Positions 1 through 36,230 of a stretch of DNA of 36,230 nucleotides are shown here, piece after piece. Source of the stretch: a virus. The notes beneath the pieces are model-generated. The model was not told where the DNA came from. It did not search any database and saw only the letters and a list, made by a program, of their open reading frames with translations. Within the stretch, counting starts at the first letter, position 1. The number at the start of each line of letters is the position of its first letter. Position numbers and translations under genes: made by a program. The stretch is from IMG/VR virus record IMGVR_UViG_3300007960_000073, positions 1 to 36,230 of that record. One strand, given 5' to 3'.

Positions 1-1404
1 ACAGAGGTTGAAACGGTGGTAACTTTTGAGCAGTTATTCTTAGCACTTCAAAGGAAGCTCAATATAAGCCTTTCGGCAAGTTTGCAGTCTAATGGCAGAC
101 CATTACTTACTATCGACTTTGCAGATAACATAAACAATCTATCAGTCAATGCAAACCTTATTAATGTTGGAGGTGTAATAAGGAAGGAAGATACAGCCCA
201 GCTTTACTCGGTGGTAAACTTTGGCAATGCTGATGTCTTTGAGCAGTGGGAGTGTAACGGTGGCGAGAACGCTTGTACGTTTGCACAAACACCCTTCTTA
301 GGTTATAGAGATGAGAAGTTTGGGCTTATAGGTAAATGTAACAAAGATACTATCCTTGACTTGCTTGTAAATGAGGTAGTATTTGACACAAACATAATAG
401 AAGATATTTATGTGTGGGGTAATAAAAGCTATGACACCAATCCTATTATTATTGACTGTGAGGAAGGATTGGCAGGGCGAATAGTAGCTAAGCAAGGAGA
501 CCCGTACAACATAGGGCAAACGGTGTACAATGCAGAGTTTAATAATGAGAGTACAGCAGGTTATTGGATAAACTCAGTACCCAATAGCTTACAAAGTTAT
601 ATTGAGGGTTTTAATCCTTCGGATACAGGAATGATAGTAAAGTTTGATGGAAGTTCTGCAAATGAAACATTAAACGAAATTGAGATAATTCAAACATCCT
701 ATACAAGTGTATCACAGATATATGGCAGAAATTTAATATGGCTAGATACATCTTTAGACACTAACAACCTATATACCTTAGATAGTTATGTTTGCCCTTA
801 TGATGGTATTTATACATTCAATGCAGGAGTTATTCTTGATGAGTTAAGGAATGCTGTTGCTCCTTTTAATCCAGTAGGTACTGAGTTTGGTAGGGATGCT
901 ATACTTCACATTGAAAAAAGAAATGCTTTAGATGAATTTGTTACAAGGCAGTCATTTGCATTTAGCGGCACGTCGGCAAATTATATGTATGGAGAAATAA
1001 ACAACGTACAGTTTGTTTTAGAACAAGGTAATAAGGTAAGTGTAAACATAGAGGTTAAGAAAGCTACAGGGGATGATACATTAATGCTTCAAAGGTTTTT
1101 AGATGCAGCCACAGTAAATGGAACACCAAGAGAATCTTTTTTTAACGCAATTGGCGAACCTTTCGAGCCGGGAGAATTACAACCTTACGACCCTTGTGAT
1201 TTTAAGAAGTACCTATACGATTTTGAGCAGCCCTTGACAATGGAACAGATAGAAGATATACTTACGCTACCATCGGGCAGGATAAGGATGAGTAGAGAAG
1301 AATCACTACTTAATGGCATAACAGGAACAATTAACAACTTAACAGTAAACAGCGTTATAAGGCAAAAGGGGCAGTTTACCTTACGTTCAAACCAAGCATT
1401 ATGA
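1..1404 (+). CDS. Distal tail structural protein, 3' part (5' part lies at the right window edge)
   Basis: The frame is open from base 1, so the first possible start (GTG at 16) is probably internal. The frame open at 35883-36230 holds exactly 116 codons and joins base 1 in register, giving a product of about 583 residues if the sequence is circular. The protein is beta-rich with few charged clusters. A stretch around 770-850 (YTLDSYVCPYDGIYTFNAGV) resembles a C1q/TNF-like jelly-roll edge, as seen in phage tail and fibre proteins. It ends by an ATGA overlap with the next gene. Its place directly after the tape measure in circular order suggests a distal tail or baseplate component. I do not recognise the family. 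Confidence 0.75.
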   Translation, partial: TEVETVVTFEQLFLALQRKLNISLSASLQSNGRPLLTIDFADNINNLSVNANLINVGGVIRKEDTAQLYSVVNFGNADVFEQWECNGGENACTFAQTPFLGYRDEKFGLIGKCNKDTILDLLVNEVVFDTNIIEDIYVWGNKSYDTNPIIIDCEEGLAGRIVAKQGDPYNIGQTVYNAEFNNESTAGYWINSVPNSLQSYIEGFNPSDTGMIVKFDGSSANETLNEIEIIQTSYTSVSQIYGRNLIWLDTSLDTNNLYTLDSYVCPYDGIYTFNAGVILDELRNAVAPFNPVGTEFGRDAILHIEKRNALDEFVTRQSFAFSGTSANYMYGEINNVQFVLEQGNKVSVNIEVKKATGDDTLMLQRFLDAATVNGTPRESFFNAIGEPFEPGELQPYDPCDFKKYLYDFEQPLTMEQIEDILTLPSGRIRMSREESLLNGITGTINNLTVNSVIRQKGQFTLRSNQAL

Positions 1405-3017
1405 GCATAGTATCAATACCAAACCAACCGATATTATTTACCGAAACAGAGCAATGCATAGACTGTGGCAATAACGATTATGCACAGTTAGCAAACTTTG
1501 AGGATCAGATATTCTTTCAAGTAGGGCTTGATTGCGGAGGCGAGCAGATAACCAACCAAACAACAAGCAGGTCGGTGTGGACTTATAACGGGGTAACAAT
1601 CTGCAACGATGGTACAAGTGGAGGCTTCTTTGCAGCTACCATACAGCCCGATGAGGTGTATTATCTCTTTGAGGTGATTGTCATTGTACCTGTGTTAAAC
1701 TCAGGAACGCTTAACGTAAAGTTTCAAGGAGGCCAGAACTATAATATCACAACTGCAGGAGAGCATACATTGTATTTCAACACAGATATAATGGATAGCG
1801 ACCCAACACCAACGATTACTTTCTCAGGTAATGACTTCGATGGTTGCTTTGTGGCAGGTACATTTCAACAAGCATTTGTTAGGGGCTTATGGTCAAGGCA
1901 TCAGTTTTTTTTACTTGACTTAAACGACAATGTTGTTATTGGGCAGCCTGACTATATCCAAGCGGTTAGAAATAGCTTGACATTAGGCTTTGACTTAAAC
2001 GAGCATGACCTTGATGCTGGCTGTTATCGTTTTGGGTATTCTGATGAGTGCGATAATGTGTGCGGTCAGTTTAGAATTGAGAAGGGAGAGTTCTTAACAA
2101 CAGATGGTTGGACACTTACCAACGGTGCAAGTATTAACGATACTACAAGGGTGATGAACTTAGACCAAACAGGTATAGACAGCCCAACAGCGGTTAGTGA
2201 TACTGCCTTGTGCGAGGATAAGGAATACTATGTAGAGATTAGCATAAGTAAGATTGATGACGGGCAGATATTTGCCTTTATTGGCAACTCAGCATCATTA
2301 GGAGGCTTTATACAAGCTACAACACCAGGAGTGCATAGTGCAACGATGACCTCAACAAGTGGAACATCTTTTGAAATGCAGCTAAACGCTAATGATAGCG
2401 ACACCGCAGTTATTGACTATGTGATAGTAAGGTATTCTGATGACCAAGCACCTGAGATTACTCAAAGGTCAAATCAAATACAGATAGGCGATTTTTCCTC
2501 ATGTGATTATGTGAAGCTTGAAGGGTGCAATGCTGATGATAACTTTAACTTTGTGTTTAATGGTTCTGGCTTTATACCCGGTATAAGAGTAAAACGCAGA
2601 TTCTTTAGAGCCTTATACGAAACAGAAACCGAAAGGAGCAGAAGAAATAATGGAGATATTACTATCCCATTTGCCGACATCCAAAAGGTAAAGACATTAA
2701 GGTTAGAGCAGCAGCCTGAGTATGTGTATGACTTCTTATCTATACTTGTTTGGTTTGATGCTTTCTACGTTAATGCTGCAAGGTATGTACCTCGCTCTGA
2801 TGACTTCCCGGCTATCGAATGGAACGATGCAAACAACTTAGGCAATATAAACTTAGAGCTACAATCTGCCACAGGCAAAGTAAGAAAGGTTAATTGCACA
2901 GGTAACGACCCTTCATGCTTGCCGACAGTCTTTGGTGATGATGAGCCATTCTTATTATTAGAGAATGGAGATAGGATGCTAACAGAGGATAACGACAATT
3001 TGTTATTACAAGAATAA
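1401..3017 (+). CDS. Tail-associated protein with carbohydrate-binding-like module and LLLENGD-type C-terminus
   Basis: A 538-residue protein starting in a 4-base ATGA overlap with the previous gene, so translation is probably coupled. It is beta-rich. Residues about 230-350 (GWTLTNGASINDTT through VIVRYSDD) have the look of a CBM4/9-type jelly-roll module common in Bacteroidota phage structural proteins. The last 25 residues contain LLLENGDRMLTEDNDNLLLQ, a motif that recurs in a 21-residue ORF at 11544-11609. Position at the distal end of the tail operon suggests a baseplate or host-contact role; this is inference. Confidence 0.75.
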   Translation: MSIVSIPNQPILFTETEQCIDCGNNDYAQLANFEDQIFFQVGLDCGGEQITNQTTSRSVWTYNGVTICNDGTSGGFFAATIQPDEVYYLFEVIVIVPVLNSGTLNVKFQGGQNYNITTAGEHTLYFNTDIMDSDPTPTITFSGNDFDGCFVAGTFQQAFVRGLWSRHQFFLLDLNDNVVIGQPDYIQAVRNSLTLGFDLNEHDLDAGCYRFGYSDECDNVCGQFRIEKGEFLTTDGWTLTNGASINDTTRVMNLDQTGIDSPTAVSDTALCEDKEYYVEISISKIDDGQIFAFIGNSASLGGFIQATTPGVHSATMTSTSGTSFEMQLNANDSDTAVIDYVIVRYSDDQAPEITQRSNQIQIGDFSSCDYVKLEGCNADDNFNFVFNGSGFIPGIRVKRRFFRALYETETERSRRNNGDITIPFADIQKVKTLRLEQQPEYVYDFLSILVWFDAFYVNAARYVPRSDDFPAIEWNDANNLGNINLELQSATGKVRKVNCTGNDPSCLPTVFGDDEPFLLLENGDRMLTEDNDNLLLQE

Positions 3018-3024
3018 AATCTTG

Positions 3025-3032
3025 TATCTTTG
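3025..3032 (+). promoter_or_regulatory. Promoter -7 box TATCTTTG
   Basis: TATCTTTG matches the Bacteroidota TAnnTTTG -7 element and lies 77 bases before the ATG at 3110. A TTTG at 2999-3002 is 22 bases upstream, longer than the usual 19-21, so the -33 element is weak. One of six identical TATCTTTG boxes in the window. Confidence 0.7.
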
Positions 3033-3109
3033 TAAGGTCAATATGTCTTAGTAGGTATTTGCCAAGCAACCTAATTAATAGCGAGGCTAACATTTAATAC
3101 ATTTCTATT

Positions 3110-3649
3110 ATGGCATGTGTAGATTATTGCGCAGAAGGCTTGTTAGACCATTCGCTAATTGAGTGCGATGAATATCTATTGGGAGGTATCTCTCAAGCTA
3201 TTATCGGCTCTTGTGGCACAGAGCTAACAGACCCTTCAGATGCAGCAGAGATACAAGCATTACTTGATGCAGGCACAGCTAAACTTGTTCAGAACGTACG
3301 TATGTCGCTTCCAGCGGGTTCACCAGTTACGGTTGATTCACCTATTGGATGCGGAACAACATTACGTATTAACGAGGACAGAACAGCTACTGTATTTGAT
3401 GCCAATGTTACTAACGCTAACGTGGAGCTTTATAACGACCTTAACAACCGTAAGATTGCATGGTTACTATTGTACCTATGTGATTCGGATAAGGTTGTTT
3501 ATATCGACCCTCCACAAGCGATTACTACATCGGTATCATTGATTATCCCTGAGCAGAACAACGAGCTTCAAAGATTTGAGGGTACGTTTGCTTGGAGAGA
3601 TAAGCAAGCACCATTACAGTATGATGCGCCAGCAGGTATCTTTGAGTAA
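3110..3649 (+). CDS. Candidate major tail (tube) protein
   Basis: A 179-residue protein with its own promoter, a 70-base leader and its own terminator, an arrangement that fits high expression of one structural protein. The sequence is beta-rich, acidic and without membrane segments; the middle (LRINEDRTATVFDANVTNAN) and the end (LQRFEGTFAWRDKQAPLQYD) could fit a tail-tube beta barrel. Length is in the range of siphovirus tube proteins. It lies shortly after the distal tail genes. The assignment is by size, isolation and location, not by a motif; another small virion protein is possible. Confidence 0.5.
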   Translation: MACVDYCAEGLLDHSLIECDEYLLGGISQAIIGSCGTELTDPSDAAEIQALLDAGTAKLVQNVRMSLPAGSPVTVDSPIGCGTTLRINEDRTATVFDANVTNANVELYNDLNNRKIAWLLLYLCDSDKVVYIDPPQAITTSVSLIIPEQNNELQRFEGTFAWRDKQAPLQYDAPAGIFE

Positions 3650-3671
3650 CTGTTGTATCAATTTTTTTAAC

Positions 3672-3707
3672 AACCTCGACCCTAAAAAAGTCGGGGTTTT
3701 GTTTTTT
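3672..3707 (+). terminator. Intrinsic terminator
   Basis: AACCTCGAC (3672-3680) pairs with GTCGGGGTT (3690-3698), 9 bp with one G-U pair and a CCTAAAAAA loop, followed by a T-rich tract. It ends the candidate tail-tube transcript. Confidence 0.9.
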
Positions 3708-3722
3708 AATTAACTTTAACAC

Positions 3723-4640
3723 ATGAAAAAGAATACCACAGGAATAGTGCTTTTTGCATTTGGCGATAGGGTGTACTACTATGCCATGTATAACATTGCC
3801 TTTAGCATTAAATACCACAGCCCAGACATTAAGATACATGCCTTTGTAGGCGATAAGGAACAGGTAGGGCGTTACTGCCCTGATGTGTTGTCTGTTTGCG
3901 ATGTTGTTACAGAAATAGACAGCGAAGATTATTACACCAATAATAAGTTTGATCCTGGTAAACTAAAGGTCAATCTATACAAGTACCTACCCTTCGACAA
4001 TAACCTCTACTTAGATGTTGATGCGGTTTGTATTAAGCCTATTGAGCCATTGATAGATGAGTTAGAACAGCTTGATAAATACTATGCATCACATACAGTA
4101 GGCTACCATAAGATTGAGCAAGGTCGAAAGATAGAAAGTATGCAATGGGCTTTCGCTGATGATATTTGGGAGCAATACAAGCTAACCGATAAGCATGTGT
4201 TACCAGCTATTAACAGCAGCCTGCAATGGATTGTAAAAAGTGCTAAGGCAAAGAAGCTTTACAATACCGCCAAAGACTTATACCTAAACAACCCAATCCC
4301 TGTAAATAAGCTTAGAATGAAATGGGGTGGTGGGCAACCCGATGAACTTTACATGAACATTGCTTTGTGTATGTTGGAGCATGACCCTGCATGTACTGAG
4401 GTAGGGCATGATGGTGCTGAGAAAGGACACATTCACTTTGCAATGGTTAGGGGCTTGGACTTAGATAAGGTTGTTAAGCAGTTTTACTTTCAGTCTTATT
4501 ATGGTGGCAAGGGGTTTACTTCGAGGTTTTACACGGATTGGTTAGAGAGGATGCTAAGAAATATGCACAGAAGAAAGGGAGGGGCGCATCAATATAAGAT
4601 TAATAACATTACTCAACGTAAGCACGCAGATAAGAAATAA
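3723..4640 (+). CDS. Glycosyltransferase, GT-A fold, GT8-like
   Basis: A 305-residue protein. Residues 80-106 (KLKVNLYKYLPFDNNLYLDVDAVCIKP) carry the features of GT8-type enzymes: a conserved Lys, a hydrophobic strand and the DxD metal and nucleotide-sugar site (DVD, 98-100). Later NSSLQWI and GGGQPDELYMNIAL match the acceptor-side region of such transferases. No signal peptide, so cytoplasmic. It follows a terminator closely; TAACTTTA 4 bases before the ATG is a one-mismatch promoter box. With the next two genes it forms a cassette that could modify virion proteins or host surface sugars. Donor and acceptor cannot be read from the sequence. Confidence 0.8.
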   Translation: MKKNTTGIVLFAFGDRVYYYAMYNIAFSIKYHSPDIKIHAFVGDKEQVGRYCPDVLSVCDVVTEIDSEDYYTNNKFDPGKLKVNLYKYLPFDNNLYLDVDAVCIKPIEPLIDELEQLDKYYASHTVGYHKIEQGRKIESMQWAFADDIWEQYKLTDKHVLPAINSSLQWIVKSAKAKKLYNTAKDLYLNNPIPVNKLRMKWGGGQPDELYMNIALCMLEHDPACTEVGHDGAEKGHIHFAMVRGLDLDKVVKQFYFQSYYGGKGFTSRFYTDWLERMLRNMHRRKGGAHQYKINNITQRKHADKK

Positions 4641-4702
4641 ATAGTTATTTTAGCCACTCATACATCCTAATTAAATTTAGTGAAGTTTGTTTATTGGGTT
4701 TT

Positions 4703-4734
4703 CAGCCTCGATTAATTTCGGGGCTGTTTTTTTT
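4703..4734 (+). terminator. Intrinsic terminator
   Basis: CAGCCTCGA (4703-4711) pairs with TCGGGGCTG (4718-4726), 9 bp with one G-U pair and a 6-base loop, followed by eight T. It is followed directly by the promoter box at 4745. Confidence 0.9.
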
Positions 4735-4744
4735 ATTTTTATCG

Positions 4745-4752
4745 TATCTTTG
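4745..4752 (+). promoter_or_regulatory. Promoter -7 box TATCTTTG, probably giving a leaderless mRNA
   Basis: TATCTTTG ends 5 bases before the ATG at 4758. Bacteroidota transcription starts a few bases past this element, so the mRNA should start at or very near the start codon. No TTTG is found at the -33 distance, which is occupied by the preceding terminator. Confidence 0.7.
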
Positions 4753-4757
4753 AACTC

Positions 4758-5330
4758 ATGGAAACGAAGAAAAAAACAGTTGGCAGACCTAAAAAAGCCA
4801 AAGCAGCACCGAAAGAACAAAGGCATGGGTGGAACTCAGAGCCAGAGGTAGGTGTATTCTTAGCATCATTGATAAGACTTACAGGCGCACAAACAGTCCT
4901 TGAAATAGGCGTGTTTGAGGGCTATACTGCAAAGGATATTATTGATGTTTTACCAAAGGGAGGTTTGTACATAGGAATTGATATTAAAGACTATGTGAAG
5001 CCTGAAAACAAGGCAGCATTCATAAAGGCATCAAAGGAGGGCAAAGTAATCGAGCAAGTTATCGAGAACAGCCTTACTTACTTACCTAAGCTTCCTAAGA
5101 ATCACTTTGACATCGTGTTTATTGATTCTCAGCATACCTTTGACCATGTTATTAAAGAGTTCAAAATGTGCGAATCGCTAATCACCAAAAAAGGAATCAT
5201 TGCCTTTCACGATTCAATCCATGTGGAAGATGTTAAGAAGGTAGTAGATTATGCAGCTCATTGGAACTATGAAACAATCAATATTAATACACCTGAGGGC
5301 AGAGGCATTGCTTTAGTTACTAAGAAATGA
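4758..5330 (+). CDS. Class I SAM-dependent methyltransferase
   Basis: A 190-residue protein. VLEIGVFEG (47-55) is the glycine-rich SAM-binding motif I; GIDI follows as the acidic end of strand 2; FDIVFIDSQHTFDHVIKEF and GIIAFHDSIH match motifs IV and VI of the O-methyltransferase-like Methyltransf_24 group. The N-terminus is Lys-rich with VGRPKKAK, an AT-hook-like stretch. It sits between two glycosyltransferases and overlaps the next by ATGA, so a sugar or glycan substrate is plausible, but small-molecule methylation cannot be excluded. Confidence 0.8.
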   Translation: METKKKTVGRPKKAKAAPKEQRHGWNSEPEVGVFLASLIRLTGAQTVLEIGVFEGYTAKDIIDVLPKGGLYIGIDIKDYVKPENKAAFIKASKEGKVIEQVIENSLTYLPKLPKNHFDIVFIDSQHTFDHVIKEFKMCESLITKKGIIAFHDSIHVEDVKKVVDYAAHWNYETININTPEGRGIALVTKK

Positions 5331-6004
5331 TCCACGTAATAATTCTATCTCAACAGCATAGGTCAAGGCTTTTACAGCAGATTATTGATGCACTCAATAG
5401 TCAAACGGTAAAGCCTGATAAGATTACTGTTGTTTTTCAAGGCTATAAGAAAGCTTTGAATAGCGAGATAGACTTACGTACCATTTACTTAGAAAGGAAT
5501 TTAGGCAGCATCATAAGGTTTAAGTATGCCATGCACAACGCAACAAACATCACCTTAGATGATGATATGATACCTGCACAAAATTACATTGAGTGCTTAA
5601 AAGGATTCATTGATAGAAAGCCTGATTCGATTGGCAGCTTATGGGGCTATAAGGTAAAAGGCAAAGGCTCATACAAAGATACATTTACTTCTATAACTTG
5701 CTGGGCTGAGTTAGAAGATGATAGTCGTGTGTTAATGGTTGGTGCTGGGCTTATGGTGTGGAATGAGGGCTATCATAATCTAAGGGCTGTAAGATTTGAC
5801 TTAGCATTGTTTTGTGATATGCAGCTTGCCTTACATTGCGCTCATAACGATATTAAATTATTTGCAGCAGCACACAAAGGCAATGAGGTAACTCATATTG
5901 GAGATAACGACATCCAAGAGAATGCTATTTGGAAGCAGAGCATGGAGGATATTGAGTTTTTAGATGAATCAACATATTATTTACTTAAATCATTTGAGAA
6001 ATGA
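5327..6004 (+). CDS. Glycosyltransferase, GT2-like
   Basis: A 225-residue protein starting in an ATGA overlap. MIHVIILSQQHRSRLLQQIIDALNSQ is the usual first strand and helix of family 2 transferases, and TLDDDMIP (DDD at 78-80) is the metal-binding acidic motif. The later acceptor-site ED motif is not clear; DNDIQENAIWKQ near the end may serve. No membrane segment. It ends in an ATGA overlap with the 24-residue ORF at 6001, so the cassette is coupled to the head module. Confidence 0.75.
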   Translation: MIHVIILSQQHRSRLLQQIIDALNSQTVKPDKITVVFQGYKKALNSEIDLRTIYLERNLGSIIRFKYAMHNATNITLDDDMIPAQNYIECLKGFIDRKPDSIGSLWGYKVKGKGSYKDTFTSITCWAELEDDSRVLMVGAGLMVWNEGYHNLRAVRFDLALFCDMQLALHCAHNDIKLFAAAHKGNEVTHIGDNDIQENAIWKQSMEDIEFLDESTYYLLKSFEK

Positions 6005-6075
6005 GAACATTATTTAACAGCAAATCATGTAGAGGGTGTATCGTTGATAGACCTAAAACTAAAGGTATTTACTAA
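6001..6075 (+). CDS. 24-residue ORF coupled on both sides
   Basis: ATG at 6001 overlaps the stop of the glycosyltransferase gene as ATGA, and its TAA at 6073-6075 overlaps the portal ATG as TAATG. The peptide is basic and contains a CxxC (SCRGCIVDRPK). The double overlap suggests a real translated ORF or a device that couples portal translation to the upstream gene. Peptide function is unknown. Confidence 0.5.
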   Translation: MRTLFNSKSCRGCIVDRPKTKGIY

Positions 6076-7997
6076 TGGCACTCGATGAAACACAAGTAAG
6101 CCAAGCGGTTGCTGCTTACATTGAAAAGCGAAAGAACCACAGGCAAAAGGTTGATAGGTATGGTATGAACCATTACACCAAAGAGCCTAACGATGCACCT
6201 CGCTATCCTGAGTATTGGGAAGGTTACAATATATGCGCTGATATGTACGATGCTATCAGACCGCATGTTGACCCTAACTACTACCCTGTTAAGCTATTTG
6301 AGAAACGTGCTCCCAACGAAACGAAAGACCAAGCCGAGTTTATGAGGGCTAACTATCGCCCTGTTACAATTCCTGTCTTTGAGGATTTTAAGGCAACGAT
6401 AACAAGGGCTTTTGCTGACCAAAATTGGAACATAACATACAAGCGTGAAACAGATGATAGGTTTGGTGATGATACCTTTGAGGAGTATGTAAATCATGGC
6501 ATCAAGAACTTTGGCAGCTTAGAGCTATTTATGAAGTCTATGCTTCCAACGCTAAAGATTGCCGATCCTAACGGTATCATTGCAATCTACCCAGAAGATG
6601 TACCAACAACGGAAATTGATGGTGAGGAGGTTTTCTCTAATGACCTTTTTGAGCCACAGCCATATTATTATTCATGTAAAAGGATAGTAGGCAAGACTGA
6701 TGATTACTTTATGGTTGTTTCTCAATATACCTCATTGGTAAAAGAGGGTAAGAAAGTAACAAATGATGGCGAGGTATTACTGCTCTTCGATGATGAAAAC
6801 ATTTGGAAGATAGAGCAAACAGGAAAAAAGTCTGACTTTGTTTTTGGAGAGCCTCAAGTAATGTACAATCATGGCGAGGGAGAAATACCTTGTAAGGTAC
6901 TCATGGGTACTCCTGTGCTTTACAATAACAACGTATTGTACCAATCGGTGTATATTACAGCTATCCCATTGCTGGACCAAGTGTTGTTGGATAACAGCTA
7001 TTTAGGGCTTATAAAAGCGAGAAGCACTTTTCCTTTCATTGTGGCGGTTGGTGACATTTGCGAGTTTGAGCAAGATGGTAACAAGTGCAACGATGGGCAG
7101 ATATACAATGTAAACACAGGTAATTATTCTACTTGCCCTTCATGTAATGGGGCAGGTATGAGGTCAAGGTTTAGCGCATCAGGCACTATGCTTATAAGAC
7201 CTAAAACATCATTATCAGATGGTGACACAGGACTTAGCGGTGAATACCTAAAGTTTGTTTCTCCGCCATTAGATACCAATAAGTTTTTAAGGGAGGAGAT
7301 AGACACAAACTTGTTAAAGTCAAGAGGTATATTACACATCAATAATTCAGACCAAGCGGTGCAAGGCAACGAGGCACAAACAGCAACGGGAAGCATGAAT
7401 AAGATGCGCTCATTGTATGCTTTTATAAAGCCTCAATCAGACCAGATGTTCTACATCTTTGAGTGGATGAATAATACTATCGGCTATCAAAGATATGGAG
7501 AGTATTATGGTGGCGTTAATGTTGTTTACCCTACTACGTTTGACATTGTTACACCAAGCGATTACTTGAGCATGATTAAAGGCTTGACCGATGCAGGAGC
7601 ACCGCCAAGTATTGTCTATGCAACGGTGATTAATTATTTACGAACCATTAACTACACCGACAAAGAAACAGACGCAATCTACAACCTTATCGGTATTGCT
7701 GATGACTTGCTTACTATGCCTTCGGGTGACATTGCTTTGCGTGTTGCTAATGGAACGATTGAGGCGTGGCGTGATGTTTTACACCATAGCGCACCTCAGC
7801 TTATCCAAGAGCTTATGCGTGAGTTTGTACCTACTGATGAGTATAATGAGTTCTTAGACTTGCCAATTAATGAGCAGGTTGATGCTTTAATTGAAAAGGC
7901 ACAAAGTAGAACGATACAACAAGACGATGCTTTTACAAGGCTTGAGAATCAAATCATAAACTTCAATGCCAACAATAGAGGAGCTGGCACAGCGTAA
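6075..7997 (+). CDS. Portal protein
   Basis: A 640-residue protein placed before the Mu gpF-like head protein, a candidate scaffold and capsid gene, the usual position of the portal. The central part (LLDNSYLGLIKARSTFPFIV; then NEAQTATGSMNKMRSLYAFIKPQSDQMFYIFEWM) fits the wing and stem/crown organisation of portals. A four-cysteine cluster C329-x8-C338-x15-C354-x2-C357 (ends CPSCNGAG, DnaJ-like) suggests a zinc knuckle insertion. Starts in a TAATG overlap with the 24-residue ORF. Overlaps the next gene by 32 bases. Confidence 0.8.
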   Translation: MALDETQVSQAVAAYIEKRKNHRQKVDRYGMNHYTKEPNDAPRYPEYWEGYNICADMYDAIRPHVDPNYYPVKLFEKRAPNETKDQAEFMRANYRPVTIPVFEDFKATITRAFADQNWNITYKRETDDRFGDDTFEEYVNHGIKNFGSLELFMKSMLPTLKIADPNGIIAIYPEDVPTTEIDGEEVFSNDLFEPQPYYYSCKRIVGKTDDYFMVVSQYTSLVKEGKKVTNDGEVLLLFDDENIWKIEQTGKKSDFVFGEPQVMYNHGEGEIPCKVLMGTPVLYNNNVLYQSVYITAIPLLDQVLLDNSYLGLIKARSTFPFIVAVGDICEFEQDGNKCNDGQIYNVNTGNYSTCPSCNGAGMRSRFSASGTMLIRPKTSLSDGDTGLSGEYLKFVSPPLDTNKFLREEIDTNLLKSRGILHINNSDQAVQGNEAQTATGSMNKMRSLYAFIKPQSDQMFYIFEWMNNTIGYQRYGEYYGGVNVVYPTTFDIVTPSDYLSMIKGLTDAGAPPSIVYATVINYLRTINYTDKETDAIYNLIGIADDLLTMPSGDIALRVANGTIEAWRDVLHHSAPQLIQELMREFVPTDEYNEFLDLPINEQVDALIEKAQSRTIQQDDAFTRLENQIINFNANNRGAGTA

Positions 7998-8874
7998 AGT
8001 AAGGCTGCTTGAACAAGCACCCGAACAGCTTGCCACAGATGCAACAAGGATACAACGTGAGATGTGGGAGCGTATGACACCGCTTGTGCAGTCTTTAGAG
8101 GTTGATGCAGATGGTAGGATATTACAGAACAATGCAAACATAAACAGGATATCTACCATCATCGAAGCATTAAATGTATTGCTTACTGGAGAAGAATATC
8201 GCTTAGCTGTTACAGACTTTCTAAATTCAATAGATGATTCGATATTACTTACCGATGAGATTGCAAAAAACATTGAACGTGGCTTCCAGCCCTCAGAGGT
8301 TCAAAAGAGGCTTGTACAGCTTGTTAAGCAATCAGCATTAAATTCACTTGTTGGTGGCGGTTTAAGGTCCGCAGTATCACAGCCCTTTGCTCAACAATTA
8401 CTTGCTAACGTATCAGCACGTACACCGCTTAGAGAGGCAACACAAGCACTTAGAAAAGTATTGGTAGGGGATGATAAAACAGATGGAAGGATAGCTGCTA
8501 ATGTTAAGAATGTGGCAACAACAGCACAAGCGGTGGCAGACCGTTCTTATTCTACTGCGGTGTATGATGACTTAGGTATTGAGTTTTATAGGTACATTGG
8601 AGGGGAGATTGATACGACAAGGGAGTTCTGCGAGCATAGAGTGAAAAAGGTATTTCACAAAAAAGAGATTGAAGCTTGGGGTGAAGGTAAGAATGCAGGA
8701 GGTATAAACGATATTAAGAACGGTACTTGGGCAGGCAGGATAGCAGAAACAGATGGTAGCTCTATATTCACTAATCTTGGAGGTTGGAATTGTCGACATT
8801 CACTTGTGCCAGTAACGGGCAGAAGAGTCCCAAAAGATGTTAGAGAGCGTGCAGAAAAGGAGGGATATATTTAA
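7966..8874 (+). CDS. Minor head protein, Mu gpF / SPP1 gp7-like
   Basis: A 302-residue protein. The C-terminal third has the family hallmarks: DTTREFCEHRVKKVFHKKEIEAW followed by GGWNCRHSLVPV, the Cys/His core of the phage Mu F-like domain. The N-terminal two thirds are helical. The start lies inside the portal gene (32-base overlap). Proteins of this family are carried into the capsid or sit at the portal and help head assembly. Confidence 0.85.
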   Translation: MPTIEELAQRKVRLLEQAPEQLATDATRIQREMWERMTPLVQSLEVDADGRILQNNANINRISTIIEALNVLLTGEEYRLAVTDFLNSIDDSILLTDEIAKNIERGFQPSEVQKRLVQLVKQSALNSLVGGGLRSAVSQPFAQQLLANVSARTPLREATQALRKVLVGDDKTDGRIAANVKNVATTAQAVADRSYSTAVYDDLGIEFYRYIGGEIDTTREFCEHRVKKVFHKKEIEAWGEGKNAGGINDIKNGTWAGRIAETDGSSIFTNLGGWNCRHSLVPVTGRRVPKDVRERAEKEGYI

Positions 8875-8889
8875 TTGTTATAAATTTTA

Positions 8890-8897
8890 TATCTTTG
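8890..8897 (+). promoter_or_regulatory. Promoter -7 box TATCTTTG
   Basis: TATCTTTG 46 bases before the ATG at 8944, in the only gap between the gpF-like gene and the next gene. No -33 TTTG at the usual spacing. A 6-codon mini-ORF (8922-8942) lies in the leader. Confidence 0.65.
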
Positions 8898-8943
8898 AGA
8901 TAGCGTTAAACTTATAGCCTAATGGCGTACAATTCACATTAAG

Positions 8944-9165
8944 ATGGTAAAAGTAGTAGATGCAAAAGGAAAGGTAAGAAGCGTTACTCAAGCGGTAGCC
9001 GATTACATCGTTTCTAAAGGAGGTAAAATCCTCGATACAAATCAGAAAATTCAAAACAACGATAAAAATGAAAATCAAACAGGAAGAAGTGCCAGAGCTA
9101 ATAAAGTTTCTGGGGCTGGAGGAAGTAGAAAGCCTCGAACAAGCAAAAGAAAAGTTTCAAAGTAA
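8944..9165 (+). CDS. Small basic protein upstream of scaffold
   Basis: A 73-residue protein. The first half (MVKVVDAKGKVRSVTQAVAD then YIVSKGGKIL) has a compact beta-alpha pattern seen in small proteins encoded next to capsid genes. The second half is Lys/Arg/Ser/Gly-rich and low in complexity and overlaps the next gene by 98 bases in the +1 frame. It is the first ORF after the promoter at 8890. The conserved part is likely the N-terminal half. No function assigned. Confidence 0.65.
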   Translation: MVKVVDAKGKVRSVTQAVADYIVSKGGKILDTNQKIQNNDKNENQTGRSARANKVSGAGGSRKPRTSKRKVSK

Positions 9166-9880
9166 CTACGTTACCTCTGAGGAACATGCCTCAAAGATTG
9201 GTAAGATAACAGGCAGCATTGCCAACGTATCGAGAAAGATTTTTGAGCCATTTGGCGTAACTGCTACTGATGAAGACTTTAAGGAGAAAAAGGTAGAAGA
9301 TGCTTTAAGGGCTTTATCTGAAAAGGCAGCATCTACTTACACCTCACAGATTGAAGAGCTTAAAAAAAGGGCAGAAGGTACAGGTAGCGATGATCTGATT
9401 AAAGAATGGGAGAATAAGTACACGACTTTAGAGAAGAAATACAAAGAGGTCGATAGTTTGCGTACAGAGGCTATCAATCAGTTTGAGCAGTTTAAGACTG
9501 AGGTACAAACAAAGGAGAAGCAGGGCAAGATAATGAGTGAGTTTGAAAAGGCTTTGAACGAGGCAAAGATAGCTCCCGATGTTGACAAGTATAAGCTTAA
9601 AGGTTTTAAGGCTGAGTTCAATGATAAGTATCAGATTGACTTAGAAGATGACAATGTTGTTATCAAGGATAAGAAAACAGGGGAGAAACTTAAAAGCGAT
9701 AAAAAGGCAGGTACTTTTATGAGTATCAATGATGTTGTGTTGAAAGAGGCAACCGAAGCTGGGATATTACAAAAATCACCAAAGGCAGGAAGCCCGACAA
9801 CGAGAAAGCCCGGTCAACCTATCATCCCTGAAATGCCAAAAGCAAAATCGAATGTTAGCCCACGTTTTATGGGCGTATAG
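9068..9880 (+). CDS. Candidate capsid scaffolding protein
   Basis: A 270-residue, highly charged, mostly helical protein. Residues about 75-165 (QIEELKKRAEG..., YTTLEKKYKEVDSLRTEA, FEQFKTEVQTKEKQ) predict a coiled coil. The C-terminus is Pro/Lys-rich (KPGQPIIPEMPKAKSN). Position just before the capsid gene, charge and coiled coil match scaffolds of the phage GP20 type. Starts inside the small gene before it. A strong terminator follows. Confidence 0.7.
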   Translation: MKIKQEEVPELIKFLGLEEVESLEQAKEKFQSNYVTSEEHASKIGKITGSIANVSRKIFEPFGVTATDEDFKEKKVEDALRALSEKAASTYTSQIEELKKRAEGTGSDDLIKEWENKYTTLEKKYKEVDSLRTEAINQFEQFKTEVQTKEKQGKIMSEFEKALNEAKIAPDVDKYKLKGFKAEFNDKYQIDLEDDNVVIKDKKTGEKLKSDKKAGTFMSINDVVLKEATEAGILQKSPKAGSPTTRKPGQPIIPEMPKAKSNVSPRFMGV

Positions 9881-9905
9881 ATAGTTTGTGTGTTTATTGT
9901 GGTGG

Positions 9906-9940
9906 AAGCCCTTGCATTAATTTGTGAGGGCTTTTTTTTA
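9906..9940 (+). terminator. Intrinsic terminator
   Basis: AAGCCCT (9906-9912) pairs with AGGGCTT (9927-9933), then a run of T. It ends the scaffold transcript. Confidence 0.85.
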
Positions 9941-10372
9941 TAATCTAACTGTGTTAAACTTAAAGCACTTGAAGATGAGTTTAAGTGAGGGAGTAAGGCG
10001 AGAGAAAAGATGTTAACCCCTTACCCCTTAAAAGAGATTAACATCCTCACCATTTTTAATTGACTTGAAGATTGAGAATCGGTCGGTCGTTTTTGGCTCT
10101 TAACATGGAAGATGTTATACAGACATTATTAAGATTTAAGAGGGAGTGCACTTTGCTTCTTTGTTCTCGGAACTGTAATTACCCTTGAGCAAGATTTTGT
10201 GCTTTGAGTAACGATAGCAATAACTCGACTATCTAAAAAAAACAAAACCCCCTTAAATGCGCTAACCAAGATTGGGGGTAATGTTCTTTATTAAAAAAGT
10301 CTTTATACTTGGTTAGCTTATCGCAAAAATAATACAAAATATTACAACTGCAACCTTATTTTAATTTTTTCG
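9941..10372 (+). other. Gene-free region with nested inverted repeats
   Basis: No supported gene in over 400 bases. Inverted repeats: ACTTAAA (9958-9964) with TTTAAGT (9980-9986); GTAAGG (9993-9998) with CCTTAC (10019-10024); GATGTTAA (10009-10016) with TTAACATC (10038-10045); GTGAGG (9985-9990) with CCTCAC (10045-10050); TAACAT and ATGTTA around 10101-10117. A 27-codon ORF at 10105-10188 has no ribosome site and is not supported. This is the largest non-coding stretch and may hold an origin, packaging site or structured RNA. Confidence 0.7.
10247..10317 (+). other. Pseudoknot-forming inverted repeats
   Basis: ACCCCC (10247-10252) can pair with GGGGGT (10274-10279). The enclosed loop contains GCTAACCAAG (10261-10270), a perfect 10-bp complement of CTTGGTTAGC (10308-10317). 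The crossing order of the four arms is that of an H-type pseudoknot, or of two mutually exclusive hairpins. Confidence 0.7.
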
Positions 10373-10380
10373 TATCTTTG
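10373..10380 (+). promoter_or_regulatory. Promoter -7 box TATCTTTG for the capsid gene
   Basis: TATCTTTG preceded by a T-rich tract, about 108 bases before the capsid ATG. No consensus -33 TTTG at 19-21 bases. The leader has small inverted repeats (ACATC/GATGT, CTGT/ACAG) and a direct repeat AACAGTAGG. Confidence 0.75.
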
Positions 10381-10488
10381 TGGTGCATATTGACAAACAG
10401 TAGGCGCACATCATGCCTTAAACGATGTAATGTAGGCACAACCCGAAAGCCTGTTAGAACAGTAGGGAATAATTGAAAACATTACATT

Positions 10489-11535
10489 ATGTCAATTTCA
10501 AGAATCCTCTCTGAGTGTCCAAACATTCAAAGACCACTCGGAGAATTATTTATTGAAGTAGGGCAAAGAGAACAGTTGCCTTTCTTAGAGTTTTTGAACT
10601 CTGAAATTAACAGCTCCATGATTAAGATGGAGGTATCACCGGGAGGTGGTAAGCTTAGAACAGTTGAAGCAAGATGGATACAAAGATTACCTGAGACGCA
10701 AGTTTCTGAGGGTGCTGATATTCTTACTTGTACTGCATCTGAGGTATATGGTGATTCTACTCAAACGTACACGCTTGAAACAACTGATACCTATCAGGTA
10801 AATCAGTTAATCGCTGCTGATGACATTGCTCGTCATTGTCAAGACAACAGTCGCTACGTATTAGAATCTATTATTCGCCTTATGGATGTATTGGATAGAA
10901 AAGTGGCTTCGGCTGCTGCTACACAGACCGCTGCTGCATTAGGAGCTTGGGGTACTGAGGTAGATGCTTTCTATACTGTTGCAGCTGACCAGCTTCAAAT
11001 TGCTACACGCCAAACAGGAGGTCAAGCATTAAATGAGTTCGCTTTAGCAGACATTCAGCAAGCTGCTCGTATGGCTAATTATCCGGGTGCGATTGTAGGG
11101 TTTGGTGGTGCAGAAATGCAGCGTTATGCTAATGCTGTTGCAGCAGGTTGTTGCACTCAGTATGGTATTGACCTTGCAGCTATCAGCCAGCAAAACGGAT
11201 TCGCTTTTGCTTATGACCAAAGACTTGCTACTGCTTTAGGCGGACAGTTGTTTAACTTAGTTACTACACCGGGAGCTATCCAGTGGTTAAGCTTTAACTT
11301 AGCACAATGGAACGCAGGCATTCAGCCAGTACCGGGAAGCAACTATTCTAAGACAACAGCTTTCACACCAGCAGGTATGGCAGTTGACTTAACGATGAAG
11401 GATGATTGCGGTAACTTATCAATCGTTATTACAGCGACAGGTAAGATTGTAACGCTTCCTGATGACATCTATGAGGCAGGTGATAAGTACTCAGGCGTAA
11501 ATTACGTTAATGGTGTACAAATCGTAAACCCGTAA
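10489..11535 (+). CDS. Major capsid protein
   Basis: A 348-residue protein, first gene after the scaffold, with its own promoter, long leader and terminator, as expected for the most abundant virion protein. It has an N-terminal helix, then EINSSMIKMEVSPGGGKLRT, a central alpha/beta part (YVLESIIRLMDVLDRKVASA, then NYPGAIVGFGGAEMQRYANA) and a beta-rich end, consistent with an HK97 fold. No obvious protease precursor domain. The identification is from context and composition. Confidence 0.8.
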   Translation: MSISRILSECPNIQRPLGELFIEVGQREQLPFLEFLNSEINSSMIKMEVSPGGGKLRTVEARWIQRLPETQVSEGADILTCTASEVYGDSTQTYTLETTDTYQVNQLIAADDIARHCQDNSRYVLESIIRLMDVLDRKVASAAATQTAAALGAWGTEVDAFYTVAADQLQIATRQTGGQALNEFALADIQQAARMANYPGAIVGFGGAEMQRYANAVAAGCCTQYGIDLAAISQQNGFAFAYDQRLATALGGQLFNLVTTPGAIQWLSFNLAQWNAGIQPVPGSNYSKTTAFTPAGMAVDLTMKDDCGNLSIVITATGKIVTLPDDIYEAGDKYSGVNYVNGVQIVNP

Positions 11536-11543
11536 ATATCGAC

Positions 11544-11609
11544 ATGAATCTACTCTTAGAAAACGGAGATGATTTATTGTTGCAGAACGGTGACACGATG
11601 TTGCTTTGA
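11544..11609 (+). CDS. 21-residue LLLENGD-motif mini-protein
   Basis: ATG at 11544, TGA at 11607-11609, between the capsid stop and the terminator. The peptide is MNLLLENGDDLLLQNGD plus TMLL, two copies of an LLL[EQ]NGD unit. The same unit ends the tail protein at 1401-3017 (LLLENGDRMLTEDNDNLLLQ). The conserved peptide suggests translation, but no ribosome site is obvious. Confidence 0.5.
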   Translation: MNLLLENGDDLLLQNGDTMLL

Positions 11610-11616
11610 ATTTTAT

Positions 11617-11645
11617 AAAGCCCGATTTAATAGGTCGGGCTTTTT
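11617..11645 (+). terminator. Intrinsic terminator after the capsid gene
   Basis: AAAGCCCGA (11617-11625) pairs perfectly with TCGGGCTTT (11635-11643), with a 9-base loop and T-rich tail. The next promoter box follows within 4 bases. Confidence 0.9.
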
Positions 11646-11648
11646 CTT

Positions 11649-11656
11649 TATCTTTG
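11649..11656 (+). promoter_or_regulatory. Promoter -7 box TATCTTTG
   Basis: TATCTTTGAAC directly after the T-tract of the capsid terminator, 16 bases before the ATG at 11673, giving a leader of about 10 bases. Confidence 0.7.
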
Positions 11657-11672
11657 AACAAACGAAAAGGTT

Positions 11673-12683
11673 ATGTGCGAACAATCACTTGTAGGCTTGG
11701 CAGGCTGCGATGTAACACCGCCCAAGACAGGCATATACATAGACCAAACAGGAATAACGGAAGGTTTTATATCTCAGCTTATCACAGGGCAGTATAACAC
11801 CTCTTATGAGCTTTTTGCCGACAAGTTAAGCCTTGCATGGAAAAGGATTAAAACAGAATCTATAAGTGCCATGCAGCCTTTTATCAAGGCAGATACTATT
11901 ACAGAGGGCAAGAGAGTTGGACAAGTTTTGACCAATGGCACAAATAGGACTGCTGCTTTAGGGGCTGGTACGTATGTAGGTGTAAGGCTTAAGATTGACA
12001 ACTTAGAGTCTTTCATTAAGCTTCTTGTAACAGACTTACAGATTTACATTGATAGTGCTAATACTAATGTGCCTGTACTTGTGATTGACTTAATTACAAA
12101 TGAGGTATTGGCAACACTAACCTATACTGAGGGCGGAGCTATTGACTACATAAGTCAAGAATATAGCGCAAACAGAAGAAAGTTAGATATTGCTATTGTT
12201 TATGAAAGTACTGTTGATGCTATAAAGACTGTGCCACGATCAGGAAGTTGTACGGACTGTGGAGGCAATATCAAGTATTTACATTTTTGCCCTTTTGTGG
12301 ATGGTATCGGTGTAAAACTTGATTACGATGGCTCGAATATTTCAAACGTAACGAATATATCCAACACTGGAGGGGTAACTATTAATTATGGTGTTGAGTG
12401 CGACAGGGATGCTTATATGTGTTCTATTGGTGCTTTTATGGCTACCTCGTTGATGTATGCTACTGCTGTTGAGATTTACGACTATGCCTTAACGATGTCA
12501 CCAACTGAAAGGGTAAATACAACAGTGACTTGGAGTGTTGATGAGATACGTGAGGCAAGAAATTTACTGGCTCGTAAATACCTTGATGAGTTAAATATAA
12601 CTATGAAGGGCTTGAGGCTTCCTAATGATAGGTATTGCTTTAGGTGTAAAGATAATTACCGATTTGTAACGATGTTGCCATAA
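11673..12683 (+). CDS. Virion structural protein, head-tail region
   Basis: A 336-residue protein with its own short-leader promoter after the capsid gene. It has scattered Cys pairs (CTDCGG, CRDAYMC-like spacing near ECDRDAYMC, FRCKDNYRFV at the end). Helix-rich C-terminus (DEIREARNLLARKYLDELNI). Overlaps the next gene by 1 base (TAATG). Position between capsid and neck genes suggests an adaptor, decoration or tail protein. Family not recognised. Confidence 0.7.
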   Translation: MCEQSLVGLAGCDVTPPKTGIYIDQTGITEGFISQLITGQYNTSYELFADKLSLAWKRIKTESISAMQPFIKADTITEGKRVGQVLTNGTNRTAALGAGTYVGVRLKIDNLESFIKLLVTDLQIYIDSANTNVPVLVIDLITNEVLATLTYTEGGAIDYISQEYSANRRKLDIAIVYESTVDAIKTVPRSGSCTDCGGNIKYLHFCPFVDGIGVKLDYDGSNISNVTNISNTGGVTINYGVECDRDAYMCSIGAFMATSLMYATAVEIYDYALTMSPTERVNTTVTWSVDEIREARNLLARKYLDELNITMKGLRLPNDRYCFRCKDNYRFVTMLP

Positions 12684-13225
12684 TGCCAACGATACAAGAA
12701 ATAAACGAAAGGACTAACCAACTTCTTGATAGTTGGGAAACGGAGTTTACACCACTTTTTATCTCAGTAAGTGAGATAAGAGGTGTTATGGCAGGGCGTA
12801 TCTTTGGTGATGACGCATCCGAAAATGCAGCAGGGGCAACGCTGCCAACAACACCATATTCAACAAAAGAATTATACATAAGTACTGATGCTGCTCCTCG
12901 TGCTCCAAGATCATTCAAAGTAGGTAAAAGAGGTAAGCAAATAGATTCTCTATACTTCCCTCAAGGCTACTCGCAATTAAAGCAAGTATCAGACAGACCG
13001 CCATTGGAGTTAAGAGGCACACTAAAGAGTGCATTTATAAATACACCTATTGTCAATGAAGGTAGTTCGGTACAAATTGTTATACCTGATTCAGAAGGCG
13101 GCAAGGTTGATGGGCTACAAAAAAAATATGGTAGTATCTTTACCATGAGCGATGAGGAGAGTGAAGAATTTACACAGATACTTACTGACCTTATTATAGA
13201 GGCAATAAATAAAGCGATTGACTGA
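12683..13225 (+). CDS. Candidate neck / tail-completion protein
   Basis: A 180-residue protein. The pattern RPPLELRGTLKSAFIN ... VQIVIPDSEGG ... KKYGSIFTMSDEESEEF ... LIIEAINKAID resembles HK97 gp10 and Mu gpG virion-morphogenesis proteins, in which a Leu-Thr-Gly/Arg-Gly-Leu-rich turn is followed by a beta pair and a final helix. Its stop overlaps the next start as TGATG. Assignment is by pattern and place. Confidence 0.55.
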   Translation: MPTIQEINERTNQLLDSWETEFTPLFISVSEIRGVMAGRIFGDDASENAAGATLPTTPYSTKELYISTDAAPRAPRSFKVGKRGKQIDSLYFPQGYSQLKQVSDRPPLELRGTLKSAFINTPIVNEGSSVQIVIPDSEGGKVDGLQKKYGSIFTMSDEESEEFTQILTDLIIEAINKAID

Positions 13226-14892
13226 TGGATTTATTAGGATACATAATAGACTACATGAATAATAAGGTGTCTGTGGCATCAAATCTATTCAGTAAGCAAT
13301 ACGGATTATCAGAGTTTAGAAAGAAAGAGGGCGATTATTACACCTATCTATCCAAAGGTCAAGGTAAGCCCGTTACAAACTACGATAAGGAAAGAGGTAC
13401 GATGCTATGGGTTAAGCGTTCACAAGTTACCTTTGGCGATGCACCTCAGCTATTAAAAGATACAGGGTGTGCGGACTATTACACCATAACTTACCCATTA
13501 AGGGCGGTTTGTGTTGTAAAGAAAAAAGAGCTGCCTTGCGATAATGCTACTTCGGTGGATCAGGTGGCTCAAGAGTTACTTACCAAGCTATCGGGCAAAG
13601 ACAAAGTATTGCGTTCTGCTGTTGGTGCTTCATTGGTTGATATTATACCAAGAGGCTACACAGTATTAGATAACATCACAAAGAACATGGAATATGCCTG
13701 TGTAGGTATTGACTACGATATACAGGTAAGTATTAAGAAAAGCTGTATCCCTGACTTATGCGAAGATGTGCCATTGCCAAGCTGTGAGTTTAGCGTAACA
13801 CTACAAAATAGCGATGGTAAGACTATCTACACGATAACACAAGATACTGCCAATCCATTCCCATTAGGCAATCAGCCTATTGTTGATGGGCAAGGCAATA
13901 CGATTAATGTGCCTTATGACCCTGATACACCTTATGTAACAACACCATGTACAATTGTTTGCGATGATGCAACCGCTGTATTGAAAGATACTGATGGCAA
14001 TACGTTATCAAGTACAGATATTCCAAGTGGTGGCACTCAAGATATTGTTGCACCAGATGGCGATGTAACGGTTAATAGTGCTGCCTTTGATTCTGTATTA
14101 AGCGGTGGTACATTAGATGTTCCTGTTCAATATGAGAACGGTACACCAGTAGGAAGCATTGTTGGGGGCGTGGTAGAGATACCCAACCCTATTACTTGTG
14201 CTGATGCAACAGCGGTGTTGAAAAATACTGATGGAACTACGATAAGTTCAACGGATATACCAAGCGGAAGTAGTCAAGACATTACTGCTCCCGATGCTAC
14301 TGCGGTGCTTAAAGATACCGATGGGAACATATTACTTACTGAGCCTATCCCAAGCAATGTAAGCGAGGATATTGTTGCCCCTGATGGAACGGTTACTGTA
14401 AACAGTTCGGCTTTTGATACGGTGCTTAGTGGTGGCAGTTTGAATATTCAGGTAAGGCAGCAATCGGGCAGCACTCAGGTAGGCAGTAAGCAAGGTCAGT
14501 ATTGGCGTGTTGATGATTCTGATATAAGTATAAACGGAACTCCATTTGATAGTGTTGCTGCTGAGGATAGCATTGATTTAGATGTTCAGTATGCTAATGG
14601 CACACCAGTAGGCTCTGATGTTGGTGGTGTGTGGACTATTCCAGATCCTGTTCAAGACTTGGTTACTAAGGTAAACTTTGAAACAGGGGCAACATTAGAC
14701 TTTGATATAACGATTGATTCAGATACAGCAGGAACTTATACAGCTAATACTTTTGGAGGCAGCACGACAAGCGCAACTTATGAAGTTAATAGTGTTGCTG
14801 CTACGTTACCATTTACGGTTGTTGCGACTGATGTATTAACGATATTTCCTGACGCTGATAATGGATTTGTAAGATTAACAGGAACGTATTAA
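13225..14892 (+). CDS. Structural protein with connector-like N-terminus and repeated beta modules
   Basis: A 555-residue protein. Residues 1-185 form a mixed alpha/beta domain that could be a tail terminator or neck protein. The rest is beta-rich and repetitive: ATAVLK[DN]TDG starts at residues 249, 328 and 358, followed by IPS then SxDI and APD blocks; VQY[EA]NGTPVGS occurs near 305 and 465. Such arrays are typical of adhesin or fibre extensions. The fusion would display the repeats at the neck or tail. Overlaps neighbours at TGATG and TAATG. Confidence 0.7.
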   Translation: MDLLGYIIDYMNNKVSVASNLFSKQYGLSEFRKKEGDYYTYLSKGQGKPVTNYDKERGTMLWVKRSQVTFGDAPQLLKDTGCADYYTITYPLRAVCVVKKKELPCDNATSVDQVAQELLTKLSGKDKVLRSAVGASLVDIIPRGYTVLDNITKNMEYACVGIDYDIQVSIKKSCIPDLCEDVPLPSCEFSVTLQNSDGKTIYTITQDTANPFPLGNQPIVDGQGNTINVPYDPDTPYVTTPCTIVCDDATAVLKDTDGNTLSSTDIPSGGTQDIVAPDGDVTVNSAAFDSVLSGGTLDVPVQYENGTPVGSIVGGVVEIPNPITCADATAVLKNTDGTTISSTDIPSGSSQDITAPDATAVLKDTDGNILLTEPIPSNVSEDIVAPDGTVTVNSSAFDTVLSGGSLNIQVRQQSGSTQVGSKQGQYWRVDDSDISINGTPFDSVAAEDSIDLDVQYANGTPVGSDVGGVWTIPDPVQDLVTKVNFETGATLDFDITIDSDTAGTYTANTFGGSTTSATYEVNSVAATLPFTVVATDVLTIFPDADNGFVRLTGTY

Positions 14893-15734
14893 TGAGTAGA
14901 AAAGTAAATATCTTTAATGTACCATCAGCAGCCTTTGTTTGCCCAGATGCGGATGTAACTTCATTCTTTGCTAAAACTGAGTTATCCGAAGGCAATTTAG
15001 CTACTATGTGCGGTGATTTGGGGATTACCTACAATGAATTAAAAGAAGCTGTTTGCGATTTGATTACAGGTTTAAAAACTGCAACTTTATACACAAGGCT
15101 TGAGGCATTGTATTTCTATTTTGGCAATAGTGCTAATTCGATGAAATGGAATTTTATTAATCAAGCCGATTCTAATGCAGCGTTTAGGCTTACATTCTCA
15201 GGAGGCAATACTTACGATTCATTTGGTTGGATTCCTAATGGAACAAATGGGTATGCGAATACTCATATTGCACCAAATACATTAGCAGGGACTCCATCTA
15301 ATTTTAACTTTGGGTGGTATTCAAGGACAAACGACTTTACAACGCCTGCTTTATATGGAGCTTATGAATTTTTAGGAGGAAATAGATTTGCTAGACATAG
15401 AACTGATACTGCTAGATGGGATTTAGGGTCTAATTTAGGAACTTCATATACTGCAGACCCATCAACAAGGCTGCAAAATATTATGAATACTTCTACTAAT
15501 GCTCGTTTTTATCGAGATAAGGCATTTATAAACACCATGCCTCACACGGGCAATTTACCGAATACGTTTTTCTTTTTAGGTGCTTTTTCAGATAGTGTCA
15601 ATAATCCTAATTTTTTCATGCCACATCAAAGGGCGTTAGACTTTGTGGCAACTGGAACTTGGACTATCGGAGAAATTAATACCTTTAATACGTTAATTGA
15701 TGATTTTATAATTGCAATAAACCGAAATGTATAA
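14892..15734 (+). CDS. LamG/concanavalin-like lectin-fold tail protein
   Basis: A 280-residue protein. The N-terminal 70 residues are helical. Residues about 80-280 look like a concanavalin-type jelly roll: SGGNTYDSFGWIPNGTNGYA, a run of aromatic-rich strands, and the end HQRALDFVATGTWTIGEINT then FNTLIDDFIIAI, which matches the closing strand-helix of Bacteroidota phage LamG-like proteins. Likely a receptor-binding or fibre-tip component. Overlaps the next gene by 8 bases. Confidence 0.65.
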   Translation: MSRKVNIFNVPSAAFVCPDADVTSFFAKTELSEGNLATMCGDLGITYNELKEAVCDLITGLKTATLYTRLEALYFYFGNSANSMKWNFINQADSNAAFRLTFSGGNTYDSFGWIPNGTNGYANTHIAPNTLAGTPSNFNFGWYSRTNDFTTPALYGAYEFLGGNRFARHRTDTARWDLGSNLGTSYTADPSTRLQNIMNTSTNARFYRDKAFINTMPHTGNLPNTFFFLGAFSDSVNNPNFFMPHQRALDFVATGTWTIGEINTFNTLIDDFIIAINRNV

Positions 15735-15927
15735 ATTAACTACACAACAAGCACAAAGTCTTTTTGGCGTTGAAATTCAATCGGGTTGGTATTTTAACCC
15801 AATTAAAGATATTAACGGTGATTGGTTTATTTCTGAGCAGGAAATTCAAGCGAGTTATATTGATTGGTTGAAACATTTGGAACAGGCAGAATTTATACCG
15901 CCTGAAATAACTGATATACCTATTTAG
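15727..15927 (+). CDS. Small protein with EF-hand-like loop
   Basis: A 66-residue protein overlapping the lectin-like gene. Residues 28-39, DINGDWFISEQE, carry D, N, D and E at EF-hand loop positions 1, 3, 5 and 12 and Ile at 8, but Trp replaces the usual Gly at 6. It could be a fibre chaperone or a calcium-binding virion part. Acidic, no membrane segment. Confidence 0.6.
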   Translation: MYKLTTQQAQSLFGVEIQSGWYFNPIKDINGDWFISEQEIQASYIDWLKHLEQAEFIPPEITDIPI

Positions 15928-15961
15928 AAAAGATAAAATATAACATAAAAACATAGAAAAC

Positions 15962-16648
15962 ATGGCAGGAAGAAAGCTGACAGCATTAACATCATTAGGG
16001 GCGAAGCCTGAGTTAGATGATGAATTTTATTTGGTAGATACAAGCGATACCTCAGAAAGCCCACAAGGAACGAGCAAAAAGATAACTGGCGAAAACTTGG
16101 CTAAGTTGGGAGGCTTTCAGCCTGTAAACAACTTACAAGCTGTTGCAGCCCCGACAGTAACGGATGATTCAAGCGATGGTTATAGTGAAGGTTCTATGTG
16201 GGGTGATGGTGATGATTTGTACAAATGTACTGATGCGAGTGTTGGTGCTGCTGTCTGGGTGCAATATTCTAAAACGACAACTAACACAACATTTACTCCA
16301 ACGGTTTCAAATGAAACAGACGGATCTTTAAGTGTTTCGGACTTTATGATTGACAAGGTAGGGGATATTGTTAATTTTAGTTTTTTCGGACAATTTGTTT
16401 TAGATGGAGGTCAAACAAGTGGAAGTGCAAATATAGATTTACCTACTGCATTTGCCCCTGATAATAATTGGGGTTCGGGTACAGAAATTGTAGGTGTGAT
16501 TTCAAGGACAAATTCTATATTTACAGGCGAATGTTTTATTAATGCCGATACAGGTGGTAATAAACTTGTAAATCTTGAATTTAATGACACATCAGCAGGG
16601 GCTACAATTCGCTTTACTGCGATATGTAGGTATAAGGTCAATAACTAA
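15962..16648 (+). CDS. Tail fibre-like protein
   Basis: A 228-residue protein. The N-terminal stretch AGRKLTALTSLGAKPELDDE then FYLVDTSDTSESPQGTSKKI is a module common at the start of phage tail-fibre proteins. Then SEGSMWGDGDDLYKCTDASVGAAVW, a short beta motif seen in fibres, and a beta-rich C-terminus ending in IRFTAICRYKVN. It is the last structural gene before lysis. It may bind the host surface. Confidence 0.65.
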   Translation: MAGRKLTALTSLGAKPELDDEFYLVDTSDTSESPQGTSKKITGENLAKLGGFQPVNNLQAVAAPTVTDDSSDGYSEGSMWGDGDDLYKCTDASVGAAVWVQYSKTTTNTTFTPTVSNETDGSLSVSDFMIDKVGDIVNFSFFGQFVLDGGQTSGSANIDLPTAFAPDNNWGSGTEIVGVISRTNSIFTGECFINADTGGNKLVNLEFNDTSAGATIRFTAICRYKVNN

Positions 16649-16651
16649 GTA

Positions 16652-16682
16652 ACCTCCTTACCTTGTTTTCGTTTAAGGGGGT
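16652..16682 (+). promoter_or_regulatory. Hairpin covering the endolysin ribosome-binding region
   Basis: ACCTCCTT (16652-16659) pairs with AAGGGGGT (16675-16682), 8 bp with one G-U pair and a 15-base loop; the endolysin ATG follows at 16683. The purine-rich arm is the only Shine-Dalgarno-like sequence available, so folding would hide it. Confidence 0.55.
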
Positions 16683-17117
16683 ATGGAAACAAGTGAAAAA
16701 GGAATAGCCCTAATTAAGCGATTTGAAGGCTTGAAACTTAATGCTTATTTATGTAGTGCAGGAGTGCCAACAATAGGCTATGGTAACACGTATTACCCTA
16801 ATGGAACTAAGGTTAAGTTAGGCGATACGATAAGTAAAGAACAAGCGGATGAACTGTTAAAAGACATCCTAAAAAAGTTTGAAGCAATTGTTAAGCGTAA
16901 GCTGAAAGTCAAAGTAAGCCAAAATCAATTCGATGCACTTGTTTCGCATACATACAACACAGGAGGCTCAGATACCTTGTTTAGATTGATTAACACAGGG
17001 GCAGATAAGCAAACTATCAAAGACTGGATAGAAACACGCTACATCACAGCTAATGGCGTTAAATTAAACGGACTTGTTAGGCGAAGGAAAGCCGAATCGG
17101 ATTTGTTCTTTGGTTAA
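16683..17117 (+). CDS. Endolysin, GH24 lysozyme (muramidase)
   Basis: A 144-residue protein of T4/P21-lysozyme type that cuts the MurNAc-GlcNAc bond of peptidoglycan. The catalytic pattern E-8-C-5-T is visible: E15 in KRFEGLKLNAYLC, C24, T30 in VPTIGYGNT; Cys in place of Asp is known in lambdoid members. QFDALVSHTYNTG and LVRRRKAESDLFF match the C-terminal lobe. No signal peptide, so a holin is expected; a candidate lies at 18846. Confidence 0.95.
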   Translation: METSEKGIALIKRFEGLKLNAYLCSAGVPTIGYGNTYYPNGTKVKLGDTISKEQADELLKDILKKFEAIVKRKLKVKVSQNQFDALVSHTYNTGGSDTLFRLINTGADKQTIKDWIETRYITANGVKLNGLVRRRKAESDLFFG

Positions 17118-17156
17118 ACGTATGTAATTCTCAAACAAAATCAGTAAAAACTATCA

Positions 17157-17184
17157 TCATGCCTGCTCGTACAATTAGGCATGA
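17157..17184 (+). promoter_or_regulatory. Hairpin containing the start codon of the secreted protein
   Basis: TCATGCCT (17157-17164) pairs perfectly with AGGCATGA (17177-17184), 12-base loop. The start codon ATG (17181-17183) lies in the 3' arm and would be hidden when folded. Confidence 0.55.
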
Positions 17185-17945
17185 GAACCATAATACTACT
17201 TTTACTGACACTAAGCGCAACCGCCCAATGCGAAACAAACAGGATTGGGCAAAGCTACTTAGCAATACCGGGATTCTTTAGCCTGTATTTTAATGGGCAA
17301 TGTATCGAGCAAAACATGAGCGACACGACGATATGTATTAAGGTGCCACGATTAGATGTAGGGCAGATAGCATCGTTCAGCTATTCATCTCCTAATGGCG
17401 CACCAGCGTTTGTAGATAGCGTTATTCAGTACGATAATACTTGCACACCGATTGAGTACTCTCCTTTAATTGCACAGGGCAGCGATACTGTAACGGTGTG
17501 TTACAAGATCAGAACTGAGTTGATTGATAACTTTTGCCCTTATCTGATACAGGCAAGTGCATTGAGTGTTGATTGGGGCGGTATTTACGCTTATCATTCT
17601 GATGGGAGTATTTACTTACGATTTATGACCATGAGCAACGCTGGAACAAAGCAGTTTGAGGTTATCCATAGTAAGGATGCTCAGATGTGGCAGACCTTAG
17701 CTATTGTAAAGCCTTTTGCAGTAACATCGAGCAGGGAGCATGATTATAACTTGAACTTTCCATTTAATCAAGGAGGCGATAATTACTTCGGGGTAAGAGA
17801 GGTTGATTACAATGGCCATGTATCAGTAAGTGAAATTGTGTATGTAAGAATTGAGTACCCATCGAAAGAAATATCTAACTTTGATATTCTTGGTAGGAGG
17901 GTGGAGAGTGATAAATTTATGTACTACGTTAAACCTAATAAATGA
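17181..17945 (+). CDS. Secreted protein with type IX secretion sorting-domain-like C-terminus
   Basis: A 254-residue protein. MRTIILLLLTLSATAQC is a signal peptide. The middle is beta-rich with paired cysteines. From about residue 155 the order FEVIHSKDAQMWQTLAIV, HDYNLNF, NYFGVREVDYNGHVSVSEIV then SNFDILGRRVES ... YYVKPNK follows the layout of Bacteroidota secreted proteins: a beta-sandwich then a C-terminal sorting domain with D-x-x-G-R and a final VKP-type strand. Known role of that domain is export and surface attachment by the type IX system; use by a phage protein is inference. Confidence 0.75.
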   Translation: MRTIILLLLTLSATAQCETNRIGQSYLAIPGFFSLYFNGQCIEQNMSDTTICIKVPRLDVGQIASFSYSSPNGAPAFVDSVIQYDNTCTPIEYSPLIAQGSDTVTVCYKIRTELIDNFCPYLIQASALSVDWGGIYAYHSDGSIYLRFMTMSNAGTKQFEVIHSKDAQMWQTLAIVKPFAVTSSREHDYNLNFPFNQGGDNYFGVREVDYNGHVSVSEIVYVRIEYPSKEISNFDILGRRVESDKFMYYVKPNK

Positions 17946-17948
17946 AAG

Positions 17949-18842
17949 ATGAATGTATTATCCCTATTTGATGGAATGAGTTGCGGACAGATTGCCCTGC
18001 AACGTGCAGGAATAAAAGTAAAAAATTACTTTGCAAGTGAAATAAAGCCTCACGCAATTAAAGTAACACAACATAACTTCCCTAATACAGTCCAATTGGG
18101 CAGTGTATTAGATGTGAAAGGAATTGATTTGCCTAAGATTGATTTATTGATAGGTGGAAGTCCATGCCAAGATTTCAGTTCAGCTAATAAAGAAAAATTG
18201 GGTTTACAAGGAGAAAAATCAGGTTTATTTTATGAGTATTTAAGATTATTGAAAGAGTGTAAGCCAAAGTATTTTTTACTTGAAAATGTAGCAATGGATA
18301 ATTACAGCTACCAAGCAATAAGCGAAATGCTTGGAACATACCCAACAAACATAAATAGCGAGTTGGTTTCAGGTCAATTAAGGCAAAGAAGTTATTGGAC
18401 TAATATAGGTCCAGAATATTTAGATTTATTTGGCAATAGATATTCAATGATACCACAACCAAAAAACAAAAACATTAAGTTTCAAGACATTTTAGAAGAT
18501 GGTTATACTGATAGATTAAAAGCAAGATGCTTACTTGAAAGTGAAAGTAGAAATCCGGGTAGCACATTTTCATCATTAAGAAGATATATGATAATGGGTT
18601 TTATTAATGTTATTTTTAAGGACAAAGAAACCTACGAAAAGTATTCTAAAATGACAGAAGAAGAAATGAAAGTAAATTTTGTCGATGGCGATATTAGAAA
18701 ACTAACTCAAACAGAAATGGAAAGATTACAAACAGTACCAAGTGGATATACAAGTATTATAAAAAGAAACGAAGCAGCTTGTTTGCTAGGTGATGGATGG
18801 ACAATAGACATAATATCACATATCTTTTCATTTATAAAGTAG
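17949..18842 (+). CDS. DNA (cytosine-5) methyltransferase
   Basis: A 297-residue C5 methyltransferase. Motif I FDGMSCGQIALQRAG (SAM site), motif IV GGSPCQDFS with catalytic Cys73, motif VI ENV (112-114), motif VIII QLRQRSYW, motif IX LTQTEMERLQTVP and motif X GDGWTIDII are all present, so it should be active. No restriction partner nearby, so it probably protects phage DNA or alters host methylation. The recognition domain (about 175-235) is short. Codon use is AT-richer than structural neighbours, suggesting acquisition. Confidence 0.92.
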   Translation: MNVLSLFDGMSCGQIALQRAGIKVKNYFASEIKPHAIKVTQHNFPNTVQLGSVLDVKGIDLPKIDLLIGGSPCQDFSSANKEKLGLQGEKSGLFYEYLRLLKECKPKYFLLENVAMDNYSYQAISEMLGTYPTNINSELVSGQLRQRSYWTNIGPEYLDLFGNRYSMIPQPKNKNIKFQDILEDGYTDRLKARCLLESESRNPGSTFSSLRRYMIMGFINVIFKDKETYEKYSKMTEEEMKVNFVDGDIRKLTQTEMERLQTVPSGYTSIIKRNEAACLLGDGWTIDIISHIFSFIK

Positions 18843-18845
18843 CAA

Positions 18846-19094
18846 ATGAAAAAAATAGATTGGATGCAAGTGTTACGAATTGGAGTTAAGTATTTTCAGC
18901 CGACCATTGGAAGTGCTTTCATGCTTGTTTTGGCGTGGTTAGTGGCGTTCAATCAGATGTCAACAACAGTAGCTTTCGAGGTTGCCTTGTTACTTGCTAT
19001 TGGAGGTTATGTAAGCAACAGTAAAATTGATTCAATCATTAAGTACTTAGAGATTAAGATAAAAGAAAAGAAAGGAGGGGATGATGCCGAATGA
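18846..19094 (+). CDS. Candidate holin
   Basis: An 82-residue protein with two predicted membrane helices (about 20-36 and 40-56) joined by a short turn, and a charged Lys-rich tail. Size, topology and position near the endolysin fit a small holin. It starts 4 bases after the methyltransferase stop and overlaps the next gene by 14 bases. Other small membrane proteins are possible. Confidence 0.6.
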   Translation: MKKIDWMQVLRIGVKYFQPTIGSAFMLVLAWLVAFNQMSTTVAFEVALLLAIGGYVSNSKIDSIIKYLEIKIKEKKGGDDAE

Positions 19095-19437
19095 TACTAC
19101 TATAACAATATCAAGGAGGTTTATTCATAACGAGTATGTGATGGATAGCTTACCAAGATTGCCAGTAAAGAATATTGATGTTAGCCTTGAAAGTTGTAAA
19201 TTGCAGCCTGTGGAAGCATTACCTAAACTTACCTTTGTGTTTGATACTTTAGAAAGTATTATGCCTATTGAGGCTGAGTTTACTTTCTCAAGGCAAGTTG
19301 AGGTCGTGGCTTACCCAATGGATAGCTTGACTGACTATTCAGTACCTTTCATGAGTTTTATAACTGTTTTGTACCTTGTATTACAATGGGCAAAATGGAG
19401 CAACATGATTAACGAATTAAAAGCTTGTTTTTCGTAA
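19081..19437 (+). CDS. Membrane protein of the lysis region
   Basis: A 118-residue protein preceded by AGGAGGGG, one of few strong ribosome sites here; start is ATG 19081 or the adjacent ATG 19084. One hydrophobic segment near the C-terminus (about 87-104, SVPFMSFITVLYLVLQWA), no signal peptide. The soluble part is about 85 residues. Possible antiholin or lysis accessory; unknown family. Confidence 0.65.
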   Translation: MMPNDTTITISRRFIHNEYVMDSLPRLPVKNIDVSLESCKLQPVEALPKLTFVFDTLESIMPIEAEFTFSRQVEVVAYPMDSLTDYSVPFMSFITVLYLVLQWAKWSNMINELKACFS

Positions 19438-19517
19438 CCTTAAAAATCAAACCACGTAAAAGAGATTAAATCAGGTGTGGTAGCTTGTTTTTCATTTCAT
19501 TCATTAGGTTAGAGGGA

Positions 19518-19548
19518 AGCCCCGATCAGAAATGTTCGGGGTTTTTTG
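19518..19548 (+). terminator. Intrinsic terminator
   Basis: CCCCGA (19520-19525) pairs with TCGGGG (19536-19541), then six T. It closes the late and lysis transcript. A weaker CCAC/GTGG hairpin and a repeated AGCTTGTTTTTC (19422-19433, 19482-19493) lie just upstream. Confidence 0.85.
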
Positions 19549-19601
19549 TTGTGAATATAGTTACTAACACTTATTTATTTTGATTATTTTTAACCCTCGT
19601 T

Positions 19602-20090
19602 ATGGGGTCGTTAGATGAACTAAGTTTTAGCAAGAAGTTTCTGTACATTCAGGTTGATGTAAATGGCAGAATCATTGACTTTAACGAGCTATTCTCGCAG
19701 CACTACGAGATACTTATTGATGATTCTGTTTGCGATATTCTCCAAGTAAACGACATAAAAGAGGTTATAAGAATTACCAATTCTCTTAAAAGGAACAAAA
19801 ACAACCCAGTAGTAATTCGTATCAACACCAACAGGAAAGACAAGATGCATCTATCCATGTGGAAGATAATATACATTAAGGGCTGTTTTGTGGCTTTAGG
19901 CAACGAATTTGAAGAAGAAATAATATTTGCCCTTAATCACAAGTTAAGAAGCAGCAGCGCAACGATAGAGGGCTTGATGCAGTTTAGGAATGAGTTAGAC
20001 AATGAGGAAATATTAGATATGATAGATGAAAAGGTCAAAGAATTGAATAACGAGATAGCTAAATTAATGGCTATTTTGACTAAGAAATAG
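19602..20090 (+). CDS. PAS plus histidine-kinase dimerisation domain protein without ATPase domain
   Basis: A 162-residue protein. Residues 10-105 look like a PAS domain (FLYIQVDVNGRIIDFNELFS as first strands). Residues 106-160 resemble a HisKA/DHp two-helix hairpin: LNHKLRSSSATIEGL with phospho-acceptor-like His113, then a second helix (IDEKVKELNNEIAKLMAIL). The usual Pro after R-S is Ser. The protein ends after the hairpin, with no HATPase. It has terminators on both sides. It may act as a decoy or phosphotransfer partner in host signalling; this is inference. Confidence 0.7.
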   Translation: MGSLDELSFSKKFLYIQVDVNGRIIDFNELFSQHYEILIDDSVCDILQVNDIKEVIRITNSLKRNKNNPVVIRINTNRKDKMHLSMWKIIYIKGCFVALGNEFEEEIIFALNHKLRSSSATIEGLMQFRNELDNEEILDMIDEKVKELNNEIAKLMAILTKK

Positions 20091-20142
20091 GGTATCATCT
20101 TCGGTAATAGACTGCTGAGTAAAAAGGTGTTGCCCTTGATTG

Positions 20143-20176
20143 AAAGGTGAGGTTGAGATACTTCACCTTTTTTTTA
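20143..20176 (+). terminator. Intrinsic terminator
   Basis: AAAGGTGA (20143-20150) pairs perfectly with TCACCTTT (20163-20170), 12-base loop, followed by T tract. Confidence 0.88.
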
Positions 20177-20183
20177 TCCTATG

Positions 20184-20214
20184 TTTGGTAGTTTAATTAA
20201 ATAAACTATATTTG
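20184..20214 (+). promoter_or_regulatory. Early-type promoter with internal palindrome, copy 1
   Basis: TTTG (20184-20187), 19 bases, TATATTTG (20207-20214): a full Bacteroidota -33/-7 promoter. Between and overlapping the boxes lies TAGTTTA (20189-20195), 6 bases, TAAACTA (20202-20208), a perfect inverted repeat and likely operator. 30 of 32 bases match the copy at 24721. Confidence 0.85.
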
Positions 20215-20236
20215 TCGAACAATAACACAACAACCC

Positions 20237-20458
20237 ATGACAAGAACAGACAAAGACAGCGCAAAAGTTTATGATAGCAATGGCTTCGAGTATAAGGTGT
20301 ATTACGTTTACAAGCTAACCTATGCCACAAGGGAGCATCCAGAAGAACTCGAAGTTGAGTTTAAGGGCATCTACGATAGCGAGGGCAAGGATGTAACGAA
20401 CACTCTCGATGAGGACTTGAAAATCGAATTAGAAAACAAAGCAATTAATACAATATAA
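20237..20458 (+). CDS. Small early protein, unknown
   Basis: A 73-residue acidic protein, first gene after the palindrome promoter. Sequence alternates charged and aromatic residues (EYKVYYVYKLTYATREHPEE) and probably folds as a small beta sheet. No known motif. Followed after 1 base by the HTH gene, so both share a transcript. Confidence 0.7.
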   Translation: MTRTDKDSAKVYDSNGFEYKVYYVYKLTYATREHPEELEVEFKGIYDSEGKDVTNTLDEDLKIELENKAINTI

Positions 20459-20459
20459 C

Positions 20460-20702
20460 ATGACAGCAAATAACATTTACGGTAAGTTTCTAAAAGACTA
20501 CCGAAAGAAGAATGGCTTAACGCAAAAGCAGGTAGCAACAGAATTAGGTGTTACCAATGTGTACATTTATCGCATTGAGCGAGGCGAGGCGGTGAGCCTT
20601 GAAAGGGTAAAAGCAATTACAAGCATTATCAACAAGCTATCACTAAAAAACGATTCGCTGGATAAACAAGCGGAAGAAATACTAAATTCAGAAAGTAATT
20701 AA
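20460..20702 (+). CDS. Cro/C1-type HTH DNA-binding protein
   Basis: An 80-residue XRE-family protein. YGKFLKDYRKKNGLTQKQVA then TELGVTNVYIYRIERGEAVS is a standard five-helix HTH with Q-x-x-V-A and the recognition helix NVYIYRIERG. No extra domain. It is the best candidate to bind the palindrome in the promoter upstream of its own operon (20189) and at 24726, which would give autoregulation; not shown by the sequence alone. Confidence 0.88.
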   Translation: MTANNIYGKFLKDYRKKNGLTQKQVATELGVTNVYIYRIERGEAVSLERVKAITSIINKLSLKNDSLDKQAEEILNSESN

Positions 20703-20705
20703 AAT

Positions 20706-20722
20706 ATTGGCACGAAGCCAAT
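20706..20722 (+). other. Short hairpin
   Basis: ATTGGC and GCCAAT with a 5-base loop, right after the HTH gene. No T tract follows, so it may be an RNA processing or stability element rather than a terminator. Confidence 0.4.
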
Positions 20723-20807
20723 CCGCTTGTAGCAAGTAGCAAATAGAATATTTTAAGTGAGCGAAAAAGCTGCAAGGGTTTATTTGAAACTAAACACCAA
20801 GAACTAA

Positions 20808-21947
20808 ATGAAAGAATTAAATGATTTGTTATTAAGTGTAAATGAGTTATTATCAAAAGGTAGCTTGCATGAGAAAGTAAGCAACATAAACTCTTTGCGT
20901 GAGCAAATACACAATCTATCACCATTTAAAGAGGAACCTGTTGACTTTGTAAGATGGGTTTTTTCAGACGATGTTGTTGCGAATGATTACAACCCTAATA
21001 AAGTTGCCCCCCCTGAAATGGAACTTTTAGAGGTATCTATTATGAATGATGGGTACACTCAGCCAATAGTAACATGGAATAATCCAGATAAAGAAAAAGT
21101 TGAAGTTATTGATGGATTTCATAGAAACAGAGTAGGCAAGGAATCAAAAATTGTTCGCAGTAGGATTAAAGGCTATTTGCCAATTGTAGAAATTAGAAAA
21201 GAACAATCTGACAAAAACGATAGAATAGCATCTACTATAAGACATAACAGGGCAAGAGGAAAGCACCAAGTAGACGCAATGAGCGAAATTGTTATTGAGT
21301 TAAAAAACAGGAATTGGTCAAACAAAAGAATTTCAAAACAACTTGGTATGGATGAAGAAGAAGTCTTAAGACTTTGCCAAATTTCAGGACTTGAAAACCT
21401 ATTTTCAGATAATGATTTTAGCAAAGCTTGGATTTCAGAAGAATCAAATGAGCAATACGAGATATTGACCGATGATTTAAATCAAGAAGAAGTCGAAATG
21501 TATAGAACAGCTAACACAAGTGATCCTGAAAGAATATTTCACACTTATGAAAAGTGGGAATGTCATAAAGCTGGATTTTATAAATCAGTACATGATAAAT
21601 TATCTCATACAGAATGCGAAAATGAGTTTATTAGAATCTTGTCAGATACAGAATTGTTTGAAGATTTGCTAAAAAAGATAATAGTTGAATGGAAATATTC
21701 TTGCGAACATTATTTGACCAATAAGGCAATGAATAGAATTGCATGGCTTGGGCAAGCTGCTGTTTGTTATTATTCAGGAGTCCCTGCAAGATATTCATCA
21801 GCTTGGTTTGATATACCTGAGGAATTAAGAATTAAGGCAAATGAGGTAGCATTGAAATATCTTAACATTTGGTTAGAAAAAAATGGGTACAAGCAAGAAA
21901 TATTTGAAGAAGCAGTAAGTGTTAACAGGCAAATAGAACTTTATTAA
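20808..21947 (+). CDS. ParB/IbrB-like nuclease-fold protein
   Basis: A 379-residue protein. The N-terminal half has the ParB/Srx-type domain: PPEMELLEVSIMNDGYTQPI, then VEVIDGFHRNRVGKE (IDGFHR 101-106) and RHNRARGKH (145-153). A helix-turn-helix follows (NKRISKQLGMDEEEVLRL). The C-terminal half is helical and specific. It is followed 1 base later by a PAPS reductase-family gene, the arrangement of the IbrB-IbrA (YbdM-YbdN) pair. AT-rich, unlike structural genes. Function of such pairs is poorly known; regulation and DNA sulfur modification have been proposed. Confidence 0.8.
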   Translation: MKELNDLLLSVNELLSKGSLHEKVSNINSLREQIHNLSPFKEEPVDFVRWVFSDDVVANDYNPNKVAPPEMELLEVSIMNDGYTQPIVTWNNPDKEKVEVIDGFHRNRVGKESKIVRSRIKGYLPIVEIRKEQSDKNDRIASTIRHNRARGKHQVDAMSEIVIELKNRNWSNKRISKQLGMDEEEVLRLCQISGLENLFSDNDFSKAWISEESNEQYEILTDDLNQEEVEMYRTANTSDPERIFHTYEKWECHKAGFYKSVHDKLSHTECENEFIRILSDTELFEDLLKKIIVEWKYSCEHYLTNKAMNRIAWLGQAAVCYYSGVPARYSSAWFDIPEELRIKANEVALKYLNIWLEKNGYKQEIFEEAVSVNRQIELY

Positions 21948-21948
21948 T

Positions 21949-23160
21949 ATGTCAAGAAAAAAGTATTTAGAGCAAAATGTACTTCAGGCATCAATGAATA
22001 GAATAAGCAAAACATTTGATGATTTTGAAAGTATTTATATTTCTTTTAGCGGAGGAAAAGACTCAACGGTTATGACACATCTTGTTTTAGATGAGGCAAA
22101 AAAAAGAAATAGAAAAGTAGGTTTGCTAATTATTGATTTAGAAGCGCAGTATTCCGAAACCATTAAACACATTGAAAAAATGTGTGATATATATAAAGAT
22201 TATATAGACCTTCATTGGTTTTGCGGTGAGCTTCTTTTAAGAAATGCAGTTAGTGATTTTGAGCCAAAATGGGTTTGTTGGGATGAAGAAAAACAAAGCC
22301 TATGGGTTAGAGAAAAGCCAAAGCTTGCATCAGATTTAAGTCAATATGATTTCTATGTGCCTAAAATGGAGTTTGAGGAACTTATGGTTTTGTTTGGCAA
22401 ATGGTATGCAAAAGATAAAATGTGTGCTGGATTTATTGGAATAAGGTCTGATGAATCTTTGCATAGATACAGGGCAATTACTTCTCAAAAAAATGGATTG
22501 ATGCACAAAGATTATAAATGGACTACAAAATTATCTTCAAATTTATTTAATGTATATCCAATTTATGATTGGAGAACAGAAGATATTTGGTTGTTCCACT
22601 TCAAAAACAATCATCTTTGTTATAATAAAATATATGATCAAATGACAAAAGCAGGTGTTAAGTTTAGCAATCAAAGACTATGTCAGCCATTTGGTGATGA
22701 CCAAAAAAAAGGTTTATGGCTTTACCATATTTTAGAACCAAATACATGGTATAAGCTTTTAAATAGAGTAAGTGGCGTAAATTCAGGGGCTTTATATATT
22801 GGTGAAAATGGGAATATGACAGGCTCGAATGATGTTTTTTTACCTAAAAACCATACTTGGGAATCATACACCAATTTTTTACTTAAATCATTGCCTAAAA
22901 AAATGCAAACACATTATAAGGGCCGATTTGTTAAATTTATTGCAGGGTGGAAGCAAAGAGGATATGATAAAATACCAGATGAAGCACCACATGAGTTAGA
23001 AATAAAATGCTGGGCACCATCATGGAAACGAATGGCAAGATGCATTTTAAGAAATGATTATTACTGCAAGGGGCTTGGTCAAACTCAGCCAAAATCAGAA
23101 GCCTATGAAAAGTTTAAAGCTATTAAATACAAAAGAGAAATTGAAAAATCAATTAACTAA
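21949..23160 (+). CDS. PAPS reductase-family (IbrA/DUF3440-like) protein
   Basis: A 403-residue protein. SFSGGKDSTVM (SGGKDS 34-39) is the PP-loop of the adenine-nucleotide alpha-hydrolase fold; DLEAQYSETI, AGFIGIRSDESLHRYRAI and VYPIYDWRTEDIW are the family blocks. The C-terminal region has several Cys (NQRLCQPFGDDQKKG, KCWAPSWKRMARCILRNDYY, CKGLGQ). The length and layout match DUF3440 proteins rather than sulfate-assimilation CysH. Coupled to the ParB-like gene. AT-rich. It may activate a substrate by adenylylation or transfer sulfur; not established. Confidence 0.85.
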   Translation: MSRKKYLEQNVLQASMNRISKTFDDFESIYISFSGGKDSTVMTHLVLDEAKKRNRKVGLLIIDLEAQYSETIKHIEKMCDIYKDYIDLHWFCGELLLRNAVSDFEPKWVCWDEEKQSLWVREKPKLASDLSQYDFYVPKMEFEELMVLFGKWYAKDKMCAGFIGIRSDESLHRYRAITSQKNGLMHKDYKWTTKLSSNLFNVYPIYDWRTEDIWLFHFKNNHLCYNKIYDQMTKAGVKFSNQRLCQPFGDDQKKGLWLYHILEPNTWYKLLNRVSGVNSGALYIGENGNMTGSNDVFLPKNHTWESYTNFLLKSLPKKMQTHYKGRFVKFIAGWKQRGYDKIPDEAPHELEIKCWAPSWKRMARCILRNDYYCKGLGQTQPKSEAYEKFKAIKYKREIEKSIN

Positions 23161-23180
23161 CCAATAAACCCACATAAACC

Positions 23181-23735
23181 ATGAACACACTATTATTTAC
23201 AACAAGCAATGCGATACCATTTATAATTGTTGTCGCTGTATTAGTGCTAATCTCTATTGCCATTGTGCATCACATGAAGCATATCGAGCAAGAGCCTGAG
23301 AAAGAACCAGCACCCGATTTGAGCGATGATCAAAGGGAGCAGCTACAAAAGTTGAATGAAATGATTGATGAATTAAGGGAGCGTTATAAGCGCAGGACTA
23401 ATAGTTTATCTTCTGCTCAAACTATTATAGAGAACTTGCAATCCGAAAACACCAATCTAAAAGACAAAGTTGAACACCAAGCGCAAATCATCCAAAGCCA
23501 AGAGCGAAAGATATTAGCCCTTAACTTGCAGATTGAAGCGATTAAAGACCCACGAAAAGAGGTGCAGATAGACTTTACCATCAAGGTAGGGCAAACTATC
23601 ACAGGGCGAATTATTCCCAACAGCAACAAGTATGTAAAGGGCAAAGTCGTTCACATTACAAAGCGAGGTAACTATCTTCTCGACAATGGCAAAACAGTAT
23701 CTCACGTTGATGCTAAAAGGGTGTTTGAGGATTGA
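23181..23735 (+). CDS. Membrane-anchored coiled-coil protein
   Basis: A 184-residue protein with one N-terminal membrane helix (about 12-30), a long coiled coil (about 50-125, including QLQKLNEMIDELRERYKRR) and a C-terminal beta domain of 55 residues (KVGQTITGRIIPNSNKYVKG, then KVVHITKRGNYLLDNG) that looks SH3/KOW-like. The membrane segment suggests the rest faces the cytoplasm. Role unknown; superinfection exclusion is one possibility. Confidence 0.7.
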   Translation: MNTLLFTTSNAIPFIIVVAVLVLISIAIVHHMKHIEQEPEKEPAPDLSDDQREQLQKLNEMIDELRERYKRRTNSLSSAQTIIENLQSENTNLKDKVEHQAQIIQSQERKILALNLQIEAIKDPRKEVQIDFTIKVGQTITGRIIPNSNKYVKGKVVHITKRGNYLLDNGKTVSHVDAKRVFED

Positions 23736-23750
23736 TGGTAACGGCTTGTC

Positions 23751-23776
23751 TATGCACCGTTTTAATGGTGTATAGG
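23751..23776 (+). other. Hairpin after the coiled-coil gene
   Basis: CTATGCACC (23751-23759) pairs with GGTGTATAG (23768-23776), 9 bp with one G-U pair and an 8-base loop. It lacks a T tract, so it is at most a weak terminator. Confidence 0.45.
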
Positions 23777-23818
23777 TGTTGTTATCTACTGTTTGCCCGA
23801 CTTGTCTTTTAAAATAGA

Positions 23819-23860
23819 TTTGCATAATTAAAATAAAAGTATTATATTTGTATATACAAA
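23819..23860 (+). promoter_or_regulatory. Early-type promoter with 14-bp palindrome at the start site
   Basis: TTTG (23819-23822), 20 bases, TATATTTG (23843-23850). TTTGTATATACAAA (23847-23860) is a perfect palindrome that begins in the -7 box and covers the expected start site, a classic repressor position. The RHH protein encoded downstream is a likely ligand. Confidence 0.75.
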
Positions 23861-23869
23861 ATAAATATT

Positions 23870-24016
23870 ATGGAAGCAATTGTAAAAATTAAAAAAGAAT
23901 TAGTTAAAAACACTTACGAATGTGATAAGTGTAAAAAAGATGGTAATATTACTAATATGGTTATGATTATTGGTAAAGGTTTATTTCATGCTAAATGTTT
24001 AAAATCTAAAAAATAA
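23870..24016 (+). CDS. 48-residue zinc-ribbon-like protein
   Basis: ATG at 23870, TAA at 24014-24016, directly after the palindrome promoter with a short leader. The peptide has YECDKCKKDGNIT and later FHAKC, a CxxC plus HxxC arrangement that could hold zinc. Lys-rich, so nucleic-acid binding is plausible. First gene of a two-gene operon. Confidence 0.65.
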   Translation: MEAIVKIKKELVKNTYECDKCKKDGNITNMVMIIGKGLFHAKCLKSKK

Positions 24017-24021
24017 TATTT

Positions 24022-24159
24022 ATGGCTAAAGAACCAATAAGCGCAAGGGTTGAAAAATCTATTTTAAAAGACTGTAAAGCAGTAGCCAAACTTGAAAACC
24101 GTAGCTTTAATAACTTGCTTGAAACTGCATTAATTGCTTACTGTAAGGGTAAATTGTAG
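24022..24159 (+). CDS. Ribbon-helix-helix (Arc/CopG-type) protein
   Basis: A 45-residue protein, ATG 24022, TAG 24157-24159. PISARVEKSILKDCKAVAKL gives the beta strand and first helix; ENRSFNNLLETALIAYC gives the turn and second helix with the usual N/S-F-N-x-L-L pattern. Dimers of this fold bind short palindromes. It lies 5 bases after the zinc-ribbon gene and should share its promoter. Confidence 0.8.
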   Translation: MAKEPISARVEKSILKDCKAVAKLENRSFNNLLETALIAYCKGKL

Positions 24160-24198
24160 ATAACTCGTTTATTGCCGCAACTTAAATCTTATAAAAGC

Positions 24199-24711
24199 AT
24201 GAAAAGGTATGTATTGGGAATATTAGTAGCGTTTCTGATTAGCGGATGCGCCACGATGAGGCAGAAAAGGATTGACAGGATTTGTCAAACTTGCCCTGAG
24301 AAGGTTAAGACTGATTCAGTTTATACTCGAATAGAGAAAGAAGTTATCCGGCACGACACGATAATCACTCCATCCGATTCAGCATTTTATTTTGCTTGGC
24401 TAAAGTGTAAAGATGGCAGCGTACCTAAGATTATCAAGGAGCGTATTAAAAAAGGCAATAGAACGACTGTAATAGCCTCGATTGATTCAACAGGTAAACT
24501 TGTATCTAAATGCAATACCGATTCATTAGAAAGCATTATAGAGATTAAAGACAAGCTAATTCAAGAGTTAATCTCGAAGGAAACAACAAAAACAATCGTA
24601 ATCGACCTTAAATGGTGGCAAAAGGCACTCATGTACTTCGGAGGCTTTAGCCTTGTTTACTTAGTGCTGCGATTCTTATTCAGGCGATTTGAGGCTTATC
24701 AAAATAAATAA
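24199..24711 (+). CDS. Candidate unimolecular spanin (lipoprotein with C-terminal membrane helix)
   Basis: Start chosen at ATG 24199 because MKRYVLGILVAFLISGCATM is a lipoprotein signal with lipobox ISGC (Cys17); the upstream TTG at 24172 would spoil it. Product 170 residues. The C-terminus has one membrane helix (about 143-161) ending in a basic tail (FRRFEAYQNK). An outer-membrane lipid anchor joined to an inner-membrane helix by a periplasmic segment is the architecture of T1 gp11-type u-spanins, which fuse the two membranes at lysis. It is separate from the endolysin. Confidence 0.65.
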   Translation: MKRYVLGILVAFLISGCATMRQKRIDRICQTCPEKVKTDSVYTRIEKEVIRHDTIITPSDSAFYFAWLKCKDGSVPKIIKERIKKGNRTTVIASIDSTGKLVSKCNTDSLESIIEIKDKLIQELISKETTKTIVIDLKWWQKALMYFGGFSLVYLVLRFLFRRFEAYQNK

Positions 24712-24720
24712 TTGAAAGTA

Positions 24721-24751
24721 TTTGGTAGTTTAATAAAATAAACTACATTTG
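24721..24751 (+). promoter_or_regulatory. Early-type promoter with internal palindrome, copy 2
   Basis: TTTG (24721-24724), 19 bases, TACATTTG (24744-24751). TAGTTTA (24726-24732) and TAAACTA (24739-24745) form the same inverted repeat as at 20189-20208. Drives the DNA-metabolism operon. Confidence 0.85.
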
Positions 24752-24779
24752 TACTTTAACACTTTAATATTTTACACAC

Positions 24780-25085
24780 ATGACTAAATTATCATTAACA
24801 GTACGCTGGAAAAAATACGACAGCACAGAGTATTACAGCTACAACCCTGAGAACGGGTTATTGTACATCTTAGTAAACACAGAGAGCCAAAAAGGGTATC
24901 TTATACGCTCAGACATCAATGCAGGAGGTATAATGCGAAAATACCAGCGTGAGATACTTGAGGGCGTACCAACGGAGGATAGGCTATTCGCTGAATGCTC
25001 AAAATATGAGTATGGCGAGGTATGGCATGAGGTAGTAACCTTTACCAACGAATCCTTCCGCACAACATTACTTGAAACATTTTAA
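24780..25085 (+). CDS. Small early protein, unknown
   Basis: A 101-residue protein, first gene after promoter copy 2. Beta-rich start (TKLSLTVRWKKYDSTEYYSY) and an acidic C-terminal half; no motif recognised. Placement at the head of the DNA-metabolism operon suggests an early function. Confidence 0.7.
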   Translation: MTKLSLTVRWKKYDSTEYYSYNPENGLLYILVNTESQKGYLIRSDINAGGIMRKYQREILEGVPTEDRLFAECSKYEYGEVWHEVVTFTNESFRTTLLETF

Positions 25086-25105
25086 TCAATTTAATCTATA
25101 TTTTT

Positions 25106-25789
25106 ATGACAACACCAACATTAACAGCCCCCGTAGGCGGTGGCGGTAACAGACAAATTTGCCCCGAAGGGATGCACATAGCACGATGCTATCAGATCAT
25201 CGACTTAGGCACAACAGAGCAGGGAGGTAACTTTCCCGGCAAGAAACGTAAAGTACAGTTTCTCTTTGAAACACCATTAGAAACAGCGGTATTCAATGAG
25301 GAGTATGGCGAACAGCCTTATTATGTCAGGGCTATGTACACACTATCTATGCACGAAAAAGCAATTCTAAGGCGTGATGTAATGAGCTGGGTAGGAAGGT
25401 CCATGACCGATAAAGAGGCTCAAAGCTTTAACATCTTTAATCTACTTGGTAAGCCTTGTATGGTAAACGTGGTACACGCTACAAAGGGAGAGAACACCTA
25501 TGCAAACATCAAGGCAATAACACCGCTGCCTAAAGGCATGAGTTGTCCTGATGCTATCAATGAGCAGCTTGTATTTACTGCTTCGATTCCTGACATGGAG
25601 GTATTTAAGAAGCTCCCTGAGTTCATCCAAGATAAAATCAAAGAATCGGATGAGTTTGTTATGTACATGGAAAGTAACATGGAGCAGCAAACAGCACCTA
25701 CACCAAAGCCACAAGCTCAGGTAGAAACAGTGAAACAAGATGCAAATGATTTGCCTTGGGAGCTGACCGATGAAGAAGATCCATTTTAA
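25106..25789 (+). CDS. Single-stranded DNA-binding-like protein
   Basis: A 227-residue protein. PEGMHIARCYQIIDLGTTEQ, FLFETPL, YTLSMHEKAILRRDVMSWVG and NLLGKPCMVNVVHA are the blocks of phage proteins often labelled ssDNA-binding or DUF669-like. After a Gln/Pro/Thr linker it ends DLPWELTDEEDPF, an acidic tip with final Pro-Phe like the protein-binding tail of SSB. It heads a recombination cluster with nucleases. A terminator follows. Confidence 0.7.
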   Translation: MTTPTLTAPVGGGGNRQICPEGMHIARCYQIIDLGTTEQGGNFPGKKRKVQFLFETPLETAVFNEEYGEQPYYVRAMYTLSMHEKAILRRDVMSWVGRSMTDKEAQSFNIFNLLGKPCMVNVVHATKGENTYANIKAITPLPKGMSCPDAINEQLVFTASIPDMEVFKKLPEFIQDKIKESDEFVMYMESNMEQQTAPTPKPQAQVETVKQDANDLPWELTDEEDPF

Positions 25790-25807
25790 TAATTAATCAT
25801 TAACTTT

Positions 25808-25834
25808 AAGGGGAGGGTAGTACCTCCCTTTTTT
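25808..25834 (+). terminator. Intrinsic terminator
   Basis: GGGAGG (25811-25816) pairs with CCTCCC (25823-25828), then six T. Between the SSB-like gene and the next ORF, it may reduce read-through rather than end the operon, since no promoter is seen after it. Confidence 0.85.
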
Positions 25835-25848
25835 AACCTATAAACATT

Positions 25849-26469
25849 ATGCAAAACCTAATAGAAAAGGCACTAAACGAGCCTACGGTAGTTAAAGCGA
25901 TGAAATACGTTGATGGAGCTACCCAGCCAATCACAGATAAGCTTAGCTACGACCAAGTGGAGTATTCAGCTAAAGAGTTAAACAAAGCGGTCAAAGCTAT
26001 CCAAGAGGCAAGGAAAGAATCTACCAAGCCACTTGATGACCTTAAAAAGGAGTTGATACAGAAAGAGAAAGAACATACCGAGCCTATGATAGCAGCTATA
26101 AGCGAGGCTAAGGCATCAATGAGTAAATACCTATCTGAGCTTGAAAGAAAGCAACAGGAGGTGCGACAGAAGCAAAACGAAGCACTTGAGAGAGCTTTAC
26201 AATCGGACAACCCTGCACAAGCAATCCAGCAGGCATTAACGCCTGATATTACATTACCAACTCCAAAGAACGTAAGAACGATTAGAAAGGTGGTGGTAGA
26301 GAATGAGAATGATGTTGACTGGTTAGCTGTAATATACTGCCTTATACAAGCGGATAAGTTTGATTATAACATATTGCTAAAAGGCTTATTAGAGGCAATG
26401 GATAAGACAGATACAAGAGCCATTAAAGGCATATCAATTGTTGAGGAAAGGGTACAGGTGCTACGATGA
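25849..26469 (+). CDS. Coiled-coil protein of the recombination cluster
   Basis: A 206-residue protein. Residues 35-120 are helical and charged (KELIQKEKEHTEPMIAAISE, YLSELERKQQEVRQKQ). The C-terminal 65 residues (VRTIRKVVVENENDVDWLAV ... GISIVEERVQVLR) form a compact domain seen in phage proteins near recombinases (DUF1351-like pattern). It overlaps the RecE-like gene by ATGA. Possibly a recombination mediator; no catalytic motif seen. Confidence 0.65.
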   Translation: MQNLIEKALNEPTVVKAMKYVDGATQPITDKLSYDQVEYSAKELNKAVKAIQEARKESTKPLDDLKKELIQKEKEHTEPMIAAISEAKASMSKYLSELERKQQEVRQKQNEALERALQSDNPAQAIQQALTPDITLPTPKNVRTIRKVVVENENDVDWLAVIYCLIQADKFDYNILLKGLLEAMDKTDTRAIKGISIVEERVQVLR

Positions 26470-27113
26470 TAACAAGAGAAGAATACATCTACTATCCTGC
26501 TCTTTCAGCATCACGTATCAAGAGCCATTACAAGGGCGATAGTTACGTTTCACAGTATGCATTAGATAAGGGTAAATCCTTTCACGAAAGGCTACTTGAA
26601 GTGAACCCTATGTACATGGATGCAGAAGCGAAAGGAGCATACAAGAGCATCACAGATAATGGGGTGTGGTATTCTATATGGAAGAAAAGCCGCAAAGAGA
26701 TACCATTTATAACCAACCTATCTGTTGAGGGGGAGGTAGTGCCAGCTAAGGCAATGTTTGACATTTACTCTCAAGAGTATAAACTTATGGCAGATGTTAA
26801 GATAACACAAGCCAAGAACATACACGACTTTGAGAGGGATATGATAGAGCATTACAACCATATCCAAGCGGTGTGGTTTAGCAAGGTGGTAGGCTTAGAC
26901 CCTCGCTCATTTATTTTTATTGGCATGCCAAAAAGCACAAGACTGGGTATCTCAAGACCTCAAGATGTTATGTTTTTGTCTTTGGGCGATCATCACATCG
27001 AGCAGGCAGATAGTTTAATTAACCAATACATTAAGACAAAATGGAAACAGGACAAGCAATTTATAGAGCAGAGGTGGCAGATGAATCAGCAGCCGAGCCA
27101 AAGCATTTTATAA
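26466..27113 (+). CDS. PD-(D/E)XK exonuclease, RecE/Cas4-like
   Basis: A 215-residue protein. GKSFHERLLE (His40) matches the GxxH motif, D99 in AMFDIYS and D110-V-K112 in LMADVKIT form the PD-(D/E)XK core, and HIQAVWF (Gln134) is the QxxxY-like motif of RecE/RecB-type nucleases. Probable 5'-3' exonuclease for recombination or end processing. It overlaps the next gene by 73 bases, so its C-terminal tail is constrained by two frames. Confidence 0.8.
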   Translation: MITREEYIYYPALSASRIKSHYKGDSYVSQYALDKGKSFHERLLEVNPMYMDAEAKGAYKSITDNGVWYSIWKKSRKEIPFITNLSVEGEVVPAKAMFDIYSQEYKLMADVKITQAKNIHDFERDMIEHYNHIQAVWFSKVVGLDPRSFIFIGMPKSTRLGISRPQDVMFLSLGDHHIEQADSLINQYIKTKWKQDKQFIEQRWQMNQQPSQSIL

Positions 27114-27439
27114 AACAATGGATAATAAAGGCTTTTGAGATTGCTTTACAAGTTTACCCTTATACTAATAACTTGGCATCAAGAGAAGAAGAAAATGTAA
27201 GGCTTAGAAACGCTGTTATGGTAATATCTTACTGGCGTTGGGGTAAGCATGCAGGCTCAGTATTTATTGGTGAGGTTATCGCTGACTGTGTAGGTAAAAA
27301 GATACCTTACTCCCATTGTACTGTATTACACTCGATAAGGCAGCATAAGAATAGGTTACAATTCCCAAATGCCAACGCTGAGTATGTGGCACAATACACT
27401 ACCTTTAGGGAGCAGATAAAAGAAAGGGGATTGATATGA
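27041..27439 (+). CDS. DnaA domain IV-like DNA-binding protein
   Basis: A 132-residue protein. VFIGEVIADCVGKKIPYSHC then TVLHSIRQHKNRL matches the HTH of DnaA domain IV, where [HD]-x-TV-x-H contacts the origin box. No AAA+ ATPase domain is present. N-terminal 50 residues are helical. The start is inside the nuclease gene; a later ATG (27217) would cut away part of the domain. It may mark the phage origin or compete for DnaA boxes. Confidence 0.7.
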   Translation: METGQAIYRAEVADESAAEPKHFIKQWIIKAFEIALQVYPYTNNLASREEENVRLRNAVMVISYWRWGKHAGSVFIGEVIADCVGKKIPYSHCTVLHSIRQHKNRLQFPNANAEYVAQYTTFREQIKERGLI

Positions 27440-27834
27440 GTGAATCAGAAATATACAAAGCCTTTGCCCGGTACATGGCAATAGCACACCAAAGAGTTAT
27501 TTACCGCTTCGATTATGGGGCAGGCACTTACTTAGGGTGGAAGCAGAAAAGCGAACAGAAGCTACTCAATCCACATAGGGGCTATCCTGACTTGTTTATT
27601 GCCAAGCCTGTTGGAAGGTTTAAGGGGTGCTTCTTTGAGATTAAGAAAGAAGGTAACAATCCTTATTTACAAAAAGGCAAGGATAGGGGTATGTTAAGGC
27701 AAGACCAGCATGTATTAGAACAGGCATCTATGCTTGACAGGCTTCATAAGGCTGGTTATTATGCTGAATTTGCAGTAGGGTTAGACCAGCTTATTGAGCG
27801 AACAGAAAACTATTTGAAAGGTAAATTTGAATAG
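27436..27834 (+). CDS. VRR-NUC domain nuclease
   Basis: A 132-residue protein in ATGA overlap with the previous gene. Stand-alone VRR-NUC (PD-(D/E)XK) layout: HRGYPDLFIAKP with D52, CFFEIKKEG with E68 and K70, DQHVLEQASMLDRLHKAGYY as the helix after the core. Phage VRR-NUC proteins cleave branched DNA. Last gene before the structured leader. Confidence 0.85.
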   Translation: MSESEIYKAFARYMAIAHQRVIYRFDYGAGTYLGWKQKSEQKLLNPHRGYPDLFIAKPVGRFKGCFFEIKKEGNNPYLQKGKDRGMLRQDQHVLEQASMLDRLHKAGYYAEFAVGLDQLIERTENYLKGKFE

Positions 27835-27854
27835 ATTATTTCTTACCTTTACAC

Positions 27855-27962
27855 CGTTAGAAAGTCGAACCTCTAACGCAGACAAAACATTTTGCCCTAT
27901 AAGGGCTGCGAGGGTTTAAGAAATTATACCCGGTTCGACCGCAGCTTTTGTAGGGCTTTTTT
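27855..27962 (+). ncRNA. Structured leader: hairpin plus long terminator with complementary loops
   Basis: CGTTAGA (27855-27861) and TCTAACG (27872-27878) form a 7-bp hairpin with a 10-base loop. Bases 27894-27910 pair with 27940-27956 as 17 continuous base pairs with three G-U, followed by six T, an intrinsic terminator with a 29-base loop. The first loop holds GTCGAACC (27864-27871) and the second GGTTCGAC (27932-27939), perfect complements. A shorter GCCCT/AGGGC hairpin (27894-27906) can form instead of the terminator. It lies between the VRR-NUC gene and the replication gene, so it may be an attenuator or a small RNA. Confidence 0.8.
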
Positions 27963-27968
27963 AATTTT

Positions 27969-28700
27969 ATGCCTATGAATAATGATAGACCTTCTTTTTT
28001 GATTTACAAAGATTCATTTGAGGTACTTCAAGAACTTTCTGATGAAGATTTAGGCAAAGTATTTAGGATGATTTTTGAGTACACAATTCATGGAATTATA
28101 CCTGATAAAAAAGACAAAAACTACATTGCTTTTTCGTTTTTAAAGCTGAATTTAGACAGAGATAATAAAAAATATTTGGATATAATAGAACGAAATAAAA
28201 TCAATGGTAGTAAGGGAGGCAGACCGAAAAAACCCAAAAAACCCAGTGGGTTAAATGGAAACCCAAGTAAACCCAAAAAAGCCGATATAGATATAGATAC
28301 AGATATAGTTATAGAAAGAGATATAGATATAGATATTAAGACAAAACATTCGTTTTGTAAATCTCCTTACTTTGAGTTTAGTAAATTTGAAGAAGCATTT
28401 TTACAAACTAAATGTTACTCACGTTATCCGAACCTTTCCATCGAGGCAATACATGAAGAGCTTATGTTAGCATCTGATTCAAACTCTAAATACAAATACA
28501 ATAACTGGATTTCCGTTGCCCAAAGTTGGGTAAATAGAAATCCTACTAAATACCAAAACACAATAAAAAAATCAATCGAGCAAGACCCAATATCACCACT
28601 AATGAACAAAGGCGATAAAATCAGAGCCGAGAATGATGCCCGGTTAGAAGCTCAACTAAAACTTACAGCACATGAAGACCCTTATTCCAAGTACCACTAA
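27969..28700 (+). CDS. Replication protein, DUF6291-like
   Basis: A 243-residue protein. SFLIYKDSFEVLQELSDEDL, then MIFEYTIHGIIPD, IAFSFLKLNLDRDNKKYLDI and NGSKGGRPKKPKKPS follow the N-terminal pattern of a common phage and Bacteroidota replication-region family (SFxxYkdw ... GGRPKK). A low-complexity Asp-Ile linker (DIDIDTDIVIERDIDIDIK) separates it from a C-terminal helical domain ending in YNNWISVAQSW. ATG 27969 is 6 bases after the terminator T tract; ATG 27975 is an alternative. AT-rich. Confidence 0.75.
   Translation: MPMNNDRPSFLIYKDSFEVLQELSDEDLGKVFRMIFEYTIHGIIPDKKDKNYIAFSFLKLNLDRDNKKYLDIIERNKINGSKGGRPKKPKKPSGLNGNPSKPKKADIDIDTDIVIERDIDIDIKTKHSFCKSPYFEFSKFEEAFLQTKCYSRYPNLSIEAIHEELMLASDSNSKYKYNNWISVAQSWVNRNPTKYQNTIKKSIEQDPISPLMNKGDKIRAENDARLEAQLKLTAHEDPYSKYH
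28283..28336 (+). repeat. GATATA microsatellite
   Basis: Imperfect repeats of GATATA inside the replication gene, coding for the Asp-Ile linker. Likely to vary in unit number between relatives. Confidence 0.7.
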
Positions 28701-29454
28701 TAACTTACCCATTGCAGTAACAAGCAGGGGAGCAGTAGAATTAGGCTTAGACAACCCTATACGCAATGTGATAAATACAGATAGGGTAGGAACAATAGCC
28801 AAGCTAGAGGCAATGATAAAAGAAATCTGGGAGCATTACTGCGGTGCTGACCCTTCCATGCTTACCACGCCCTTTGTAAAAGAGGCAAAAGTGCTTATCT
28901 TAGATAAGTTTGGAGGCATAGGGCTTAACGAGATAAGGGAGGCTTTTAGGTTAGCATCGGTAAATGTCATTGACTGTAATCTTACTGCCTATGGTGGCAA
29001 GATAAGCCTACAAACAATAGGCAAGTGCTTAGACAAGTACGTTGAGTATCGCAAGCCAATAGCATCAGAGGTAATAAAAAAACGAATGGAGCAAGAAAAA
29101 GAAAAGCAAACACAAGCAGACATCGAGAAAAAGGAAAAGTACGAGAAAGAGGTGATTGCATGGTTTATGTCAAACAAGAAAGCGACAAGGGAAGAGTGCC
29201 GATTTTACATGCTTGACACGCTTATGGATAAAAAGATTGTTGAGGTCGATGTAGATTTTCGCAAAGAATGTATCGCTCAGGCAGTCGAGGAGTTAAGGCA
29301 AGAGGCATTAAAGATAAAAGCAAACTCAAGTACCGTTCAAGATATTAGGGATGCACGAAAGATTATGGATGAGCTAATAGAAAACAAGGCGGTAAAAGAG
29401 GTAAACATCAGAGCAAAGGAAATAGCACTTTTTAAGATTAAAAACTCAAAATAA
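28672..29454 (+). CDS. Replication-region protein, unknown family
   Basis: A 260-residue protein overlapping the replication gene by 29 bases. Residues 50-125 are helical (LEAMIKEIWEHYCGA, GLNEIREAFRLASVN, ISLQTIGKCLDKYVEYRKP), and 130-260 form a long charged helical region. The layout, a compact domain plus coiled coil behind a DUF6291-like protein, suggests a replisome organiser or helicase loader, but no ATPase motif is present. Confidence 0.65.
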   Translation: MKTLIPSTTNNLPIAVTSRGAVELGLDNPIRNVINTDRVGTIAKLEAMIKEIWEHYCGADPSMLTTPFVKEAKVLILDKFGGIGLNEIREAFRLASVNVIDCNLTAYGGKISLQTIGKCLDKYVEYRKPIASEVIKKRMEQEKEKQTQADIEKKEKYEKEVIAWFMSNKKATREECRFYMLDTLMDKKIVEVDVDFRKECIAQAVEELRQEALKIKANSSTVQDIRDARKIMDELIENKAVKEVNIRAKEIALFKIKNSK

Positions 29455-29457
29455 CAC

Positions 29458-29826
29458 ATGAACAACCCAATAATGATTCCAGCCTACATAGCAGGAATAC
29501 ACACGCTAAAAGACAAGACGATTAAAGTATCTGTTGAAACACAAGAGATAAGCCCCGACATCATGGCACAGCTTTACACGCTCCACAAAGGAGGCACTTG
29601 CATAGCAGCATTCAAGGCAACAGAGTTTACAGACGAGCAGAAAAGAGCCTTAGAGGTAGTTGATTTGAACGCTGAGGAGCTAGGCAATAAAACACCAAGC
29701 CAAAGGCTAAGAGCAGCCCTTTACAGGCTATGGGAGAATAAGCCCGAAGGACACGATTCTTTTCCTATGTTCTACGAATACAAGATGAGCAAGCTTATCG
29801 AGTTTGTAAAACGTAACATTGATTAA
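29458..29826 (+). CDS. Protein of the replication operon, unknown
   Basis: A 122-residue protein. MIPAYIAGIHTLKDKTIKVS then VETQEISPDIMAQL resembles small proteins of Bacteroidota phages that start with a beta strand pair; the C-terminal half is helical with RLRAALYRLWE and MFYEYKMSKLIEFVK. No catalytic motif. Starts 3 bases after the previous stop. Confidence 0.7.
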   Translation: MNNPIMIPAYIAGIHTLKDKTIKVSVETQEISPDIMAQLYTLHKGGTCIAAFKATEFTDEQKRALEVVDLNAEELGNKTPSQRLRAALYRLWENKPEGHDSFPMFYEYKMSKLIEFVKRNID

Positions 29827-29838
29827 TTAAATATTTTA

Positions 29839-29846
29839 TATCTTTG
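29839..29846 (+). promoter_or_regulatory. Promoter -7 box TATCTTTG, probably giving a leaderless mRNA
   Basis: TATCTTTGAAC with the ATG of the next gene 5 bases after the G, the same layout as at 4745. It starts the terminase and tail transcript. Confidence 0.7.
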
Positions 29847-29851
29847 AACCT

Positions 29852-30169
29852 ATGACTACACGAACAAGAGCAGGATTCTTTCAGCCTCATCCACAAGGGC
29901 TAACAGTTTGGGTATCTTATGCAGGAACGAACCAAGACATCAGCATGGTGTTTACTGCCGAGCAATTTGCCCAAGCACTTGACCTTTACAAAGAGCATCA
30001 GAAAAAGATTAAGACCTCTTATGGAATGGGAGTGCTTATGAACTTTGACGAGGGTAACAACCTGTGGAGCTTTGATGGTGTACATGAAGGAATGCTTATT
30101 ACTCTTGCCTTTGAAGGGCAGCAGTTAGAAACGATAAAAGAGAATATCTATGCCACTCAAGAAGGGTAG
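29852..30169 (+). CDS. Small protein before terminase, unknown
   Basis: A 105-residue protein with a likely leaderless start. GLTVWVSYAGTNQDISMVFT then AEQFAQALDLYKEHQKK shows a beta-beta-alpha pattern; no motif recognised. Overlaps the KGS-type gene by 20 bases. Confidence 0.65.
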   Translation: MTTRTRAGFFQPHPQGLTVWVSYAGTNQDISMVFTAEQFAQALDLYKEHQKKIKTSYGMGVLMNFDEGNNLWSFDGVHEGMLITLAFEGQQLETIKENIYATQEG

Positions 30170-30281
30170 TGATGAGGAAACAATACGAGAGAATATCCGT
30201 AAGCTTATTCTCGAAGGCTATGCACCAGCACAAGCAGAGGCAATAGCAAGAAACTACGCAAAGAGAAACCCAAAGAGATGA
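30150..30281 (+). CDS. 43-residue KGS-type small protein
   Basis: ATG 30150, TGA 30279-30281. MPLKKGSDEETIRENIRKLI followed by EGYAPAQAEAIARNYAKR fits a very widespread small protein of phages and bacteria (MPLxKG, SEN, Q-A-x-A-I-A pattern). Role unknown; it is usually found near structural or packaging genes. Overlaps the previous gene and ends 4 bases before the small terminase. Confidence 0.75.
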   Translation: MPLKKGSDEETIRENIRKLILEGYAPAQAEAIARNYAKRNPKR

Positions 30282-30285
30282 TATC

Positions 30286-30723
30286 ATGGCAAAGGTAGGC
30301 AGACCAAGTGAATATGATGAGAAGATGAACGAGCAAGTTTTTGAAATGGCTTTGCTTGGTTTAACCGATGTGCAGATGTCAAAAATACTTGGCGTTTCTG
30401 AGGTTACTTTCAACGATTACAAAAAGAAACACCAAGAATTTCTTAAGTCATTAACACGTGGAAAGGAAGAGGCAGACGCTAAAGTAGCCAAAGCAATGTA
30501 CAAAAGAGCGTTAGGTTTAACGATAAAAGAAGACGCTTTAACAAGGGATGGTGAGATAGTAACACTCAACAAAGAACTTCCTCCAGACACAGCAGCAGCC
30601 AAGCATTGGTTAGCAAATAGGCAACGTTCATTATGGGCTAACAATGGAGAGCAAACAATCAAGACCGACAAGCCATTAGTGATAACACTTACCGAGAGTG
30701 AAGCTGACGAGCAAACAGACTAA
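30286..30723 (+). CDS. terS: Terminase small subunit
   Basis: A 145-residue protein. VGRPSEYDEKMNEQVFEMAL then GLTDVQMSKILGVSEVTFND is the N-terminal HTH DNA-recognition domain; the middle (AKVAKAMYKRALGLTIKEDA) is the helical oligomerisation part, and the tail is acidic. It recognises the packaging site and recruits the large subunit, whose gene overlaps by 26 bases. Confidence 0.85.
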   Translation: MAKVGRPSEYDEKMNEQVFEMALLGLTDVQMSKILGVSEVTFNDYKKKHQEFLKSLTRGKEEADAKVAKAMYKRALGLTIKEDALTRDGEIVTLNKELPPDTAAAKHWLANRQRSLWANNGEQTIKTDKPLVITLTESEADEQTD

Positions 30724-31966
30724 GGCGTTTAAGGCTGCCACATCAGGAAACAACAGAGTAGTAATATTTGGTGGAGCGATTAGAGGAGGTAAGACTTACT
30801 GGCTACTAACAACATTCTGCTATTTATCACTCAAGTACGCCAAGTCAAGGTGGATAATCGTAAGGCGTTCTTTGCCCGATCTAAAAAGAAATACCTTCCC
30901 TTCCATGCAAACAATCTTAGAGGGTGGCTTTATCGAGTATGTGCAAGGCTGGAATAGAGATACTCAAGTCATAACATTTGTCAATGGCAGCGAAATTATG
31001 TTTATGGCTGAAAGCTTTGCAGAGGATAAAGACCTCAACAGGTTTAAGGGGCTTGAATGTAATGGCTTCGGCTTTGAGGAGGTAAACGAATGTCAGGAGG
31101 CAACCTTCAACAAGGCAATAGAGAGGTCAGGCACATGGCTTAATGCAAAAGACAATCCGCCAATCATTATCTTATCAACTTTGAACCCTGCTCAGAATTG
31201 GACAAAGAAACGATTCTACGAGCCATACATCAACAAACAGATGCCAAGTGGCTGGGTGTTTATTCAAAGCAAGATAACAGACAACCCACACATTCCAGAA
31301 ACTTATTTAGAAAGCATTAAGGACATGAACCCTGTTGAATATGCAAGGTTTGTTGAAGGTGATTGGGATGCAGTAGAACAAGCTGAAAATCCTTTCTTAT
31401 GGGCTTGGGATGATGCCAAGCATATCTCAGTTAATGCAGTACACAACCCAAACATACCTACTTACTTCTCAGTTGACTTTAACATCAATCCATTATGCGC
31501 TTTGGTGATTCAAGAGATACCACGAGGCTTTTATGTAGTGGATGAGATAAAGATAGAGAAGGGCAGCGTTGAGGCTTTATGCGATGCTATAAGAGCCTAT
31601 GGAGTGCCTATGGGCATGATAAGGATTACAGGCGATGCAATGGGTAAGGGTGGAACGGTGCAGCAAAGGGATAACAGCAGCGCATACATCCTGATGAAGA
31701 AGATACTTGGATTAAACGACAAGCAGTTCTTAATACCTGCCAACCCAACGCATAAGAACAGCAGGGAAGATTGCAACCATGCTTTAACGAGGCTGAATGT
31801 ATTTGTGCATCCTAAATGTCAAGGGATGATTTACGATGCAAAGCAAGTGCAATGTGATTTAGAGGGCAAGATAATCAAATCAAACAGAAAATTATTAGAG
31901 CAGCGAGCTGACTTCTTAGATGATTTTCGTTACTTTGTAAACGCAATAATGAAGAAATACTTATGA
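30698..31966 (+). CDS. terL: Terminase large subunit
   Basis: A 422-residue packaging motor. VVIFGGAIRGGKTYW (GGAIRGGKT 25-33) is the Walker A, CNGFGFEEVNE the Walker B with catalytic Glu, LSTLNP the coupling motif. The nuclease half has Asp in YFSVDFNINP, ITGDAMGKGG and DFLDDFRYF. The start is GTG 30698 inside terS; the N-terminus KLTSKQTKAFKAATSGNN agrees with the family. Overlaps the next gene by ATGA. Confidence 0.95.
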   Translation: MKLTSKQTKAFKAATSGNNRVVIFGGAIRGGKTYWLLTTFCYLSLKYAKSRWIIVRRSLPDLKRNTFPSMQTILEGGFIEYVQGWNRDTQVITFVNGSEIMFMAESFAEDKDLNRFKGLECNGFGFEEVNECQEATFNKAIERSGTWLNAKDNPPIIILSTLNPAQNWTKKRFYEPYINKQMPSGWVFIQSKITDNPHIPETYLESIKDMNPVEYARFVEGDWDAVEQAENPFLWAWDDAKHISVNAVHNPNIPTYFSVDFNINPLCALVIQEIPRGFYVVDEIKIEKGSVEALCDAIRAYGVPMGMIRITGDAMGKGGTVQQRDNSSAYILMKKILGLNDKQFLIPANPTHKNSREDCNHALTRLNVFVHPKCQGMIYDAKQVQCDLEGKIIKSNRKLLEQRADFLDDFRYFVNAIMKKYL

Positions 31967-32310
31967 GCATTTGTACGAGCTGCTATGATAGCGGTGCATT
32001 TATAGACCTATGTGTTGAGAGCCTGATTATAACAGGCTTAGAGGTTGACACAGAATACTTAGTGTGTGTTCAAAGCCTATCAACAGGAAAGTTACAGACC
32101 TTTGAGGTGACAAGCGATGGCAGCGGTGATGTAACATTCACACCTTTGATTGCTTCTCGCACATCTTACGAGGTATGGATAACGCAAGGCACAGCGAACT
32201 CAGAAAGGGTTGTATTTTCTATTGATGGGCTTGATTACACTTGCCTTGAGTTTAGCGTAGTTACCACAGGGGATGAACCCGAAGAAATTTACTTAACGCC
32301 AGTAGAGTGA
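31963..32310 (+). CDS. Small Ig/FN3-like protein
   Basis: A 115-residue protein coupled to terL. TGLEVDTEYLVCVQSLSTGK, LQTFEVTSDGSGDVTFTP and TSYEVWIT show alternating strands of a small beta sandwich; an acidic tail follows. Might be a virion decoration or tail component. GTGA overlap with the next gene. Confidence 0.65.
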   Translation: MSICTSCYDSGAFIDLCVESLIITGLEVDTEYLVCVQSLSTGKLQTFEVTSDGSGDVTFTPLIASRTSYEVWITQGTANSERVVFSIDGLDYTCLEFSVVTTGDEPEEIYLTPVE

Positions 32311-32510
32311 ATAAGCTTAGAAACATCATAAAAGGGTGGTGGCTGTACCTGATGGACACAGAGCAAAGTGTAAAGCTAAGAAAGGATAGAAAGCCTATCT
32401 GTGATAAGTGTATACATAAGTCGAAAATAAACACCTGCAATTTATGTGGGTGCTTCTTACCTGCCAAGCAAAGGGTAGAGGATGAGGAGTGCCCGATGGG
32501 AGAATGGTAA
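32307..32510 (+). CDS. Small zinc-ribbon protein
   Basis: A 67-residue protein starting at GTG 32307 in a GTGA overlap. ICDKCIHKSKINTCNLCGCF ... KQRVEDEECPMGEW contains CxxC, CxxCxC and a final CP-x-G-x-W, a pattern common in small phage proteins near packaging and tail genes. Likely zinc-binding; role unknown. Confidence 0.75.
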   Translation: MNKLRNIIKGWWLYLMDTEQSVKLRKDRKPICDKCIHKSKINTCNLCGCFLPAKQRVEDEECPMGEW

Positions 32511-32522
32511 AACCTAATAAAC

Positions 32523-33143
32523 ATGAAACTAAGAAACCTATTTAAGCGAAAGAAAGAAAACACCTACGAGGATGAAATGAGGCAGAAGCTTGTCTTTGCC
32601 TTTGAGTTTGGCGATCATAAATACTACAAGCTCGATAACAAAGTGAATCTTCCTTTCTCACGCTTTGCAATAGTGATGTCATTGCTAGAGCGTTTATCGT
32701 GTGGGCTTGATGGCAGCGATATGAGTAAGGCTTTAGATACGATTGAGAAGTATTTGAACAAAGGCATAGCACATCCAAACAGCGCAGCTAAGATTGGGGC
32801 GGTGGTAAGCATACTAAGGGAAAGGCAGCAGAATGTAATACATAAAGACTTAATGCTAAACATTATCAATGCTATGACGTTCCGGGATGATGAGAGCGTA
32901 ACAGGTGAGATAAGCAGCACTATAACGAAAGAAAAGCTTGAAGTATTTGAGAGGCTATGTGATAATGAGGGAGCTTATAATTTTTTTTTGTCGACCAATA
33001 TAGAGCGGCTCAATCCACTATTACAGATGTCACAAACAGACTTCAACGAATTGTGGAGAACGTCAGAGGCACGCACAAAGGCGTATCGAAAGCAGATGGA
33101 CTTCCTCTTGAACGAAGCTCACACAGGGCTGCCAAAATCCTAA
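32523..33143 (+). CDS. Tail assembly chaperone, unshifted product (G-like)
   Basis: A 206-residue protein immediately before the tape measure, the standard place of tail assembly chaperones. Helical, with KYYKLDNKVNLPFSRFAIVM then SLLERLSCGLDGSDM at the start. It contains a run of nine T (32981-32989) at codons N-F-F-L, where the -1 frame opens after a TAA at 32978-32980. The unshifted frame runs 52 codons past the slip. Confidence 0.75.
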   Translation: MKLRNLFKRKKENTYEDEMRQKLVFAFEFGDHKYYKLDNKVNLPFSRFAIVMSLLERLSCGLDGSDMSKALDTIEKYLNKGIAHPNSAAKIGAVVSILRERQQNVIHKDLMLNIINAMTFRDDESVTGEISSTITKEKLEVFERLCDNEGAYNFFLSTNIERLNPLLQMSQTDFNELWRTSEARTKAYRKQMDFLLNEAHTGLPKS

Positions 33144-33286
33144 ATGACCTTAAAGCACAGCTTATGCAGCTATGTGATGGTGATGTAGGTGAGTATAATT
33201 TACTATACAATGCTCCTATTGAAATTTATATTCGTAAATTTGAGCATCATATAAAGCAAAGCAATAATGGCAAAGGTACTACTTGA
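32523..33286 (+). CDS. Tail assembly chaperone, -1 frameshift product (GT-like)
   Basis: If ribosomes slip -1 on T TTT TTT (32981-32987), 155 codons of the first frame join 99 residues of the -1 frame (VDQYRAAQSTITDVTNRL to NNGKGTT), for about 254 residues. The -1 frame has no stop from the slippery run to 33286 and no good start before GTG 33053. G/GT pairs of this kind bind the tape measure during tail assembly. Transcriptional slippage on the T run is an alternative route. Confidence 0.75.
32981..32989 (+). promoter_or_regulatory. Slippery T9 run for -1 frameshift
   Basis: Nine T in the frame AAT TTT TTT TTG; contains the X XXY YYZ heptamer T TTT TTT. The -1 frame has a stop (TAA 32978-32980) right before it and is open after it. 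Confidence 0.75.
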
Positions 33287-35882
33287 ATATGACGCTAACA
33301 TCGGTGAGCTAAAGGCGGTCTTAAAGCAGATAGAAGATGCAAACGTACAGATTACTGAAAGTGCAACACAGAGCGCAAAGAAGGTAACTGATGAATACGC
33401 TAAGACCTCACAGGCTGCCAAGAATGCTTTTGCTGGGCAAGAGGTAAAGAAAGCTGTTGACAACCAAGCACAATCTATTGACAAGCTAAGGCAAGAGTTA
33501 GAGGACTTATTCAATGAGCAGGTTAAGCTATTAAGGCAAGAGAAACAAAACACTCAGGCTTATAAGGATAATGCACAAGCTTTAGATGCAACAAGGAAAG
33601 AGTTTGACAAGCTAAATAAAAGCGCAAGTAGCTTTAATTCACAAGTACCAAAAACCACAGCAGAAGTATCTAAATTACAAGAACAGTTATTAAGACTTGC
33701 TCTCGAAGGGAGGCAGGGTAGTGAGGAGTTCAATGATTTAGCAAGAAAAATCGGACAATATAAAGCAGCGATTACAAGTGCAGACAGGGCGGTTGACCTA
33801 TACGCTAAAAGCACCGATGCAGCGTCATCGAGAATTGGCGAGTTAGAGGATAAGCTTTTTGACTTGGCTATTGCAGGTCAAAGGAACACACAAGAGTTCA
33901 AAGATACTATTGCAGAGGTTGCAAAACTAAAGAGGGCGGTATCTGAGGTTGACAAGCAAGTGGACAGCTATGTTGAAAGGTCAAGAGGCTTAAATACTGT
34001 AGTTCAAAATGTTGAGTTGATTGCTAATGCTTTTCAGATAGCTCAAGGGGCAAGTGCCATCTTTGGGGATGAATCAAAGGAACTTGAAGAGGCTTTGATA
34101 AAGCTTAACGGTATCTTGGCAATTACTAATGGGCTTGCTCAGATAAGAACTATATTGCTTGAGCAAGACGCTAAAAAAACAGGTATTGCAACGATAGCAC
34201 AACGAGCCTACGCTTTAGCAGTTGGAACATCAACGGGGGCAATGAAGGCATTTAGATTGGCATTAGCAGGTACAGGGGTAGGCTTACTGGTTATTGCTTT
34301 AGGGGAATTGATTTCTGCATTTGCCTCTACAAAAGAGGCAACAGAAGAGCAAATAGAATTAAATAAAAAATTACAAGAATCTAATAACGAATTAGAAAAA
34401 AGTACTTTAAGTGCAAGCCTAAGGCTTAAAAAAGCTCAAACTGACCAGCTTGTGCTTGAGGGCAAACTAACTGAATCTTTTGCAAAAAGAAACAACTTGC
34501 AAATTGAAGCTGCTAATGAAATTGCAAAAATAAATGAAGAAGCTGATAAAAAATCCCTAGAAAGGACTGAGATATTTCAGAAATCTACATTTAAAAGTAA
34601 CGAGGAGCAAGCAAAAGCAAAGAGAAAATTAACACAAGATTTAAATACAATTGAAGAAGAGAGGGCAACTCTTGAGCGTGCTATTAGGCTTGAGTTAAGC
34701 AACGAGATTAAAAGGTTAAATAAAGAGAGAGTAAATTCGCAAAAAAGAACTCAATTTGAACTTACAGAACTTGAAACTAAAGGTGTAGAAAATAGATTAT
34801 CAGTTATTCAAGCTGCTGCAAAAAAACAATTAGAATTACTTAATTTACCTGAGGAAGCCCAACAAAAAGCAGTAGAGCAATTTGCATCTGCAAGCAGAGC
34901 AACAATAAGCATATTGCAAGGAGAGATAGCAGAACGAGAATCATTAAATCTTCAAACATTTGACCAAAGAAGAAAATTATTAATTCAGCAAAACATTCTT
35001 GATAGGTTTTCAGCTGAGCAAAATATTTCAAATGTAGAAGAACAAAACGCTGAGATATTTAGATTGAATCAGCAGTTAAATAAGGACTTAAATCAATTAG
35101 AAAAGGAAAGAAATGATGATTTAATTCAACAAGTATTTAACTATGCCTCTGCTATCAGCAATGCATTTAGCTCGATAGCCAAACTATCAGCACAGGTAAC
35201 AGAAAACAGGATAGCAGACATTGAGCGTTTAAGGGATGCTGAGATAAAGGCTAACAACACAGCCGAGCAATCCTTTGCAAGTAGGAAGCGAAATGAAGAA
35301 GCGATTAACACAAGGTTTAATAGGCAAATAATAGAAGAAAAAAGAAAGCAGGCTCGGGTTGATAAGGCACTAGGAATATTTAATGCTGTAATCGACACCG
35401 CAGGAGCGGTAGTAGCATCTGTTAAAGAAAGTCCAGCAACATTTGGACTTCCTTTTTCAGCCTTTGCTGCATTAACAGGAGCTCTTCAAATAGCCAAAAT
35501 ATCCTCAGAGCCATTGCCTCAGTTTGGTAAGGGTGGATGGGTAGATGGTGAGCCACATACAAGGGGAGGTGTAAATATCAATGCAGAGGGCGGTGAGTTT
35601 ATTACCAACAAGCAATCAGCAAGAACACACAAGGCAGAGCTTGAGGCGATGAATAAGGGGCGTGAGAGCTTTATGAAGCTTATACAAGATCGTTATGTTA
35701 GACCTCAGTTAGTTGAGGCAATGAGAGATAAAGACAGAGGCTTTAACGTGAATGTCGATGCAAGGCTTAACAGTACTACAATGGAAAAAGAATTGATTGA
35801 GCTAAGACGAGAAACAAAGCGCACAGGCAAGGCAATAAGCAAGGTATTAACAAGTAATCATTCATCAAGATATAGTTGGTAA
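33267..35882 (+). CDS. Tape measure protein
   Basis: An 871-residue protein, the longest here. Long helical coiled coil (1-230), hydrophobic segment at about 327-355 (LALAGTGVGLLVIALGELIS), a second charged coiled coil (365-690) and a C-terminal domain with FGKGGWVDGEPHTRGGVNIN then AEGGEFITNKQSA, typical of tape measures. It sets tail length and probably helps DNA entry. Starts 20 bases before the end of the chaperone frame. The length suggests a medium siphovirus tail. Confidence 0.92.
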   Translation: MAKVLLEYDANIGELKAVLKQIEDANVQITESATQSAKKVTDEYAKTSQAAKNAFAGQEVKKAVDNQAQSIDKLRQELEDLFNEQVKLLRQEKQNTQAYKDNAQALDATRKEFDKLNKSASSFNSQVPKTTAEVSKLQEQLLRLALEGRQGSEEFNDLARKIGQYKAAITSADRAVDLYAKSTDAASSRIGELEDKLFDLAIAGQRNTQEFKDTIAEVAKLKRAVSEVDKQVDSYVERSRGLNTVVQNVELIANAFQIAQGASAIFGDESKELEEALIKLNGILAITNGLAQIRTILLEQDAKKTGIATIAQRAYALAVGTSTGAMKAFRLALAGTGVGLLVIALGELISAFASTKEATEEQIELNKKLQESNNELEKSTLSASLRLKKAQTDQLVLEGKLTESFAKRNNLQIEAANEIAKINEEADKKSLERTEIFQKSTFKSNEEQAKAKRKLTQDLNTIEEERATLERAIRLELSNEIKRLNKERVNSQKRTQFELTELETKGVENRLSVIQAAAKKQLELLNLPEEAQQKAVEQFASASRATISILQGEIAERESLNLQTFDQRRKLLIQQNILDRFSAEQNISNVEEQNAEIFRLNQQLNKDLNQLEKERNDDLIQQVFNYASAISNAFSSIAKLSAQVTENRIADIERLRDAEIKANNTAEQSFASRKRNEEAINTRFNRQIIEEKRKQARVDKALGIFNAVIDTAGAVVASVKESPATFGLPFSAFAALTGALQIAKISSEPLPQFGKGGWVDGEPHTRGGVNINAEGGEFITNKQSARTHKAELEAMNKGRESFMKLIQDRYVRPQLVEAMRDKDRGFNVNVDARLNSTTMEKELIELRRETKRTGKAISKVLTSNHSSRYSW

Positions 35883-36230
35883 TGGCACAAGAGTTAAGGT
35901 TTAAGTTAGATGGCACAATTTATCAAGGCATAGCAAACCCAGAAGATTTTGGCTTTAGGGTAGCAGAGGAAACAACGCTAAATTACCGATACGTTTCTTT
36001 CGATAATGACTTGAGATTTGTAGGTGATGCTTATGCTTATCTTAATGGGCTTATACTTGGCTCTTGTGGATGTGATATTGTGAGCGTTGAGGTAGAGTAT
36101 TTATGTCAAGTATCATGGAGGCGTTTATGTACTGGCTTTATTATTTTATCGGAGTGTGTGAATGATCTTGATAGATGTTCGATTACTACCAAGATATACG
36201 ATAACACATTCAGCACCCTTATAAACAACA
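35883..36230 (+). CDS. Distal tail structural protein, 5' part (continues at base 1)
   Basis: ATG 35883 overlaps the tape-measure stop as TAATG. The frame holds exactly 116 codons to the window edge with no stop and continues in register at base 1. Beta-rich start (LRFKLDGTIYQGIANPEDFG) and a Cys-containing part (GSCGCDIVSVEVEYLCQVSW). In siphoviruses the gene after the tape measure is a distal tail protein. Incomplete in the linear window. Confidence 0.8.

Follow-up and report, generated by a model that had tools for sequence, protein, structure and literature searches.

The virus record analysed here (36,230 bases, referred to throughout as the window) carries, ahead of a replication-type gene, one member of a well-supported class of structured RNAs that we recovered from more than 120 viral contigs using pattern, protein and covariance searches. 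Comparison of these homologues shows a predicted fold composed of a hairpin (P1), an A-rich linker, a terminator stem (P2), a small hairpin within the terminator loop (P3) and a pseudoknot in which a segment of the P1 loop (tag 1) pairs with a segment of the terminator loop (tag 2). As to function, we infer, with a probability of roughly 0.6, a self-terminating phage RNA of about 105 nt, with read-through feeding the replication operon and the tag acting as a self-recognition code. The hypervariable matched tag, the promoter box and the wide spread of the class go beyond the initial annotation of this locus, which was made from the single sequence. What is new is the RNA class and the behaviour of its tag; the mechanism may turn out to be of a known kind. 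It is worth noting that a class present in this many viral contigs is absent from the RNA, phage-isolate and prokaryote-genome collections that we searched.

Anatomy and covariation of the element

The contents of the intergenic gap agree to the base with the initial annotation, whose positions for P1, its loop, the terminator, the T-run and the complementary loop segment all proved correct when checked against the sequence (Table 1). The gap folds more stably than dinucleotide shuffles (z = -4.15). Tag 1 and its complement have two matches in 36 kb, both inside the element, where 0.24 would be expected by chance, and base composition gives a probability of about 0.0012 for an exact 8-nt match between the P1 and terminator loops, bearing out the annotation's claim that this complementarity exceeds chance. 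The single sequence is nonetheless suggestive rather than decisive, because perfect 7-bp hairpins with loops of 8-12 nt number 38 when both strands are counted. Covariance model R1, built from a seed of 41 sequences, matches the window at 27852-27962 with 102 bits and an E-value of 4.9e-21, the window itself being part of that seed.

Table 1. Features of the element and its flanking genes, in window coordinates. Double-sided changes refer to the covariance-model alignment of 88 elements.
Feature	Position	Strand	Sequence and remarks
Upstream gene, nuclease/Holliday-junction-resolvase-like	27436-27834	+	phrog_5702, E 1.2e-6; outside the RNA
Intergenic gap	27835-27968		
Promoter -7 box, Bacteroidota sigma-A type	27844-27851	+	TACCTTTA; consensus TAnnTTTG
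Predicted small RNA gene, promoter to U-tract	27855-27962	+	about 105 nt; covariance model R1
P1	27855-27861 / 27872-27878	+	CGTTAGA / TCTAACG; double-sided changes in 7 of 7 pairs
P1 loop			AAGTCGAACC; contains tag 1
Tag 1	27864-27871	+	GTCGAACC; in P1 loop; pairs with tag 2; double-sided changes in 6 of 8 pairs
A-rich linker	27879-27893	+	14-20 nt among homologues; one A nearly invariant
P2 5' arm	27894-27910	+	GCCCTATAAGGGCTGCG; terminator stem; double-sided changes in 12 of 17 pairs
P3, small hairpin in terminator loop	27912-27931 (27912-27915 / 27928-27931)	+	GGGT / ACCC; double-sided changes in 3 of 4 pairs
Tag 2	27932-27939	+	GGTTCGAC; directly between P3 and P2 3' arm; exact complement of tag 1
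P2 3' arm and U-tract	27940-27962	+	CGCAGCTTTTGTAGGGC (27940-27956), TTTTTT (27957-27962); intrinsic terminator
Downstream gene, DUF6291, replication-type	27969-28700	+	PF19808, E 1.4e-25

The check that the initial annotation had itself proposed, covariation among related phages, was run, and both the stems and the loop-loop pairing covary. In the seed alignment of 41 sequences, 93.7% of cells are paired and 27 pairs carry double changes against 15.3 in shuffled alignments, with none of 500 shuffles reaching as high; the covariance-model alignment of 88 elements contains 28 double-change pairs (Table 1; the outermost-loop pair of P3 is weak) and scores 0.427 for covariation, compared with 0.156 when shuffled and 0.065 at best when slid. 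Covariation of the loop-loop pairing is strong in both alignments and in a scan of all column pairs. The fit of alignment A5 covered P1, P2 and P3 and left out the tag pairing, and in a pseudoknot-free alignment the variable tag pairs, four in number, take ranks 1, 2, 4 and 7 among all column pairs. The element therefore shows what identifies a kissing-loop RNA, a hairpin loop whose pairing with a second loop covaries. No competing helix appears among the top covarying column pairs of the same scan, and the pair of mutually exclusive conserved folds that marks an attenuator or riboswitch was not found. A GCCCT/AGGGC hairpin that the annotation described as competing with the terminator is present in the sequence but does not covary beyond shuffles, and it was rejected as an antiterminator.

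The inner stem of P2 appears over-invariant because our main search pattern fixed seven inner P2 base pairs; these pairs do change in pairs in six members (L003, L004, L011, L015, L016 and L149) and in a second subfamily. Besides the paired positions, a single A at 27911, between P2 and P3, is nearly invariant, as is the A that precedes tag 1 in the 5' part of the P1 loop; these two residues could bridge the groove of the helix formed by the tags. On the opposite strand of the element, many loci give weak covariance-model matches of about 20-37 bits, probably the mirror image of nearly palindromic terminator stems.

The ends of the predicted RNA are sharply placed. A TAnnTT[TC][GA] box lies -1 to 3 nt from the model start in 103 of the 106 elements collected, compared with 0.9% of positions taken at random from these loci. 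In Flavobacterium psychrophilum the -7 box occupies positions -12 to -5 relative to the transcription start (PMC9723704), and the RNA should therefore start at the base of P1, at about 27855-27857 in the window. No consensus for a -33 element was found among the homologues; in F. johnsoniae this element likewise has none (PMC7366714). Between the end of the upstream gene and the model start there are usually 5-27 nt, and the distance from the model end to the following start codon is 0-19 nt in all 105 testable loci. At the 3' end the U-tract is conserved in the homologue alignment, and the window has the stable G+C-rich stem followed by a U-tract that characterises intrinsic terminators (17 bp with some G-U pairs, then six T). 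An own -7 box at the appropriate distance together with a terminator, the arrangement of small RNA genes in Bacteroidota, was found in 103/106 elements, and the hosts of these phages are probably Bacteroidota. Such ends, with the box preceding P1, agree with the annotation's alternative proposal that the structure forms the 3' end of a stable RNA.

Tags that change in pairs

The set of 106 elements was gathered without any requirement on the tag, and tag pairing is exact in 104 of them; in the other two (L015 and L016), pairing is possible with one bulge, as read by eye. A second subfamily, held out and retrieved with a pattern specifying neither P1 nor tag 1, gives exact pairing in 20/20 elements, with few distinct tags. 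Across 704 tag cells, 700 are Watson-Crick, none are G-U and four are mismatches (99.4% paired), all four mismatches coming from the divergent L015 and L016 according to the per-pair table; elsewhere in the fold, G-U occupies 69 cells in P1 and 156 in P2. Tags take the form GT[ACG][AG]NANC with few exceptions, and seventeen distinct tags occur among the 104 elements. The matching loop pairs are GTCGAACC/GGTTCGAC in the window, GTGGAATC/GATTCCAC in L020, GGTGAGAGC/GCTCTCACC in L002 and GGTCGCATC/GATGCGACC in L003.

On a tree of 88 elements built without the tag columns, the tag has changed at least 43 times. Positions 3, 5 and 7 account for 27, 24 and 21 changes, among the highest of all columns, and each tag-2 position has the same change count as its tag-1 partner, although these counts are rough because the tree rests on about 100 columns. 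Identical tags recur in different backbones, and near-identical backbones carry different tags: L081 and L122 have different tags at a backbone similarity of 0.98 and flank similarities of 0.95 and 0.90, and the tags of L031 and L113 differ even though the first 300 bases of their downstream genes are 99% alike. This pattern suggests selection for change of the code with the match retained. Paired change could arise through quick compensation under selection or through a mechanism that copies one tag to the other; the latter, as a general mechanism, is less likely given that P2, a longer inverted repeat, does not stay perfect.

Two further properties of the tags were assessed. A third copy of the tag, as might mark an mRNA or DNA target, occurs 17 times in the flanks against 14.3 expected, which is not above control. 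The cross-binding of observed tags is -2.58 kcal/mol compared with -2.37 kcal/mol for random tags of the same form, and in 156 of 200 random tag sets cross-binding is weaker or equal. We therefore rejected the observed tags as an orthogonal set, and an orthogonal code is not supported because they are no more orthogonal than random ones.

Distribution and gene neighbourhood

Relatives of the upstream nuclease-like gene show the same layout with different yet matching loops. The main pattern, which specified the inner terminator stem only and left the tag and P1 unconstrained, retrieved at least 119 stretches in viral contigs, the majority with the whole element, and R1 then gave one strong copy in nearly every collected locus, for 106 elements in total. 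Additional members came from a search with the downstream gene (L174, L176) and from a pattern for one tag class; the second subfamily has a different inner stem, GGNNTACG. Of 30 longer records, almost every one contains just one strong copy.

A record of 52,227 bases (G024, the record of L124) has two copies with different tags, at 3496-3612 and 38212-38323, and around each lies a separate version of one gene block. The two versions are about 35 kb apart and share about 87% DNA identity over 2 kb, and our guess is that two related phages were possibly joined in assembly. A divergent second variant of the element, which has an additional small 5' hairpin and the tag TGGAATC/GATTCCA, lies at L102:9345-9465 (+), 1 kb upstream of a main element whose tag is GTCGTATC, and also at L177:4086-4192 and L178:626-732.

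Searches of the window and ten homologous loci against Rfam 15 (4227 families, including pRNA, GOLLD, ROOL, c4 and riboswitches) gave no match at or above a family's gathering threshold, the score that defines membership; the best weak match reached 15.6 bits against a threshold of 95. The initial annotation knew of no named class with such a layout, and no RNA of this kind is described in the literature searched, mainly open-access papers. A pattern scan of 84,980 prokaryote genomes, which can miss other subfamilies because the pattern is that of one subfamily, returned only four hits, from the pattern alone, in unrelated hosts (an Acidimicrobiia MAG, Mesorhizobium, Actinomadura and Paraliomyxa), and we read them as likely chance because of those hosts. 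No convincing covariance-model match came from cultured phages whose replication genes are related (Riemerella, Olleya, Cellulophaga, Flavobacterium and others).

The placement before a replication gene that the annotation gave for the window holds widely: in 94 of 106 loci the element is followed, immediately or after a small gene, by a member of a replication-type family, and of the 12 loci lacking one two are too short to tell. The gene directly downstream is a different one in a third of loci, and the upstream genes belong to many families and vary between homologues. Relatives of the window's downstream gene are annotated "replication protein" in Olleya phage Harreka_1 and in Flavobacterium elemo phages, in the latter beside primase/helicase; some relatives so annotated sit beside hypothetical genes, and related downstream genes have matches to lambda-O-like and DnaD-like PHROGs. 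The 8-sequence DUF6291 alignment was too divergent to find homologues. The downstream protein has a weak AlphaFold model (pLDDT 70.5, pTM 0.38), for which no structural match was found. Elsewhere in the window, read by eye, 17949-18842 resembles a DNA cytosine methyltransferase gene and 21949-23160 a gene for a PAPS-reductase-like protein.

Readings of the element and known systems

In the reading that we prefer, RNA polymerase would begin transcription at the P1 base and in most cases stop at P2, releasing a predicted stable RNA of about 105 nt, and read-through would supply the replication operon, which has its first start codon 0-19 nt past the U-tract. Less certain is the further step in which the tag would act as a self-recognition code tying the action of the RNA to its own phage, a step that we favour because the tag changes fast and in pairs. 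Pairing within one RNA would lock the fold, and pairing between copies from the same phage, excluding the RNAs of other phages, could allow output to follow genome copy number, by analogy with plasmid antisense RNAs. That the tag is a hypervariable, self-matching barcode acting between RNA copies, whether for self/non-self recognition, private copy-number sensing, assembly or interference, is a tentative proposal that we consider doubtful; a cis lock with unexplained tag variation is possible. Points against the preferred reading are the lack of a -33 consensus, the 12 loci in which no replication-family gene follows, and tags that cross-bind no less than random ones. If the tag acts between molecules, phages would be able to distinguish their own copies from others by means of RNA, and if it acts within one molecule, its fast paired change calls for explanation.

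The switch proposed in the initial annotation corresponds to a cis-acting attenuator, in which the leader of a replication operon would alter terminator read-through on a signal, through kissing or a factor. The conserved place ahead of replication-type genes fits such a leader, as do its own promoter box, its terminator and a start codon so close downstream that no separate operon promoter lies in between. However, a switch is not supported because no competing fold covaries, the GCCCT/AGGGC hairpin included; P1, the tag helix, P2 and P3 are mutually compatible, so that tag pairing leaves the terminator intact, and the immediate downstream genes vary in a third of loci. We consider an attenuator unlikely. 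More improbable still is an oligomer made of RNA only, a ring or chain in which tag 1 of each molecule binds tag 2 of its neighbour and tag variation keeps the parts of co-infecting phages from mixing, comparable to phi29 pRNA and the GOLLD/ROOL cages. It would account for a tag that is hypervariable yet always self-matching, and pairing within and between molecules leaves identical covariation; pairings in ROOL and GOLLD first found by covariation indeed proved to be intermolecular bridges (PMC12286853). Against it, the linker of 14-20 nt seems, judging from geometry, long enough for intramolecular pairing, and the element has little symmetry or size.

The complete lack of G-U in 700 tag pairs is what selection for DNA identity would give, and together with the adjoining replication-type genes it could point to an element acting as DNA, its tags forming a protein-bound inverted repeat (for example, one bound by an origin initiator) and its RNA hairpins being secondary. 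Yet the hairpin whose loop contains tag 1 covaries and includes 69 G-U cells, no spacer separates tag 2 from P3 or P2, and the tags are both located between promoter box and terminator. The different tags of L031 and L113 beside nearly identical downstream gene starts mean that this part of the protein does not explain the tags, and third copies in the flanks do not exceed control; a DNA-level role is thus very improbable. Terminators are common in compact phage genomes, and the locus could in principle be a plain intrinsic terminator with a chance loop match, an explanation of negligible probability that the homologues refute through exact tags in both the main and the held-out sets and repeated double changes.

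Riboswitch and attenuator leaders resemble the element in the order of promoter, folded leader, terminator and gene, but here there is no covarying alternative fold, and the loop is variable instead of being a conserved binding site. The pRNA of phage phi29 is a small phage RNA that acts in DNA packaging and has two complementary loops joined intermolecularly by about 4 bp. The element is alike in being a small phage RNA with two complementary loops, and differs in its pairing of 8-9 bp, the terminator within its fold, its replication-type neighbours and its lack of an Rfam match. The intergenic small RNAs of Bacteroides thetaiotaomicron (PMC7366714) likewise have their own -7 box and an intrinsic terminator; they are host-encoded, with no kissing tag described and no shared Rfam family found. 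GOLLD and ROOL (PMC12286853) are also phage-encoded structured RNAs of unassigned function with covarying kissing loops, but GOLLD members often exceed 800 nt, compared with about 105 nt and no Rfam match here, and a hypervariable, strictly matched tag and a terminator-embedded layout are not described there. Plasmid antisense copy-number RNAs such as ColE1 RNAI and IncI/IncK RNAI also combine loop pairing with a place beside a replication gene, and in them a few loop bases decide which replicons interfere (PMC10724649); their antisense and target are transcribed from opposite strands, whereas the phage element carries both halves on one RNA.
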